Assembly (NCBI GenBank): GCA_022865305.1
Contig: JALHSP010000119.1
Span: 43,053-107,052 of the forward strand
Length of the DNA: 64,000 nucleotides
Source of the DNA: Bacteroidales bacterium
Lineage (GTDB): Bacteria > Bacteroidota > Bacteroidia > Bacteroidales > VadinHA17
Direction of reading: 5' to 3'
Both the position numbers and the translations under genes were made by a program. Every line of letters starts with the position of its first letter. Position 1 is the first letter of the stretch. The notes beneath the pieces were generated by a model. That model was not told the DNA's origin. It did no database searches and worked only from the letters and a program-made list of their open reading frames with translations. Of the stretch, positions 1 through 64,000 are shown one piece after another.

Positions 1-510
1 GGTAACGGATATTATTATGGGCCTATTATTGCCTTGCCGAGAATAGGGAAAAACGGAAATACCATAAAGGTATATAAGCTCCGAACTATGCATCCATACT
101 CAGAATATATACAGGATTATATTTACACGGTACATGATCTCCAGGACGGGGGCAAATTCAAGGATGACTTTCGCATAACATCCTGGGGATCTGTTTGTAG
201 AAAAATTTGGCTTGATGAGCTGCCCACATTCATCAATTTATTTGAAGGTAATATGAAGCTTGTCGGGGTAAGGCCGTTAAGTAAACATTATTTTGAACTT
301 TATAATAAAGAGGTTCAGGATAGAAGAATTAACTATAAACCCGGGCTTGTCCCTCCATATTATGCTGATATGCCGGCGGATCTCGATAGTATTCAGGCGT
401 CAGAAATGAAATATCTCGATTCGTACGATAATCATCCTTTGCTGACTGATGTAAGGTATTTCTTTAAATCGTGGTGGAATATTTTATTTCACCATGCAAG
501 AAGTAGATAA
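1..510 (+). CDS. Bacterial sugar transferase (undecaprenyl-phosphate sugar phosphotransferase-like), 5'-truncated by the window edge
   Basis: Frame 1 is open from base 1 (GNGYYYGPIIALPRIGKNGNTIKVYKLRTM...); the YKLRTM, DELPTFINLFEGNMKLVGVRPL and PGLVPPYYADMP motifs are typical of the family. Confidence 0.85.
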   Translation, partial: GNGYYYGPIIALPRIGKNGNTIKVYKLRTMHPYSEYIQDYIYTVHDLQDGGKFKDDFRITSWGSVCRKIWLDELPTFINLFEGNMKLVGVRPLSKHYFELYNKEVQDRRINYKPGLVPPYYADMPADLDSIQASEMKYLDSYDNHPLLTDVRYFFKSWWNILFHHARSR

Positions 511-668
511 AAACTCAATCAATGTCATGATGTTTCTTATAATGGCAACTCCCGAAATTGAGAAAATCATAAATCAGTAAAAAGTTAAAACGCTGGTATG
601 GAAGTTATCAGGCGTAAGTGGCGAATAGATCCCCTGAATCATACTGTTAATTAATCTGTTACTTTTTA

Positions 669-1220
669 TTATTTCTTCCGTAAAAAAGTGACAGGTATTG
701 TTAATACTATATTTTGTTCAAGCTTTTCAATACGCACAATCACTCTGTTTTTCCCTCCTATTTTAATGAGCTCCCCCGTAAGTCCGATGAGAGATCCGTT
801 GATAACTTCGACATTATCCCCCGGGGCAAATTTTTCAGAGGAGATCTCAATATCCGCATCACTATTGACTATTAATCGCAGATTATCTATCTGATTCTGC
901 GGTATCGAAGCAGGTTTTCCCTCAAAAGCGACAAACCTTACAACACCCTGGGTGGTATATACTTTAGGGAAATCAACAGGAACAACTTTTACAAAGACAT
1001 AGGATGACAGTAATGGTTTTTCGACAAGTTTTTTCCTGTCACTCCATCTTCGGTAAGTTTTATGAAGAGGAAGAAAGGTTTCAATGCCTGAGTCTAGCAG
1101 ACGTTCATTAACCTGTTTTTCAGCTCTCGGATGTGTATAAATGGCGTACCATTTGGGGGGAGTATGCTTTCTTAGTATTATTCTGGCTTTCTCCTCTTCC
1201 GAATTGATTATGATTGTCAT
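669..1220 (-). CDS. UpxY-family transcription antiterminator (NusG-like)
   Basis: KWYAIYTHPRAEKQVNERL plus a C-terminal KOW-like segment (FAPGDNVEVINGSLIGLTGELIKIGGKNRVIVRIE). Start chosen at MTIIINSEEE; the ORF extends to 1247. Confidence 0.85.
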   Translation of the reverse strand: MTIIINSEEEKARIILRKHTPPKWYAIYTHPRAEKQVNERLLDSGIETFLPLHKTYRRWSDRKKLVEKPLLSSYVFVKVVPVDFPKVYTTQGVVRFVAFEGKPASIPQNQIDNLRLIVNSDADIEISSEKFAPGDNVEVINGSLIGLTGELIKIGGKNRVIVRIEKLEQNIVLTIPVTFLRKK

Positions 1221-1487
1221 TGACATTGATTCTAAAAATGGATCCAAAGATAATAAAAAGCTATTGGATTTTCTGGCTCCCTCCGGTCGCCTGTCTTGAG
1301 GTCCTTACTTTTTGCTCTGAGTAACTACTTCTGTATTCTTTATGCCTTTCAGACTGTCTTGTTCCGCGATGCGGAACTGTCCTGCTCTCCCGGGTTAATT
1401 GCTTTAAGTCCAAAGATGGAGTAAAGCGACAGACAGCGCCCCGATGGGGGCAAGACTGCAGTATTACCTAAAAACGTTTATTTCATT

Positions 1488-1505
1488 AAAAACCTGCAGG
1501 TTTTT
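1488..1505. terminator. Perfect 18-bp palindrome AAAAACCTGCAGGTTTTT, possible bidirectional terminator
   Basis: Seen directly; lies in the intergenic region between upxY and the dksA-like gene. Confidence 0.4.
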
Positions 1506-1523
1506 TTATTAAGTAAAAAACTC

Positions 1524-1531
1524 TACCTTTG
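1524..1531 (+). promoter_or_regulatory. Bacteroidetes -7-like box TACCTTTG upstream of the dksA-like gene
   Basis: Matches TAnnTTTG, 24 bp upstream of the ATG. Confidence 0.4.
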
Positions 1532-1554
1532 CCGGAAATTATAAATCTTATACC

Positions 1555-1932
1555 ATGGCTGAAAAGACAAGATATTCGGATGATGAGCTTGATGAATTCA
1601 GGCAGATCATCCTTGCGAAGCTGGATAAAGCCAAGAAAGATTATGAAATACTTAAATCCAGTATAACTCACGAAGAGAGTAATGATACTATGGATACTTC
1701 CCCTACTTTTAAAGTTCTGGAAGAAGGTGCAACAACCCTGTCAAAAGAGGAAGCTGGCAGACTGGCACAGCGTCAGTTGAAATTCATACAACACCTGCAG
1801 GCTGCACTGGTACGTATTGAAAACAAAACCTACGGCATTTGCCGGGAAACAGGAAAGCTTATTTCAAAGGAGAGACTCAGAGCTGTCCCTCATGCTACAC
1901 TATGTATTGATGCCAAGATGAAGCAGAAATAA
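1555..1932 (+). CDS. TraR/DksA-family transcriptional regulator
   Basis: Coiled-coil N-terminus and a DksA-like C-terminus (IENKTYGICRETGKLISKERLRAVPHATLCIDAKMK). Confidence 0.85.
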   Translation: MAEKTRYSDDELDEFRQIILAKLDKAKKDYEILKSSITHEESNDTMDTSPTFKVLEEGATTLSKEEAGRLAQRQLKFIQHLQAALVRIENKTYGICRETGKLISKERLRAVPHATLCIDAKMKQK

Positions 1933-1991
1933 CGGCGCAAAGGCATAAGGGCTTAACGGCACAAAGGCTAAGAAAATATTCTAATATAAAT

Positions 1992-2017
1992 CGCCTCAGA
2001 AATGGGGCGTTTTTTTT
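1992..2017 (+). terminator. Rho-independent terminator downstream of the dksA-like gene
   Basis: CGCCTC-AGAAAT-GGGGCG hairpin followed by T8. Confidence 0.7.
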
Positions 2018-2135
2018 GCCATAATTTTATTGTTCATTTCTTTTGCTTGCCCAAAAGAAATGAACCAAAGAAAAGGGCAGCCTCAAATCTTTTTTGGTTC
2101 ATTTTTTGGGCGAGCAAAAAATGAACTTAGATCTT

Positions 2136-3074
2136 TTAAGCTTTAAGTTGTTCTTTAAAATATTCAATTGTCTTTCCTAGTCCGTCCTCAAGCCTTACAA
2201 CTGGTTTCCATTTTAACTCTTTCACCGCAAGTGAAATATCCGGTTTCCGTTGTTTCGGATCATCCTCCGGAAGAGGCAGATATACAATTTTTGATTTTGA
2301 TCCTGTCATCCCGATGATTGTCTGTGCCAGCTCACCGACTGAAATTTCAGCAGGATTACCAAGGTTAACAGGTCCTGTGAAGCTGTCAGGAGTACCCATC
2401 AGCTTAATCAAACCGTCTGTCAGATCGTCAATATACTGAAAACTGCGTGTATGAGATCCATTACCGAAAATTGTCAGATCATCTCCCTTAAGCGCCTGGA
2501 CAATAAAATTCGAAACCACCCTGCCGTCATTGGGGTGCATTCTCGGACCATATGTATTAAAGATCCTTGCAATCTTGATCCTTACTTTATTCTGGATATG
2601 GTAATTCATGAAAAGTGTTTCTGCACATCTCTTTCCTTCATCATAGCATGCTCTCGGTCCGAGAGTGTTAACATTGCCCCAGTAACTTTCAGGCTGAGGA
2701 TGTACCGACGGATCTCCATAGATCTCGCTTGTCGATGCCAGAAGTACTTTCGATCTGGTTCTCTTAGCCAGGCCGAGAGTATTAATGGATCCCATCACCG
2801 AGGTCTTAATTGTTTTGATCCCATTGTACTGGTAGTGTACCGGGGATGCAGGACATGCGAGGTTATAGATCTCATCCGTTTCTATAAATATAGGCATTGT
2901 GATATCATGCCTGATAATTTCAAAATAGTGGTTATCAAGCAGATGAATAATATTCATCTTTGAACCTGTAAAATAGTTATCAAGACAGATCACCTCATTT
3001 CCCAGATCAAGGAGCCGCTCGCAAAGATGTGATCCGATAAATCCGGCTCCGCCGGTAACGAGAATGCGTTTCAT
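2136..3074 (-). CDS. NAD-dependent epimerase/dehydratase, UDP-glucuronate decarboxylase (UXS)-like
   Basis: [42 protein letters not shown] and YDEGKRCAE motifs. Confidence 0.9.
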
Positions 3075-3133
3075 AATTGTTGTATAGTTTATTACAAATG
3101 TAAAGAAAAGAGTTGTTACTATATAACGAAACA

Positions 3134-3167
3134 GATTGCTTCGTCGACAAAGAAGGACGAAGCAATC
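3134..3167. repeat. Hairpin with a 12-bp perfect stem (GATTGCTTCGTC / GACGAAGCAATC)
   Basis: Seen directly, 3 bp downstream of the GIY-YIG stop codon. Confidence 0.85.
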
Positions 3168-3170
3168 CGA

Positions 3171-3479
3171 TCATGTATTTAGGGTTGAACTTAAATCCAT
3201 CCAATCTGGATTCATCTTGCATATGAGGTCTATTTTTTTCTTCCTGCTCCCCCCTTTAATCTGTTTCTCTCTCTTTATTGCTTCACTGATAGCTTCAAAA
3301 CCCTCATAATAAACCAGTTTACTTATATTGTATCGTGCAGAGAAACTTCCAGAATGCATTTTAAGCTTATGTTGGATTACCCTTTCCTTAAGATTACTTG
3401 TTACACCAGTATAAAGTACTGAATTATTATGATTTGTCAATATATAGACAGATCCCTTCATTTTTGATTTGTAAGTCAT
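3171..3479 (-). CDS. Stand-alone GIY-YIG nuclease family protein
   Basis: GSVYILTNHNNSVLYTGVTSNLKERVIQHK. Confidence 0.9.
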   Translation of the reverse strand: MTYKSKMKGSVYILTNHNNSVLYTGVTSNLKERVIQHKLKMHSGSFSARYNISKLVYYEGFEAISEAIKREKQIKGGSRKKKIDLICKMNPDWMDLSSTLNT

Positions 3480-3487
3480 AATGTGTT

Positions 3488-3536
3488 CTCCCCCTCACCC
3501 AGTCACCCTGTCTCCCCCTCGCCTTCCAGCCCCCTC
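3488..3536. repeat. Degenerate pyrimidine-rich octamer array (CTCACCCA GTCACCCT GTCTCCCC ...)
   Basis: 8-nt periodicity visible by eye. Confidence 0.55.
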
Positions 3537-3538
3537 AA

Positions 3539-6500
3539 TTAATTATTTCGGGAAACGACAATCTTAACAATAACATCATCAATTTCAACTTCCCGGATAT
3601 TATTACCAGAAAAAGAATTGACCAGGTTAACTGTCGTTGCCAGTGTCTGAGATCCAATATAAGAAGCATGCCGTTTCACAGCTTCACGGACAAAATCATG
3701 ATCTTCGATATTAACCGTTATCTTATCTGTGACATCATACCCGTTTTCCTTCCTTATATTCTGTATCCTGTTTACAAACTCCCTGGCAATACCTTCATAA
3801 CGAAGCTCTTCAGTTACTGTAATATCCAGTGCCACGGTAAGCTTTCCATCATTCGCTACCTGCCATCCCGGTATGTCTTCGGAGATGATTTCAACATCTT
3901 CAAGCGTAAGAGCTACCCGCTGACCATTTATATCAATCTGATGCGTCCCGCTATTTTCAAAAGCAGTAATTTCATCCTGTCCAAGTGACATAACAGCATT
4001 GCTTATCTCTTTCATAAGTTTACCATAACGGGGCCCGAGAGTTTTGAAGTTGGGCTTTATTTTTTTGACGAGAACTGCTGATGTGTCATCAATATATTCA
4101 ACCTCTTTTACATTAACTTCAGCAAGCACAAGGTCTTTAACCGCCTCAAACTTTGCTTTAAATGACTTATCAGGGACCGGTATCATTATTTTTGCCAGGG
4201 GCTGACGCACCCTTATGCTCACTTTTCTTCTCAGACCAAGGATCATTGAAGAAATTTTCTGTGCAATATCCATCCTATCCTCGAGATTTTTATCTATCAG
4301 GCTCTCATCATGCTCAGGGAAGATGGCCAAATGAACTGATTCCTCGTTATGTCTCCCGGTGGTGTTATTAAGGTCACGGAAGAGCTGATCCATATAAAAA
4401 GGAGCAAGAGGTGCTGCAAGCCTGCTGACTGTTTCGAGACAGGCGAAGAGTGTCTGGTAAGCAGCAATTTTGTCATTATCATAATCCCCTCCCCAGTAGC
4501 GTTTCCTGTTCAGCCGGACGTACCAGTTGCTCAGGTTCTCCGTGACAAAATCCTGGATAGCACGACCTGCGCGTGTAAGATCGTAATCCTCATAACATTT
4601 CCTAACCTCCCTGACCAGGGAGTTAAGGAGCGATATTATCCAGCGATCAATTTCCGGTCTCATATTTACCAGAATATCTCTTTCAGTAAACCTGAAGTTA
4701 TCAACGTTGGCATAGAGGGCGAAAAAGGAATATGTATTGTAAAGTGTCCCGAAGAATTTCCGTCTTACCTCATCGATACCTGCCATATCGAACTTAAGAT
4801 TATCCCAGGGCTGAGCGTTTGTGAGCATGTACCAGCGCAGCGGATCTGAGCCGTATTCCTCAATTGTGGTGAAAGGATCAACTGCATTCCCGAGACGTTT
4901 CGACATCTTATTGCCGTTCTTATCAAGAACCAGTCCGTTCGAGATGATATTTTTAAAGGCAACTGAATCGGAGATCATTGTAGCAATTGCATGCAAAGTA
5001 AAAAACCATCCTCTCGTCTGGTCAACACCCTCGGCAATATAGTCTGCCGGGAACATATCATGAAAATTCTCCTTATTTTCAAAAGGATAATGAGCCTGGG
5101 CGTAAGGCATGGCACCGGAATCAAACCAGACATCTATCAGGTCGGGCTCGCGGAACATTTTTTTGCCTTTCGGGCTTACAAGAACTATTTCATCGACATA
5201 TGGTCTGTGCAGGTCAAACTTCTCATAGTTTTCCTGTGAATTATCACCGGGAACAAAATTTTCGAGAGGATTCTTTTTCATGAATCCTGCTTTTACTGAT
5301 TTTTCAATTTCAGTTTTCAGTTCATGAGCTGAGCCTATGCACATTTCTTCCTTACGGTCTTCTGTAACCCATATTGGCAAGGGGGTTCCCCAGAAACGTG
5401 TGCGGGAGAGATTCCAGTCTACCAGATTTTCAAGCCATTTACCGAACCTTCCGGTACCTGTTGACTGAGGCTTCCAGTTAATAGTATTATTCAGTTCAAT
5501 CATACGTTCGCGGAAAGCGGTTGTACGGATGAACCATGCATCAAGCGGGTAATACAAAACAGGTTTGTCGGTTCTCCAGCAATGGGGATAGCTGTGAATC
5601 TGCTTCTCAATCCTGAAAACCTTTCCCTGCTGCTTCAGCATTACTACAATGTCGACATCGATTGTTTCGCTTCCTTCAGGAATTGATGCATCATATTCAT
5701 TTTTGACCGGCCGGGCTTCAAAGTCTTTATATGTACTGATGTTAACTCTGTCTTTTACAAATCTGTCATCAAGGTCAGCTATCGGAACCATGTACCCTTT
5801 TTTATCAACCATTGGGCCGAAAGAACCGTCTTTTCTTTTAACGATCATGGGAGGTATCCCGAATTCTTTACTGATGCGATAGTCGTCAGCGCCAAAAGTA
5901 GGAGCAATATGAACGATGCCTGTACCATCTTCAGTGGTAACAAATTCGCCGGTAACAACTTTAAATGCTCCCGGATCAGGCTTAACCCAGTCAATAAGTT
6001 GCTCATAGTTAATACCATGAAGCTTTCTGCCCGGAAATTCTTCCAGGATTTTATAAGGTAGCTTTTTGTTACCTGTTTTATAATCCGAAAGCTCTCCTGC
6101 AGAGTCCGAGTCGGGAAACATTGCTTTGAGAAGATCTTTAGCAATGATAACAGTGACCGGATTGCCGGAATATGGATTGAAGCTCCTTACCTTTATATAT
6201 ATGATATCTTCACCCACAGCCAGAGCTGTGTTCGATGGCAGGGTCCAGGGAGTGGTTGTCCATGCCATCATGTGAACAGTGTCGGTATCAATATTTTTAA
6301 ACAGAAACTCAGATTTTTTGTCACGGATAAGCTTAAAGAGAGCGATACAGGTTGTATCTTTTACATCCCGGTAACATCCGGGAAGGTTTAATTCGTGGGA
6401 GCTTAATCCTGTACCTGCCGCTGGTGAGTATGGCTGTATAGTGTAACCCTTGTACAAATATCCTTTTGAATAAAGCTGCTTCAGCAACCACCAGAGAGTC

Positions 6501-6979
6501 TCTATATACCGACTGTCATAAGTTACATAAGGGTGATCCATGTTAATCCAGTAGCCCATTTTACGTGTAAGGTCTTCCCAGAGATCGGTATACCTCATCA
6601 CATCTGTACGACAGGCTTTGTTGAAATCCTCAATCGATATTTTTTCTGTTCCGATATCCTCTTTCGTTATACCCAGTGCCTGTTCCACTCCAAGCTCGAT
6701 CGGCAGCCCATGTGTATCCCATCCTGCTTTGCGTTTTACTTCAAATCCGCATTGTGTCTTGAAACGGCAGATTGCATCCTTGATTGTGCGGGCCATCACG
6801 TGATGAATGCCGGGTATTCCGTTTGCAGAAGGAGGACCTTCAAAAAATACAAATTCACCTTTATCATTCAGCTCCCGGACACTTTTATGGAAAGTATCAT
6901 TCTCATCCCAAATCTTCAGAATGTCTTTGTTTATCTGCGAAAGATCAAGAGTTTTATATTCAGGAAACCGTTTCCCCAT
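3539..6979 (-). CDS. ileS: Isoleucyl-tRNA synthetase
   Basis: FFEGPPSANGIPGIHHVMART (HIGH region), KMSKRLGN (KMSKS), DWNLSRTRFWGTPLPIW. Confidence 0.97.
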   Translation of the reverse strand: MGKRFPEYKTLDLSQINKDILKIWDENDTFHKSVRELNDKGEFVFFEGPPSANGIPGIHHVMARTIKDAICRFKTQCGFEVKRKAGWDTHGLPIELGVEQALGITKEDIGTEKISIEDFNKACRTDVMRYTDLWEDLTRKMGYWINMDHPYVTYDSRYIETLWWLLKQLYSKGYLYKGYTIQPYSPAAGTGLSSHELNLPGCYRDVKDTTCIALFKLIRDKKSEFLFKNIDTDTVHMMAWTTTPWTLPSNTALAVGEDIIYIKVRSFNPYSGNPVTVIIAKDLLKAMFPDSDSAGELSDYKTGNKKLPYKILEEFPGRKLHGINYEQLIDWVKPDPGAFKVVTGEFVTTEDGTGIVHIAPTFGADDYRISKEFGIPPMIVKRKDGSFGPMVDKKGYMVPIADLDDRFVKDRVNISTYKDFEARPVKNEYDASIPEGSETIDVDIVVMLKQQGKVFRIEKQIHSYPHCWRTDKPVLYYPLDAWFIRTTAFRERMIELNNTINWKPQSTGTGRFGKWLENLVDWNLSRTRFWGTPLPIWVTEDRKEEMCIGSAHELKTEIEKSVKAGFMKKNPLENFVPGDNSQENYEKFDLHRPYVDEIVLVSPKGKKMFREPDLIDVWFDSGAMPYAQAHYPFENKENFHDMFPADYIAEGVDQTRGWFFTLHAIATMISDSVAFKNIISNGLVLDKNGNKMSKRLGNAVDPFTTIEEYGSDPLRWYMLTNAQPWDNLKFDMAGIDEVRRKFFGTLYNTYSFFALYANVDNFRFTERDILVNMRPEIDRWIISLLNSLVREVRKCYEDYDLTRAGRAIQDFVTENLSNWYVRLNRKRYWGGDYDNDKIAAYQTLFACLETVSRLAAPLAPFYMDQLFRDLNNTTGRHNEESVHLAIFPEHDESLIDKNLEDRMDIAQKISSMILGLRRKVSIRVRQPLAKIMIPVPDKSFKAKFEAVKDLVLAEVNVKEVEYIDDTSAVLVKKIKPNFKTLGPRYGKLMKEISNAVMSLGQDEITAFENSGTHQIDINGQRVALTLEDVEIISEDIPGWQVANDGKLTVALDITVTEELRYEGIAREFVNRIQNIRKENGYDVTDKITVNIEDHDFVREAVKRHASYIGSQTLATTVNLVNSFSGNNIREVEIDDVIVKIVVSRNN

Positions 6980-7063
6980 AGGATCAGCAAGGAATTGAAA
7001 GTGGAAATATTAAAAACGGGGCAAATATACTAAAAAGAGGAATAGGATGTATAATTAATAGAT

Positions 7064-7169
7064 AGGGTGACTGGGTGAGAGGGAGAGGGTCAGGGTATCA
7101 CTCCTTGATCTCTCAATTTTCCCTCCTCTCCCAATCTCCCAGTCTCCCCCTCACCCCTTCTCCCCATCC
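7064..7169. repeat. Inverted pair of degenerate octamer arrays between ileS and the sirtuin gene
   Basis: AGGGTGAC TGGGTGAG AGGGAGAG on the left, TCTCCCAA TCTCCCAG TCTCCCCC TCACCCCT TCTCCCCA on the right. Confidence 0.55.
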
Positions 7170-7222
7170 TTTCCTTTATGTTGCTTTTATTTATTATTTT
7201 TACGGACAGTACCAATAATATT

Positions 7223-7924
7223 ATGCAAAAACTTGTCATACTAACCGGCGCTGGCATGAGCTCTGAAAGCGGTATTAAAACTTTCAGAGAATCAGGCGGA
7301 CTGTGGGAAGAATATGATGTTAATGAAGTGGCAACACCAATGGCATGGTGGAAAAACAGGGAGCTTGTTTTGCGCTTTTACAATGAGAGAAGAACCCAGC
7401 TGGCAGGTAGTGAACCAAATGAAGGACACAAAGGTATTGCCTCGCTGGAAAAATATTTTGATGTTCATGTAATCACCCAGAACATTGATAATCTGCACGA
7501 ACGCGCCGGAAGCACAAAGATTCTCCATCTGCATGGAGAACTGACAAAAGCCAGAAGCACTGCTGATCCATCGCTTATTTATGATATAGGCTATAAAGAG
7601 ATTAAAAACGGAGATCTGTGTGAAAAAGGAAGCCAGCTGCGCCCTCACATTGTCTGGTTCGGTGAGGCGGTGCCTATGATGGACGAAGCAGTAAGGATCA
7701 CCTCTGATGCTGATATTTTCGTGGTTGTGGGCTCTTCCCTGAATGTATACCCTGCTGCCGGACTTATCGGCTATGCACCGGAAAAAGCCTCACTCTGGCT
7801 AATAGATCCTAATGATGTATATGTTCCGCTTTACAGAAAAATTGAAATAATTAAAGAAAAAGCTTCTGCCGGAGTAGCTATTCTTACCTCCCGGTTGTTA
7901 AATATTTATGGAATCAAAAATTAG
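7223..7924 (+). CDS. cobB: NAD-dependent deacylase (sirtuin family)
   Basis: LTGAGMSSESGIKTFRESGGLW, TQNIDNLHERAGS, LHGE, VVGSSLNVYPAAGL. No obvious CxxC zinc ligands. ORF extends 5' to 7178. Confidence 0.92.
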   Translation: MQKLVILTGAGMSSESGIKTFRESGGLWEEYDVNEVATPMAWWKNRELVLRFYNERRTQLAGSEPNEGHKGIASLEKYFDVHVITQNIDNLHERAGSTKILHLHGELTKARSTADPSLIYDIGYKEIKNGDLCEKGSQLRPHIVWFGEAVPMMDEAVRITSDADIFVVVGSSLNVYPAAGLIGYAPEKASLWLIDPNDVYVPLYRKIEIIKEKASAGVAILTSRLLNIYGIKN

Positions 7925-8483
7925 AAAAATAATTCTTGCCATAACTGGTGCCAGCGGATCATTATATGCCAAACTGCTGCTTGAAAAGCTTGTCAGACTG
8001 AAGACCCCTCCTGCAGAGATTGCATTGGTGCTTTCCGATACTGCCAGAGAGATCTGGGAGAATGAAACGGGCAGCAAATTCAGAGCAGCAAAGCCAGTGA
8101 AAGTATATGATAATAACAGCTATTATGCACCATTTGCCTCAGGATCATCCCGTTATGACACAATGATCATATGTCCGGCATCGATGGGCACCATTGGCCG
8201 GATAGCAAACGGTACTTCCGATGATCTTATCTGCCGGGCAGCAGATGTTATTCTTAAGGAAAAAAGAATGCTGATAATTGTTCCTCGCGAGACACCATAT
8301 AATCTCATCCATTTAAGAAACATGGAAACTCTCACACTTGCAGGAGCAATTATATGTCCTGCCACTCCTTCATTTTACAGCAAACCAGAAACGATTGATG
8401 ATCTGGCGTTAACTGTTGTAGAAAGAATAGTCTCCCTTGCAGGTTTTGAAGCAGATACTTACAGGTGGATGGAAAATGATTGA
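7908..8483 (+). CDS. ubiX: UbiX family flavin prenyltransferase
   Basis: ITGASGSLYAKLLLEKL, CPASMGTIGRIANGTSDDLICRAADV, VPRETPYNLIHLRNM. Confidence 0.93.
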   Translation: MESKIRKIILAITGASGSLYAKLLLEKLVRLKTPPAEIALVLSDTAREIWENETGSKFRAAKPVKVYDNNSYYAPFASGSSRYDTMIICPASMGTIGRIANGTSDDLICRAADVILKEKRMLIIVPRETPYNLIHLRNMETLTLAGAIICPATPSFYSKPETIDDLALTVVERIVSLAGFEADTYRWMEND

Positions 8484-8919
8484 CAACCGTATTAAGAGGT
8501 TTTTCAAAAAACATCATGTGCTTACAATAGCTACCACCGTTGCTGATGAACCGTGGTGTGCAAACTGCTTCTATGTTTATATGGAAGAAGAAAATGCACT
8601 TGTTTTTACTACAGATCCGGCAACAAGACATGGACAGGAATTTAAAAAGAATCCGCTGGTATCAGGATCAGTTGTTCTGGAGACATTGATTATTGGAAAG
8701 ATCCGGGGAATTCAGTTCCAGGGGCTGATATCAGAACCGGTAGGAGAAATGTTATCCATGGCCGAAAACGCTTATCTTAAAAGATTTCCGCCGGCAGCCC
8801 TTATGGATACACATCTCTGGATTGTCAGACTGACCCATATCAAATTTACGGATAACAGGCTGGGATTCGGGAAGAAGATCATCTGGAAAAACGACACACA
8901 GCTCTCTACTAACGACTAA
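8476..8919 (+). CDS. Pyridoxamine 5'-phosphate oxidase-like / YhbP-type flavin-binding protein
   Basis: MIDNRIKRFFKKHHVLTIATTVADEPWCANCFYVYMEEENALVFTTDPATRHGQEF; starts within the end of ubiX. Confidence 0.75.
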   Translation: MIDNRIKRFFKKHHVLTIATTVADEPWCANCFYVYMEEENALVFTTDPATRHGQEFKKNPLVSGSVVLETLIIGKIRGIQFQGLISEPVGEMLSMAENAYLKRFPPAALMDTHLWIVRLTHIKFTDNRLGFGKKIIWKNDTQLSTND

Positions 8920-8943
8920 CGACTCACGACTCACGATTCACGG
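8905..8943. repeat. Degenerate heptamer tandem array (ACGACTA ACGACTC ACGACTC ACGATTC ACGG)
   Basis: 7-nt period seen directly; overlaps the 3' end of the preceding CDS. Confidence 0.7.
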
Positions 8944-9047
8944 CGCCAGACTAACTGAAATTTCTTCCTTGCGTCGTTTGTCGTGTGCCATGCGTCCTTT
9001 TGCTGAATTTCTCTACCTTTATCTCGTAAATCAATTCATAGTAAATT

Positions 9048-9647
9048 ATGTTTTCCGGTATTGTTGAAGAAGCAGCCACGGTGGTAAAGCTTGAAAAAGA
9101 AAAGGACAATCTTCATATTACAATGAAATGCTCATTTACAGGGGAGCTGAAGATCGATCAGAGTATCTCCCATAATGGAGTCTGTCTCACTGTAGTAAGA
9201 AAGGACAAAGAAACTTATACTGTCACGGCAATCAAAGAAACTCTCAACAAGACGAACCTGGGACTCCTGAGACCTGGTGATAAAGTTAATCTTGAACGAA
9301 GCACAAAACTGGATGGACGGCTTGATGGACATATGGTACAGGGACATGTTGATCAGACTGCAGTTTGTACTGAGGTAAAAGAGGCCGGCGGCAGCTGGTA
9401 TTATACATTTAAATATGAACCTGCTCAGGATGACTATATAACAGTCGAAAAAGGATCTGTTGCAGTAAACGGAGTAAGCCTTACTGTTGTCAACTCAAAA
9501 CAGGATTCTTTTCAGGTGGCAATTATCCCTTTCACATACGAGGTGACTAATTTTCACCATATAAAAAAGGGAACTGTCGTAAATATTGAATTTGATATCC
9601 TGGGGAAGTATATAGCGAAAATAGTTAAGCAGCAGCTCGGCAAATAG
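9048..9647 (+). CDS. ribE: Riboflavin synthase alpha subunit
   Basis: MFSGIVEEAATV, ISHNGVCLTV, GHMVQGHVD, VAVNGVSLTV. Confidence 0.95.
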   Translation: MFSGIVEEAATVVKLEKEKDNLHITMKCSFTGELKIDQSISHNGVCLTVVRKDKETYTVTAIKETLNKTNLGLLRPGDKVNLERSTKLDGRLDGHMVQGHVDQTAVCTEVKEAGGSWYYTFKYEPAQDDYITVEKGSVAVNGVSLTVVNSKQDSFQVAIIPFTYEVTNFHHIKKGTVVNIEFDILGKYIAKIVKQQLGK

Positions 9648-9673
9648 TGCCAAACTTAGCAGTCTGAATTATT

Positions 9674-9712
9674 CTCCCCTTAAGGGGAGATCCCGCGAAG
9701 CGGGAGAGGGGT
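9674..9712. repeat. Composite palindrome CTCCCCTTAAGGGGAG + TCCCGCGAAGCGGGA + GAGGGG
   Basis: Perfect 16-bp palindrome followed by a 6-bp-stem hairpin. Confidence 0.85.
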
Positions 9713-9725
9713 ATTTTCCGGTGTA

Positions 9726-10166
9726 TTATTTCTTTCTCTTTACCTTAGGCATTGTGTTGTGAGCCGGTCGCCCTTTTTCTACCGGCATCCCGTCTTTCTT
9801 CCATGCTACAATACCACCCTCAAGGTTATAAAGTCTTCTAAATCCTTTTTCACTCAGAAGTTCTGATGCACGCTTACTCCTGTAACCAGTAGTACAGTAA
9901 AGAAAGAGAGCGTAATCCTTATCTAAAGTATCTGCTGCAACCTCAATATTACCTGAAGAGGGGATGTTTATTGCATCTCTTATCCTTGATCTTTTAAATT
10001 CAAAAAACTCGCGTACATCTATTAAAAGAGAACAGTCGATCCTAAGGTATTGAAGATGAAAATCATATGGCTCAAGTGATTTATATTTAAGAGAATCCGT
10101 GATTTGTGAATTTAATGAGCCAGTTAATAAAAACAAAAATAATGAGATGACAAAAATCGATTTCAT
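9726..10166 (-). CDS. Rhodanese-like domain protein, secreted
   Basis: Signal peptide; SLLIDVREFFEFKRSRIRDAINIP and ALFLYCTTGYRSKRASELLSEKGFRRLYNLEGGIVAWKKDGMPV. Confidence 0.85.
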   Translation of the reverse strand: MKSIFVISLFLFLLTGSLNSQITDSLKYKSLEPYDFHLQYLRIDCSLLIDVREFFEFKRSRIRDAINIPSSGNIEVAADTLDKDYALFLYCTTGYRSKRASELLSEKGFRRLYNLEGGIVAWKKDGMPVEKGRPAHNTMPKVKRKK

Positions 10167-10347
10167 ACCAGATCATTTTCACCATAAAGTAAATAATTTT
10201 TTTTATCATACTCACCCACTCACCCCCTCTCCCCTTCTGATTTTATTGACCTCCTCAGATTCTTCCCTCGAAAGGATTCTGTTTTTATATCCGCCAGTTG
10301 TTAACACATAATTGCTGACTTCTGTTTCAGTTACTCATTTTACTGAT

Positions 10348-10355
10348 ATCTTTGA
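10348..10355 (+). promoter_or_regulatory. TATCTTTG -7-like box immediately upstream of dnaG
   Basis: TAnnTTTG match 3 bp from the ATG; would imply a very short leader. Confidence 0.3.
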
Positions 10356-10358
10356 ATT

Positions 10359-12305
10359 ATGATTGATCGTCAGACAATAGAGAGGATCCTTGATGCTGCA
10401 CAGATAGTTGATGTGATTCAGGAGTTTGTTCCGCTTAAAAAAAGAGGCGTTAATTACCTGGGATTGTGTCCTTTTCATAATGAGAAAACACCCTCTTTTA
10501 CTGTTTCTCCATCAAAAGAAATATTTAAATGCTTCGGATGCGGAAAGGTTGGAAATTCTGTTAATTTCATAATGGAGCATGAACATCTCTCTTATCCCGA
10601 AGCGCTGAAATTTCTTGCCGGAAAATATCATATCGAAGTTATCGAAAAAGAGCTTACTCCCGAAGAACTGGAGAAGCAGAACGAAAGAGAGAGCCTGCTG
10701 ATAGTTACATCTTATGCTGCCAGACAGTTCACCGAAAATCTTTTCCAGACCGATGAAGGGATTTCTGTCGGGCTTACTTATTTAAAAGAAAGAGGCTTCC
10801 GGCAAACTACCCTGAAAAAGTTTGAGGTCGGATATTGCTTTGAAAAACGGGATGCCTTTTCGAAAACCGCCCTTGATGATGGTTATAAACAGGATTTTTT
10901 GTTGAAGACAGGCCTTTCAATACAGCATGAGGATCATATTTTTGACAGGTTCAGCGGCAGGGTCATGTTTCCTGTACATTCATTATCAGGACAGGTTCTG
11001 GGATTCGGAGGAAGAGTATTAAAGTCTGATGCAAAAACTGCCAAATATGTTAATTCCCCCGAGTCGGAAATATACCATAAAAGCCGTATTCTTTACGGGA
11101 TCTACCAGGCAAGAAAGGCAATAACACAGGAGGACAGGTGTTACCTGGTGGAAGGTTACACTGATGTTATGTCACTCCATGAGGCAAACATTGAAAATGT
11201 GGTTGCATCATCAGGTACATCCCTCACCCAGGAACAGGTAAGGCTGATAAAACGCTTTACCCCCAATATTACAATATTGTACGATGGTGATCCAGCCGGT
11301 ATTAAAGCATCAATCCGTGGAATCGACCTCGTTCTGGAAGAAGGTATGAATGTCCGGATAGTTCTTCTGCCGGATGGCGAAGATCCTGATTCATATTCAA
11401 AGAAAGTAAGCAATGAGGAGTTTACGAAATACCTGAAAGAAAAAGAAACTGATTTCATCCGTTTTAAAACACAACTTCTTCTCGAAGAAGCAAATAATGA
11501 TCCTGTAAGAAAAGCAAATCTTATCCGTGATATTATAAAGTCGATTGCAGTCATCCCTGAGACAATTACAAGAACAATTTACATTAAGGAGTGCAGCACA
11601 GTCTGGGAAATAACAGAGGCTGTACTTTATCATGAAGTTAACAAGCTGCGGCAGCAGAGATCTTTCCAGGACAGGAACAAATACCCAGGCCCTGAGGATC
11701 TCCCTCTTCCGCCTCCGGTTATCCCGAAACCTGTAAAATATGAGCCGGTTACTCATTATTCCGAAAGAGAGGTAATCAGATTATTGCTGAAATTCGGAAG
11801 TGCTGAGTTTGACCGGAAGATCAGAAGCGAGGATGGCCAGGAAGAAGTCACAACTGTTTCTGATTACATTGTCAGGGAAATTATTTCAGATGATCTTTCA
11901 TTTGATGATAATGTTTGCGCCAGGATCTTTGAAGACTTCAGATTCTTTACTGAACAGGGAATTTTCCCTGGTGATAAACAATTTGTAAAGCATGAGGATC
12001 CTGAGATCTCAAGCCTGTCAGCAGATCTCCTTGCCGATTCGCATGAACTGAGCAGAATATGGAGAGATAAGCAAACATTTGTTGAAACAGAAGATATGAA
12101 GCTGAAAGACATTGTTCCTGATGCTGTTCTGAAATTTAAAAGTGATAAAATACAAGTCAGATTGAAGGAGATTATGATCCAGCTCGAAGCAGCTGTTAAA
12201 GCCGGGGATACTGAAAAGATCCTTGCTCTTCAGAAAAGAGATCAGAACCTTAAGGTAGCCTTGAGGTTAATTTCAAAGAAGCTGGGAAACAGGATATTAT
12301 TGTAA
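10359..12305 (+). CDS. dnaG: DNA primase
   Basis: Zinc finger CPFHNEKTPSFTVSPSKEIFKCFGCGKVGN; TOPRIM VEGYTDV...YDGDPAG. Confidence 0.96.
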   Translation: MIDRQTIERILDAAQIVDVIQEFVPLKKRGVNYLGLCPFHNEKTPSFTVSPSKEIFKCFGCGKVGNSVNFIMEHEHLSYPEALKFLAGKYHIEVIEKELTPEELEKQNERESLLIVTSYAARQFTENLFQTDEGISVGLTYLKERGFRQTTLKKFEVGYCFEKRDAFSKTALDDGYKQDFLLKTGLSIQHEDHIFDRFSGRVMFPVHSLSGQVLGFGGRVLKSDAKTAKYVNSPESEIYHKSRILYGIYQARKAITQEDRCYLVEGYTDVMSLHEANIENVVASSGTSLTQEQVRLIKRFTPNITILYDGDPAGIKASIRGIDLVLEEGMNVRIVLLPDGEDPDSYSKKVSNEEFTKYLKEKETDFIRFKTQLLLEEANNDPVRKANLIRDIIKSIAVIPETITRTIYIKECSTVWEITEAVLYHEVNKLRQQRSFQDRNKYPGPEDLPLPPPVIPKPVKYEPVTHYSEREVIRLLLKFGSAEFDRKIRSEDGQEEVTTVSDYIVREIISDDLSFDDNVCARIFEDFRFFTEQGIFPGDKQFVKHEDPEISSLSADLLADSHELSRIWRDKQTFVETEDMKLKDIVPDAVLKFKSDKIQVRLKEIMIQLEAAVKAGDTEKILALQKRDQNLKVALRLISKKLGNRILL

Positions 12306-12373
12306 ATGAAATTCAACATCATTCCAGTAGAATTCATTTTTATTATTAAATTTGATTTATTAATAAAGAAGAT

Positions 12374-13276
12374 ATGAAAAGCCCCATTTCTTCCGTGATA
12401 ATCTTTATATTAATTGTTATTATATCCTGTAAATCCAAGTCGCCTGAAAAAGACAAATTAATTCCGGTTTTTTCAACATTTAAAACTGATTCCACAGGAA
12501 AGACCGAACCGGCATCTAAGAATGAAACCTATTACGGAGTTCTGACTCCTGTTGAGATATGTGTAATTTTCAACAGGCTCGGCGTTCCCTACAGTGATGC
12601 AACTCTTAATCCTACATCCAATATGGATCTGTATCTCAGTAACTCCAAAACCTCTCTAAACACAGGAATATACGGGGTGGATTTCGGTTATCTTAAGTTG
12701 TTTGGCATCGGCCAGGAGGTAATTAATTATATGGTCACCATCCGTGAGATGAGTTTTAAGCTTGGCATCCCCGACAATATGCTGACCGAACCGATCCGCA
12801 GGGTACAGAATGATATTGCTGAACCGGATACTATTACTTCCCTTATGCAGAAAGCATATAACGATATTGAAAATCACCTCAGGCAGAGCGGAAGGGAAAG
12901 CACCGCAGGACTGATCGTTCTGGGTGGCTGGGTTGAAGCTTTGTATATCGCCACCCAGCTCGTTTACAATCCTGCCAGACCCGATCCTGAAGTGGTGCAA
13001 AAAATAGCAGAACAGAAATATACTCTGACCGCACTGTTAAGTTTCCTGAAGAATTATTATGACGACCCTGTAGTTGTTTATTATACCAAGAAGCTTAAGT
13101 TTCTGAAGAACTATTTTGATACTTTTGAAATATATTTCGAAAAAGGCGATCTGGAGATAGATAAAACCAGGCAGGTGTTCCGTTCCTCCGGAGTTAAAAT
13201 GACCGTTACTGTCGAAACTCTTAATAAAATCCGTGATTATGTCAGTCAACTGAGGACGGAAATGGTTACCCCATAA
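12374..13276 (+). CDS. Hypothetical lipoprotein
   Basis: Lipobox-like IISCKSK; no family recognised. Confidence 0.7.
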   Translation: MKSPISSVIIFILIVIISCKSKSPEKDKLIPVFSTFKTDSTGKTEPASKNETYYGVLTPVEICVIFNRLGVPYSDATLNPTSNMDLYLSNSKTSLNTGIYGVDFGYLKLFGIGQEVINYMVTIREMSFKLGIPDNMLTEPIRRVQNDIAEPDTITSLMQKAYNDIENHLRQSGRESTAGLIVLGGWVEALYIATQLVYNPARPDPEVVQKIAEQKYTLTALLSFLKNYYDDPVVVYYTKKLKFLKNYFDTFEIYFEKGDLEIDKTRQVFRSSGVKMTVTVETLNKIRDYVSQLRTEMVTP

Positions 13277-13402
13277 AATTCAGTCTTGCTCCCGCTGGTC
13301 GCTTGTCCTTAGGTCTTGAAGGCCTTCGGCCTGTCTTATGGTCTTGGTATTCACCCCTTTATGTTCTCTGCGAACTGGTCGGGATAAGAATTCTCTCTTA
13401 AG

Positions 13403-13467
13403 CCGCTGGCGCGGATTTGCAATCCGTGCCTTCTACTTTATGGTACCGATTTCAAATCGGCGCCAGC
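13403..13467. repeat. REP/BIME-like element: two facing, internally palindromic arms
   Basis: GCTGGCGCGGATTTGCAATCCGTGCC ... GGTACCGATTTCAAATCGGCGCCAGC. The left arm recurs at 30308-30346. Confidence 0.75.
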
Positions 13468-13511
13468 ATTATTACCTGGAGATAAAGAATTTTCGTAATT
13501 TTAAAATCAAT

Positions 13512-16500
13512 ATGTTTAAAATTCAACCTACCATTCCCATGAAAGCTGTAAAATCTATTCTGTTATTTGTTTCTATATTTCTCGTAACATCCTGCGGACC
13601 AAAGGATAATAAAATAATCAAACAACCATTAATCCGGACCCAGGAATTAACTCAGAATATTCTTCCTATTGATAAGGGTTTCAGCGAATATATTTCCGGT
13701 TATACTTCCGGTATTGTTCCTGCCAATTCAGTAATAGAAATACGTTTTACCAGGGAATTTGCTGAAAAAGCCAAAAAGCAGACTCCTCCAGGACTCTTTG
13801 TCACTGAACCCTTCATTAAGGGCAATACCGAATGGGCCGATGAAACAACTCTCGTTTTCCGTCCTGCAAAGTTGCTCGATCCGGGTAAAACATATTCCAT
13901 TGAAGTGAATATCAATAAACTTGCAGAAGTTAAGCAACGGCTGAAAGTATTCCCCATCAGGATACAAACACTCAAAAAAGATTTCAGTATAGCAACCGGC
14001 ACTCTTGAATGCCATTCTGCTGAAGGAAACACATATATCCTTAATGGTGAAATAGTTGCATCCGATTTCATTGAAAAGGCTGAGGTGGAAACTTACCTGG
14101 ATGCAAAGCTTGAAAAAAAGAAAATGGCTATAACCTGGGATCATTCTGATAATCTCATTCACAAATTTACTATCGGCGAAATTCCCCGTTCAGATAAAGC
14201 CCAGGAACTTGTCCTTAAATGGGATGGTACTGCCGCAGGTGTTGACCAGAAAGGTTCCTCAACTGTAAGCATCCCTGCTTTGGGGGAATTCAGCGTACTT
14301 GGCATAAAAACACAAACAGGAGAAGATCAGAAGATCGATATTTTATTTTCAGATCCTGTTGATGAATCGCAGGATCTGGATGGACTGGTCTACCTGGAAA
14401 ATGCTCCGGTAACCACGACCAGTATCAATTCCAATATTGTCACACTTATTCCTTCAGGACCTTTACAGAGTGTGTATACCCTTTATGTTGAATCGTCAGT
14501 GAAAAACAAGACAGGAGCAAGCCTTTCGTATGTCTTTTCCACAAAAGTCGACTTTTCGGGTGTTAATCCGGGGATTAAGCTTGCCGGTAACGGAGTAATT
14601 CTTCCATCTTCTCAGAATCTCATTTTTCCTTTTAAAGCTGCTAACCTTAAAGCCGTTGATCTTAAGATAATCAAGATATTTGAGAACAACCTGCCTTACT
14701 TCCTTCAGGAGAATGATATCAATACGGGGAATTATGTCAAACGTTTTGGTCGCCCGGTTTATTCCGGAAGGATTGATCTTCTTTCAGGAACAGAGACAAG
14801 CACGGGTTCCTGGAATCTTTATACAATTGATCTCGCAGACTATATTGATGTCGAACCGGGTGTCCTCTACAAGGTGCAGCTTGGAATGAGAAAGTCATAT
14901 GCACTTTTCCCCTGCGCCGAAACAGGAGAAGAAAGCAGGTATGAAGAGCTTCTTCAGCAGTCTCAGGAATTAAGCCAGAGGTACTGGGACGATTCCGAGA
15001 ATTATTATGAGGACAGTGAGGATGGAATATATTATTCATTCGGATTCAACTGGAATGAACGGAAAGATCCTTGCAAGGAAGCATTTTACAGTCCTGATAA
15101 AAATGTTACCAGGAATATCCTCGCTTCAAATCTCGGACTGATAGCAAAAAAAGGAGAAGATAATATCCTTCATGTTATTGTCAACGATCTTCTTACGGCA
15201 CTGCCTGTAAGTGAGGTTGGCATTGAAGTTTATGATTACCAGATGCAGCAGATTGTTAATGGAAACACCAACCAGGACGGATTTGTTTCACTTAACTGCG
15301 AAAGAAAACCTTTTCTGATAATTGCAAAAAAAGATAAGGACCGCAATTATCTCAAAGTTAATGATGGTGCTTCCCTTTCGCTTAGCTCTTTCGATGTCTC
15401 TGGCAATAAACCTGAAAAAGGAATAAAAGTGTTTATTTATGGTGAACGCGATGTCTGGCGTCCGGGTGATTCTATCTTCCTTTCTGTTTTCATAAAGGAT
15501 ATGAAGAGTGACCTGCCTCAGGATCATCCTGTTCAGTTTGAGCTTATCAATCCTCTTGAGCAGAAAATAGATAACCAGATACAAAAACTGGAAGGAAACA
15601 ACCTGCTGGTTTTCACAACAAAAACATCACCTGACGCAGTAACCGGTAACTACCGCGCGGTGTTCAAAATAGGTGGTGCAACATTCTCCAAACGCATCAG
15701 GATTGAAACAATCAAGCCAAATCGTCTGAAAATAAACCTGACTTTCCCGGGTGATATCCTGGGAGGTTCCGCCCAGGGCGCCACAGGAACATTGAATGTA
15801 AAATGGCTCAACGGATCTGTTGCTAAAAATCTTAAATCATCTGTTGAATATATTCTGAAACACACAAAAACAGAATTTGAAAATTACAGGCAGTATATCT
15901 TTGATGATCCTGTAACCGGGTTTTATTCTGAAACAGTAAATATTTTTGATGACGCCATTGATGAAAACGGTAATGCAACAATAAAGTTTGATCCTGGCCG
16001 TGAGCTTGATGCCCCGGGGATGCTCAATGCAATCTTCACTGCAAAAGTTCAGGAACAGGGAGGAGACGAAAGCATTATACAAACAACAAGCAAATATGCT
16101 CCTTTCCCTGTATTTGTGGGTATCAATTTACCAGGTCTCAAAGGTAAAAGCAGGATGCTTTTTACTGACGCCGACAATGAGGTTAAAGTAGTCACTGTGG
16201 ACGAAAAGGGAAAGCCGGTAAGGTCTGAGGTTGAAATGACAGTCTATAAATTGTCATACAGATGGTGGTGGGAATCCGATGCGGAGAACCTGGCATATTA
16301 TATCTCCAATAAGATCTATAAACCTGTGATCAGAAAAACAATTACAACATCCGGTGGCGAAGGCAGCTTCACTTTCAATATAAATAAGAATGAATGGGGG
16401 CGTTATCTTATAAGAGCAACAACACCCGCCGGTCATTCCACCGGAAAAATGCTGCTTGTAGACTGGCCATGGGAATATGGAATGAAAGGCAATACTGAAG

Positions 16501-19106
16501 GAGCTACTCTTCTGGCTGTCAGCACCGATAAGGAAAAATATAATCCCGGTGATGAGATTAAATTGTCATTCCCTTCTCCCGAAAATGCTATGGCTATAGT
16601 TACACTTGAAAACGCAACAGGTGTTCTGGATGAGATCCGTTCAGTTACAGGAAAATCAAATACAGAGGTCCGGTTTAAGGCACGACCTGAAATGGCACCA
16701 AATGTTTATGCCTTTGTAACAGTTGTTCAGCCCCATAGCCAAAGTATAAATGACATGCCGGTAAGGTTATACGGAATTGTCCCTGTAATGGTTGAGGACG
16801 CCGAAACACGTCTTTCCCCCCAAATAAGCATGCCTGATGAGGTACGATCTCAAAAATCCTTCGAAATAATAGTAAGTGAGGAAAACAGGAAAGCGATGAC
16901 TTATACCTTAGCAGTGGTTGATGAGGGACTGCTCGATATTACAGGATTCAGAACACCCGATCCATGGAATTATTTTTATGCCCGTGAAGCTCTCGGTGTA
17001 CAGACATGGGATCTGTACGATTTTGTCCTCGGAGCTTACGGAGGGACTCTTGAGAGGATTTTTGCAATTGGCGGCGATGAAACAGTTGCCGATAAGTCAG
17101 CCAATAAAGCCCGTCGGTTTGTTCCTGTTGTAAAATTTCTTGGACCGTTCACCCTCGGACAGGGTAAAACCAACACTCATTCTCTTACCCTGCCTCAGTA
17201 CACCGGTTCTGTTAAAACAATGGTAATTGCAGGAAGCGACAGAGCTTTCGGTGCTTCAGAAAAGTCAGTGTTTGTAAAAGATCCTTTGATGGTCCTGGTG
17301 ACAGCACCAAGAGTGATCAGTCCTGGAGAAAAAGCAGCCCTCCCGGTTACTCTTTTTATTCAGAAAGAAAATATCCGGGATATTTCGGTTAAGGCTGAAG
17401 GAAATGATCTGATACGCTTTGAAGAGACAATGAAAAGCCTTTCTGTTTCTGAACAGGGAGAAAAGGATACTGAATTTGCTTTCATTGCCGGTGAAAAAAC
17501 AGGAATTGCTAAAATAAAGGTTACTGCTTCCGGGGGCGGAGAGACAGCTGTATATGAGCTGGAGCTTGAAATAAGGAGCCCGAATCCTTCCGAAACCCGT
17601 GCTGAAATGAAGGTACTGCGACCTGGAGAAAAATGGGAAACAACATTTAAACCATTCGGAATTGACGGATCCAATTCTGCTATTCTTGAAGTATCTGCGC
17701 TTCCTTCCGTTAACCTTGAAAAAAGGCTTGATTATCTGCTTAATTACCCCCACGGTTGTTCTGAACAGATAACCTCTGCCGCTTTCCCTCAATTGTGGCT
17801 AAAAGACTTTGCCAAAAATAACTCAGACATAGCACAAAAATCTTCTGTCAACATTAAAGAAGCTATCAACAAGCTCATTTCCAGGCAAATGGTAAATGGG
17901 GGAATTGCACTCTGGCCTGGTTCTTACCAGCCTGATAACTGGGTCACTTCATATACCGGCCATTTTATGATGGAAGCTGAACGTCTTGGTTATAACATCC
18001 CCTCCGGCTTCAGGCAGAAATGGATCAGGTTCCAGAGGAAAACAGCTCAGGAGTGGCGGTTCGATGCCAGGTATAAATATAGTGCCAACGACCAGGCATA
18101 CAGGCTTTTTACCCTGGCGCTTGCCGGGCAGCCCGAGAAGGCGGCGATGAACAGGCTGAGAGAATCAGCAAGCATTCCCAAATTATCGCAGTGGTTGCTG
18201 GCGGCTGCATTTGCAACAAGCGGCAGACCGGAGGTGGCAGGAAACCTGCTCGATTTGCGATCAGTTGATACAGAACCGGAATATTTTAACTATTACTTCG
18301 GTAGCCAGATACGTGATAAATCAATTGTCCTGTATACCCTTACAGTTTTGAAAAATGAGGAACAGGCACTTCCTCTCCTTAAAGAGATATGCGATAATCT
18401 CAATAAAGATTCATGGTACAGCACTCAGTCGCTTGCATGGGGTCTTTTTGCCTATATGAAATGGGTTGAAATGATCCCGGAAACAAATAGTCCTGCAAAG
18501 GTTAAAATCACCGTCAACGGGGACAGAACAGATCAGACAATTCCTTCAAAACAATTATTGTCGGAGAACCTTAAGATAACCGGAGGAACAAATTCACTTT
18601 CTGTTGAAAGTACATCTGAAAGTCCTGTTTATGCCACACTCATCAGGAAAGGGATTCCTCTTGTTTCTGACTTTGTAAGAGAAGAGAAAGGTCTGAGTAT
18701 GAAGGTGGAATATTTAAATATGGATCTGAAGCCGATGGATCAGAAGAATCTTGTTCAGGGCTCTGATTTTATGATGGTTGTTAAAGTTGCTAATAATACC
18801 TTTTCGCGGGTTGAGAATATTGCACTTACTGAAATGGTGCCATCAGGATGGGAAATACTAAATACCCGCCTGTTTGAAGCAAACCGGGGCATAAAAGAAA
18901 GTTCATATGATTACCGCGATTTCAGGGACGATCGTGTAAATACCTATTTTAGCCTTGGGCAGGGAGAAACGAAGACATTTGTGCTTATTTTAAATGCAGC
19001 ATACAAAGGAGAATTCTTCCAGCCGTCAGTATGGTGCGAAGCGATGTACACTGACAATTGCTATGCAAGGTATCCCGGAACACCGGTAAAGGTAACCGGT
19101 CAGTAA
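13512..19106 (+). CDS. Alpha-2-macroglobulin family protein (bacterial, lipoprotein)
   Basis: Lipobox LVTSCG, MG-domain repeats and thioester motif GCSEQ (CxEQ); next to pbpC. ORF extends upstream to 13338 through the REP-like element; start chosen at MFKIQPT (alternative 13539). Confidence 0.93.
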   Translation: MFKIQPTIPMKAVKSILLFVSIFLVTSCGPKDNKIIKQPLIRTQELTQNILPIDKGFSEYISGYTSGIVPANSVIEIRFTREFAEKAKKQTPPGLFVTEPFIKGNTEWADETTLVFRPAKLLDPGKTYSIEVNINKLAEVKQRLKVFPIRIQTLKKDFSIATGTLECHSAEGNTYILNGEIVASDFIEKAEVETYLDAKLEKKKMAITWDHSDNLIHKFTIGEIPRSDKAQELVLKWDGTAAGVDQKGSSTVSIPALGEFSVLGIKTQTGEDQKIDILFSDPVDESQDLDGLVYLENAPVTTTSINSNIVTLIPSGPLQSVYTLYVESSVKNKTGASLSYVFSTKVDFSGVNPGIKLAGNGVILPSSQNLIFPFKAANLKAVDLKIIKIFENNLPYFLQENDINTGNYVKRFGRPVYSGRIDLLSGTETSTGSWNLYTIDLADYIDVEPGVLYKVQLGMRKSYALFPCAETGEESRYEELLQQSQELSQRYWDDSENYYEDSEDGIYYSFGFNWNERKDPCKEAFYSPDKNVTRNILASNLGLIAKKGEDNILHVIVNDLLTALPVSEVGIEVYDYQMQQIVNGNTNQDGFVSLNCERKPFLIIAKKDKDRNYLKVNDGASLSLSSFDVSGNKPEKGIKVFIYGERDVWRPGDSIFLSVFIKDMKSDLPQDHPVQFELINPLEQKIDNQIQKLEGNNLLVFTTKTSPDAVTGNYRAVFKIGGATFSKRIRIETIKPNRLKINLTFPGDILGGSAQGATGTLNVKWLNGSVAKNLKSSVEYILKHTKTEFENYRQYIFDDPVTGFYSETVNIFDDAIDENGNATIKFDPGRELDAPGMLNAIFTAKVQEQGGDESIIQTTSKYAPFPVFVGINLPGLKGKSRMLFTDADNEVKVVTVDEKGKPVRSEVEMTVYKLSYRWWWESDAENLAYYISNKIYKPVIRKTITTSGGEGSFTFNINKNEWGRYLIRATTPAGHSTGKMLLVDWPWEYGMKGNTEGATLLAVSTDKEKYNPGDEIKLSFPSPENAMAIVTLENATGVLDEIRSVTGKSNTEVRFKARPEMAPNVYAFVTVVQPHSQSINDMPVRLYGIVPVMVEDAETRLSPQISMPDEVRSQKSFEIIVSEENRKAMTYTLAVVDEGLLDITGFRTPDPWNYFYAREALGVQTWDLYDFVLGAYGGTLERIFAIGGDETVADKSANKARRFVPVVKFLGPFTLGQGKTNTHSLTLPQYTGSVKTMVIAGSDRAFGASEKSVFVKDPLMVLVTAPRVISPGEKAALPVTLFIQKENIRDISVKAEGNDLIRFEETMKSLSVSEQGEKDTEFAFIAGEKTGIAKIKVTASGGGETAVYELELEIRSPNPSETRAEMKVLRPGEKWETTFKPFGIDGSNSAILEVSALPSVNLEKRLDYLLNYPHGCSEQITSAAFPQLWLKDFAKNNSDIAQKSSVNIKEAINKLISRQMVNGGIALWPGSYQPDNWVTSYTGHFMMEAERLGYNIPSGFRQKWIRFQRKTAQEWRFDARYKYSANDQAYRLFTLALAGQPEKAAMNRLRESASIPKLSQWLLAAAFATSGRPEVAGNLLDLRSVDTEPEYFNYYFGSQIRDKSIVLYTLTVLKNEEQALPLLKEICDNLNKDSWYSTQSLAWGLFAYMKWVEMIPETNSPAKVKITVNGDRTDQTIPSKQLLSENLKITGGTNSLSVESTSESPVYATLIRKGIPLVSDFVREEKGLSMKVEYLNMDLKPMDQKNLVQGSDFMMVVKVANNTFSRVENIALTEMVPSGWEILNTRLFEANRGIKESSYDYRDFRDDRVNTYFSLGQGETKTFVLILNAAYKGEFFQPSVWCEAMYTDNCYARYPGTPVKVTGQ

Positions 19107-19107
19107 C

Positions 19108-21453
19108 TTGAATCGTAAACTTAAAATAATATTGATAGCAACCGGAGTAGTTCTTACCCCGGTTTTGCTTTCACCATTTCCACGATTCCGATTGCCAATG
19201 TCAACAGTTGTGGAGGCTCGCGACGGCAGCCTTCTGGGGGCACGAATTGCTGATGATGGCCAGTGGAGATTCCCCGGTTATACTGAAGTTCCGGAGAAAT
19301 TTGAAAAAGCATTGCTCACATTTGAGGACAGGTATTTCTACTGGCATCCTGGAATAAATCCTGTTTCTATAATCAGGGCTTTGGTTTTAAATATAAATGC
19401 CGGAGAAATTGTCAGCGGGGGCAGCACTATCACGATGCAGGTAGCGCGTCTCGCGCGTGGAAACATACGGCGCAGCTATTCTGAAAAAATCATTGAGATG
19501 CTTTCTGCATTGAAGCTGGAACTATTCCGGTCAAAAAAGGCAATTCTTAATATATATGCTGCCAATGCTCCTTTTGGTGGTAATATCGTTGGACTTGAGG
19601 CTGCAGCCTGGCGGTATACAGGTAAACATTCGGAGGATATAACCTGGGCGGAAGCTGCTGGTCTTGCCGTTCTCCCGAATTCTCCTGCGCTGGTCTTCCC
19701 TGGCAGGAATAAGGAGATCCTTAAAACACGACGCGATAACCTTTTAAGAAAACTCTATCAGAGGGAATGTTTTGATTCTCTTACTTTAATCCTTGCCCTT
19801 GATGAACCTCTTCCCGGAGAGCCAAAACCATTACCTGTTAAAGCACCGCACCTTACTGATTACTTTTTTCTAAATAACAAAGGAGAAACAATCAGAACTA
19901 CTATTGATCCTGAAATGCAGGAAAGAGCAACAGAAATTATAAATGCCCACCAGAAAGATCTTTCCGGCAATTTTATTAATAATTCAGCAGGTATTATTAT
20001 CCGTGTAAGTACAGGCGAGGTGCTGGCCTATGTCGGTAACAGCACTCCTGAAAATTATGCAGAGCATGGAGGAGATGTTGATATTATCAGGTCACAGCGC
20101 AGTACCGGCAGCATCCTTAAACCCATTCTGTATGCAGCAATGCAGCAGTCGGGAGATATCCTTCCCAACACACTTATAGCTGATATCCCTACAAGGTTTA
20201 CAGGTTTCTCACCGAAGAATTTCGATCAGACATACAGCGGAGCAGTTCCGGCTTCTTCAGCTCTTTCACAGTCGCTGAATATCCCGGCAGTTAAAATGCT
20301 CCAGATATATAATCCGGGGAAGTTTCTGGAACTGCTTCGTGAAACAGGATTTACAACTTTCCGTAAATCAGCTGATCATTATGGTCTCTCTCTTATTCTT
20401 GGTGGCGGGGAAACTTCACTTTGGGAACTTGCCGGAGTATATGCCTCCCTGTCGAGAGTCCTCAACAGGTATATTGCGGAAAAAAAATATTATAAGGAAG
20501 ATTATCATCCTCCACTCCTGCTCGTTCGTAATGAACCGGCATCTGATAAAACAGAAGAGATCAGTCCTCCGCTTACAGCCTCATCAATCTGGCTTACCTA
20601 TGAAGCACTTCAAAAAGTTAACAGACCAGAGAGCGAAGCAGGATGGCAATACTTTAATTCTTCACACAACCTTGCCTGGAAAACAGGGACAAGCTTTGGT
20701 TTCAGGGATGCCTGGGCACTCGGAACAACACCTGAATATGTTATCGGAGTATGGGCAGGGAATGCCGATGGTGAAGGAAGACCCGGACTTACAGGTTTAA
20801 GTACCGCTGCTCCTGTATTATTCGACCTTTTTAATATGATGGAGGCTGGCAGATGGTTTGAAGCACCGGCCGAAGATATGACTTTAATCCGTATTTGTTC
20901 TAAAAGCGGCTTCCGTGCTGGATCTGATTGCCCCGAAACGGAAGAAACCTTTGCCTGTGTTAACGGACTGAGAAGCGAATCCTGCCCATATCACAGGATC
21001 ATTCATCTTGATAAAAGCAGGACAAGACAGGTAAATGCCGATTGTGCCACTCCTTCCGATATCAGGAATGAGCCGTGGTTTGTATTACCTCCTGCAATGG
21101 AGTACTTTTATAAACAGAAACATCCTGAATACAATATCCTTCCCTCTCCTGCTCCCGGATGTCATGTGGATAAAAGCATTGATGTTATGGAATTTATCTA
21201 CCCCTCACCCGGTATTCAGATATTCATACCGCGTGACCAGACAGGTCTCCTTACAAGGATTATTCCTGAGGTTGCACACCGTAATCCATCAAAAAAAATC
21301 TTCTGGCATCTTGATGAAAAATTTATCGGAACAACAAAGTCTGTTCATCAGATCGAGATTCTGGCAGACAGTGGCGGGCATGTTCTCACTGCTGTGGATG
21401 AGGATGGTAACAGTATCAAGTGTACCTTTAGTATAATTGGAAGATCTGATTAA
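19108..21453 (+). CDS. pbpC: Penicillin-binding protein 1C
   Basis: Transglycosylase ALLTFEDRYFYWHPGINP, GGSTITMQVARL; transpeptidase RSTGSILKPILY, WKTGTSFGFRDAWALG; C-terminal BiPBP-like segment. Confidence 0.95.
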   Translation: MNRKLKIILIATGVVLTPVLLSPFPRFRLPMSTVVEARDGSLLGARIADDGQWRFPGYTEVPEKFEKALLTFEDRYFYWHPGINPVSIIRALVLNINAGEIVSGGSTITMQVARLARGNIRRSYSEKIIEMLSALKLELFRSKKAILNIYAANAPFGGNIVGLEAAAWRYTGKHSEDITWAEAAGLAVLPNSPALVFPGRNKEILKTRRDNLLRKLYQRECFDSLTLILALDEPLPGEPKPLPVKAPHLTDYFFLNNKGETIRTTIDPEMQERATEIINAHQKDLSGNFINNSAGIIIRVSTGEVLAYVGNSTPENYAEHGGDVDIIRSQRSTGSILKPILYAAMQQSGDILPNTLIADIPTRFTGFSPKNFDQTYSGAVPASSALSQSLNIPAVKMLQIYNPGKFLELLRETGFTTFRKSADHYGLSLILGGGETSLWELAGVYASLSRVLNRYIAEKKYYKEDYHPPLLLVRNEPASDKTEEISPPLTASSIWLTYEALQKVNRPESEAGWQYFNSSHNLAWKTGTSFGFRDAWALGTTPEYVIGVWAGNADGEGRPGLTGLSTAAPVLFDLFNMMEAGRWFEAPAEDMTLIRICSKSGFRAGSDCPETEETFACVNGLRSESCPYHRIIHLDKSRTRQVNADCATPSDIRNEPWFVLPPAMEYFYKQKHPEYNILPSPAPGCHVDKSIDVMEFIYPSPGIQIFIPRDQTGLLTRIIPEVAHRNPSKKIFWHLDEKFIGTTKSVHQIEILADSGGHVLTAVDEDGNSIKCTFSIIGRSD

Positions 21454-21477
21454 TCCCGAGAATTTATTCATTTAATA

Positions 21478-21885
21478 ATGAAAAATAAAGCTCCTGACGA
21501 ACTGTATTTACAGAAACGTGCTTCAACAAAAGATCTGCTGCCGGGTAAATGGGATACTTCAATCGGCGGACATATCAATCCGGGAGAGAGTGTTGCTGAG
21601 GCACTGAAAAGAGAAGCTTATGAAGAGCTCCGTTTAGAGGATTTTAAATATCATTTCATAAGGAAATATATATGGGAATCACTTCGAGAAAAAGAGCTGG
21701 TATATTCATTTACAGACAGCACTGAAGAGACTCCTGTTATAAATAAAGAGGAAATTGAGAAAGGAAGATTCTGGACATTACAGGAGATAAGAGATAATTT
21801 CGGAAAAGATATTTTTACTCCAAATTTTGAACATGAGTTTAAAAGATCTGTTGAAATTTTACTAAAACAAAACCAGAATCAATAA
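21478..21885 (+). CDS. NUDIX hydrolase, apparently N-terminally truncated
   Basis: ELYLQKRASTKDLLPGKWDTSIGGHINPGESVAEALKREAYEEL (Nudix box). Homology appears to continue upstream of the ATG up to the pbpC stop. Confidence 0.75.
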   Translation: MKNKAPDELYLQKRASTKDLLPGKWDTSIGGHINPGESVAEALKREAYEELRLEDFKYHFIRKYIWESLREKELVYSFTDSTEETPVINKEEIEKGRFWTLQEIRDNFGKDIFTPNFEHEFKRSVEILLKQNQNQ

Positions 21886-22055
21886 GTCATTTTCTGTTAT
21901 TAGCCTGATTGCAACTCTTTCTTCAGGCCTTTCTGCCTCTTAGTCGTCAAGGAAAATATTACAGGAAATCTTGAAATCACGGTAAAAATAAATTACCTTC
22001 CGCCCGAAAAATAGTAATCAACTATTTTGCCTTTAAGACACTAAGTAAATATGTT

Positions 22056-22475
22056 ATGAAAACTTCGGTTAAAGTTGCTCTTTTTGCTGTTTTTTTTATT
22101 GCTCTCGGATGTATCTTTGCCGCACTTTACTTGTTCAATACAAACCATAGGGATCTCAGCAGAGTAAAACCTGATTTTGTAATTACATCCACCGACCTCG
22201 TAAATGAATTAGAAAAAGATGAAGCATCGGCAACTGCAAAATATATGAACAAAATAGTGGAAGTGACAGGACCCGTTCATTTTCTCAAAATTGAGGACAA
22301 AAAGGTTACAAGTATAACTCTGCAGACAGGAAATGCTACTTCATTGGTTATTTGTAATTTTCATGCTGGAATTGATCCTGAAAAATTTGATGTTGACATA
22401 CCTTCAACCATACGAGGTGTATTTTCCGGATTCCTGATGGATGTCATGATGAACAACTGTTCGTTTATCAAATAA
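22056..22475 (+). CDS. Membrane-anchored OB-fold (tRNA_anti-like) protein
   Basis: N-terminal TM; NKIVEVTGPVHFLKIEDKKVTSITLQTGNATSLVICNF. Confidence 0.6.
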   Translation: MKTSVKVALFAVFFIALGCIFAALYLFNTNHRDLSRVKPDFVITSTDLVNELEKDEASATAKYMNKIVEVTGPVHFLKIEDKKVTSITLQTGNATSLVICNFHAGIDPEKFDVDIPSTIRGVFSGFLMDVMMNNCSFIK

Positions 22476-22570
22476 AAACTATCTCGCAAAAAATTTATTT
22501 CCATTATAGATTTTACTTATTTATCTAAAAAAAAATTCTTTAATTCGTAACTGGATTAAAGAACATTAAG

Positions 22571-24559
22571 ATGAAAAGGCTTTTCTTATACTCTCTGTTT
22601 CTGTTATCCGCTCTTGTTGCACTCTCTCAAAAACCTCAGCAAAACGGCATTTCTTTTCCGAAGCCAATAGATCTTCAGATCGTTCAGGATCAGGATGATA
22701 TGACATGGTGTGATTATCATCCAATCCCGGGTAAAAACTGGGCTGATCCGTTGCTTGTTCCGGAACGTAAATTCAGGATGGCTCTTGTTGCCGTTGATTT
22801 TCCCGATCAGCCTTTCGTAATAACCCTTCCAAAACATTCTGACCTCTTCGGAAACCCTCAGATTGACCCTGTTAAAAGAGATGATGTTGCAAAATTCTAT
22901 TCCGATTTCTGGTTAAGACCTTCAGCATTTAATCATGGCCAGACAATCAACGGTTACTGGATGGAGCAGTCGCGGGGCAATTTTGGCATAACAGTTCTTG
23001 ATACATACGGACCCTATCGTATGCCAAAAAATCTTTGGGAATACGGACTCAATGAATATGGTCAGAATAATTCAACTCCTAGTGGTACACGGGCTAACAG
23101 CCGTATGGAACCCGATGTTGACGCTTTATGGAATGCTGCAGAGGGAGAGATAAAATCTCAATACGATGCTATTCTGAGGATATATGCAGGTTATGACGAA
23201 ACCGGGGTCTGGCAGGAGTTCGGAGAAATGAAATTTTTAACAAAAGAGGAAATTCCTGCAGATTGGGGCAATCCTGATACCCTAAAACCACGATGGATAC
23301 CAACACGTTATGTACCATGGACATCGTGGAAAGCAGGGCAGATGCAATGGGGCCTCTCATCAGTAAGACAGGGGGAAAATTCCGGAACTATAACCCATGA
23401 GCTTGGCCATTACGCTTTTGACATCGGAGATAACAATAACAATCCATATATTCAGCCATACCGCAGGGTCGGTTCCGGTCCTTGGGATATGATGGACAGG
23501 GGATCATTCAATGGACCCGGTGGTCCTCATATGCGGTGGGTTATACCGGCAGCAATGGGGGCTTCAATGCCCGCAGGTCTGATGCTTAGGAACAGAATAA
23601 TAAATGGTTTTATTGCTGAAAACCAGGTTCTGACCTTAAGCCGTGAAGAGCTGGCCGGGAGAGGACCGGTCGTTGCAAAAATAACTGCAAGAGCTGCAGA
23701 ACCATTTCCCGGAACATTTGCCGGAATAATTGTAAGGCTTGACGGCCCGGAACCCCGCGACAGGACTCCTGCGGATGATCCTTCAGTTAATCCGCTTTCT
23801 CCCGGCATTCCGAACTTCGATTTCTATTCCGTGGAAGTGGTCCAGAGAATCGGGTATGATTCGTTCTGCCCTGACAACGGTGTGCTCATTGCAAAGAACA
23901 AAGACAGGGAAAGTCGAAATGGCGGACCTAACGGATATAACTGCTTTAACTGGGTGATCGATGCACATCCTGAAGATATAAATAAAGTCGATTATTTTAA
24001 GCCTGATGGCACTCCTGTTATGCGGACAATTGCAGATTACCGCCAGCTGAATGATGCGCTTTTTCATGCAGGCCTTAACTCAGGAAGCCAGTTTGAATGG
24101 ACTGACATTCCAAACCGTCTTCATTTCTATATAATCGACCTGGTAAAAAACCCGGAAGGAATCCTGATATATATAGTAGGTGTCAGATCTCTTGACGGGA
24201 CTATTACCGGAAACAAAAAGCTCACAATTAAAGCCCCTTCTGTTAAGAAAATGAAATCTTCTTCCGGTTGTTTATCATTCACCGTTAAAAACATTGGTGA
24301 ATCAGACTCTTCTGAAGCAGCAATAAATGATATCTACCGCGTTTCAGCAAAAATTGAAGGAGCCGCCTGGGATATCCGCTTGCTGAACACCCTTTTCTCT
24401 CCTGACCCCGGAAAGCATGAAAAAATTGATGTTTATTTAAACCATGATATTAAATCTTCACGTTCTGCAGTTATAACACTTACCCTTCAGTCAGAAAGCA
24501 ATCTGTTAAACAAAGTCGTTTATGTATATAAAATAAGGGCAGGAACCTTCCATAACTGA
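22571..24559 (+). CDS. Secreted M6-like zinc metallopeptidase domain protein
   Basis: Signal peptide; HELGHYAFDIGD zinc-binding motif. Confidence 0.7.
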   Translation: MKRLFLYSLFLLSALVALSQKPQQNGISFPKPIDLQIVQDQDDMTWCDYHPIPGKNWADPLLVPERKFRMALVAVDFPDQPFVITLPKHSDLFGNPQIDPVKRDDVAKFYSDFWLRPSAFNHGQTINGYWMEQSRGNFGITVLDTYGPYRMPKNLWEYGLNEYGQNNSTPSGTRANSRMEPDVDALWNAAEGEIKSQYDAILRIYAGYDETGVWQEFGEMKFLTKEEIPADWGNPDTLKPRWIPTRYVPWTSWKAGQMQWGLSSVRQGENSGTITHELGHYAFDIGDNNNNPYIQPYRRVGSGPWDMMDRGSFNGPGGPHMRWVIPAAMGASMPAGLMLRNRIINGFIAENQVLTLSREELAGRGPVVAKITARAAEPFPGTFAGIIVRLDGPEPRDRTPADDPSVNPLSPGIPNFDFYSVEVVQRIGYDSFCPDNGVLIAKNKDRESRNGGPNGYNCFNWVIDAHPEDINKVDYFKPDGTPVMRTIADYRQLNDALFHAGLNSGSQFEWTDIPNRLHFYIIDLVKNPEGILIYIVGVRSLDGTITGNKKLTIKAPSVKKMKSSSGCLSFTVKNIGESDSSEAAINDIYRVSAKIEGAAWDIRLLNTLFSPDPGKHEKIDVYLNHDIKSSRSAVITLTLQSESNLLNKVVYVYKIRAGTFHN

Positions 24560-24582
24560 TTTAAAAACAATAACATTGTAAT

Positions 24583-24825
24583 ATGAAAAGAACTGTCAGA
24601 ATACTTGTTCTTAAAAGTGAAATAGAGGCCAGGCTCCTTTCCGGGCTTCTTGACCAGAAGAACATTCCACATATGCTTCGTTCCTACCACGATTCAGCTT
24701 ATGACGGGATGTGGCAAACACAAACCTGCTGGGGCTTTTTGAATGCTGATGAGGAAAACAGGGAGGAAATCCTTAAGATTTACAGGGAAATGTCATTGCC
24801 CGAAAACATGACTGAGTCAATATAG
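24583..24825 (+). CDS. DUF2007-like small protein
   Basis: KRTVRILVLKSEIEARLLSGLLDQKNIPHMLRSYHD. Confidence 0.5.
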   Translation: MKRTVRILVLKSEIEARLLSGLLDQKNIPHMLRSYHDSAYDGMWQTQTCWGFLNADEENREEILKIYREMSLPENMTESI

Positions 24826-24836
24826 GTAAAAAGAAG

Positions 24837-24844
24837 TATATTTG
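24837..24844 (+). promoter_or_regulatory. TATATTTG -7-like box upstream of the PAP2-like gene
   Basis: TAnnTTTG match 19 bp upstream of the ATG at 24863. Confidence 0.3.
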
Positions 24845-24862
24845 CTCCTCATCCTCAAAAAT

Positions 24863-25552
24863 ATGAATAATATCCGGGCTGAAATCCATAAACAAGGGTC
24901 AATGATTTCCGATATTGGCAGGTCACTTGTTCTGGTTTTAAAAAGCAAATATTTTTATATAAGCCTTATTTCAGTAATTGCCGGAATAGGTCTCAACTTT
25001 GCTTCACAAACATACCTGCATCATTATATGAGTGAAGGGAAAACCCTTCCGATGTTATCCGACCTTATCCTCGATAATCTGCCCGTCATTGACCTTTCAT
25101 TAATTTACGATCTTTTCAGCCTTGTTATTCTTATTGTTTTCATAATTTATATCATTCAGAATAAAGAATACAACAGAGTGCCATATTTCCTGCTGCTATG
25201 GGGTATATTCTATATGGTGAGAGGAATATTTATTGTTCTTACACCTTTCGGAAATCCTCCGGAATTTAACGGATCAGACCCATTATTTAATGGTTTCTCC
25301 AAATATGAGCTTGGCGTTTATCCTTCAGGACATGTCGGGAATGCATTCCTGCTTTTACTGCTGGTGAATGACAAGGTTTATAAATGGATACTTGCATTCT
25401 GCCTGGTAGTGATAACAGTATCCCTGTTCCTTGCTCATAGTCATTACAGCATAGATATTCTGTCAGGTCTTTTCTTCGCTTATGCTATAAGAGCTTTTGG
25501 TGAAAAATATCTTAAGATATTTGAACTCGGAATAAAAAGCCACCTGCAATAA
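24863..25552 (+). CDS. PAP2-like / sphingomyelin-synthase-like integral membrane phosphatase
   Basis: YPSGHVGNAFLLLLLV and AHSHYSIDILSGLFFAYAI in a multi-TM protein. Confidence 0.7.
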   Translation: MNNIRAEIHKQGSMISDIGRSLVLVLKSKYFYISLISVIAGIGLNFASQTYLHHYMSEGKTLPMLSDLILDNLPVIDLSLIYDLFSLVILIVFIIYIIQNKEYNRVPYFLLLWGIFYMVRGIFIVLTPFGNPPEFNGSDPLFNGFSKYELGVYPSGHVGNAFLLLLLVNDKVYKWILAFCLVVITVSLFLAHSHYSIDILSGLFFAYAIRAFGEKYLKIFELGIKSHLQ

Positions 25553-25566
25553 AGCGTAAATGGGAA

Positions 25567-26586
25567 TTATTCTTTATTCCTTCTTTTCCCCTTTTCAAGT
25601 CTCCGTATCAGATAATAATTAATTACACCGATTATCGCCATCCCCAGAAGGAATATCGGATATGCAATCTTCCAGTTTGAAGGTCCTGTCATCATTGTCC
25701 ATTCCGACATGCCACCAATACTTGCAAGTAATGTAAGAGGCATAAAGATTGTTGCAATGAGTGTAAGCTGCCTTACAGAAGCATTTGTCTCATTCGATAC
25801 TTTTGTCATCAGGTTATTAAGAAGGGATGTATATAATTCCATTAGGCTGGTAACAATTTCACGGTATGTTTCCGTAAGTTCAAAGAATTTTGCAAGATGG
25901 TCATATATATCCCGGTAATGAAAAATTGCTTTTTCAGGAATAAAAGGACAATCCATCCTGCTGATCTTGACAAGTATCTCCCGTTCATGGAAAAGGCTCT
26001 TCCTGAGATTAACGAGGTATTTCCTTAACCTGATAAGCTCAGCTGGCTTAAACCCAGCCGGATTGTCAACTACTTCATCTTCAGATTCTTCGATTTCATC
26101 CTCGAGTGCTTCAAATGCCTGAAATTTCTGATCCACAACATAGTCAAGAACAACATGCGTCAGGAAGGCTGGCCCTCCTTTACCAAGAGCCGGATCGTTT
26201 TCTATTATTTTTTCAACATTTTTCAGCGGACTTCTGTTCTCTGAATTAATCCCGCTGACCGTTATAAGAAAATTTTTACCAACAAAAAAATCAACCTCAT
26301 CAATATATAATAGCTTGCCTGTGTAATTGTAAGCGTTGAAAAGAATAAATGTGTTATTCGGAAAATGTTCTATTTTAGGTACCTGGCTGGTGTCAAAACA
26401 GTCCTCGACTGATAATGGATGTATTCCCATTGTATCTACAAGGGAATAAAGTTCATCTTTCCCCGGTTTAAAATAATTCAGCCAGATGTAGCCTCCTTCA
26501 TGCAAAGCAGCAATAGCTTCTTCAGCTGTTTTAATACCATAAAACAATCCTGTCGAAGTAAAATGGTAAAATTTCGATTCAGACAT
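25567..26586 (-). CDS. corA: CorA family divalent-cation transporter (GMS variant)
   Basis: Two C-terminal TMs preceded by LTLIATIFMPLTLLASIGGMSEWTMMTG. Confidence 0.88.
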   Translation of the reverse strand: MSESKFYHFTSTGLFYGIKTAEEAIAALHEGGYIWLNYFKPGKDELYSLVDTMGIHPLSVEDCFDTSQVPKIEHFPNNTFILFNAYNYTGKLLYIDEVDFFVGKNFLITVSGINSENRSPLKNVEKIIENDPALGKGGPAFLTHVVLDYVVDQKFQAFEALEDEIEESEDEVVDNPAGFKPAELIRLRKYLVNLRKSLFHEREILVKISRMDCPFIPEKAIFHYRDIYDHLAKFFELTETYREIVTSLMELYTSLLNNLMTKVSNETNASVRQLTLIATIFMPLTLLASIGGMSEWTMMTGPSNWKIAYPIFLLGMAIIGVINYYLIRRLEKGKRRNKE

Positions 26587-26804
26587 ATTCCTGGTCTTTG
26601 AAAGGTAAATTGAATAATGTTTAAACCGGAAACCAAATTACTATAAAAAGTTGGAAGTGCCTAAAATTTAAACAACTCTAAGCACTCCAGGCACTAATTT
26701 TGTTCCTCCCGTCCGGATAGTCATAATTTAATTTGATTTCATCAGATAAATTATTGACCTTCGTGATCTGATTTTATAAACAGGCAGTGGTAATTATAGC
26801 TGTT

Positions 26805-27698
26805 ATGGAACCTTCGGAGGTAAAAAAATCTCTTTTCATACTTAATCCTAACGCAGGGTTTATCCCTGTTAAGCTCATCCTATCCAAAGAAGTGCAGCGT
26901 CGCAGAAACGAATTATCATATTTCAAGTCTTTAAGCATCGACGATTCGGGTTCTCATATTAAGCAATCCTTTGACAAATATGATGTTTTTGTAGCCGCAG
27001 GAGGAGATGGCACGGTCCGGAGTGTGGCATCAGAACTTGTTGACAGCAGGAAAATCCTGGGAGTCCTGCCTATGGGTTCAGGAAATGGTTTTGCAAAAGA
27101 ACTCGGATTCAGACCCAATATTCGGTCACTCCTGAAAGATATAAAAAGGGCGAAAACCCTTAATGTGGATGTAATCGAAATTAATGACCTGTTATGCCTT
27201 AATGTGGCGGGAATTGGCCTTGATAGCTTCGTCGCCCATTCATTTGACAGGCTTAAGACACGTGGATTCTGGTCATATGCACTGGTTACATTAAAAAACG
27301 TAATAAATCTTCGACCAGTTCATATTACGATTAAAATTTACGGAGAGGAGACTATTTCTGAGGATCTCTTTGTCTTTTCGATTGCAAACACAAGGCAGTT
27401 CGGCAACAATGCATTCATTGCACCTGATGCCAAGCCGAATGACGGGATCATTGATCTCGTACTGATTAAACCTTTCCCGAAGATCCTTGTCCCTGTTTTT
27501 ATCTACAGACTTTTCAGGGGAACACTGAATAAATCCAAATATGTAAAGTACATTAAAACAGATAAGCCTTTTATCATCCGGACTGATGAAACAAGATTCC
27601 ATATTGACGGCGAACCTGTTGAAATATCGGGAGATGTGACTGTCCGTATTAGGCGTGATGCCCTGACAGTGCTGAAAACGAAGCATAATAAATTGTAG
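26805..27698 (+). CDS. Diacylglycerol/lipid kinase family protein
   Basis: FILNPNAG, VAAGGDGTVRSVASEL, LPMGSGNGFAKELGF, FHIDGEPVE. Confidence 0.92.
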   Translation: MEPSEVKKSLFILNPNAGFIPVKLILSKEVQRRRNELSYFKSLSIDDSGSHIKQSFDKYDVFVAAGGDGTVRSVASELVDSRKILGVLPMGSGNGFAKELGFRPNIRSLLKDIKRAKTLNVDVIEINDLLCLNVAGIGLDSFVAHSFDRLKTRGFWSYALVTLKNVINLRPVHITIKIYGEETISEDLFVFSIANTRQFGNNAFIAPDAKPNDGIIDLVLIKPFPKILVPVFIYRLFRGTLNKSKYVKYIKTDKPFIIRTDETRFHIDGEPVEISGDVTVRIRRDALTVLKTKHNKL

Positions 27699-27760
27699 TC
27701 GAATTCCTCCTTCCCCTAAATACCTGACTAATATTTTTGCTACTTTGCATTAGAATATAA

Positions 27761-30208
27761 ATGCATCTTTCTATGAAACCAACCCCGATAATCAAAGGCA
27801 TTCCTGCACTGACCACAATAATCCTTCTATCCCTGACTGCTCTTCTTCAGGCCCAGACACTGAATGAGATAGAGTCCCGCCGTGTCTCTCTGCCTAACGG
27901 TTGGCACCTGACACCAGTGGGGAAAATATTACCTCTTGGTGATCTGCCACTGAATATTGCAGTTTCACCTTCTGAAAAGCTGGCAGCAATAACAAACAAC
28001 GGTCAAAGCATTCAGACCATTCAGCTTGTTGATATTAAGCGCGGTATAATTACCGATTCGGTAATTATAGGCAAATCATGGCTTGGATTAACCTTTTCTG
28101 ACAATGGTAAACACCTGTACGCATCCGGCGGAAATGATAACATTATTATAAGGTATGCTATAAGGAAAAAACATTTATCAAATGTTGATACAATCAGGAT
28201 AGGAAAACCCTGGCCTGAAAAGATATCTGTAGCAGGACTTGCACTTGATGAACCAAAAAACCGGTTGTATGCCGTTACAAAGGAAAACAACTCTCTTTAT
28301 GTTATTGATATTCTGTCTAAAACAGTTGTTTCGAAACATCCCCTGGGTGGCGAGGGATATACCTGTATCCTGTCACCTGACCATAAAATACTTTATTCTT
28401 CATGCTGGGGTTGTGATAAGATTGTTGTTTTTGATACCGATCAGCAAAAAATAACCGGTTCTGTACCTGTTGGTGATAATCCCAATGATTTATGCATTAC
28501 CTCTAATGGGCAGTATCTTTTTGTGGCCAATGCCAACGATAACAATGTATCTGTAATAGATACTCGTCAGATGAAGGTTATCGAAACACTCAACACTGCA
28601 CTCTATCCGGATGCCCCAAGCGGCTCCACCACAAATAGTGTGGCTTTAAGCAAAGATGAAAAATTGCTGTTTATAGCAAATGCCGATAATAACTGTCTTG
28701 CGGTATTTGATGTAAGTGTCCCGGGGTCAAGTAAAAGCAAAGGATTCATACCGACAGCCTGGTATCCCTCCTGTGTAAGAATTGCAAAAAACAAAATACT
28801 GGTTAGCAATGGCAAAGGGATGTCATCTCTGGCAAATCCGTACGGCCCGAATCCCAACAGAAGAGGCTCAGAGGTGGTCTACCAGCAAGGAGGCAGGGAA
28901 CAAAAAATACAAGTACAGTACATTGGCGGCCTCTTCAGGGGAACTCTGGGAATTATAAATATTCCCGATGAGAATCAAATGGGGATTTTTTCAGAGGCTG
29001 TTTATAATAACACCCCATATATCAAAAACAAAGAGATGACATCTGAAGGAGCTGCAGGAAATCCGATTCCGCAGAAAATAGGCGATCCCTCTCCCATTAA
29101 GCATATTTTCTACATCATAAAAGAAAACCGTACATACGACCAGGTACTTGGAGATATACCCGAGGGCAACGGTGATCCAAACCTTGTCCTTTTCGGAGAA
29201 AAAATAACTCCTAATCAGCATGCACTTGCCCGTGAATTTGTTCTGCTTGATAATTTCTATGTTAACGGAGAGGTTAGTGCAGATGGTCATAACTGGACCA
29301 TGGGTGCCTATGCCACTGATTACCTTGAAAAAAACTGGCCTACCAGCTATGGAGGAAGAGGCGGATCATATCCCGGTGAAGGACAAAGGGAAATAGCTAA
29401 TAATAAAAACGGTTTCCTGTGGGATTTTTGCCAGCGCAAAGGTGTCAGTTATCGGACATATGGTGAATTTGTCGGCGATGATGGGCCAAGTATCCCGGTT
29501 TTAAAAGGTCATTACTGTACATATTTCACTCCTTGGGACCAGTCTGTAATGGATACGGTCCGGTTTCACCAGTGGAAGCGCGATTTTGATTCCCTCCTGG
29601 CAATTAATGCAGTTCCTCAGCTGAATACAATCCGGTTCATCAATGACCACACCGAAGGATTAAGTCTTGGAAAGCCGACACCTTTTGCCCATGTTGCCGA
29701 TAATGACCTTGCGGTCGGCATGTTTGTGGATTACCTGAGCCACACTCCGGTCTGGAAAAACAGTCTGGTAATAATAGTTGAGGATGATGCCCAGAATGGC
29801 CCTGATCATGTTGATGCTCATCGCAGCACTGCATATCTTGCCGGCGGATATGTAAAACAGGGTTTCGTTGATCATACTGCTTATACAACAACATCCCTTT
29901 TACGCACTATAGAGCTGACACTTGGTCTGCCACCAATGAGCCAGTACGATGCTTCTGCCACATCTTTATGGAGATGCTTTAATAATACCCCTGATCATCC
30001 TTCTTTCAGGTGCAGGCCTAACATGGTCCGTCTTGATGAAAGAAACCTGGCTCAGAATAAGTGGCAGCAGATGAGTGAAACTTTTGATTTCAGCCTTGAA
30101 GACAGGGTAAACGATGCAGCGTTCAATGAGGTGATATGGAAAGCTGTTAAAGGTCTCGATTCTCCCTGTCCGCCGGCAGTACGGGCTGCTTTCCTGATGA
30201 CAGAGTAA
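27761..30208 (+). CDS. YVTN beta-propeller + alkaline-phosphatase-superfamily phosphoesterase
   Basis: YncE-like repeats (VFVANANDNNVSVIDTRQ) then IKHIFYIIKENRTYDQVLGDIPEGNGDP and IIVEDDAQNGPDHVDAHR. Confidence 0.88.
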   Translation: MHLSMKPTPIIKGIPALTTIILLSLTALLQAQTLNEIESRRVSLPNGWHLTPVGKILPLGDLPLNIAVSPSEKLAAITNNGQSIQTIQLVDIKRGIITDSVIIGKSWLGLTFSDNGKHLYASGGNDNIIIRYAIRKKHLSNVDTIRIGKPWPEKISVAGLALDEPKNRLYAVTKENNSLYVIDILSKTVVSKHPLGGEGYTCILSPDHKILYSSCWGCDKIVVFDTDQQKITGSVPVGDNPNDLCITSNGQYLFVANANDNNVSVIDTRQMKVIETLNTALYPDAPSGSTTNSVALSKDEKLLFIANADNNCLAVFDVSVPGSSKSKGFIPTAWYPSCVRIAKNKILVSNGKGMSSLANPYGPNPNRRGSEVVYQQGGREQKIQVQYIGGLFRGTLGIINIPDENQMGIFSEAVYNNTPYIKNKEMTSEGAAGNPIPQKIGDPSPIKHIFYIIKENRTYDQVLGDIPEGNGDPNLVLFGEKITPNQHALAREFVLLDNFYVNGEVSADGHNWTMGAYATDYLEKNWPTSYGGRGGSYPGEGQREIANNKNGFLWDFCQRKGVSYRTYGEFVGDDGPSIPVLKGHYCTYFTPWDQSVMDTVRFHQWKRDFDSLLAINAVPQLNTIRFINDHTEGLSLGKPTPFAHVADNDLAVGMFVDYLSHTPVWKNSLVIIVEDDAQNGPDHVDAHRSTAYLAGGYVKQGFVDHTAYTTTSLLRTIELTLGLPPMSQYDASATSLWRCFNNTPDHPSFRCRPNMVRLDERNLAQNKWQQMSETFDFSLEDRVNDAAFNEVIWKAVKGLDSPCPPAVRAAFLMTE

Positions 30209-30220
30209 GAAGAAGATTGA

Positions 30221-30257
30221 CCCCCCCATCAGGGGGGAAGCCGAAGGCAGGGGGGCA
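30221..30257. repeat. Composite palindrome CCCCCC-ATCA-GGGGGG + GCCGAAGGC + GGGGGG
   Basis: Same layout as 9674-9712. Confidence 0.65.
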
Positions 30258-30307
30258 TCTTCCCTATGGCTGGTGTGGATTTGGCTTCGCCGAGCTCGCG
30301 GAGTATT

Positions 30308-30346
30308 ATCTCTCTTGACCGCTGGCGCGGATTTGCAATCCGTGCC
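30308..30346. repeat. Second copy of the REP-like arm CCGCTGGCGCGGATTTGCAATCCGTGCC
   Basis: 28-nt identity with 13403-13430; similarity continues upstream (TCTCTCTT). Confidence 0.8.
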
Positions 30347-30391
30347 CCCGCTCGGTTGTAATCAATATATTTTATATTTATTTCTCCTTAT

Positions 30392-30543
30392 CCCCTACGG
30401 GGAATTTAATAATTATGGTTGTCATTATTCTACAATACCTGAACCGCTACGGGGTAACGCATGGTTTTGAATTTCCTTTGCCCGTAGGGCATATGGTAAT
30501 GTAGTAAATAGATTTATAATTCGTTTTCAATACCTCGTAGAGG
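30392..30543. repeat. Four spaced 11-nt mini-hairpins with TAC/GTA loops
   Basis: CCCCTACGGGG, CCGCTACGGGG, GCCCGTAGGGC, CCTCGTAGAGG. Confidence 0.6.
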
Positions 30544-30583
30544 TTATGGAGACGGTGGATTGACATTTTATTTAAGAATAAAA

Positions 30584-30610
30584 AAGGTACGGAGATTTGA
30601 TCCGTACCTT
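30584..30610 (-). terminator. Intrinsic terminator of the blaR1-like gene
   Basis: AAGGTACGGA-GATTTGA-TCCGTACCTT, 10-bp perfect stem with an A-run on the + strand (T-run on the transcript). Confidence 0.65.
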
Positions 30611-30668
30611 AAATATTACCAACAAAAAGTGTAAGTGTATGAACTTTTTACCTTACATATATATATGA

Positions 30669-33065
30669 TTATTTGGGTAGTTCTGCTGGAGTAAGATTAA
30701 AATTTATTGGTACCATGTACCAGACATTAACAGCTTTGCCACCTTGCTTCCCGGGTTTGAATCCGGATAACAAGCTGACTACTCTTATTGCCTCAGCATC
30801 AAGCAGAGGGTGAACTCCTTTAAGCACCGAAATTGCTTCTGCACGACCTTCGGTACTGATGACAAATCTGACAATAACTCTTCCTTCAATCTTTTCTGCT
30901 TTAGCTTCTTCGGGGTATTTAGTGTTGTTTTTAATGAAATTTAGTAGTTCAGCATCTCCTCCGGGATACAAAGGCATTTCCTCAACTACAACAAAAGGTG
31001 CTTCATTTATTATCTGGTCCGGTAACTTGAACTTCAAAGTGACACCTGTTGTAAATGATTCATCCACATTCGGATTCTTTGGTGGTTCCCAATTCGGTGC
31101 AGATTTAACAACTCTGATAACTTCATCACTCAGTATCGGATTAACAGGAATGGCAGATACAATATTGCTTAGAGTACCATTTAATTCAACTGTAAAATTT
31201 ACCGAAACCCATCCTTCAAGTTGTTTTGTTTTAGCTTCTTCCGGGTATTTGACCTGGCTGGCAATCCAGTCGTTAAAACTACTAAACCGCTGGTTCTGAA
31301 AAGTCGGATAATCTTCAGGCGCTAACCTTGGAAATGGAGGCTTGAGACCCATTTCAAGAGCTTTTTTTCTGGTAATTATTTCATATACACCATTAGCACC
31401 CTTCTCTCCATACTTGTCTGTAGCTTCCTTTCCGTAAATCGCTTTACCTATTCCCATATTATAACCAAGCTCTTTTCTGACTTCATTAGGACTCTTATCC
31501 GTTATAACTCCATCTATCACAACAATCGGATTGGGTCTTTGAACTGCAGCAGCATTAGGTCCCGCAGGTGCCTTATATTCCGGATCCCTTTCCAATTTTA
31601 CAGTCATTTCTTTATTGAAATCAGCTTTGAGCGTCAACAGTTTATAACCTCTGCAAAAGAAAAGAAGAGAAGCGTCTGGTTGAATATTGTTAATCGCAAA
31701 TCGTCCATCTGAACCAGTGGTGGCTCCAAAAACATTACCCATAGTCCCTGTACTTGTTATATTGGCTCCCTCCAATGGTGTTCCGTCTTCCTTTAAAACG
31801 ATGCCCCGGACTCCTTTTTGAATTGGACCAGGAACCTGATCAATAGTTTTGGTATCCTCTGTTGGTGGCGTTGCTGCTTTCTCGCGGACTTCCACAACAA
31901 AAAAGTCCTTTTTCTTTGTTGTAATTTCAATAACACCATCTTTCCCTTTTTCGCCATACTTTTCAGTCGCTCTGCTATCTTTTAAAACACTTATTGAGGC
32001 GATTATTGAAGGATCAATTCCTTCAACTCCTTCCGTCCTGATCACACCGTCAACAACAACAAGGGGTTTCGCTTGTGACCCGTCGCTGTTTCTGATTCTT
32101 ACAGCACTTTGTTCCTGAGAATCCGTATTTTCAGCCAAAACAGTGGTCTCAGCCTGGTTAATGTTCATAGCATTATCAGAAAGTGCAGTATAATGATATT
32201 CAGGTGTTGCAAATGCATAAAATACAATTGCAAAAACAGGAAGAGCAAAGAGAACCTTCAGCTTCCTGTAGGGCGAAGTGATTATATTTTTCATCATTTC
32301 AAATCTTTTTTTGTTAAGTGAATAATTGAATGAATTGGAGAGACTAATGACCTGAGAGCTGAAAAGCTGGTTTACAAGAGCAGCTTTGTAATTTGCCGGA
32401 TTCGATGAATGCTGCAGCGCCGCCTCATCGGCAAGATATTCGTGGTTCAGTCTTATAAAACCCGTATAAATCCATGCAAACGGATTTACCCATTGGAACA
32501 GACGAAGCAGCTCAACAACAAGAAGATCGAACCAGTGTTTTTGCCGAACGTGCACCATTTCGTGGTTCATAATCTCTTCCACCTCATTCTCATTTACTGA
32601 AGGATCGATGAAAATATAATTAAAAAAAGAGAATGCAGCAGGGAATCCTGAAGCTCTTACAAGCTTCGCAGGTCCCCTTTTATTGATTATTGATCTCCTT
32701 ATTGTTTTATATAATGAACCTAAATGTTTAATAACCGCGAATGCAAGTACAAGCACTCCTGATAAGTACAGGAAAAACAAAATATTTTTATAGTCGAATG
32801 TTCTTATAGAATCTGCTTGTTCAACAGAAGAGCTTACCGTATTTACCTCCGGGGTTAGACCAGCGGTGATATCAGCCGTCGGTACCTCAACCTGGTAGTG
32901 TATTGAAATAAGGGGGAAAAAAATTGACGCAAGCAGACCCGAAATCATGTATATTCTCTTCAGCATAAAAAACCGTTCATTCCTCAGGAACAAAAGATAG
33001 ACAAGTGAAAATCCCGTAAGCCAGACCACCGACTTTAACAGGTATAAAGCAAATGCTTCCATCAT
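30669..33065 (-). CDS. BlaR1-like M56 metallopeptidase fused to TonB-plug-like, carboxypeptidase-regulatory and two TonB C-terminal-like domains
   Basis: Multi-TM N-terminus with HEMVHVRQKHWFDLL; two VVxDGVI...KYGEKGxxGVxEI segments; CarboxypepD-like segment; two YPEEAKxxxxEGxVxVxF TonB repeats. Confidence 0.88.
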   Translation of the reverse strand: MMEAFALYLLKSVVWLTGFSLVYLLFLRNERFFMLKRIYMISGLLASIFFPLISIHYQVEVPTADITAGLTPEVNTVSSSVEQADSIRTFDYKNILFFLYLSGVLVLAFAVIKHLGSLYKTIRRSIINKRGPAKLVRASGFPAAFSFFNYIFIDPSVNENEVEEIMNHEMVHVRQKHWFDLLVVELLRLFQWVNPFAWIYTGFIRLNHEYLADEAALQHSSNPANYKAALVNQLFSSQVISLSNSFNYSLNKKRFEMMKNIITSPYRKLKVLFALPVFAIVFYAFATPEYHYTALSDNAMNINQAETTVLAENTDSQEQSAVRIRNSDGSQAKPLVVVDGVIRTEGVEGIDPSIIASISVLKDSRATEKYGEKGKDGVIEITTKKKDFFVVEVREKAATPPTEDTKTIDQVPGPIQKGVRGIVLKEDGTPLEGANITSTGTMGNVFGATTGSDGRFAINNIQPDASLLFFCRGYKLLTLKADFNKEMTVKLERDPEYKAPAGPNAAAVQRPNPIVVIDGVITDKSPNEVRKELGYNMGIGKAIYGKEATDKYGEKGANGVYEIITRKKALEMGLKPPFPRLAPEDYPTFQNQRFSSFNDWIASQVKYPEEAKTKQLEGWVSVNFTVELNGTLSNIVSAIPVNPILSDEVIRVVKSAPNWEPPKNPNVDESFTTGVTLKFKLPDQIINEAPFVVVEEMPLYPGGDAELLNFIKNNTKYPEEAKAEKIEGRVIVRFVISTEGRAEAISVLKGVHPLLDAEAIRVVSLLSGFKPGKQGGKAVNVWYMVPINFNLTPAELPK

Positions 33066-33505
33066 TTTCTTTTTTTACTTTTCTTAAGCTCTTTTCTTGT
33101 ATCATCGAGAAGCTTGTCAAGCTCCCTGATTGAGAGATCTTTTTCCAGTGCAAAAAATGATGCCATTGCCGGAAATGAGTTGTTGAAATAAGTTTCAATA
33201 ATTCCGAAAAGCTGGCTCCTGGAATATTCTTTTTTCGATACCAGCGGACGATAAAGATACACATTACCGTATGCTTTGTGTCCCACAAATCCTTTTTTTT
33301 CCAGAATTCTTACTACTGTAGATACAGTGTTCCGTGCAGGTTTCGGATCTTTGAACTGGTCGCGGATATCTTTAACTATTCCCTCTCCCAGCTTCCACAT
33401 GATCTGCATCACCTGTTCTTCTGCTTTTGTAAGCTGCATAATATTTAACTTTAAGTTTAAAGAGGCTTGGTACCAGGTTTCAGGTTTCAGGCTTTTTAAC
33501 TCCAC
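33062..33505 (-). CDS. BlaI/MecI/CopY-family transcriptional repressor
   Basis: LTKAEEQVMQIMWKLGEGIVKDI, NTVSTVVRILEKKGFV; overlaps the blaR1-like gene. Start probably at MQLTKAEEQ, inside the ORF. Confidence 0.9.
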   Translation of the reverse strand: MELKSLKPETWYQASLNLKLNIMQLTKAEEQVMQIMWKLGEGIVKDIRDQFKDPKPARNTVSTVVRILEKKGFVGHKAYGNVYLYRPLVSKKEYSRSQLFGIIETYFNNSFPAMASFFALEKDLSIRELDKLLDDTRKELKKSKKRK

Positions 33506-33521
33506 ATACCAAAGACCTTAA

Positions 33522-33555
33522 ACCTTGTACCTTGTACCTTGTACCTTGTACCTTT
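33522..33555. repeat. Heptamer tandem array (ACCTTGT)n
   Basis: ACCTTGTACCTTGTACCTTGTACCTTGTACCTTTT. Confidence 0.85.
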
Positions 33556-33846
33556 TTTATCAATCCTTCAATACAAATGTACAACTATTTTATTAGTCAT
33601 GCAAATTATTTTATATGTAATTGACTATATTTATAGTTATTTCTCATGATAAGCAGGTTTTATGGACATTATAGGGGGGTTAATTCACTGTGCAACTCAG
33701 TGCCTCCTATGCGACCCTCAGTGTAAGTTTTTCTTCTATCTCTATCTCATTCTTTAAATGCCACTTCCAGTATGTTTGTATAAAAACAAATTAGATCATA
33801 AGGGATTTTTTACTAATTTGCATTAGGATTTTTAAAACATCATACC

Positions 33847-34584
33847 ATGAAAAAACATATTATTTTATTGTTAACCTGTGCAGTCATAATGCTTGTATCG
33901 TCTTCCTTATCCGCTCAGAAGGTCAATAAGCTAACCGGGAAAGAGAAAAAAGCTGGCTGGGTTTTATTGTTCAACGGTAATGATTTTACCGGCTGGCGGC
34001 AATGTAACGGAACCGAAATGCCCAAAAACTGGATCATTGAGGATAATGCAATGAAGGTTTTTACCGGTGAAGGACGAAAACCTGGTCAGGGTGCAAACGG
34101 GGATATAATTTATGCCACTAAGAAATTCAGGAATTTTGAATTGTCCATCGACTGGAAAGTGTCAGAAATGGGCAACTCCGGTATTTTCTTTAATGTGCGT
34201 GAAGTTCCAAAACAGGCTATTTATTATGCCGCCCCTGAGGTACAGGTTCTGGACAATGTTAAAGCTACCGATAATAAAATTGCCAGTCATCTTGCAGGGT
34301 CACTTTACGACATGTTAGCAGCAGATCCGAAAACAGTTAACCCTGCCGGGGAGTGGAATAATATCGTAATTAAGATGAAAGATGGCAAGGTTACCCATAC
34401 TCAAAATGGTGTTCTGGTTGTTGAGTATGAGCTGTGGACACCCAAATGGGATGAAATGGTCGCAAACAGTAAATTCAAGACTTTTCCCGGTTTCATAGAA
34501 GGTATAGCCAAAGAAGGTTATATCGGTCTTCAGGACCATGGTTATGCGATCTGGTTCAGGAACATTAAAATCAGGGAATTGTAA
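33847..34584 (+). CDS. DUF1080-type (3-keto-disaccharide hydrolase-like / LamG-fold) secreted protein
   Basis: GWVLLFNGNDFTGWRQC, NSGIFFNVRE, GYIGLQDHGYAIWFRNIKI. Confidence 0.88.
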   Translation: MKKHIILLLTCAVIMLVSSSLSAQKVNKLTGKEKKAGWVLLFNGNDFTGWRQCNGTEMPKNWIIEDNAMKVFTGEGRKPGQGANGDIIYATKKFRNFELSIDWKVSEMGNSGIFFNVREVPKQAIYYAAPEVQVLDNVKATDNKIASHLAGSLYDMLAADPKTVNPAGEWNNIVIKMKDGKVTHTQNGVLVVEYELWTPKWDEMVANSKFKTFPGFIEGIAKEGYIGLQDHGYAIWFRNIKIREL

Positions 34585-34586
34585 GC

Positions 34587-34628
34587 GTTTGATGTTAAGT
34601 GTTTAGTGTTTAACGTTAAGTGTTTTTA
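34587..34628. repeat. Degenerate heptamer array (GTTTGAT GTTAAGT GTTTAGT GTTTAAC GTTAAGT GTTTTTA)
   Basis: 7-nt period visible directly. Confidence 0.7.
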
Positions 34629-34761
34629 CATCAACGCATATCTGAATCCATTGAGGGATACGTTTATTAAAATCATTAATCTCCTTGTGATTTAAGCAAA
34701 TAAGGATTAAATTTGATAATCATTAATAAATCATATAATTTACTAACTAAAACCAGAAAAC

Positions 34762-35130
34762 ATGAAATTAAAAACCTTGTTACCCCTTCTTATACTGGCC
34801 CTTGCAGTATCTTTTGCGAGCTGCAAAAAAGGACCCGAAAAACTGATTGTTAAAACATGGAAAGTGACCAGTGTTATGTCTAAAGGTACTGTCAATGATA
34901 GTATCTTCCAGGTTCTTAAAGCCGATTTAATGAAAGCTGAAATGGCTTTCAAAGACAACAAATATACAATGACCTCTGACGGAAATGTTATTGAATCCGG
35001 AACGTATACTTTTAAAAACGGGAAATTGGTGGTTAAAACCGAAAAGGGGATGAATATGGATGCAGTTGTCACTAAAGATAACCTGACTCTTGATACCCCC
35101 GATTTTATGACAACTCTTCAGCCTAAGTAA
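34762..35130 (+). CDS. Lipocalin-like lipoprotein
   Basis: Lipobox FASCKKGP; KTWKVTSVMSKG...YTMTSDGNVIESGTYTFKNGKLVV. Confidence 0.6.
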   Translation: MKLKTLLPLLILALAVSFASCKKGPEKLIVKTWKVTSVMSKGTVNDSIFQVLKADLMKAEMAFKDNKYTMTSDGNVIESGTYTFKNGKLVVKTEKGMNMDAVVTKDNLTLDTPDFMTTLQPK

Positions 35131-35242
35131 ATCAAAATCATTAAACAACAGAAAGATTACCTTGGGCAGATTTAACTGTACGAAAATTTAATAAAAACAG
35201 GTATAAAAAAAGGAGTTAGAAAAATAACTCCTTTTTTCGTTG

Positions 35243-35317
35243 TGGGTTGTACTGGATTCGAACCAGTGACCCCTACCCTGTCAAGGTAATGCTCTAAACC
35301 AACTGAGCTAACAACCC
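35243..35317 (-). tRNA. tRNA-Val (GAC)
   Basis: Reverse complement GGGTTGT TA GCTC AGTTGGTTTA GAGC A TTACC TTGACAG GGTAG GGGTC ACTGG TTCGAAT CCAGT ACAACCC A folds as a cloverleaf. Confidence 0.93.
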
Positions 35318-35363
35318 AAAATCTTGAAGAACATTTAACTGCCTGTCATCCGCCGGCTGGCGG

Positions 35364-35389
35364 ACTGAACCAACTGAGCTAACGTCTCT
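35364..35389 (-). pseudogene. 5'-half tRNA relic, abutted by a palindrome at 35349-35364
   Basis: Reverse complement AGAGACGTTAGCTCAGTTGGTTCAG then TCCGCCAGCCGGCGGA; no 3' half follows. Confidence 0.65.
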
Positions 35390-35441
35390 TGATCAGGCGA
35401 TAAAAATAATAAAATTTACTAAACCTTATCAGAATCTCTGT

Positions 35442-36605
35442 TTACGAAAAATCAAAGCCCGAAATATATGCCGGGGCATCATAAAAGCAGTTTTTTTCCT
35501 CTTCTGTCAGATTAATGAATTTTGTATAAACCAAACCGGGTTTTGCATTCAGCATCCTGTTTAAAGCACCCATCTTAACGCCTGTCCGGATCCTGTCAAA
35601 AAGATCGCTGCGGTCGTCAATCCATGTCAGACCTGTGTTAAATCCCTCTGTGGCACAAACTGATTCAAATAGATTTGCAAGAACAGCTTCCCGTCCTTTT
35701 TTGCAGTATATTGAATCAAATACGAGGTACCTGAATTCCCCTGGCCGGAATAACCTGCGGAAATATGGAGTGTCCGGAAGAACCTTCATCATTACCCAGC
35801 CCCAGATTCCCGGAACATCATAAACTTTATTGGAAGCAGGAATAGCACATGTGCCTGCAATAATCTCGCCTTCTTCTTTTAATATGTAATAATTGTTGCC
35901 GTAAAAAGAATACTCCGTCGTGAAAAAAGAATATTTACTGTAAAAATCCAGGAGAAGATTTTGCATTTCCGGTTTCTCTTTTTCAGAAAGTTTTGAAACA
36001 CGATTATCGGGTTTTGGAGAGAACCGGCTGAAAGCAACAGTCAGAAATGATATTATATATTCATAGCCTATCTGGTTCACGAGGTTTTTCAACCTTTCAT
36101 TCATGCTTTCAACAAACGCATACATAATGTGTTTATCTTTTTCGTAAACATCAGGGAGTTCAAGCAGGTATGGTTTACTGAATATTTCCAGTGTTTTTTG
36201 TTTAAAAGAGTAATCTGATTCTGGCTTAATCACTGCTTTTTCCCGCTTTCTCCAGTTGATATCCGATTGATATGTCGATTGAAATGCAAGATACCGTATG
36301 TATGTTGAGGGATATCTGAGTGCCCCCTGCCCGGATATGCGGAAACAGGCGCCTACTGTTCCGGTTATCTTGTTCTTTTTATAAAGAGAAACAAATCTTA
36401 TCTGATCCCTGTACGCTTCAATACGGGAAGCAATATTCCGCAAAGAAAATCTCATACCGCCTTCCGATCCCTGAACAGCATGGTTCAGGATATCCATGAT
36501 CCCCTCATTTGCGTGGTCAGATACTCTTACCTCGAGCCCGTGAAAATCCAAAATACTTTTTTCAAACATCAGCCTAATTTCCTGTCTGGTTTGTTTTATT
36601 ATCAA
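35442..36605 (-). CDS. Hypothetical protein, possibly GNAT-fold acyltransferase-like
   Basis: Long ORF with backbone-like codon use; KEEGEIIAGTCAIPASNKVYDVPGIWGWVMMKVLPD suggests an acyltransferase-like core. Confidence 0.5.
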   Translation of the reverse strand: MIIKQTRQEIRLMFEKSILDFHGLEVRVSDHANEGIMDILNHAVQGSEGGMRFSLRNIASRIEAYRDQIRFVSLYKKNKITGTVGACFRISGQGALRYPSTYIRYLAFQSTYQSDINWRKREKAVIKPESDYSFKQKTLEIFSKPYLLELPDVYEKDKHIMYAFVESMNERLKNLVNQIGYEYIISFLTVAFSRFSPKPDNRVSKLSEKEKPEMQNLLLDFYSKYSFFTTEYSFYGNNYYILKEEGEIIAGTCAIPASNKVYDVPGIWGWVMMKVLPDTPYFRRLFRPGEFRYLVFDSIYCKKGREAVLANLFESVCATEGFNTGLTWIDDRSDLFDRIRTGVKMGALNRMLNAKPGLVYTKFINLTEEEKNCFYDAPAYISGFDFS

Positions 36606-37344
36606 GGCTTCCGAATACTCTCTGTAGTAAAGGTGTCACTCTTGCTGAGACCTCTTTCCGAATTTTAAGCTCTTCTGCTTCAACTTTTAAAAACATGCCG
36701 CTAAGTGCTTTATTAGTAAGAAAGTCATCGAGGTCAGTATTTACCGGTTTCAGGTTTGCCAGCTTCCCTGCAACCGAATTGGCAAGAGTATTCCATTTCC
36801 CTGTAAGGGTTACCCATGAGTCTTTTGTGGAAATATTCCCGATGATTTTCTTTTCGGTGGAAACCTGAATTTTTGGCTTGTACAATGCATATAGCTCATT
36901 ATAGGTTGTGCTTCTCAGGTAACCCGTTGCTGCATTATCGGCGCCATTAAGAATATTAAAAGCATCTTTTATTGTCATTTGTGTAACACTGTTGATAAAT
37001 ATTGGTGCAACCTCCTTCGCGGCATCCTCTGCTGCCCTGTTGATCCTGAGTATTACATCCCCGACAAGCTGGGTGCCGCCGGGAATCCTGGAAATATTGT
37101 CGACTATCACTCTTGCCTCATCCGGAAGAGGGATTTTAATAGCTGCATCACCATAATAACCGTTTTCGGCTGCCAGCCGCTGAGCAGAATTCTTTGCTCC
37201 TGTAATCAGGGCTTCTTTAAGCCCGTTTATTACCTCCGCCTCGGTAAGTGGAACCGTGCCGGAAGATTGAAGTATCTTAAGAAGTTCTGCACATCCTGTA
37301 AAAACAAATAAAGCAAGAAATAAGAATATAACCCGGGGTTTCAT
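36574..37344 (-). CDS. DUF4197-like lipoprotein
   Basis: Lipobox FTGCAEL; LTEAEVINGLKEALITGAKNSAQRLAAENGYYGDAAIKIPLPDEA. Confidence 0.8.
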   Translation of the reverse strand: MKPRVIFLFLALFVFTGCAELLKILQSSGTVPLTEAEVINGLKEALITGAKNSAQRLAAENGYYGDAAIKIPLPDEARVIVDNISRIPGGTQLVGDVILRINRAAEDAAKEVAPIFINSVTQMTIKDAFNILNGADNAATGYLRSTTYNELYALYKPKIQVSTEKKIIGNISTKDSWVTLTGKWNTLANSVAGKLANLKPVNTDLDDFLTNKALSGMFLKVEAEELKIRKEVSARVTPLLQRVFGSLDNKTNQTGN

Positions 37345-37516
37345 AAAGTGTAATATTAAAATTTAATGCAAGATACAAAATATAGGGTATGTTGAAATCA
37401 AATCCTGCATTTAGTCCACGGGGTGCTCCTGATGAATTTAACCGCCTGCCGGAAGGGAGTATTCTGGAATCCATTAAATAATCCAGGCAGAATTAGATTC
37501 GAAAATGTATTGATTA

Positions 37517-38188
37517 TCAGGGCATAATTGAATAGAGAGTCTGAGCGATAAACAGGTCTTCAGGATTTGTGATTTTAATATTCTCCCTGTTCCCTTCAAC
37601 CAGGTTGATCTTTTCACCTATTTTTTCAAGAACAGTAGCATCGTCGGTAAATTCAGGAAGATAGTCCTGCAGATACGCTTTTTTTATAAGATCAGCCATG
37701 AATACCTGCGGGGTCTGTACCTGTTTGACATGCAGCCGGTTGACAGGCATGCTGCCATGATCGGTAATCATCCTTAAGGAGTCCCCCGGAGAAATTACAG
37801 GAATTGCATTCCCGAGCTTTTCAGCAGTCTCAAAACATCTTTTTATTGTATCGGTGCTTACGAATGGCCTTACCCCGTCATGAATGGCAACAAGCCCGGG
37901 AACATCCACAAACTTTAAACCGTTACGGACAGAAAAAAAACGGGCTTTCCCCCCTTTTACAAGTGTGTGAATAATGTTAAAGGAATATTTTGACTGAAGC
38001 TCATTCCAGTACCTCAGCTGGTTTTCCGGAAGAACAGCTATAATTTCAATTGAATCATTAAATGCCTTGAATCTTTCAATTGTATGCATCAGAACAGGTT
38101 TTCCGGCAAGCTCCAGATACTGCTTGGGAATTTCTGCACCCATGCGCTTGCCACTTCCTCCTGCAACAATAATAGCGTATAACTTCAT
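37517..38188 (-). CDS. ispD: 2-C-methyl-D-erythritol 4-phosphate cytidylyltransferase
   Basis: AIIVAGGSGKRMGAEIPKQYLELAGKPVLMHTIERF, AIHDGVRPFVS, VKQVQTPQVF, TDDATVLE. Confidence 0.95.
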   Translation of the reverse strand: MKLYAIIVAGGSGKRMGAEIPKQYLELAGKPVLMHTIERFKAFNDSIEIIAVLPENQLRYWNELQSKYSFNIIHTLVKGGKARFFSVRNGLKFVDVPGLVAIHDGVRPFVSTDTIKRCFETAEKLGNAIPVISPGDSLRMITDHGSMPVNRLHVKQVQTPQVFMADLIKKAYLQDYLPEFTDDATVLEKIGEKINLVEGNRENIKITNPEDLFIAQTLYSIMP

Positions 38189-39837
38189 TCTTTTGTATAC
38201 AAAAACCTCTTTATACTTCTCTTCGGCGTCTTGGCAAATTCCTCAGGATGTATCCTGAACTTATTCACAACCATGAATTCAGGAACACGCTCATTTACCT
38301 CTTTCCTGGTATTTTCCAGAATATTTATAAGCTGATCTTCGGAAATATTATCCCTTTTCATCATTTCATAATCAGGATATATAAGACCAATCAGTTTGTT
38401 ATCTTCTGAAATGACAAGCGATTCAGCAATATAGTCCATGTTGTTTATTACTGCTTCAATCTCTTCCGGAAATATATTTTTCCCGGAAGGACCGAGAATC
38501 ATTGTTTTGCTTCTTCCTTTAATAAATATATTCCCATCTTTATCTATAACTCCAAGATCTCCTGTGTGCATCCATCCTTTTTCATCAATAATCTCTTTAG
38601 TTGCTTTCTCATTCTTATAATATCCCAGCATTACATTCTCTCCTCTAAGTATTATTTCTCCAACCTGTTTTTCCGGATCAGGTGAATCGATTGTAATCTC
38701 AAGCGTATCAACTGCTCGTCCTGATGCACCCAGCTTAGTAGTATCCCATGAGGCATAACTTATGAGCGGACCACATTCTGTCATCCCGTAACCTACAGTG
38801 AATTTAAAACCTATTTTTCTAAAGAAATTTTCTGCTTCTGCATTAAAAGCAGCTCCGCCAATACAAATTACATTAAATCTTCCTCCGAATGTCTCTGTCA
38901 GTTTCTCTCTTATCTTCCTGTGGAGGATCTTATTCAATCCCGGAATTGCAAGCAGTATCTTCATATGCGGTTTGCTTATAACAGGCAGAAGCTGTTTTTT
39001 GAATATCTTTTCAATTACAAGGGGCACTGACAGAATAAGCCTTGGCTTTATCTCTTTGAAAGCCTGAACAATAACCTGCGGTGAGGGTGTTTTTGACAAT
39101 ATGGTAATATGACAACCATAGGTAAAAGGAAACAGAAATTCAAAAGCGCAACCGTATGTATGAGCAAGAGGAAGAAAAGAAACAAGAGGATCTCCTGGAT
39201 TAAGTGGCATATTATTCTGTGCAAACCGGATATTGGAAGCAAGACTGTTGTGTGTCAGCATTACCCCTTTTGAAAAACCTGTTGTACCTCCCGTATAACT
39301 GATAACAGCCAGTTTATCATTTGTGACGGCTGAGAATTTTATATCTTCCGGTTTAAGCTCAGGATAAGCTTTCCGGAACTTTTCTTCAAGTGTTGAATAA
39401 ACTTCTTTTATAAGTGCATTCCCGGAGGTGATCATCATAAAATTATCCAGAGAAATAACACCGGAAATTTGGGGGAATTTACCGCTCTCCAGTGTTTCAT
39501 AAATCTTTTCATCTACATACAAAAGACGTGCATCTGAATGGTTGATAAGGTTATTAAGATCTTCGGGTTTAAAATCAGGAAGAATCGGAACAGTTACCGC
39601 CCCGTAAGTTACTGTGGCAAGATATACAACACACCAGTTTGCTGAGTTTCTTCCGACAAGAGCAATTTTATCACCTTCTCTTATCCCTGATTCTTTAAAA
39701 AACAAATGAATCTTCAGGATTTTCTCTGCTATTTCTCTGTAGGAATATCCCTTTTCCTTATAATTCGACAGAGCTTCTATGTTCCAGTTTTGCTTTATGC
39801 TCTGTTCGATATACCCAATTAAACGTTCCCTGATCAT
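38185..39837 (-). CDS. AMP-dependent synthetase / long-chain acyl-CoA ligase
   Basis: AVISYTGGTTGFSKGVMLTH, GYGMTECGP, GWMHTGDLGVIDKDGNIFIKGR. Confidence 0.95.
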   Translation of the reverse strand: MIRERLIGYIEQSIKQNWNIEALSNYKEKGYSYREIAEKILKIHLFFKESGIREGDKIALVGRNSANWCVVYLATVTYGAVTVPILPDFKPEDLNNLINHSDARLLYVDEKIYETLESGKFPQISGVISLDNFMMITSGNALIKEVYSTLEEKFRKAYPELKPEDIKFSAVTNDKLAVISYTGGTTGFSKGVMLTHNSLASNIRFAQNNMPLNPGDPLVSFLPLAHTYGCAFEFLFPFTYGCHITILSKTPSPQVIVQAFKEIKPRLILSVPLVIEKIFKKQLLPVISKPHMKILLAIPGLNKILHRKIREKLTETFGGRFNVICIGGAAFNAEAENFFRKIGFKFTVGYGMTECGPLISYASWDTTKLGASGRAVDTLEITIDSPDPEKQVGEIILRGENVMLGYYKNEKATKEIIDEKGWMHTGDLGVIDKDGNIFIKGRSKTMILGPSGKNIFPEEIEAVINNMDYIAESLVISEDNKLIGLIYPDYEMMKRDNISEDQLINILENTRKEVNERVPEFMVVNKFRIHPEEFAKTPKRSIKRFLYTKE

Positions 39838-39941
39838 AGAATTAAGTTTTAGTTTATAAAGTCAAAGTTACTATATGATTAAAAACAGAAATGCAAAGAA
39901 CAAGGTTTTTTGATATTTATTAACTGGTAACCTTTTCAGGT

Positions 39942-40328
39942 CTATACAAAATACATCACAAGAATTACAATTACTGACAGAATGTTAACCAGTGTAAAAA
40001 ACCGGTTATAGTTTTCTCTCTGTTTTGAGAAATATCCCAGCTTTCTTGCAAGAATGCCAATATTGGGGACAAAAAGGACGATCAGAAAAGCAAAAAATTC
40101 AACCCCGAAAAATACTTCTTCAAGACCTCCTTTCACAAGGGCAGACAGATATACAACGATCAGCAATACTAATAAATAGAACAGGTAGCTTATCTTAAGC
40201 AGTAGTGTTGAAACAAGTCTTCGCTTATGCAGCTGGTGAGGCTTCAGATAAGCATATGCAATAGAAAAAATAATCAGGATAAATACAACACCAAGAATAT
40301 AATTTAGAACCTCTTTGAAATTAGCCAT
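39942..40328 (-). CDS. Hypothetical membrane protein (four TM)
   Basis: Multiple hydrophobic segments. Confidence 0.6.
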   Translation of the reverse strand: MANFKEVLNYILGVVFILIIFSIAYAYLKPHQLHKRRLVSTLLLKISYLFYLLVLLIVVYLSALVKGGLEEVFFGVEFFAFLIVLFVPNIGILARKLGYFSKQRENYNRFFTLVNILSVIVILVMYFV

Positions 40329-40351
40329 TTACTCAGGTTTTAATTTTCAGA

Positions 40352-41323
40352 TCACGACTCTATATTTGACCATATAAGTGAACTGGCTCCCAACACAGCA
40401 GCATTCTGTGTACTCAGTTCCGATGCAAGGAGCTTAACTTTCCCTTTGTAAATACACAGAAGGTTTTCTTCCATATATTCCTTCGCCGGTTCAAATATCA
40501 GGTCTTTGGCAAGAGCAAGGCCTCCGAAAAGGAATATTGCTTCCGGGTTGGTGTGTGCAACAACATCAGCAAGTTTAAAACCAAGCATTCTCCCAGTATG
40601 CAGAAAAGCCCTCTTTGCAAGACTGTCGCCCCTCTTGGCAGCATCGTGGATCAATTCAGCATCCAGTTCGTCAAAACTGTATTTCCTCAGTTCACTTGGC
40701 TGTATACTGTCGGCCATTATTTTCAGCAGAGACCTTTTAAGTCCGGTTGCTGAAACATATGTTTCCAGGCATCCTTTTCTGCCACATCCGCAGTCGCGGT
40801 TGGACGGACCCGGACGAATTGCTGTATGCCCGATCTCCCCGGCAAAGCCGTCATGTCCGTAAACAAGTTTCCCGTCAATAACAAAGCCGCTGCCAAGTCC
40901 TGTTCCGAGGGTAATAACAACAAAATTTTTCATTCCTTTTGCACCACCGTATATCATCTCTCCCACGGCTGCTGCATTTGCATCATTTGTAACGACAATA
41001 GGAAGATTTGTGTGTCTGTGGAATACTTCTGCAAGAGGAACTATACCCTTCCACGGTAATCCTGCAGCATATTCAATTGTACCTTTGTTAATATTACCCA
41101 TCGGGGCTCCAATACCGAATCCTTTAACTTCAATCCCGTTGCCGATCTTCTGACCGGTAACCATAATTTTTTCATACAGTGCAGCTACAAAGACTTCTAT
41201 TTCTTCATAATGAGTGGTCTTTAACCGGTCCTCGGCAAGAATATTTCCTTCCCTGTCAACAAAACCAAAAATTGTATTGGTCCCTCCAATGTCAATGCCT
41301 ACTGCAACATCCTTTACTGCCAT
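40352..41323 (-). CDS. ROK-family sugar kinase (glucokinase-like)
   Basis: VGIDIGGTNTIFGFVD, LGTGLGSG, GHTAIRPGP, CGCGRKGCLETYVS. Confidence 0.93.
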   Translation of the reverse strand: MAVKDVAVGIDIGGTNTIFGFVDREGNILAEDRLKTTHYEEIEVFVAALYEKIMVTGQKIGNGIEVKGFGIGAPMGNINKGTIEYAAGLPWKGIVPLAEVFHRHTNLPIVVTNDANAAAVGEMIYGGAKGMKNFVVITLGTGLGSGFVIDGKLVYGHDGFAGEIGHTAIRPGPSNRDCGCGRKGCLETYVSATGLKRSLLKIMADSIQPSELRKYSFDELDAELIHDAAKRGDSLAKRAFLHTGRMLGFKLADVVAHTNPEAIFLFGGLALAKDLIFEPAKEYMEENLLCIYKGKVKLLASELSTQNAAVLGASSLIWSNIES

Positions 41324-41405
41324 ATTTTTGAAATAAAAATTTCTGTGTATGTAAATATACCATTTGTAAATTTAATCAATACCTGCTTTCCTGATTTTTA
41401 AGGGA

Positions 41406-42422
41406 TTATTCTGCGACATACTCGTTGCCAACTTTTCTTGCTCTTTGAGGTTTATCAAGATTTATTCCAAGAGCAACCCCTGTTTCAACAAGGATATTCC
41501 AGCCTGCTGCAAGCTGAACATATTCAGCATACTGACCACCATCAGGAATTGTAATTGTCGGAAATAATGTTTTTTCTGATGAAACAGCTATTACATTCAT
41601 TCCGACACCTTTTACAAGACATTCCTGGAATTTATCCTGATCAACGTTAAATGGATTGATCCAGATAAGTACTTCATTTTTGTCCATTACTTCCTCTATA
41701 CCGTGAAGTGCAAAAGTCCCTTCAAGAAAGGCTGATTTTTTCCTCGTGATTTCATTTGTCTTAAGCGCCAGCTCCCCTGCAACGCCATTATCCCTGCCGG
41801 TAAAATAAATGACATCTGCTTTTTTTATTATGTCAATTATTCCTGCATCAATTTTTGCTGTCAGTACCTGTTCCGTTTTGTCGGCAAGCTCTTTCAATCC
41901 TTCCATTTTCTCATTCCACAGGTTTCTGAGAAGGGAGTCATAAAAAAGCCCCTGTTCAATGACAGATTTGGTTGCAGCGACTGCATTTTCCTTCCCGCAC
42001 GACAGGACATGTGTGTCGGTGGCAAATTCTTCAAGCTTTGTATTTTTATTTGCTGTCAATGCGAATATAGCACTATGGTTCTTTTTTTTCAGATCAATAA
42101 CCATTCGGATAACCTCCTTTGTCTGCCCTGAATTTGAAGCAGCAAAAACAACATAATCATCAAGATTATATTCCCGCGCCTGTGTGCAACCTTCCGTTAT
42201 TACAGGCATAAAGAATTTCCTTTTAAGGGATGAAAAGATGGCTCTTTTTGCCGGAAATATCCGGCTGCTGCCTTCTCCTGTCAGGAATAATCCTTTACGC
42301 GATCTTATGGTTTTTACAAAACGTCCTGATACACCAGGATCAAAAGATTTAATTATACCGGGTGTCTCCATCATCTCCCTTACGAGAGCATACTTGCTGT
42401 ATTTTTCTTCTTTTAAATTCAT
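41406..42422 (-). CDS. SIS-domain sugar isomerase/deaminase (GlmS isomerase-like)
   Basis: LTGEGSSRIFPAKRA, ASNSGQTKEVIRM, ALKTNEITRKKSAFLEGTFALHGIEE. Confidence 0.88.
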   Translation of the reverse strand: MNLKEEKYSKYALVREMMETPGIIKSFDPGVSGRFVKTIRSRKGLFLTGEGSSRIFPAKRAIFSSLKRKFFMPVITEGCTQAREYNLDDYVVFAASNSGQTKEVIRMVIDLKKKNHSAIFALTANKNTKLEEFATDTHVLSCGKENAVAATKSVIEQGLFYDSLLRNLWNEKMEGLKELADKTEQVLTAKIDAGIIDIIKKADVIYFTGRDNGVAGELALKTNEITRKKSAFLEGTFALHGIEEVMDKNEVLIWINPFNVDQDKFQECLVKGVGMNVIAVSSEKTLFPTITIPDGGQYAEYVQLAAGWNILVETGVALGINLDKPQRARKVGNEYVAE

Positions 42423-42446
42423 TGCGGTTAAATTTTTAATTTAAAG

Positions 42447-43217
42447 TTAAAATTTTTTCACAAGAAATTCTGATAAATCATTCTGAACCTGTGGGTCTTT
42501 CTGGAAGCCTCCTCCGAGATGCTGCCAGTAAACTTCAGCATATTCCACTCCGGCCATTTTTCCATAATTACGGTTCCCCTCCAGTACAAATCCGAAGAAA
42601 TCATCCATTTTATGCATATGCCGCATAAGGTCAATCTGTGAAATATGATAACCGAGCATCGTTTTCTTTGTTTCAATAACCGAGGTAACATCTACATAAA
42701 AATGTGGCGGGACAATCTGTGAACCCAAAGGATCTGATAAAGTAAGAGGAGAAGTATGATAGAGCAGAGGAGTCACTTCAAGAGGCTTTTCCCTGACAGG
42801 AACGGGGTCAAGCGATGATACCATTGCTGCTGCTTCAATAATATTGGCAGTGGTCCTGTGGTCGGAATGATAATCGGTTGGAAGGTGTGTAAAAATAACA
42901 CCTGCTCTGACTTTCCGCATGAGGGATATTGCTTTTAACCTAAGCTCTTTTGTATCGAACAGGAATCCGTCAGTTCCGCCAAGAGTATAATATTCGGCAT
43001 CAAGCACAGTGGCTGCCTTTTTTGCTTCTTCAAAACGCACCCTTGCAGTTTCAGCCATGTCCATATCGCAACCACCAAGATCTCCGCCGGTCATGGTTGC
43101 TATTACAATTTTATACCCTTTGTCTTTCAGAAGCTTCAGAACGCCGGCATTCCATGCTTCAGCATCATCCGGATGTGCGTTGAAGGATAATGCAACTTTG
43201 TTAAATTGTTTTGCCAT
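42447..43217 (-). CDS. PIG-L/LmbE-family deacetylase
   Basis: LSFNAHPDDAEAWNAGVLKLL, THLPTDYHSDHRTTANI. Confidence 0.92.
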   Translation of the reverse strand: MAKQFNKVALSFNAHPDDAEAWNAGVLKLLKDKGYKIVIATMTGGDLGGCDMDMAETARVRFEEAKKAATVLDAEYYTLGGTDGFLFDTKELRLKAISLMRKVRAGVIFTHLPTDYHSDHRTTANIIEAAAMVSSLDPVPVREKPLEVTPLLYHTSPLTLSDPLGSQIVPPHFYVDVTSVIETKKTMLGYHISQIDLMRHMHKMDDFFGFVLEGNRNYGKMAGVEYAEVYWQHLGGGFQKDPQVQNDLSEFLVKKF

Positions 43218-43225
43218 AATTAAAT

Positions 43226-44434
43226 CTATTTTCTTTTAGTCATAATTTTTGCCAATCGTACAAACTCAGGCAATTCCCCTGTAAGCGGTTTCATATATCT
43301 GATGAATGATCCGGAGACATAATTGCCCTCCTTATTAAAGAACTCCTCAGGCATTGGTTTTGCCGAAACTGCAACTTCTTTAAGCGGTGTCTTTCCGAAT
43401 TTGATCTTATATGGATCGTCGGAAATTCTTTCTATACTTACCATAACGCCGGATTCTCCGTTTTCTGCCAGTTTTACGGCTTCAACACCGCACTGATAAG
43501 CCTCTTCCAGATCGATTTGCGATGCTCTCATAAAATCACTCATTATCAACGATTCTGTGATTTGAAATTCACCCCTGTATCCAAATTTATCAGTTATCAT
43601 CCTGTGAAGGCTAAGGCCGACACTGGCACCTCCCATTGCACCAAACTCTGTATTATTAAATTTATCCCTGGTGACTGATGAACTGACAGGAGTACCATCA
43701 GAATATTTTAATCCTTCTCCGCAGACGATTGATACCCAGCCATTTATTTTAATGCAACTCTCAACATCCCATAGGAACTTCTCACTGTTAAAATGAAATT
43801 CGGGAGTATATATAAGGTGTGGCGCATCATCTTCATCTTTTCTGGCCAGGGCAGTTGCTGCAGCCAGCCATCCGGCATCTCTTCCTATCGTCTGATAAAT
43901 AACAAATTGGTCAACTTTTTGCATGTCCCTGGCAAGAATCCCGGCCTGCATCACATTAACTATATTTGACCTTGCAGCAGAGGCAAAGCCAGGAGTGTGA
44001 TCCGTTCCGAAAAGATCATTATCAACAGTTTTGGGGATACCGATTCCTTTCAATTCATAGTGTTGACTCCGGCAATATTCTTCAACACGGTTAATTGTAT
44101 CCATAGTGTCATTCCCACCAATAAGGAAAAAATACCTGATGTCATATTTCTTTAGAACTTCCAGTATCCGCGGGAGGTCTTCCTGCTTTACCTTATGCCG
44201 TGAAGAGCCAAGAGCTGATGAAGGTGTGCTGCGTAAACCCCTGATGACATCAGCCGGCTGTTTGCTCAGGTTGTATATCCACTCCTGCATGAATCCTTCA
44301 ATACCATACTGCATCCCGTAAACCTCTTTAACAGCCGCGGAGGATTTTGCAGTCTCAATTACCCCTGCCAGACTTGAATTGATCACAGAAGTCGGTCCTC
44401 CCGATTGCCCGATTAATGCATTTCCTTTTACCAT
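43226..44434 (-). CDS. 6-phosphofructokinase family protein (possibly PPi-dependent)
   Basis: ALIGQSGGPTSVINSSLAG, FFLIGGNDTMDT, GIPKTVDNDL, GRDAGWLAA. Confidence 0.92.
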   Translation of the reverse strand: MVKGNALIGQSGGPTSVINSSLAGVIETAKSSAAVKEVYGMQYGIEGFMQEWIYNLSKQPADVIRGLRSTPSSALGSSRHKVKQEDLPRILEVLKKYDIRYFFLIGGNDTMDTINRVEEYCRSQHYELKGIGIPKTVDNDLFGTDHTPGFASAARSNIVNVMQAGILARDMQKVDQFVIYQTIGRDAGWLAAATALARKDEDDAPHLIYTPEFHFNSEKFLWDVESCIKINGWVSIVCGEGLKYSDGTPVSSSVTRDKFNNTEFGAMGGASVGLSLHRMITDKFGYRGEFQITESLIMSDFMRASQIDLEEAYQCGVEAVKLAENGESGVMVSIERISDDPYKIKFGKTPLKEVAVSAKPMPEEFFNKEGNYVSGSFIRYMKPLTGELPEFVRLAKIMTKRK

Positions 44435-44455
44435 GTCATTTAATTTTACATTTTA

Positions 44456-44483
44456 GCCCCCCTCTCAGGGGGGATGGGGGGGT
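44456..44483. repeat. CCCCCC-TCTCA-GGGGGG-AT-GGGGGGG palindrome
   Basis: Similar to 9674-9712 and 30221-30257 but without the central hairpin. Confidence 0.5.
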
Positions 44484-44487
44484 CGAA

Positions 44488-45141
44488 TTATACAAATTTT
44501 AATAAACCAAAATACTCAGGCCGGTGATAATCCGGTTTTGGCGTGCCTACCGGATTCCATGTAACAAAATGCGGAACAGAGAGCATATCGCCGCATTTGT
44601 AAAAATTCGCTCTGAAGGTTTTTCCTTTCAATTGTCTTACTTCATGATGAAAAAATGCTTTAAAAGGAATGGCAATTGTAATTGTCCAGTTAAATCTACC
44701 CTTTTTTTCTTTGAAGGATTTTTTACCGGCTGATGTAAGTCTTCTGATCCCTGCAATGATTTCCGGATCAGATCTGGTGCTGTTTTTCCGTGCTGTTCCT
44801 GTTCCCATTAAACAGGTCCCAATTCCGTTAAATTCCATATTATAATATATCCCGTCATCTTCAGGTGATACAAAAAACTCCACACAGGAATCTTCGCAAA
44901 CCATCTGATTTGTTTCTGTTTTTTCGGCTTTGAAATATTCTTCAGCAACATAATATTTAAGTAATAGTTCCTTATCGCTGTATGCCATTGAAAAACTGAC
45001 GTCAGGTTTGTAACTATAATCCTTCCAGTTGATGGCATCTATATGATTTCTGTCGGGCAGCTCATCCAGCCTTGCAGAAACTTCTTCCATTTCAGGACAG
45101 GCAGTACTAAGTTCCAATTTATTAATCTCCAGTACTTTCAT
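44488..45141 (-). CDS. Carbohydrate-binding family 9-like protein
   Basis: DVSFSMAYSDKELLLKYYVAEEYFKAEKTETNQMVCEDSCVEFFVSPEDDGIYYNMEFNGIGTCL. Confidence 0.75.
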   Translation of the reverse strand: MKVLEINKLELSTACPEMEEVSARLDELPDRNHIDAINWKDYSYKPDVSFSMAYSDKELLLKYYVAEEYFKAEKTETNQMVCEDSCVEFFVSPEDDGIYYNMEFNGIGTCLMGTGTARKNSTRSDPEIIAGIRRLTSAGKKSFKEKKGRFNWTITIAIPFKAFFHHEVRQLKGKTFRANFYKCGDMLSVPHFVTWNPVGTPKPDYHRPEYFGLLKFV

Positions 45142-45226
45142 TTATAATTACGTTTTACTTCGGAACTTAACGAACTAATATTACAATAATTTTGTATATG
45201 CCCTGCAGTCTTATCATTGTATGGCT

Positions 45227-46183
45227 CTATTTAATCAGTTCATTCCAGATAAGGGCAGCTGCACCGAGAACGGCTGCATTGCTCTCAGAAATACCTGAAG
45301 GAAGTATTTTAACAGTTCCCTTAAAAATGGGCTGAACATTCATTTCAACATATTTCCTGACCGGATTGAAAAGCATATCCCCGGCCTGCGCCAGTCCTCC
45401 AAACAAAAAAACAGCCTCGGGACTTGAAAATCCGATTGCATTGATGATTCCGAATGCAAGTCTTTCAGCAGTATAATCCATTGCCTCAAGAGCTATCCTG
45501 TCTTTTTTTGCTGCTGCTGCTGCAATTTTTTTGGCAGTCAGTTCTGATGGCGGTATATTTCTCAGAATACTATCCTCTCTCATTTCGCTTAAAATGTACA
45601 GTACTGTCCGGACAAGTCCTGAAGCAGAAGCATAAGTTTCATAGCAACCATGCCGGCCGCAACCACAATCCCTACCTCCGGGAACTATAATGGTATGCCC
45701 AAGTTCTCCGGCAAATCCCGTGTGCCCATAGACCATCTGGCCGTTGATCACGATCCCGCTGCCAAGACCAGTACCAAGAGTCAGAACGATAAAATCTTTC
45801 ATTTTCTTTGCTCCACCGAAAATCATTTCACCCATTGCAGCTGCATTTGCATCATTAGTAACTTTAACGGGAACGTCAATTTTCTTTCTTATAAGATCAG
45901 CAAGGGGAACAATACCTTTCCAGGCGAGGTTAGGTGCAAGCTCGATTGTACCTTTATGATAATTTGCGTTAGGTGCACCGATTCCTATGCCAACAAGCTT
46001 AAGTGCAGGTTTCTTCGCCAGCAGCTTTTTTATTGCCGAACTCAGCGATAAAACAAAATCTTTAATTTCGGGATAATCAATTGTCTTCAGGCTGCTATCA
46101 GCCGATATTTTACCTGTTTTATCTACCAATCCGAAAACTGTATTGGTGCCTCCTATATCTATACCGGCCACTACTTCTTTCAT
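45227..46183 (-). CDS. ROK-family sugar kinase (second paralogue)
   Basis: AGIDIGGTNTVFGLVD, LGTGLGSG, CGCGRHGCYETYAS. Confidence 0.93.
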   Translation of the reverse strand: MKEVVAGIDIGGTNTVFGLVDKTGKISADSSLKTIDYPEIKDFVLSLSSAIKKLLAKKPALKLVGIGIGAPNANYHKGTIELAPNLAWKGIVPLADLIRKKIDVPVKVTNDANAAAMGEMIFGGAKKMKDFIVLTLGTGLGSGIVINGQMVYGHTGFAGELGHTIIVPGGRDCGCGRHGCYETYASASGLVRTVLYILSEMREDSILRNIPPSELTAKKIAAAAAKKDRIALEAMDYTAERLAFGIINAIGFSSPEAVFLFGGLAQAGDMLFNPVRKYVEMNVQPIFKGTVKILPSGISESNAAVLGAAALIWNELIK

Positions 46184-46202
46184 TGTAAAATGGTTTTAGT
46201 TA

Positions 46203-47996
46203 CTATAAATTTGTTCTGGTTTTTAATGTTTTGATTCTCAGATTTTTGACATTTTTTTCGCTTATATCCCAATTTTCTTCAACTATCCAGTCTTCTTTCA
46301 TTTGGAGTTCCTTACCATAAAAAGAGACCGGTTCCGGTTGCCTCCCTGCTGCAAAATCACCTGTTGTCCACTTTCCGTCACCATTCAGATCAAATATTGT
46401 ACGCATCCTGTAGATTCCTTTTTCAAGAAGATCTAATTCTACCATTCCGTCTTGCTTCATGTATTTTCCCCTGACCACCTTATCATTTCCATCCAGAAGC
46501 TGGATGATCCTGCCCCCTTCATAATTTTTAATATTTACTCTTAGTTTGCCATATGATTCCGCATCCCTGACAGTAAATTTAATACCTGTTGAATCAGAAT
46601 TTTCTCCGTAAATATTACCGATAGAAGCTGCGTCAGCAATATAAAGATAATTCTTTCCCGGCTTCAATCCTGCTGATATTATAAGCCTGCAGGAATTAAG
46701 AGTATCTTTCAATATTTTATAGGGGATCTTTAATCTTTCTGTTTTAATTAATTCATATAGCTTTATCAGTGATGTATCCGGTTGTCTGAATGGTGTAGCT
46801 GATTTTAAAGTTATCAGTTGCCCCGGTTTTAATGATCCGGTACTTATGTTTGTATACACGTTGAAAGGTGCTCGCCTGGTTCTGGCCCTGGTTGAACGGG
46901 GTATCAGAAACCTCAATAGGATGGTGTCTTTTTTTAGTATCTGAATACCGGTAGAATCTGTGAAAGGATATCTGACCAGTGCTGAAATTTCCGGTTGTTT
47001 GTAAAGAACGCTGTCGGTAAGCCATACTTTAACAGTATCTTTTGCTACACTCTCTTCGATGAAATAGGAATTTTCTCCGGTACCCGGAATTGAAAACTCA
47101 AAATCCAGGCTGTCAGGAGGTAAAGATAAAGTAAAGATCAGCTGATACTGGAGTTTCCGATCAGAGGATGTAAGATAATGGCTTTTCTTCTGTGCGGGAT
47201 AAAGAATCAACTTGTATTCTCCCGTCATAACCGTCGTATCAGCGATTTTCTTCTCTCCCGGTTTTACCATTACTGTGTCTTTTATAACGGGTAAATAGTT
47301 TGTTTCAGCAGAGATATTTAAGGTATCATCCAGGAAAGCAAACTCTTCATCGGCAAGATTGTAATTCTTACTGTTATCGAGGTCGATCAGCGCATAGAGC
47401 CGGTATTTGCCGTCCCGAATGTTATCAACCCTGAAATAACCATTCTTATCTGCTCTCGATATGTAATCCGGCAGTTGCCTGCTGACAGATGAATCGGCAA
47501 GACTCCTGTATAGTAAAATTAATGTATTCTCAGGTGGATCAAGACTATAAGCACTATAAACATTTCCGGTAACAGAAAGCGAATCGATTATTGGTCCGGT
47601 GGAAAAGACAAACTGATAATTATCAATAATATTTCCTTCATTAAGGTCCTTTATTGCATCCTGAAAATAAAATGTGTAAGTAGTGCTGTCTTTCAGTTCA
47701 TCTTCGTACTCCACGTATACACTTTTACCTCTCATAGAAACTGTTGGTCGCTTGCTCATAGGAGGGGAAACCATGAATTTCTCATTTATCTTGTCAAGAA
47801 CAACATATTCATTGAAAGTGACTGAAAACCGTTTTTCATTAAAATTCCTGGCACCATTAACCGGAATGCTTTTAACAACTACCGGTGGTTCCTTATCCTT
47901 TGGTCCTCCCGAAGGAGAGCTTATTTTTGCACAAGATGAAATCAATATAAATACCGGCAGCGTTATAAATATAAATCCGCGTATATTGCCTTTCAT
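46203..47996 (-). CDS. Lipoprotein with N-terminal Ig-like (Big_5/SbsA) domain
   Basis: ISSCAKISSPSGGPKDKEPPVVVKSIPVNGARNFNEKRFSVTFNEYVVLDKI. Confidence 0.82.
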   Translation of the reverse strand: MKGNIRGFIFITLPVFILISSCAKISSPSGGPKDKEPPVVVKSIPVNGARNFNEKRFSVTFNEYVVLDKINEKFMVSPPMSKRPTVSMRGKSVYVEYEDELKDSTTYTFYFQDAIKDLNEGNIIDNYQFVFSTGPIIDSLSVTGNVYSAYSLDPPENTLILLYRSLADSSVSRQLPDYISRADKNGYFRVDNIRDGKYRLYALIDLDNSKNYNLADEEFAFLDDTLNISAETNYLPVIKDTVMVKPGEKKIADTTVMTGEYKLILYPAQKKSHYLTSSDRKLQYQLIFTLSLPPDSLDFEFSIPGTGENSYFIEESVAKDTVKVWLTDSVLYKQPEISALVRYPFTDSTGIQILKKDTILLRFLIPRSTRARTRRAPFNVYTNISTGSLKPGQLITLKSATPFRQPDTSLIKLYELIKTERLKIPYKILKDTLNSCRLIISAGLKPGKNYLYIADAASIGNIYGENSDSTGIKFTVRDAESYGKLRVNIKNYEGGRIIQLLDGNDKVVRGKYMKQDGMVELDLLEKGIYRMRTIFDLNGDGKWTTGDFAAGRQPEPVSFYGKELQMKEDWIVEENWDISEKNVKNLRIKTLKTRTNL

Positions 47997-48121
47997 AATA
48001 AATTCTTACGGTTTTACTGAAATACAAACTTACATCATTTTTTTGCGATTCAATCTATACTTTTAACTTTAGGCACTCCAAACTTTAGCTCACTTTAAGT
48101 ACTTGTTAACAACATATTTTC

Positions 48122-48129
48122 TAACTTTG
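48122..48129 (+). promoter_or_regulatory. TAACTTTG -7-like box upstream of lgt
   Basis: TAnnTTTG match 24 bp upstream of the ATG. Confidence 0.4.
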
Positions 48130-48152
48130 GCATTCATAATAACAGACTAATT

Positions 48153-48962
48153 ATGCACCTGCTTGTCATTCCATGGGATGTTAATCCCGAGATATTCCGC
48201 ATAGGATCTTTTGCTGTAAGATGGTATGGTTTATTATTTGCCTCCGCATTTCTCTTCGGATATTTGATAATGAATAAGATTTTCAAAAATGAAAATCTTA
48301 GCGATACTGCGCTCGACAGGCTCACTATCTATATGGCAGTGGGGGTCATTGTCGGAGCAAGGCTGGGACACTGTTTTTTTTATGAACCGGGGTATTATCT
48401 ATCCCATCCCCTTGAGATCATCAAGATATGGAAAGGAGGTCTGGCAAGCCATGGTGCAGCAATTGGCATTTTGCTGGCAATCTGGTATTTTGTCAGAAAA
48501 GAAAAAATGGATTATACATGGGCTATTGACCGGATTGCTATTGTAGTTGCCCTTGCCGGCTTGTTTATCAGGACAGGCAACCTGATGAATTCTGAAATTT
48601 ATGGTGTTGAAACAACCTTACCATGGGGATTTGTTTTTTTAAGGGAAGGGGAGACTGTCCCGAAACACCCCACACAGATATATGAAGGCCTGTCATATTT
48701 GTTGATTTTTATATTACTCTACACAATATACTGGAGAAAAAAAGGAGAACATATTCAGGGATTGCTGATAAGCCTGGCCTGCATACTTATTTTTACAGCA
48801 CGTTTCTTTATTGAATTTATAAAGGAAGATCAGGTTCCCGAAATTGAGGCAGGAATGAATCTTAATATTGGTCAGTGGTTAAGTATTCCTTTTATAATTT
48901 TAGGATTCGTCTGGCTGTACTTCAGCCTGAAGAACAAAAAACGGGCAATAATAAAAAGGTAA
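48153..48962 (+). CDS. lgt: Prolipoprotein diacylglyceryl transferase
   Basis: GVIVGARLGHCFFYEP, GGLASHGAAIGI, RTGNLMNSEIYG, HPTQIYEGL. Confidence 0.94.
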   Translation: MHLLVIPWDVNPEIFRIGSFAVRWYGLLFASAFLFGYLIMNKIFKNENLSDTALDRLTIYMAVGVIVGARLGHCFFYEPGYYLSHPLEIIKIWKGGLASHGAAIGILLAIWYFVRKEKMDYTWAIDRIAIVVALAGLFIRTGNLMNSEIYGVETTLPWGFVFLREGETVPKHPTQIYEGLSYLLIFILLYTIYWRKKGEHIQGLLISLACILIFTARFFIEFIKEDQVPEIEAGMNLNIGQWLSIPFIILGFVWLYFSLKNKKRAIIKR

Positions 48963-48965
48963 ACC

Positions 48966-49547
48966 CTATTTTCTCAGGATACCGTTGAAAAGCACTTCAA
49001 GAATGCCATTCAACCGGTCCTCAATGTTTACTTCCCTTTTTTTCCAGAAGAGAGGAACTTCAAGTCCTTTCAACGTTGTCTGAACTGCCAGCGCAGTATA
49101 TTCGCTGTTCACAACATTAAATACTTTTTTCCGTGCTCCGTGATACAGAATCAGCCTGAGAATTGCCAGTTCCTCACGGTCATACTTTGACCTTATCTTC
49201 TCAATAAAATCAAAATGGTCAAGGTTTTTATCAAAGATGGCGTTGTAATAATTCGATAGTTTTTCGAACGATTTCATCCTTACAAAAACATAATTTCTCA
49301 TCTTATCAACAGGAGATTCGACCGATTTGATACTTGTAGTAAGCTCATTTCTAAGGATATTTGCCTCATATAAAACAACTGCTTCAAATATCTCTTCCTT
49401 GCTTTTATAATAATAATAAATGGAGCTTTTACCCATTTTAAGAGCTTTCGCAATTTCGTCCATGGTGGTTTTTTTAAACCCGTAACGGCTGAATATCTGC
49501 CCCGCAGAAATAATAACTTTCTTCCTAAACTCCTCTTTATTAATCAT
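48966..49547 (-). CDS. TetR-family transcriptional regulator
   Basis: FSRYGFKKTTMDEIAKALKMGKSSIYYYYKSKEEIFEAV. Confidence 0.93.
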   Translation of the reverse strand: MINKEEFRKKVIISAGQIFSRYGFKKTTMDEIAKALKMGKSSIYYYYKSKEEIFEAVVLYEANILRNELTTSIKSVESPVDKMRNYVFVRMKSFEKLSNYYNAIFDKNLDHFDFIEKIRSKYDREELAILRLILYHGARKKVFNVVNSEYTALAVQTTLKGLEVPLFWKKREVNIEDRLNGILEVLFNGILRK

Positions 49548-49761
49548 ATATTCAGTTTTTGGAGATCCTGCCCTTCTTTACTGCAAATTTAAGATTTAAT
49601 TAAGTCTATTCAAAATCTTCGAATAATCTGGTCGAGAATTTGAACTTATATAATTCTGAATTAATAATACTATTATTCAACATGGTATAGCCAGATATAA
49701 TATCCCTCAATATTTTGTAATTTTGATCATAATTAATTCAGGACAGCGAAAGATTTTAAGA

Positions 49762-50871
49762 ATGCTTGTATTCAATAAGAATTACCAGAGTATCTGGCCT
49801 GATGAATCAGATCCCTCTGTTATCAGGGTAATTGACCAGCAAAAATTGCCTTTTTTTTTCGAGACGAGGGAGTTGCGCTCTGTTGAAGATGTATACGGTG
49901 CAATTAAGGATATGACTATCCGCGGAGCTCCTCTTATAGGTGCTGCCGGTGCATTCGGGATATATCTTGCAACTCTTGAAATCACTTCACTTACAAATGT
50001 CGATCAGCATCTGGCAAATGCAGCAAGATATCTTATATCCTGCCGTCCTACTGCAGTAAACCTTTCCTGGGCGGTTAATTATGTTCTGGACAGGTTGAAA
50101 AAAGATACTTTTGCTCCTTCGCTCTCATCTGCAGCTCTGAAAGCAGCGATGGAGATCTGTGAAATGGAGAAGGAAAATTGCAGACAGATAGGCAAACATG
50201 GTCTGAAACTCATCGAGAAAATCAGTAAAAGGAAGAAAGGGAAACCTGTAAATATATTAACGCATTGTAATGCAGGCTGGCTTGCATGTGTTGACTATGG
50301 AACTGCAACATCACCAGTATATTTTGCCCATGATAAAGGAATTCCTGTCCATGTATGGGTTGATGAAACAAGGCCCCTGAATCAGGGAGCAAGACTCACT
50401 GCATGGGAACTGGGACAATACGGTGTCCCTTATACTTTAATTCCTGACAATACCGGAGGACACCTGATGCAGCACGGAATGGTGGATATCGTCATTGTGG
50501 GCAGTGACCGCACAACACGGACAGGAGATGTGGCCAATAAAATAGGTACATATCTCAAAGCCCTTGCCGCATATGATAATAAAATTCCTTTTTATTCAGC
50601 CCTGCCATCAACATCTATTGATTTTAACATAAGAAACGGATTATCAGAAATACCTGTTGAAGAACGCGATCCCGGGGAGGTAAAAACAGTTACAGGATTT
50701 ATTGACAAAAAAATCCTTTCCGTCAGAATCTGCCCGGAGAATGCGACGGCGGTCAATTATGCATTTGATGTGACCCCTGCAAAATATATTACAGGCCTTA
50801 TAACCGAAAAAGGAATTTGCCGGGCAACAGAAAAAGATATAAAAGAAATGTTTTCAGATAAATTCAAATAA
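49762..50871 (+). CDS. mtnA: S-methyl-5-thioribose-1-phosphate isomerase
   Basis: MTIRGAPLIGAAGAFGIYLA, LTHCNAGWLACVDYGTA, VDETRPLNQGARLTAWEL, VIVGSDRTTRTGDVANKIGTY. ORF extends to 49723. Confidence 0.93.
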   Translation: MLVFNKNYQSIWPDESDPSVIRVIDQQKLPFFFETRELRSVEDVYGAIKDMTIRGAPLIGAAGAFGIYLATLEITSLTNVDQHLANAARYLISCRPTAVNLSWAVNYVLDRLKKDTFAPSLSSAALKAAMEICEMEKENCRQIGKHGLKLIEKISKRKKGKPVNILTHCNAGWLACVDYGTATSPVYFAHDKGIPVHVWVDETRPLNQGARLTAWELGQYGVPYTLIPDNTGGHLMQHGMVDIVIVGSDRTTRTGDVANKIGTYLKALAAYDNKIPFYSALPSTSIDFNIRNGLSEIPVEERDPGEVKTVTGFIDKKILSVRICPENATAVNYAFDVTPAKYITGLITEKGICRATEKDIKEMFSDKFK

Positions 50872-50872
50872 A

Positions 50873-51475
50873 ATGGAAGGGGTAGTAAAATTTAATTGTC
50901 ACTGGAGCCAGTCCGGTCCCGTTATTTCAGACGAACAATATGAGATAATTAATTACTGGAGGGAAATCCTTTATAATATGGACCTGATAGGAGCCTATGA
51001 AAATGGCGTGGGATTTGGCAACATCAGCATGAGAATCAGGGGGGGCAATCAGTTTGTTATTACAGGATCTGCTACAGGTGAAATACCTGAACTTGAGCCG
51101 GGTCATTATGTAAAAGTAAATTCATTCAATATTGATGACAATGCAGTGCAATGTATCGGACCTTTAAAAGCATCTTCAGAATCTCTCACCCATGCTGCAA
51201 TATACCTTGCTGATCCGGGAGCAAATGCCGTGGTACATGTTCATAGTATTGATCTGTGGAATGAGCTTATTTATAAGGTGCCGACAACCAATCCATCAAT
51301 GGATTACGGAACAGCAGGTCTGGCAAAAGATATATTCAGACTTTTCAATGATTCTGATGTGTTCGAAAAAAGAATCATTATTATGGCGGGCGACAGAGCA
51401 GGGATCCTTACCTTCGGACACGACATGGATGAAGCAGTCAATGTGCTGATGAATTATCTCAGGAAAGAAAAATGA
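50873..51475 (+). CDS. Class II aldolase/adducin-family protein
   Basis: ASSESLTHAAIYLADPGANAVVHVHS; between mtnA and mtnP. Confidence 0.85.
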   Translation: MEGVVKFNCHWSQSGPVISDEQYEIINYWREILYNMDLIGAYENGVGFGNISMRIRGGNQFVITGSATGEIPELEPGHYVKVNSFNIDDNAVQCIGPLKASSESLTHAAIYLADPGANAVVHVHSIDLWNELIYKVPTTNPSMDYGTAGLAKDIFRLFNDSDVFEKRIIIMAGDRAGILTFGHDMDEAVNVLMNYLRKEK

Positions 51476-52221
51476 TTATAATTGGCATTATAGGAGGATC
51501 CGGACTGGAGAATCCGGAAATTTTAAAATCTCCGGAAGAAAAATTTTCAGATACTCCTTATGGTGCCCCATCCTCTCCCTTGTTGTGTGGCACTGTCAAT
51601 AATACAAAAACAGTAATCCTTTCCCGCCATGGATGGAATCATACCATTCCTCCTTCCCAGGTTAATAACCGTGCAAACATATTTGCGCTGAAGGATGCTG
51701 GCTGTACACATATTATTTCTACTACAGCATGCGGCAGCCTCAGGAAAGAAATAGAACGCGGAGATCTTGTGATGCCTGACCAGTTTATTGATTTTACACA
51801 TCACAGAACAAATACTTATTTTGAGGAATTTGAGCCCGGTAAAATGAAACATACTTCGATGGCAGATCCGTTTGATAACAATTTGCGTAACCTTATCATT
51901 TCATCAGCCCGGGATATCGGACTGAAAATACATCAGAAAGGAACTGTCATTACAATTGAAGGTCCGAGGTTCTCTACCAGGGCAGAATCGAGAATGTTCC
52001 GCATGTGGGGTGCTGATATAATCAATATGTCGGTTGCGCCTGAGGTAATCCTTGCCAATGAGCTTGGTATACCATATGCTGCCATAGCCATGAGCACTGA
52101 TTATGACAGCTGGAAAGAAGATGAAGTGCCTGTTTTATGGGAAGATGTTATTGCCGTATTTAATAAAAATGTCAATAATGTCATTCGTTTACTGCTCGAA
52201 GTTATCAGCAGGATCAGATAA
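51472..52221 (+). CDS. mtnP: S-methyl-5'-thioadenosine phosphorylase-like purine phosphorylase
   Basis: IGIIGGSGLENPEIL, SRHGWNHTIPPSQVNNRANIFAL, TIEGPRFSTRAESRMFRMWGADIINMSVAPEV, STDYDSW; 4-bp overlap with the aldolase gene. Confidence 0.93.
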   Translation: MIIIGIIGGSGLENPEILKSPEEKFSDTPYGAPSSPLLCGTVNNTKTVILSRHGWNHTIPPSQVNNRANIFALKDAGCTHIISTTACGSLRKEIERGDLVMPDQFIDFTHHRTNTYFEEFEPGKMKHTSMADPFDNNLRNLIISSARDIGLKIHQKGTVITIEGPRFSTRAESRMFRMWGADIINMSVAPEVILANELGIPYAAIAMSTDYDSWKEDEVPVLWEDVIAVFNKNVNNVIRLLLEVISRIR

Positions 52222-52295
52222 CCGTGTTCTTTCTTTTAATCAAGTTCTTGGATAATTACTGACAAATATTTAATATTGCAGTCCGTTTTAACGGA

Positions 52296-52369
52296 GGGCC
52301 CATAGCTCAGATGGTTAGAGCACCTGACTCATAATCAGGGGGTCGCTGGTTCGATCCCAGCTGGGCCCA
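52296..52369 (+). tRNA. tRNA-Met (CAT); element integration target
   Basis: GGGCCCATAGCTCAGATGGTTAGAGCACCTGACTCATAATCAGGGGGTCGCTGGTTCGATCCCAGCTGGGCCCA; loop CTCATAA. A lysidine-modified tRNA-Ile cannot be excluded. Confidence 0.93.
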
Positions 52370-52372
52370 CAT
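52357..52372 (+). repeat. attL core direct repeat
   Basis: ccagctgggcccacat, identical to 58626-58641. Confidence 0.88.
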
Positions 52373-52484
52373 CATTAGTTCACATACTCTTCTAATTCAA
52401 CATGTTAGAGGAGTTTTAATTTAATAGGGGACAATGCAGGGTACAGTTTATATCTCATTAAACCAGGTGGGGCCACAATAATCA

Positions 52485-52531
52485 AATATAAAACTCTTTA
52501 ATTAAATACTTTAAAGAGATTTTATATTTTT
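52485..52531. terminator. Long bulged hairpin, candidate bidirectional terminator between the tRNA and the cargo gene
   Basis: AATATAAAACTCTTTAA ... TTAAAGAGATTTTATATTTTT: about 16 bp with one bulged base, then a T-run. Confidence 0.55.
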
Positions 52532-52666
52532 AGAGGTCATATTGGGGATCGCTTTACTTAGAATAAGATATGCCCACAATTATGAACGTAGCATTGTCCG
52601 TGTTAGATGTTGCCTTTTATTAAAATTCTAAGCTTATTTCTATTCAACTAGATTGTCGAGGTTAGG

Positions 52667-55189
52667 TTATTTTACTTCATATTTTATCCTTCTGGTTAAA
52701 GGAATTCCCTCCTCAGTAACACCCTCGGCTGTTATATTTATTGTTGCAGGGCTGTCTGCATTATAATAATCAAGTTCAAATGATTTGTTTTTTTCGATTT
52801 TAAAATCAGGTTGCCAGAATATTGTGGATCGAACATCTGGCAGAAGAGTCTGAGATTCCTGGCTATTATATTCAGGAGAATAAAAGATCCTTGGTACATC
52901 AAAACCCGATAAAATTTTAAAAACAGAATTTGGAGACAATTCAATGGGATTTCTTTTAAATCCCTGGTAGGTTATAATGTTTATGACTCCGTTTGCTCCT
53001 CTCATTCCATATAATGGAGAAGCATTCAGAACATCAATCCTGTCGACCATTTTCATAGGCAGAGTAAGTATACTGATTAATCCCATTGTATCTACCTCAT
53101 AACCATCTAATAAAATTAATGCACCATGGGCTTTTGGTTTCTTTTCCTCAGAGAACTGATAAGAGAACTGATTGCGAATGTAAATCTCCACGTCATCCGG
53201 ATAATAGATGCTCCTGGGATTTATTCCCCTTTTTACCATTACTCCTGGGATCCTTCCGGATATAAAACTAAAAACATCTCCACCATAATTTTCCATAGCT
53301 GGGGTTACTAGTAGTTCTTTATCAGGAGTCGCGTAAAATCTGCGGCTTTCTTTTACCCTCAATTCCTGGGGAGTCTCTGCTCTCTTTGCTATAATTGATA
53401 CTTCACCCAGATTTATGGTATCACTTAATTTATATTTCTTCAAATTATTAATCCTTATGATAGCCTCCTGTTGAAAAACCTTAAGATTTTTTGAAATAAG
53501 AGTAAATTCAATTGTATCTGGTTTGATATATTCTATATCCGGCGGGTTATACTGTATTGAATCGACAAAAATCCTTCCTGACATTTTTTCTAAATTATTT
53601 GTAGATGAAATAAATGCCTTTGTATTCCCATAAATATCAAGCTCATCGAATATGTACGATCCTTTCTTATCTGTTTTTGTATCCAGAAACATGGAAGAAT
53701 TATACGAAAAAAGCCCAAGGTTTATCTTTGCCCCCTCTACAGGCTTATTATTTAACATCCTTTTCACATTACCTGAAATGCGAAAACCAATCTCATGCTT
53801 AAATGATGTTATCGAATCATATTTCCATTTAAAATCTCTCCATCCCTGCGTCATAAGAAGAAGATCAAGTTTCTGAAGTCTTTTTTTATTCTCGGGATCA
53901 AAATAGTACGATGGTTGTTCAATGGGTCCGTGCACATCCGATTCAAGAAGGAACCATGAAGCAATGGAAACCTGGAATGGTGAAGAATTATCCGTAAACT
54001 GTGACTCTGCAGCTGAAAACGAAAAGTCGCCAGTGCCGGAAAATGATGAATCACCTGATAATGATAAAAACACAGAAATTTTTTCCCTCGGTTTGTACTC
54101 TGCTTTATCTGTGATTACATTTATCCTGGTATCATCATTTCTTTGAAGGAAAAAGAGTCTTTCGGCAAGGGGCAATCCTTCAAATTCGGATAATGTAACC
54201 CTGATAATTCCGTCTGGCAGACTATCAAGGGGTACAAGATAATTGTTGACCAGTGAATCCAGTTTAATTTTTACCTTTTGGCTGACCAGGTTCCGTGAAG
54301 AGAGATTGACGGTAAATTCGTGATTTATAACTGATGGTAATGTAATTTCATTAGTACTAACTGTAAGTATCAGATTTTTATCGGGAGTTACAAAGGTCCG
54401 GATGACTACTCCTGCAGGGAAACTCGATGGCAGCTGAGCTTTTATTTCAGTCCCGTCTTTGCTCCTGACTTTTGTATAATATGTATATCCGGGAACGGGT
54501 TTAATATTGAAAAAGCCCATTCCCAGGTGAGTGCTGTTAAAAATCGTTATAAGTTCACCTGCTGAGGAGTATAATTCAATTGTGACATCAGATCCTTTAC
54601 CAAGGGCATTTACAGCTTTGAAAGCGACTGTTGAAGTGACATTATCAATCAGTGAGCCTCCCTCGGGGAAGAAACTGATTTCGATTTTATTCTGGATTTT
54701 TTGTTTGACTCTGTTCAATCCTCCACCATCATCATATGGATTTATTACTGTTATCTTTTTAAGAGAAAAGAAATGGTCATCATAATTCCGCATATGGTTA
54801 GTATATGCCCTTATCCTGTAAATTCCCGAGGGAATTGAATCAGCCAGGTTGAAATCACCATTTCCCAGGCCATTTGATATTCGGATTGTTCTGCTCTGAA
54901 CGATTTTTGAGTCAGGTGTTAATAGCTCAACATGAAGATTATTGGTATTAACAGAAAGTCTGTTTGTTGAAGGATCAACGGCATAAGCTTTGAACCAGAT
55001 GTCATCGCCTGAGGAATAGCTACTGCGGTCAATATGCAGGTAAACCTTCTCAGCTAATTGTTTTGTGACATCTTTATTAAAATCCTGCGTAGTATTGTTC
55101 GACCTGCTATTTGAGGTACTGAAAAGTGTTAATATCATTCCCAGAGCAAAAGAAATAAGGTTCATTGACGAATGTATTATAGTTTTCAT
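52667..55189 (-). CDS. Secreted macroglobulin (MG2)-like / TonB-plug-like surface protein, cargo of the element
   Basis: AEKVYLHIDRSSYSSGDDIWFKAYAVD...SIPSGIYRIRAYTNHMRNYDDHFFSLKKITVINP; later plug-like SFISGRIPGVMVKRG...ILLDGYEVD...VDRIDVLNASPLYGMRGANGVINIITYQG. Confidence 0.8.
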   Translation of the reverse strand: MKTIIHSSMNLISFALGMILTLFSTSNSRSNNTTQDFNKDVTKQLAEKVYLHIDRSSYSSGDDIWFKAYAVDPSTNRLSVNTNNLHVELLTPDSKIVQSRTIRISNGLGNGDFNLADSIPSGIYRIRAYTNHMRNYDDHFFSLKKITVINPYDDGGGLNRVKQKIQNKIEISFFPEGGSLIDNVTSTVAFKAVNALGKGSDVTIELYSSAGELITIFNSTHLGMGFFNIKPVPGYTYYTKVRSKDGTEIKAQLPSSFPAGVVIRTFVTPDKNLILTVSTNEITLPSVINHEFTVNLSSRNLVSQKVKIKLDSLVNNYLVPLDSLPDGIIRVTLSEFEGLPLAERLFFLQRNDDTRINVITDKAEYKPREKISVFLSLSGDSSFSGTGDFSFSAAESQFTDNSSPFQVSIASWFLLESDVHGPIEQPSYYFDPENKKRLQKLDLLLMTQGWRDFKWKYDSITSFKHEIGFRISGNVKRMLNNKPVEGAKINLGLFSYNSSMFLDTKTDKKGSYIFDELDIYGNTKAFISSTNNLEKMSGRIFVDSIQYNPPDIEYIKPDTIEFTLISKNLKVFQQEAIIRINNLKKYKLSDTINLGEVSIIAKRAETPQELRVKESRRFYATPDKELLVTPAMENYGGDVFSFISGRIPGVMVKRGINPRSIYYPDDVEIYIRNQFSYQFSEEKKPKAHGALILLDGYEVDTMGLISILTLPMKMVDRIDVLNASPLYGMRGANGVINIITYQGFKRNPIELSPNSVFKILSGFDVPRIFYSPEYNSQESQTLLPDVRSTIFWQPDFKIEKNKSFELDYYNADSPATINITAEGVTEEGIPLTRRIKYEVK

Positions 55190-55402
55190 TAAACAAGACC
55201 CTTCTATATTTATACTCTACTTATATAGTAGTTTTTTTTGTCAGAATTTATGGTCTCTAGAATTGAGTCCAGGTAGCAGCTAACTAACTAAATAGTGTTT
55301 TATATGAGTAATAAACTTAATCATATTATACTAAATCGGGTATTTATAAGTACCTTAATTTTAATTAATATATCAAATTTACTACATTATTAGTTAATCA
55401 TA

Positions 55403-56223
55403 TTACTTTGACTTATATATCATTTCATTGATGATATCCAAATCAGAAAAAATGTTCTCTTTTGGTCTGAATTTAAATCCAGCTACTTTGTAATTGTCAT
55501 TTAAATGAACATTATATTTATCCGGACTTTCTGGAATCTGGTCAAAGTATTTATCACTTTCATATTCTTCGAAGTTTATTGTAGTAAAGATCCTTGAAAC
55601 ATCCCTTGAACAATGCCAGGGGAAATGCCTAAATTCAATATCATTCTTTGTTATATACTTCGTTAAATAACCTATTAATGACTTTCTGTTTTTATCTACT
55701 TTTTTTACATCCACGCCGTTATAGTTTTCTGTTTTAATCTCCCTAAGTACATCAACTCCTTTTTCCCTTTCAGAAGCTAAACAGGAGGCCATAAAACCAT
55801 TTACCTTCCTTATTGGCATGAAATCATTAGTTAGAAGATGAAAATGAATTGTACCGTTCTTCTGTCGTTCTGCAATCCACAAATAGGATTTTAAACCACA
55901 GTTTTTTCAAGCCGGCTGAAAGCATTACATTTCTTCCTGACTTTTGATTTATTCAGTTTATAACTTTTTTTATTCTCCTTTAATATTTTTTCATCAATCG
56001 GGAATGATTCTTTTATTGTCTTCTTTAACTCATCTCTGATCTTTTGGTTGGCCCGTCTCTTATGATCTCTCTTTATTGTGATTATTTCCCCATCTACAAG
56101 CCTTTTATTTGATGAACCACTAAACAAAGAAATTAGTTTCCGTCTGTTAAATGAAATGCTTGAATAAGAAATTTGATATGACATAATTCTGAGTTTGAAA
56201 TGTTCGTACTTAAATAAATCCAT
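55403..56223 (-). CDS. HUH-type rolling-circle replication-associated protein, split in two ORFs (56223-55891 and 55882-55403) by an apparent frameshift at 55902-55907
   Basis: HUH motif GTIHFHLL, Tyr motif SLIGYLTKYITKN. A -1 shift in A6 joins ...FSRLEK to NCGLKSYLWIAERQKNGTIHFHLL. Confidence 0.7.
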
Positions 56224-56263
56224 TATAGGTTATTATAGGTAAATTATTATAGGTTAGCTCATG

Positions 56264-56482
56264 CTATTTGATTACATAAAGAAAATCAGGAATAATATTT
56301 CCTTTGTAAAATCTCTTCAGATATTGCCTTGTCCGACGATCATATACATTGAAATATTTCCATTCGGAATGTTTCTTATCTAGGAACTCTGCAAAACCAT
56401 TCAGCTTATGAACTTTTGACCATTTTTTAGCCTCCCCTGAAGTTAAAAACACGGTAACAGAATAATCATTATTATGTCCCAT
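56264..56482 (-). CDS. Small hypothetical protein of the element
   Basis: ORF packed 3 bp from the HTH gene stop; MGHNNDYSVTVFLTSGEAKKWSKVHKLNGFAEFLDK. Confidence 0.5.
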   Translation of the reverse strand: MGHNNDYSVTVFLTSGEAKKWSKVHKLNGFAEFLDKKHSEWKYFNVYDRRTRQYLKRFYKGNIIPDFLYVIK

Positions 56483-56484
56483 AA

Positions 56485-56781
56485 TTACCCCCTTTTATAC
56501 TTAATATTTTTAACCGCTTGTATTGCCTGGTTAATCTCTTCAGCTTTGTACAAAACTCGATTTCCTATTCTATAGGATTGTACAATTCCTGACTTAGACC
56601 AATTGTTTAGAGTCGGAAGGGAAATTTTAAGTATTTCTGCAACCTCAAACCGACTTAAATAAGGAAGTTTTCTTACTGATTCTTTAGGTTCAGATTCTTT
56701 TTTGATTTTCTCGTCGAGAACTTCTCTGAAAATCTTTCTGAGATCCTCAGTATTTATTCCTTGTAAAATAATTGAATCCAT
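56485..56781 (-). CDS. Helix-turn-helix (HTH_17/excisionase-like) protein
   Basis: LPYLSRFEVAEILKISLPTLNNWSKSGIVQSYRIGNRVLYKAEEINQAI. Confidence 0.85.
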   Translation of the reverse strand: MDSIILQGINTEDLRKIFREVLDEKIKKESEPKESVRKLPYLSRFEVAEILKISLPTLNNWSKSGIVQSYRIGNRVLYKAEEINQAIQAVKNIKYKRG

Positions 56782-56850
56782 ACTTTTACTGATTATAACA
56801 TCAGCAAAAATATGTCATCCATTATGCAGTAGTATTCTGCTGTAGTACGA

Positions 56851-57207
56851 CTATTTTTTCTTCTTTATTCTATCTATATCACTTTTAACTAGTTCAACTT
56901 GATCACTAAACCCTGCTTTTTCAAAATATTTAAGAATAATACTTAAGTTTTTTATGTTTTTCCAGTAGTATAATTCAGAAATATATTGTCTCGTTGTTTC
57001 CAAATCTCTTCCAATGATAGGTGCATAAATCTCTGCTCTTTTTATATTGCTCCTCGCATGTTTCCCTATACCTAAATAATCTAATATAAGCATTTGAACT
57101 ACATGCGATAATTGCTCTTTCTTTTCCCTTTTATGCCCTTCTAGTTCTTCAATTCTTTTTTCAAGAGTTAAAATCCTCAATTTGCTTCCATGTGTAATTG
57201 ATTGCAT
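56851..57207 (-). CDS. Hypothetical coiled-coil protein of the element
   Basis: ORF next to the integrase gene, same strand; LRILTLEKRIEELEGHKREKKEQLSHVVQML. Confidence 0.55.
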   Translation of the reverse strand: MQSITHGSKLRILTLEKRIEELEGHKREKKEQLSHVVQMLILDYLGIGKHARSNIKRAEIYAPIIGRDLETTRQYISELYYWKNIKNLSIILKYFEKAGFSDQVELVKSDIDRIKKKK

Positions 57208-57216
57208 AATCTTTCT

Positions 57217-58443
57217 TTATTTAAAAAAAGGATGGTTTAATAAATTATCAGCGTTCTCTTCCTGGGAAATACTAATATATCTTAAAAAACTTTTCTCTGT
57301 CCGGTGTCCTGTTATTTTCATAATTGTTATTGATGGTATTCCGGCCAAATATAAATTAGTTGCAAAACTTCTTCTGGCAGTATGTGTACAGATTAAGCTT
57401 GATTTCTTAACTGTGTTCTTGACCAATTTACCCCCCTTTGTTATCGAAACTTCAACTAAATCATTGATTTTTGCTAAGGTCCCTAAATGTTTAAGATTAA
57501 GGTTCATTTTTGGATTTGATAATGCTTGCGGTATTTCACCATTATACTTGCTTATTATCTCTCTGACATATCTATGAAGAGGAATAATAACTATTTCATT
57601 AGTCTTGCTTGTCCTCATCTTTATCTTATTCCCGTCAATAATATTTTCCTTCTTCAGTTCTGAGAAATCCGAGAATCTTAATCCTGTAAAACATCCTATA
57701 ATAAACAGATCCCTTACACCTTCTAGTTGTTTGTCCTTCTTCAGATCCAGATTGTATATTCTCCCTAATTCTTCAACACTCAGGTATATTTTATCCGGCT
57801 CTTCAACCGGCCTTTTGAACTTTCTTTTTTTATACTCAATAGTCTTGTTAATACCTCTATCAGTAGCTTCATTTAAGAACGTCTTTAATATCTTAATATG
57901 TTTCCCGATTGTATTTTGCGAATAGTTCGCCTTAGTCAAATAAGATACAAATGAATTATAAAACTCCAGGTCAATATCCTCGAATGAAAAATTCCTCTTT
58001 ATTGAAGTGCGAAAATCTTTCAATTTTCCCAAGGTCGTATTATATGCTTTAATTGTCCCTTTTGCCTTTAGTGACTTGCTATCTTCAACGTACTTATCAA
58101 TGAAAGAGAACAAATCATCCTTTTTACTATCTGCGAATCTTATTGTCTTATCAAGTTCCTTTTTTAATAATTCATTCGTCGGTTCCAACCCATCATTTAA
58201 TAATCTTCGGTAGGCAGTGTTTCCTTTTGATTCTAGGGACTTTAACCTTACATTGAACTCTGGGTATTCTGGAAACTTTTTTGTCTCCTTTGCCCTCTGA
58301 TTTTCGAAATTCCAGTAATCAGGATTAATCTTTTCACCCGTTGAATACTTAAGTCTTTTATTATTATAGCTTAAAAACAGATAAATAAGCGATTCACCCT
58401 TAACTTTTTTTGGTTCTTTCAGAAAGAAATTTACCTCTGCCAT
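57217..58443 (-). CDS. Tyrosine recombinase / integrase (Bacteroidetes type)
   Basis: GCFTGLRFSDFSELKKENI (Arg I), CTHTARRSFATNLYLAGIPSITIMKITGHRTEKSFLRYISISQEE (HxxR, H, Tyr). Confidence 0.95.
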   Translation of the reverse strand: MAEVNFFLKEPKKVKGESLIYLFLSYNNKRLKYSTGEKINPDYWNFENQRAKETKKFPEYPEFNVRLKSLESKGNTAYRRLLNDGLEPTNELLKKELDKTIRFADSKKDDLFSFIDKYVEDSKSLKAKGTIKAYNTTLGKLKDFRTSIKRNFSFEDIDLEFYNSFVSYLTKANYSQNTIGKHIKILKTFLNEATDRGINKTIEYKKRKFKRPVEEPDKIYLSVEELGRIYNLDLKKDKQLEGVRDLFIIGCFTGLRFSDFSELKKENIIDGNKIKMRTSKTNEIVIIPLHRYVREIISKYNGEIPQALSNPKMNLNLKHLGTLAKINDLVEVSITKGGKLVKNTVKKSSLICTHTARRSFATNLYLAGIPSITIMKITGHRTEKSFLRYISISQEENADNLLNHPFFK

Positions 58444-58625
58444 ATTTTATTTATTTTAGTCTTTCAAAGATAATAAAATATTATCAGGGGACTGTACAGG
58501 GGACAGAATTATTTAATTTGATTATTTTTCTTGATTTTTGATTATCTTTGTAAACTGCCATTAATTGACTGTTATAGAGAATAATTAAGTATAATCGAGT
58601 AAAACTAAGAATAAAAAAGAGTAGT

Positions 58626-58641
58626 CCAGCTGGGCCCACAT
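58626..58641 (+). repeat. attR core direct repeat
   Basis: ccagctgggcccacat, identical to the tRNA-Met 3' end copy. Confidence 0.88.
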
Positions 58642-58650
58642 GAAAATCAA

Positions 58651-58682
58651 ACACTTACAACTCCAAATTGTAGGTGTTTTTT
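58651..58682 (+). terminator. Intrinsic terminator just right of attR, probably the original tRNA-Met terminator
   Basis: ACACTTACAA-CTCCAAA-TTGTAGGTGT-TTTTT hairpin. Confidence 0.6.
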
Positions 58683-58683
58683 A

Positions 58684-58705
58684 TTTGGTGCCAGTTTGGT
58701 GCCAG
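58684..58705. repeat. Tandem 11-mer TTTGGTGCCAG x2
   Basis: Seen directly; 11-bp spacing like the GGGGAC pairs at the element ends. Confidence 0.7.
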
Positions 58706-59112
58706 GTTTTGGATGAAAATTAACTGTTTCTATTATAGATTCTCTTCCTTTCAAGTTACAGGAAGACAGCATCACACATGTTTAACAGTTCTGAATAATA
58801 ATTAGAAGAGTTCAGGTCACAACCTAATTAGGGCAATTAGACTATCCCACTCATACAAAATCAGCTGCATAAGTGGTTTCGTTTGTCTCTTTATTTGGTG
58901 ACATTGCAATTCCAAATGAGAATCATAGAGTACTTGTTATAAATAACAATGAAACGGAATTAAAATAATGTAGAATTTGTGATCATACTCTTAATAACTT
59001 TAAGCCCTTGTTTAAAAGACAATGAATTGCATAAAGTATTATTTTAGAGATTATTTATCTTTGTATAAGATTGGTCATTATTAATTATTTGAACTATTCA
59101 TAAATTATAACG

Positions 59113-59727
59113 ATGGAAAAAAAGTTTTGCACTAACGAAATGTTTGATACTATCCTTTATGAATCAGAACATTTCAAAGTAGTTCCATCTCTAGGATCAT
59201 TAATTGAGGGATGGGTATTGATTACACCCAAAAAGGAAGCATTAAATTTCAGCATGCTTTATGAAGATATATACTCTGAGTTGGAGTTGGTAATTTCTGA
59301 AATAAGGAATATCCAACATTCACTTTATGGGAATTCCATATTATTTGAGCATGGTCCAATGAAGAATGCCAGCAAAACAGGATGTGGAGTAGATTATGCT
59401 CATTTACATTTGGTGCCAACAAGATTAGATCTTATCTCTGGAATTCAAAAATTCTTACATGTTGATTTCAAATGGCAAGAAATAGTAGGTATTTCTGAAA
59501 TCAATAGTATTAATAGGGATTTGCAAGATTACCTCTATTATCGAACACTTGATAATCGCCATTTTTGTACGTTCAATCAAGAATTTCCAAGTCAAATTTT
59601 TCGTCAAGTTATTGCCTATTCTCTAGGATTTCCTGAGAGGTATAACTGGAAAGAATATCCAGAATTAGCTGTTATTAATAAAACAATTCAAGATTTCGCA
59701 TCAATCAAAGTTTGCCATGAGCAATGA
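59113..59727 (+). CDS. HIT-like (histidine-triad superfamily) protein
   Basis: GWVLITPKKEALNFSML...ILFEHGP...VDYAHLHLVPTRLDL: HIT-like core with YAHLHLV in place of HxHxHxx. Confidence 0.7.
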   Translation: MEKKFCTNEMFDTILYESEHFKVVPSLGSLIEGWVLITPKKEALNFSMLYEDIYSELELVISEIRNIQHSLYGNSILFEHGPMKNASKTGCGVDYAHLHLVPTRLDLISGIQKFLHVDFKWQEIVGISEINSINRDLQDYLYYRTLDNRHFCTFNQEFPSQIFRQVIAYSLGFPERYNWKEYPELAVINKTIQDFASIKVCHEQ

Positions 59728-60295
59728 ATCAGGAAACAGTCCAGGTTTTGCACCATCTTACCCAACAGACGGTAGGGATATTGGAAATTGGAAAACTCGT
59801 TATCCAAAGGAAGCACAAAAAACAATTATCCTTGAAGCTATATACTTAGGATTAATACTTCTTCTTGTTCCTTGTTTTCTTTTATTATTTATTCTTTTAA
59901 AAGATCAACAGTTCTTTAATAACCAAATTATAAGAAAATACTCCTTCGCTTGGCTTGGTGGGACATTTGGGGGAGTTTTATTCTCATTAAAATGGTTATA
60001 TCATTCTATAGCTAAGAATATTTGGAATGAGGATAGACGATTATGGAGGTTATTTACTCCTCATCTCTCTGGCGGTTTTTCTTTTGCCATGGTTGTCCTT
60101 ATTTCATCAAATTTGATTAATGTTTTTAATCCTGAAGCCTTAAATAGATTAGGGACGATTTTTGGTATTGGTTTTTTGACTGGGTATTTTTCTGATTATG
60201 CAATTGGTAAATTTACTGATGTAGCTAAATCATTGTTTGGTACAAATCAGAAACAAGATTCTCTAACAGGGAATCAAAAAGATTCAAATGCCTGA
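59717..60295 (+). CDS. Hypothetical four-TM membrane protein
   Basis: Hydrophobic segments LEAIYLGLILLLVPCFLLLFILL, FAWLGGTFGGVLFSL, GGFSFAMVVLISSNLI, GTIFGIGFLTGYFSDYAIG; overlaps both neighbours. Confidence 0.7.
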   Translation: MSNESGNSPGFAPSYPTDGRDIGNWKTRYPKEAQKTIILEAIYLGLILLLVPCFLLLFILLKDQQFFNNQIIRKYSFAWLGGTFGGVLFSLKWLYHSIAKNIWNEDRRLWRLFTPHLSGGFSFAMVVLISSNLINVFNPEALNRLGTIFGIGFLTGYFSDYAIGKFTDVAKSLFGTNQKQDSLTGNQKDSNA

Positions 60296-62780
60296 ACTTA
60301 ATAAATATATTTTATTTAGTCAGGATTTTATACATGCCTCCCTCGAAAATTCTGGAGTTAAAGCATATAACCTTATTAAATATGGCTTAAACACCCCTGA
60401 TTTTTTAATTATCACGAATGAACTTTATTCACTGTGGTTAGAAAAAGAAGAATCTATAAGTGAATCAGAATCATTCCTACGAACAATAATCTCATATTTT
60501 GTAAACCGAGGCATTAATTCAATCATTGTCAGATCTAGTGCTGTTAATGAACAATTTGGAGAACGAGGCTTATTTGTGAGTGAGATTTGTAAGCCCCGAA
60601 ATAACTTGTTACTTCAAGTAATAATAAAAATCTATGAGGATTTTAAAAAGAAGTGCAATACTAATAAAATTGCCCTATTAATTCAGGAATACAAAGAGCC
60701 CATTGTAATAGGACATTTATCAAATGAAAGAAGGGTAACACCAAAAAAGGAGAATTGGTTTGTAGAAAAGGAGATACGTTCAGAAAAAGAAATATCACTA
60801 ACAAAATTTAGGACTTCAGGTAATGAAAAAAAGGGATTGGATTATTCTATATATTCCTGCTTAAATATTAAATCGTTGAATTATAGCCTTGAATCAATTG
60901 CCTCCTTTTTTTGTAGAGAAGATTATAGATTTCATATTGAATGGTTATGGGACGGAAAGGTGTTCTGGATTTTGCAGATTGATGAGGAAATTAATAAGAA
61001 TCAAGGTATAAAACCAGGTAGTGAATGGATCAAAGGAAGATGGAACCAAAGTAAAAATCCTTTTACTGATCTAAAAGGACTTGAAGTATTTGAAACAATT
61101 GAAACTTCACGGAAAAACTGGCCTAAAATATCATGCATCAAGTCATTTCGTGAATTAGAACTACCTTTTTGGCAAATTTTTATTCTGGAAAATGAGAGTA
61201 TTATTGAAAGCTTATTTGCTGGCCACCCTGACCTTTCCTTAATATCAGATTTAAAAAATCTATTGACCTCACCAATTGTAATTAGAAGCGATGTAAGAGA
61301 TAATCAAGAATTGTTGCTAGCGAGAACTGATACAATATTTAACTTAGACAGTGCATTAGAGTTTTTAATAAGCGAATCACAAAGATTTATTAACGGAGGA
61401 TTAAGGTCAGACCAATTCTGCTTTCTGATACATAAGTTTATTGTTTCTGTGGCTGGAGCCCTAGCCTATGCAAAACCTAACCTGGAAAGGGTTAGAATAG
61501 ATTCAACATGGGGAATTGTAGACGGCCTGTATTTTTATCCTCATGATTCTTATGAAGTTGATATAAGAGCAGAAAAAATCGCAAAGAAACTCAGATGTAA
61601 GCATAAGTATGTTGACTTTGATGAGAACGGGACATGGTATGCAAAAGAGGCAGGTATTAATTTTGATTGGAGACAATCTATAACGGACTATCAAATTTCA
61701 CAAATAGCAACCATGACTCAATCGATAGTTGATAAGCTTGAGAAACCTACGACTGTAATGTTTTTCATCAATAAGAGAAAAGGGTTGCCAGAAGTATTAC
61801 CTTGGTTTTATTCTATTGATGAAATATATGATTCTAAAACTGATTATACTGACATAATCTTTTCAGAGAAAAAAATAATTATTAACTCAAAAGATGACTT
61901 TTATAGATATAAAGATCTTGATTTCAGTCAACACAAAAAGAATAAATTAAAACTATGCTTGGACGTTGACCTTTTAAGAGATAAGGATTTTATTGAAGAA
62001 ATCGCAGATTTTGCAAAAGAAAATGACTTTGTAGTTGATATGGAAGGGAGCATTCTGTCGCATCCTTATTATGTTCTAAGATCAAAAGGTGTAGTTGTCC
62101 GATGTTTCAATCCTCTTGATATAAGTCCCTCCACCAAAGAGTTTTATAAACTTGTGAGAGATCAAATTCCAATCAAAATCGAAAGCCAAAATGAGACTGT
62201 TATTAGCACCAAGGTGTTACCTGGTGAGCTTCTCAACTATTTGAAAGAAAAGGCAATAGAAGAGGCTTTTGAATTGTACTGGAGTAGAGATAACGATAAT
62301 ACTATTGAGGAACTTTCGGATTTATTTGAAGTCATTATTGGCGTGTGTAAAGCCTTTGGAATCGAATTAAAGGAAATTGAAAAGATTGCTGAAAAGAAAA
62401 GGCAGAAAAGAGGTGGATTTAATGAGGGAGTATATCTTATTGCTACAAAAGAAAACTCTCTATTTCAGCTTACAAAACCTGAACAAAAACTCTTTTCTGA
62501 AAGCAGTGAAAAACAGAAAATAAATGTCCCAATAAAACCTGTCATTAAATTTTTTCAAAAAGGTCAAATTCGAAATTTAAAATCGCTTTCAAAAGTTGAT
62601 AAATTCGAATTATCATATATCAATAACTACAATTCATTATCAAATAAATTTAAGTACCTGTTAAAAGATGAGAATTATAATGGCATCACTATTGAATATA
62701 AAGAAAAGTGCATCAAGATATCATTAGAAAAAATCGACTTCTCTCCTGAAAAAGGTCAGATGGATTTATTTAAGGAATAG
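60288..62780 (+). CDS. PPDK/PEP-synthase N-terminal (ATP-grasp)-like protein with swivel-like SH motif and C-terminal MazG-like domain
   Basis: GVKAYNLIKYGLNTPDFLIIT, IIVRSSAVNEQFGERGLFVS, VRIDSTWGIVDGLYFYP; GSILSHPYYVLRSKGVVV; FYKLVRDQIPIKIE...EKAIEEAFEL...EELSDLFEVIIGVCKAFGI...KRGGF. Confidence 0.72.
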   Translation: MPELNKYILFSQDFIHASLENSGVKAYNLIKYGLNTPDFLIITNELYSLWLEKEESISESESFLRTIISYFVNRGINSIIVRSSAVNEQFGERGLFVSEICKPRNNLLLQVIIKIYEDFKKKCNTNKIALLIQEYKEPIVIGHLSNERRVTPKKENWFVEKEIRSEKEISLTKFRTSGNEKKGLDYSIYSCLNIKSLNYSLESIASFFCREDYRFHIEWLWDGKVFWILQIDEEINKNQGIKPGSEWIKGRWNQSKNPFTDLKGLEVFETIETSRKNWPKISCIKSFRELELPFWQIFILENESIIESLFAGHPDLSLISDLKNLLTSPIVIRSDVRDNQELLLARTDTIFNLDSALEFLISESQRFINGGLRSDQFCFLIHKFIVSVAGALAYAKPNLERVRIDSTWGIVDGLYFYPHDSYEVDIRAEKIAKKLRCKHKYVDFDENGTWYAKEAGINFDWRQSITDYQISQIATMTQSIVDKLEKPTTVMFFINKRKGLPEVLPWFYSIDEIYDSKTDYTDIIFSEKKIIINSKDDFYRYKDLDFSQHKKNKLKLCLDVDLLRDKDFIEEIADFAKENDFVVDMEGSILSHPYYVLRSKGVVVRCFNPLDISPSTKEFYKLVRDQIPIKIESQNETVISTKVLPGELLNYLKEKAIEEAFELYWSRDNDNTIEELSDLFEVIIGVCKAFGIELKEIEKIAEKKRQKRGGFNEGVYLIATKENSLFQLTKPEQKLFSESSEKQKINVPIKPVIKFFQKGQIRNLKSLSKVDKFELSYINNYNSLSNKFKYLLKDENYNGITIEYKEKCIKISLEKIDFSPEKGQMDLFKE

Positions 62781-63072
62781 CTTATCCTCATGTCTTAACC
62801 CCCTATAAGTTGGACAGATTTATTAAAAGAATTTAGTGCAAATCATCTTTGGATAAGCCCAGAACGACTATCAATTTTGGTGGACATGAGCAAACCTATA
62901 TGTTGATAGTGTCTCCAGTGACAAATTTGACATGTCTGGTTCAATTTTAATACCCTGTAGACAGTTTTAATCTTCTAAATTTACAATATTGTCAAATTAT
63001 CGGATTGGCCCATAAAATATGACTCTTCTTATATTATGCTTCGTCAAGAGAAAGGCGTATTTTGGTCCGATT

Positions 63073-63675
63073 ATGAAAAATCTCATCATACATCCAGGAG
63101 ACCAAACTACGGATTTCCTTATCCCAATGTATGCTAACCTCAAAAACAAAACTGTTGTCAAAGGTGGTATTACAAAATTGGAATTACGGGAACTTATTGT
63201 ATCCTATGATAGGGTTCTTATGCTTGGCCATGGTTCTCCATATGGATTATTAAATCCTGATCAGTTTCCTGATGCGGGTTCATATATAATTGATAATTCG
63301 ATGGTTTTACCGTTAATGAACAAATCAAACAGCATATATATTTGGTGCTTCGCCAGTAAATTCGTCCATCAACATGAACTCTCAGGGCTGTGCACTGGGA
63401 TGTTCATCAGCGAAGTCAGAGAAGCGAATTCCTACTGTTTTGATAACATAGATGAGAATTTGATAGATCAGTCAAATGAGAGATTCTCTTGGATAGTATC
63501 AAAATATTTAAGCCAGCCGATTGAGATCTTGTACCAAAAATTACTGTATGAGTATGAGCTGCTAGCAAGAACAAACCCCATAGCTAGATTTAACCTTGAA
63601 CGCTTGTACATTAGATCCCGAAATATAGAAAAATATAGACGGGTTATTCATTGTTTTTCAAATTACAGAAAGTAA
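63073..63675 (+). CDS. Uncharacterised protein with MLGHG and YIWC motifs (caspase/CHAT-like fold is speculative)
   Basis: MKNLIIHPGDQTTDFLIPMYANLKNKTVVKGGITKLELRELIVSYDRVLMLGHGSPYGLLN...SIYIWCFASKFVHQHELSGLCTGMFISEV; ORF extends upstream to 63019. Confidence 0.65.
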   Translation: MKNLIIHPGDQTTDFLIPMYANLKNKTVVKGGITKLELRELIVSYDRVLMLGHGSPYGLLNPDQFPDAGSYIIDNSMVLPLMNKSNSIYIWCFASKFVHQHELSGLCTGMFISEVREANSYCFDNIDENLIDQSNERFSWIVSKYLSQPIEILYQKLLYEYELLARTNPIARFNLERLYIRSRNIEKYRRVIHCFSNYRK

Positions 63676-64000
63676 AGAAATTTCAGATTTGCTAATGCAA
63701 AGGTAATTTGATAACTTTCTGGTGTATTCTATATAGAAATATTAAATCTTATGGCTCGACCAATTGAATCTCAATTATATAGAGAACTAGTTGAATCATG
63801 TTTCAATTTCATAGGGAGAGGAACCCGAGAAATCAATGAAATATATGAATCAGTACAAATTTTACTACCGTATACAAACATTACCACCAAACAGAACATT
63901 TTGATACCACCCTTCTGAGTTGTTGATCTGTTATAGGATTCTGGACCTTGTTTTTTGCTTTATTCCGGTGAAGATTTTCATGTTCGGTTCTCAACTCAAA

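Follow-up and report, generated by a model that had tools for sequence, protein, structure and literature searches.

The DNA downstream of a tRNA-Met gene in this Bacteroidales genome raises the question of whether it is an integrative element that replicates by rolling circle after excision, as an initial annotation had proposed, and to which class such an element would belong. In the window, by which we mean the whole 64,000-nucleotide stretch of DNA that was analysed, the 16-bp sequence CCAGCTGGGCCCACAT, an exact repeat of the tRNA-Met 3' end, was found at both borders of a unit of 6,269 bp (Table 1), as the annotation had stated. The genome (4.98 Mb) contains only three copies of its first 15 bases, namely those at the two borders and one within a sister element. 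With an integrase gene and, at either border, a direct repeat of the tRNA 3' end, the unit is a tRNA-targeting integrative element. Empty sites were observed in relatives (L010, L011/L085, L013 and L016), where tRNA-Met and the shared upstream genes are followed by other DNA with no adjoining element, the flanks being short in three of them. The cargo gene, which had been predicted not to persist at this locus in relatives devoid of the integrase, was not seen beyond tRNA-Met in the available DNA of four relatives (about 10 kb in one; 0.04-0.9 kb, up to 1.9 kb, in the others), and no integrase, Rep or cargo was present among the ORFs listed in the approximately 10 kb past tRNA-Met in genome G020. 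In L010 and L016, which share the upstream genes, CCAGCTGGGCCCACATGAAAA is found directly after tRNA-Met, as at 58626-58646 of the window; the support that this lends to the right border is modest because just five bases (GAAAA) extend past the repeat. What we regard as stronger support for the borders comes from sequence comparison within the family described below, all complete members of which share one layout between repeats of their own tRNA end.

Table 1. Features of the tRNA-Met-associated unit, in window coordinates.
Feature	Position	Strand	Evidence and remarks
tRNA-Met (CAT)	52296..52370	+	Integration target; ARAGORN; upstream synteny kept in L010, L011, L013, L016
Left att core, outer, 16 bp	52357..52372	+	Identical to 58626-58641
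Left-end hairpin, then T-rich run	52384..52419	+	Probable replacement tRNA terminator; hairpin at same place in all left ends
Left arm-type pair GGGGAC-N6-GGGTAC	52427..52445	+	Same 12-bp-spaced pair in all left ends
Inner att-like copy, 13/16 match	52463..52478	+	Start of second, decayed left end
Cargo, 840-aa MG2 / TonB Plug-like protein	52667..55189	-	Pfam MG2 4.6e-10; Plug below cut-off
Rep C-terminal fragment, 159 aa	55403..55882	-	HUH motifs II and III; Pfam REP_ORF2-G2P 2.6e-7; alignment with intact Reps
Rep N-terminal fragment, 110 aa	55891..56223	-	Motif I missing at 3' side (103-bp deletion)
Candidate double-strand origin	56193..56257	-	Iterons AACCTATAATA plus invariant TGGATTTATT...TTTCAAA
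orf72, probable accessory replication protein	56264..56482	-	Adjoins Rep in every member; L076, L077 have homologues next to Rep-like genes
HTH_17 excisionase-like protein	56485..56781	-	Pfam HTH_17 6.7e-9; PHROG excisionase matches; TIGR01764 below cut-off
orf118	56851..57207	-	54% identical in L044/L045; slot variable between members
Tyrosine integrase, 408 aa, apparently intact	57217..58443	-	Pfam Phage_integrase 1.2e-11, Phage_int_SAM_5 1.4e-19
Right arm-type pair GGGGAC-N6-GGGGAC	58487..58505	+	Paired hexamers similar to those of left ends
Right att core, 16 bp	58626..58641	+	Identical to 52357-52372

Read from right to left, the unit carries the genes for the integrase, orf118, the HTH_17 protein, orf72, Rep and the 840-aa cargo protein. 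The integrase, the HTH/excisionase-like protein, the two small ORFs and the 2.5-kb cargo gene named in the initial annotation are thus all present; the Rep listed with them is not intact and is split into the 110-aa and 159-aa fragments. The integrase could be aligned end to end with those of six relatives, the C-terminal catalytic region included. No significant family match was obtained for orf118 in Pfam, PHROG and further profile searches. The annotated lack of relaxase, T4SS and capsid genes was borne out by a Pfam/PHROG scan of the ORFs, which likewise revealed no FtsK/TraB. No ORF of the element matched a MOB relaxase family (Pfam), so that it is not an IME in the canonical sense; no Pfam match to a Tra/TraB (FtsK-like) translocase was detected in the element or in the scanned cargo of its relatives, which sets it outside the AICEs; and capsid or other virion genes were lacking among its ORFs (Pfam, PHROG), which sets it outside the prophages.

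A search for this gene order in other Bacteroidetes had been suggested, and the arrangement integrase, variable gene, HTH, orf72, Rep, cargo and tRNA was found in seven other Bacteroidales genomes (L043, L044, L045, L050, L052, L053 and L072), the variable gene being missing from L052. When 62 genomes of the genus were searched for Rep, relatives turned up in five, the window genome included, and further ones were added from order-wide and GTDB scans. Most relatives come from draft metagenome assemblies; L052 and L053 belong to isolates (Sunxiuqinia elliptica CGMCC 1.9156 and Maribellus sp. CM-23, respectively), both with intact copies. Four more tRNA species serve as targets, namely tRNA-Gln (L043, L044, L045), tRNA-Arg (L050), tRNA-Phe (L052, L053) and tRNA-Asp (L072). 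Repeats of the tRNA 3' end, 13-23 bp long in the relatives, flank seven independent elements on both sides (the window element, L043, L044, L050, L052, L053 and L072), and unit lengths range from 5.57 to 6.97 kb, that of the window being 6.27 kb. In the open-licence literature that was searched, we came across no account of this family. Such a family of small integrase and HUH Rep elements with swappable cargo in Bacteroidales seems to be undescribed.

The ends of the elements are also organized alike. Each left end displays the core, a hairpin and a pair of GGGGAC-like hexamers 12 bp apart, and a similar pair is found at the right end; these pairs are probable arm-type binding sites of the integrase. 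The left-end hairpin of L072 resembles the native tRNA terminator lying on the far side of that element, and hence the element seems to supply a replacement terminator. In the window (52463-52560) and in L033, L042, L043 and L044 the left end is doubled in tandem, with about 106 bp between copies. In these tandem ends, all from members of the window's genus, the outer core corresponds to the occupied tRNA; the inner core of L033, L042, L043 and L044 is tRNA-Met-like, and those members whose target is visible occupy Phe or Gln genes. We interpret the inner left end as the remnant of a former target site.

Between Rep and the tRNA, the content of the unit differs from one element to the next, only L044 and L045 having one set in common. 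Strong matches to defence genes were obtained for the cargo of L052 (a type II methyltransferase and a restriction enzyme), L043 (AbiTii) and L044/L045 (AAA ATPase, BglII-like and Abi_alpha proteins). Weaker or ambiguous cargoes comprise a reverse transcriptase with a HEPN protein in L053, a PLD-like protein in L051 and an HD hydrolase in the sister copy on contig C121; the L053 reverse transcriptase shows a weak maturase domain below cut-off and may thus be group-II-intron-like rather than a defence enzyme. The cargo proteins of L050 and of the sister copy on contig C120 have no recognised identity. The window cargo gave no PADLOC match and was discarded as a known defence gene; it was also discarded as part of a wider copy of the element, the homologues examined having no integrase, Rep or arm pairs nearby. 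Paralogues of this cargo family lie on the host chromosome in 36 of the 62 genomes of the genus, and since the family is so common and the homologues examined stand apart from element genes, the window cargo is probably a captured host gene, apparently one for a surface protein. In some genomes the MG2/Plug family has undergone strong expansion, with as many as 15 matches; several copies have a contig end within a few hundred bases, which hints at repeated flanks. If active, the elements would constitute very small vehicles by which Bacteroidales carry anti-phage systems. New defence genes could readily be sought in the cargo slot, since the layout is fixed, and several cargoes match no known family.

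The DNA just past the right repeat (58642-58711) consists of a hairpin followed by GGTGCCAGTTTGGTGCCAGG. A similar hairpin with GCCAGG repeats is found after the right end of the tRNA-Gln relatives L043 and L044, and also downstream of tRNA-Met in L011; its recurrence past right ends at tRNA-Gln makes it a possible left end of another family of tRNA-integrating elements. Further on, a cluster of three genes (59113-62780) encodes a weakly HIT-like protein, a protein with likely membrane segments and a weakly PPDK_N/MazG-like protein, the last of which was found in only 2 of the 62 genomes of the genus; G017 has all three genes. This operon was considered as part of the element and rejected, for it lies outside the repeats and occurs elsewhere in G017 without the element.

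Intact Rep homologues of the family measure about 293-300 aa and carry the conserved motifs FYSISFP, HFH and YLxKY, corresponding to motifs I, II and III of HUH initiators, with a motif I (FYSISFP) that differs from the usual form. An intact copy matched Pfam REP_ORF2-G2P (6.4e-10), and a match of Rep to PHROG rolling-circle initiation was obtained as well (2.3e-6). No match was found among PDB sequences and no relative in IMG/VR, and comparison with public plasmids and phages yielded just partial matches of 26-30% identity, to small staphylococcal, enterococcal and macrococcal plasmids and to bajarodino viruses. Between orf72 and Rep lies a block of iterons (AACCTWTAATA) followed by TGGATTTATT...TTTCAAA, the latter two motifs being invariant across the ten elements aligned. 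Early stop codons in several elements exclude a conserved peptide at this position. The block has a single match in the window and none in 100 shuffles, and its three copies in the genome are each followed by a Rep. It is on these grounds the best candidate for the double-strand origin, and could instead be a promoter or operator.

When compared to two intact copies in the same genome, the window Rep is missing 103 bp at an A-run, by which motif I (FLAFYSISFP) is lost and the reading frame shifted; the 110-aa ORF is the Rep N-terminus and the 159-aa ORF retains motif II (HFH) and motif III (YLTKY), so that the window copy no longer holds the complete HUH motif set. The deletion is read from one assembly, in which differences unique to the window copy continue on both sides of the lesion, arguing against a chimeric assembly. 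The intact Reps are located on contigs C120 (at tRNA-Phe) and C121, whose broken ends share an identical stretch of 141 bp, and contigs C34 and C124 start with this same 141-bp right end. Such identical contig ends point to assembler breakage at near-identical copies and suggest a recent duplication; as read from the assembly, they imply at least two further near-identical copies in the genome. The integrase region of these copies is missing from the assembly. At L032 (G000:C27:11185-21557), elsewhere in the same genome, another integrase (47% identical) is accompanied, some 9 kb off, by a short fragment of Rep; the locus is perhaps a decayed larger relative.

Replication by rolling circle after excision, as initially annotated, is consequently a reasonable expectation for the family, given the Rep family and the conserved origin-like block, and does not hold for the window copy alone, which with its Rep disrupted cannot replicate in this way by itself. 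We consider it probable that the window unit is one copy of a family of integrative elements of 5.6-7.0 kb, built on an integrase and an HUH Rep. In such elements, the integrase recombines a short core identical to the tRNA 3' end, the HTH protein would probably direct excision, and the excised circle would probably be copied by the HUH Rep from the iteron block just upstream of rep, with orf72 as an accessory to Rep; the cargo, placed where Rep gives way to the tRNA end, is exchangeable and often consists of anti-phage genes. The window copy might still excise, and its replication would then need Rep in trans, for example from an intact sister copy. A possibility to which we give somewhat less than even weight is that this copy has become a fossil that lost all mobility and persists solely as host DNA, as the Rep deletion, the degenerate inner left end and the frequency of the cargo family on host chromosomes could indicate; yet the integrase, the HTH protein and orf72 remain, as do the arm pairs, the origin block and the identical cores, and the sister copies could provide Rep. 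As a natural Rep-minus mutant with intact sisters beside it, the window copy lends itself to testing whether Rep acts in trans.

The constant association of orf72 with Rep in all family members extends to two prophage-like loci, L076 and L077, which hold adjacent distant homologues of both genes as well as lysis- or structure-like genes, and which may belong to small Bacteroidetes ssDNA phages. One L077 protein is weakly similar to a structural protein of the ssDNA phage phi12:2 (22% identity, E 0.07), and the elements keep to 5.6-7.0 kb despite unrelated cargo, close to the 6.45-kb genome of phi12:2. These observations would suit a satellite of small ssDNA phages, to which the element contributes integrase, Rep, orf72 and origin while a helper phage packages the ssDNA circle. 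We nevertheless regard this as unlikely: neither a Rep relative nor a match to the 37-base origin pattern was found in IMG/VR, orf72 was sought in phi12:2 and is absent, no packaging or helper-exploiting gene was seen in the element, and a small size fits any rolling-circle replicon equally well. A shorter origin pattern retrieved 46 IMG/VR contigs, all of them without Rep, orf72 and integrase, which were dismissed as chance matches. More speculative still, and in our opinion quite improbable, is that tailless ssDNA phages of Bacteroidales have a widespread class of satellites that carry defence genes, in which integrase, Rep, orf72 and origin would make up an ssDNA-producing unit of phage-like length (5.6-7.0 kb) that would hold one interchangeable immunity slot and change its tRNA target by acquiring a new outer att end, the ancestral inner end staying in place. 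The origin-like block and the Rep-orf72 pair offer in any case a testable model of replication and a possible evolutionary link to ssDNA phages.

Rep could also double as a relaxase, so that a resident conjugative element would transfer the unit. In many streptococcal IMEs the putative relaxase is an RCR-type initiator, and 35 of 118 of these IMEs are devoid of a coupling protein (PMC5704250). The idea appears doubtful to us, as neither a coupling protein nor an oriT was identified in the element and the few Bacteroidetes IMEs are described in that review as having canonical relaxases.

We compared the family with known systems. The small Bacteroidetes ssDNA phages (candidatus Obscuriviridae and Finnlakeviridae; PMC11946311) have a rolling-circle Rep and a similar genome length, whereas the window element has an integrase and cargo and is devoid of capsid and lysis genes; phi12:2 differs further in that it lacks orf72 and has no similar Rep. 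NBU1/NBU2, Tn4555 and other Bacteroidetes IMEs are likewise small, integrated and helper-dependent, but they carry canonical MobP-type relaxases (PMC5704250), none of which was found in the window element. The AICEs of Actinobacteria (pSAM2 type) resemble the family in being small units at a tRNA 3' end that comprise a tyrosine integrase, an excisionase and a rolling-circle Rep; their related integrases can use different tRNA genes and tandem insertions occur, as in the window family. Unlike it, they carry a Tra/TraB DNA translocase (PMC3218068), which was not found here, and the window-family Rep is just distantly similar to RepSA. The nearest functional analogue is the group of streptococcal IMEs with RCR-type relaxases, in which an integrase is associated with an RCR-type initiator, often with no canonical relaxase; these differ (PMC5704250) by having other Rep families, by usually having a TcpA coupling protein and by residing in Firmicutes, and a defence slot does not figure in their description in the section consulted. 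The best reading is that the element represents a Bacteroidales variant of the known small elements that join an integrase to rolling-circle replication.

Follow-up and report, generated by a model that had tools for sequence, protein, structure and literature searches.

Three overlapping genes, encoding a HIT-superfamily protein, a four-helix membrane protein and an ATP-grasp/MazG fusion, form a strictly conserved, obligate unit, truncations at contig edges aside, and this trio is a horizontally mobile module with a patchy distribution. We consider that it is probably an anti-phage or anti-invader module that has not been described before. The genes lie in the stretch of DNA that we analysed, referred to here as the window (64,000 nt of contig JALHSP010000119.1, assembly GCA_022865305.1, positions 43,053-107,052), and all coordinates, like those of an earlier note on this DNA, are window positions. 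The features are collected in Table 1.

Table 1. Features of the trio and of its surroundings, in window coordinates
Feature	Position	Strand	Remarks
attL-like 16-mer, tRNA-Met 3' end	52357-52372	+	tRNA-Met at 52296-52370; context, outside the trio
attR-like exact copy of the 16-mer	58626-58641	+	trio starts 471 bp to its right; context
Region 5' of the trio, common to the sister-species copy	58991-59112	+	left edge of transferable cassette
Gene 1: HIT-superfamily protein, CwfJ/CWF19-like	59113-59727	+	204 aa
Gene 2: four-helix membrane protein, unnamed family	59717-60295	+	192 aa
Gene 3: ATP-grasp/MazG fusion	60288-62780	+	830 aa
Gene 3, ATP-grasp module 1, PPDK_N-like	60288-61019	+	residues ~1-244
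Gene 3, ATP-grasp-like module 2, degenerate	61110-61847	+	residues ~275-520
Gene 3, probable swivelling phosphohistidine region	61857-62135	+	residues ~524-616; GSxL(S/A)H592...G
Gene 3, MazG/PRA-PH domain, COG4997-type, KLVRD	62133-62459	+	residues ~616-724

Conservation and mobility of the trio

The three open reading frames were found again at exactly the positions given in the earlier note, with overlaps of 11 bp between genes 1 and 2 and of 8 bp between genes 2 and 3. The trio is kept together far more often than chance would allow. With the membrane protein as the sole seed, a search through 85,462 species genomes recovered 24 loci, and at all 24, except where a contig edge truncated the locus, a HIT gene preceded the membrane gene and a dikinase/MazG gene followed it on the same strand. 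Additional trios were observed on a 231-kb Caulobacter plasmid, the only full trio among the plasmid records, and in one alphaproteobacterial genome; the phage records searched contained none. In 16 loci without an inserted methylase gene (see below), the junctions ranged from a 14-bp overlap to a 34-bp gap. The hosts belong to at least eight phyla (Bacteroidota, Acidobacteriota, Thermodesulfobacteriota, Nitrospirota, Actinomycetota, Vulcanimicrobiota, Planctomycetota and Pseudomonadota), and pairwise distances of the three proteins were correlated with each other (r 0.82-0.87, Mantel p <=0.0005), as would be expected for proteins that co-evolve. The earlier note had raised two possibilities that would speak against its own reading, namely that the trio is not kept together and that it occurs only in metabolic contexts. 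We observed that the gene order was conserved in every independent locus that was long enough to reveal it, and that no conserved pathway neighbour could be seen.

Mobility of the unit is indicated by its rarity, by the abrupt edges of its homology, by the plasmid copy and by nearby recombinases. The trio was present in 2 of 58 genomes of the same genus, and a close match to the membrane protein occurred in ~1% or fewer of the Bacteroidota and Alphaproteobacteria genomes sampled. One sister species carries a copy whose gene 3 protein is 79% identical to that of the window; DNA homology between the two regions is confined to 58991-62779, an interval made up of the trio and the 122 bp before it, which are probably the promoter region, and the flanks are completely different. 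The sister-species trio lies ~5 kb from another tRNA-Met gene, the 3' end of which is overlapped by a serine-recombinase reading frame, and serine or tyrosine recombinases were found near the trio in seven loci.

A subset of the loci carries a further gene, for a D12 methylase (DNA N6-adenine). It was observed in 7/26 loci: between genes 2 and 3 and co-directional with them in five (L009, L011, L012, L013 and L019, the methylase being truncated in L009 and cut by the contig end in L019), just downstream on the opposite strand in L022, and as a fragment ~4 kb upstream in L016. No methylase was seen in the other 19 of 26 within the stretch read, some of these stretches being short, and a D12 methylase as a universal fourth gene was rejected on these counts. 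The best PADLOC model for the methylase was PD-Lambda-5_B (E about 1e-107). In a concatenated tree, which did not include L009 and L019, the loci L011, L012, L013, L016 and L022 formed one fully supported clade; the HIT tree grouped six of the seven methylase-bearing loci and placed the long-branched L022 elsewhere. Two of these loci look damaged: in L009 the methylase and gene 3 are both shortened and run into each other, and in L019 the membrane gene is split over two frames; an assembly fault is possible in either. Elsewhere in the genome from which the window is derived there are two D12 genes above the Pfam cut-off.

Domains and active-site residues of the three proteins

By the motifs tested, genes 1 and 3 supply members of the HIT, PPDK_N and MazG superfamilies. 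The description of gene 1 as HIT-type, which was made in the earlier note, was borne out. The Pfam HIT model scored 17.5 bits on the window protein, below its cut-off of 21.5, and matched 15 of the 23 members of the gene 1 family, and the catalytic residues H97 and H99 are invariant in all 23. The motif reads YAHLH in the window and HAHLH in most relatives (His at the first position in 14/23), so that the H-phi-H-phi-H-phi-phi pattern of the superfamily, with its nucleophilic middle His, is found together with PDB and Pfam profile matches; residues E79-H80-G81, Q161 and R164 (the last two in a C-terminal SQxxR) are also invariant. In PDB profile comparison, gene 1 matched human CWF19-like protein 1 (E 1.5e-6, profile 45-211), and some family members matched CwfJ_C_1 and CwfJ_C_2. 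The likeness to CWF19L/CwfJ-type HIT proteins is nearly full-length and takes in the C-terminal part; gene 1 differs from them in being bacterial, in lacking the N-terminal half of CWF19L and in being the operon partner of a membrane protein.

For gene 2, the predicted structure consists of four helices (pLDDT 85), in agreement with the four transmembrane segments claimed for it. Its relatives in the trio share a basic and aromatic segment, KWLxHxxAKxxWxxDRRxWRxFxP, and a GYFSD motif, and the positive charges suggest that this conserved loop faces the cytosol. The window protein matched no Pfam family above cut-off and no transporter family, and its best PDB fold match had an E of only 0.57; a known effector fold was therefore rejected for it. 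Distant relatives constitute a wider, unannotated family in Bacteroidota that occurs without genes 1 and 3 and in seemingly ordinary contexts, so that gene 2 need not be a toxic effector. Some of these relatives contain a TIG domain, and one adjoins FRG and DUF4062/nSTAND genes.

Gene 3 had been called a fusion of PPDK-like and MazG-like parts, and both parts could be substantiated. Pfam gave PRA-PH/MazG at 23.1 bits (cut-off 21.3) and PPDK_N just under its cut-off; Foldseek with the AlphaFold2 model (pLDDT 75) returned rifampin phosphotransferase (E 6e-11), HpeI and PEP synthase. Module 1 aligned with the PPDK_N profile by hhalign (E 4.8e-7) and has the fold together with the Lys, Arg, Glu and Gln of the ATP/metal site, as K25, R82, E218 and Q230, invariant in 22/22 proteins; it is an active-looking ATP-grasp of the PPDK type. 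By hhalign, module 2 is a homologue of module 1 (E 4.4e-6); it lacks the Glu and Gln metal ligands and matches rifampin phosphotransferase weakly. In residues 524-616, G587, L590 and H592 are invariant. H592 falls in exact register with His421 of E. coli PpsA in the best local alignment, which is non-significant (E about 0.24-0.27), and a PEP-utilizer profile also places it on the active-site His, again in an alignment that is not significant; Pfam showed no match to a phosphohistidine domain in this segment. From the motif register and the predicted secondary structure, we regard the segment as a probable swivelling phosphohistidine region. The MazG domain contains EExxE followed by ExxD, and the acidic metal ligands E658, E659, E662, E675 and D678 are all invariant. 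The C-terminus of the protein is poorly conserved.

Gene 3 has in common with rifampin phosphotransferase, PEP synthase and HpeHI the PPDK_N-type ATP-grasp with its invariant K, R, E and Q and, probably, a mobile His region. In contrast to these dikinases, it lacks a known acceptor domain and carries a second, tandem ATP-grasp devoid of metal ligands, a C-terminal MazG domain, a His motif of GSxL(S/A)H rather than GGxT(S/C)H, and QxD rather than QxR. With COG4997-type MazG/PRA-PH pyrophosphohydrolases it shares the KLVRD start and the EExxE...ExxD motifs, although these are normally small stand-alone proteins and the domain in gene 3 is fused to a dikinase. The degenerate second ATP-grasp, the full-length CwfJ/CWF19-like character of gene 1, the methylase-bearing subtype and the position of the trio outside the att-flanked element (see below) had escaped the earlier note.

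Genomic setting and relation to known defence systems

The neighbourhood had been described as an integration hotspot, and this was correct: an exact 16-bp repeat, one copy of which is the 3' end of a tRNA-Met gene, brackets a tyrosine integrase, where 0 such matches are expected by chance. The trio as cargo of this att-flanked element was rejected, because it begins past the attR-like copy; a second, tandem element, with its right end beyond the contig, may include it. In one relative (G054), a CBASS oligonucleotide cyclase and a 2TM effector lie between the same tRNA-Met and the homologue of the next window gene (63019-63675), with a Type IIG restriction-modification gene just past that interval, and in another (G013), AbiEi/AbiEii follow this tRNA-Met at a distance of a few kb. 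Thus, in this genus the slot serves as a site for defence genes. At other loci the trio has as neighbours a GIY-YIG PDC-S14 gene (L029), Mrr_cat (L031), nSTAND3 (L007) and, by visual examination with one gene partly masked, a HerA-like ATPase accompanied by the D12 fragment (L016). Several copies (L017, from Mucilaginibacter, L023, L024 and L030 among them) are surrounded by ordinary genes, so that a defence island is not the setting of every copy. In the aggregate, the slot shared with CBASS, Type IIG restriction-modification and AbiE genes, and the recombinases or defence genes beside many copies, suggest that the trio is enriched near defence genes.

No PADLOC model covers the trio or gave a convincing match for any of its proteins in the window, and the components tested set it apart from Thoeris, CBASS and PD-Lambda-5. 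Thoeris with ThsC (PADLOC Thoeris type II) resembles it in that a HIT-family nucleotide hydrolase stands in a nucleotide-signalling defence operon, and ThsC has been proposed as an off-switch for the second messenger (PMC8565338). However, Thoeris pairs a ThsB TIR protein with ThsA; searches of window genes 1-3 with Pfam, PADLOC and NCBIfam showed no TIR, SIR2 or Macro match, genes 2 and 3 contain no detected ThsB TIR, 22 of 23 HIT members miss ThsC (the remaining one matching weakly, E 3.7e-4), and the trio has a dikinase/MazG fusion as its enzyme. With CBASS type I the trio shares a compact operon in which a nucleotide enzyme is paired with a small membrane protein of several helices, and also the slot in a relative, yet no cyclase (CD-NTase) model matched the window trio, and gene 2 misses the 2TM and SLATT effector models. 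The third system, PD-Lambda-5, has its D12 methylase family in common with the four-gene subtype of the trio. It combines _A and _B components, whereas here a B-type methylase occurs in a subset only, the window copy is without a methylase, and genes 1, 2 and 3 leave the PD-Lambda-5_A model unmatched.

Nicastro et al. 2023 and Burroughs et al. 2015 reportedly propose MazG and other nucleotide-acting domains as immune components. The literature searched contained no description of the combination found here, and an earlier prediction within surveys of MazG-type immune effectors is possible.

Possible functions of the trio

The same note had suggested a defence or stress module. Conservation of the trio, absence of a conserved pathway neighbour among its loci and the defence-used slot agree with this, and we infer the defence role itself from an obligate, rare and mobile unit that lies in a slot occupied by known anti-phage systems in a relative. 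Each of the three chemistries is directed at nucleotides and retains its active-site residues. This speaks for nucleotide-based chemistry, and we give roughly even chances to an anti-invader function mediated by a nucleotide, or by a metabolite resembling one, that is coupled to the membrane partner; each single step of the following scheme is less certain than the whole. The first ATP-grasp of gene 3 would cleave ATP and load a phosphate on His592. An acceptor bound by the degenerate second ATP-grasp would then receive this phosphate, and the result would be a phosphorylated product, probably a nucleotide. The MazG domain of the fusion would break down a substrate or product of the NTP type, leaving the monophosphate, the HIT hydrolase may cleave a nucleotide conjugate and thereby restrain or reset the system, and the four-helix protein would be the sensor or effector on which this chemistry acts. 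In its boldest form, which we regard as rather unlikely, the trio would represent an immune system of a new class: its signal, a phosphorylated nucleotide acting on the dedicated four-helix protein, would be made by a phosphohistidine dikinase instead of a cyclase or TIR protein, and would be degraded by the built-in MazG and the separate HIT enzyme.

Four other explanations have to be weighed. The proteins might act by depletion, MazG (with or without HIT) destroying (d)NTPs or cofactors on infection while the membrane protein anchors or senses and the ATP-grasp and His form an ATP-dependent switch. Proteins of the COG4997 type also occur on their own, with a presumed house-cleaning function, which weighs against depletion, as do the two ATP-grasp copies and the invariant His, for which it has no need. 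The invariant catalytic residues of MazG speak for it, as does the occurrence of KLVRD-MazG domains fused to, or adjoining, HNH nucleases in other loci, and MazG domains are among the predicted but unvalidated defence domains (PMC13092281); we consider depletion rather unlikely. The methylase-bearing loci, with five co-directional insertions of a gene whose best model is PD-Lambda-5_B, would agree with a trio that responds in a restriction-like manner to DNA without the host adenine methyl mark, D12 marking self and methylase-free copies relying on other host methylases, such as the two in the genome of the window. This we find improbable, as most loci were without a methylase in the stretch read, in some cases a short one, and no nuclease or DNA-binding domain was found in the trio.

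Detoxification or resistance is suggested by the nearest solved folds, rifampin phosphotransferase and HpeI, the latter a phenolic dikinase subunit: the dikinase would phosphorylate a toxic compound that the membrane protein helps to exclude. Such a function would leave no role for MazG or HIT, the second ATP-grasp stands where an acceptor domain would be expected, gene 2 matches no transporter family and the slot is shared with CBASS and AbiE, so that we hold it to be very doubtful. An ordinary accessory operon for nucleotide salvage or repair appears the most improbable of all. All the domains are known from house-cleaning metabolism and ordinary genes flank some copies, but the trio is rare and patchy, moves as a cassette, has no conserved pathway neighbour and occupies a defence slot.

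If the trio is a defence system, as we think probable, its dikinase/MazG fusion would join the nucleotide-based chemistries of bacterial immunity, and a bacterial CWF19-like HIT protein would be placed in a conflict setting. It would also offer a small (3.7 kb), catalytically testable operon with four separately mutable active sites, and the methylase-bearing subtype opens the question of self and non-self to direct testing.

The tRNA-Met slot and the orphan gene

The small integrative element at tRNA-Met carries a tyrosine integrase, an HTH gene and replication-type genes. Because the same slot is occupied by CBASS and a Type IIG RM system in one relative (G054, locus L133) and by AbiE in another (G013, locus L139), it is a defence hotspot at the genus level. 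Eight of 56 genomes of the genus carry the orphan gene that lies downstream of the trio; in G054 its homologue adjoins the CBASS/RM genes. Its motifs, taken by themselves, are suggestive of a caspase-like His/Cys dyad.

Coordinates of the features discussed
Feature	Position	Remarks
Integrative element at tRNA-Met	window 52357-58641	exact 16-bp repeats at both ends
Orphan protein, 218 aa	window 63019-63675	LGHG...IWCFAS motifs
Apparently decayed trio copy	L009:10624-12301	methylase and gene 3 both truncated, joined together
Apparently decayed trio copy	L019:9968-10626	two-frame split of membrane gene
D12 methylase C-terminus, HerA-like ATPase, candidate NurA-like gene	L016:1-3911	upstream of trio
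Membrane proteins related to gene 2 (unnamed wider family)	L163:5787-6485, L164:5601-6494, L165:5637-6371, L167:5626-6657, L168:5514-6455	
HNH nuclease fused to KLVRD-type MazG domain	L005:901-1809	Bacteroidota
HNH nuclease fused to KLVRD-type MazG domain	L006:1486-2388	Bacteroidota
KLVRD-type MazG domain adjoining HNH genes	L093:3992-5388	Bacillus plasmid

Neighbours and relatives of the trio genes

The genes upstream of the trio in L016, including the NurA-like candidate, which was judged by eye and is without a Pfam match, possibly form a defence operon separate from the trio. Some members of the wider membrane-protein family of gene 2 bear C-terminal TIG domains, and one is adjoined by FRG and DUF4062/nSTAND genes. 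As for MazG domains of the KLVRD (COG4997) type outside the trio, their association with HNH nucleases may represent another nuclease-MazG pairing.
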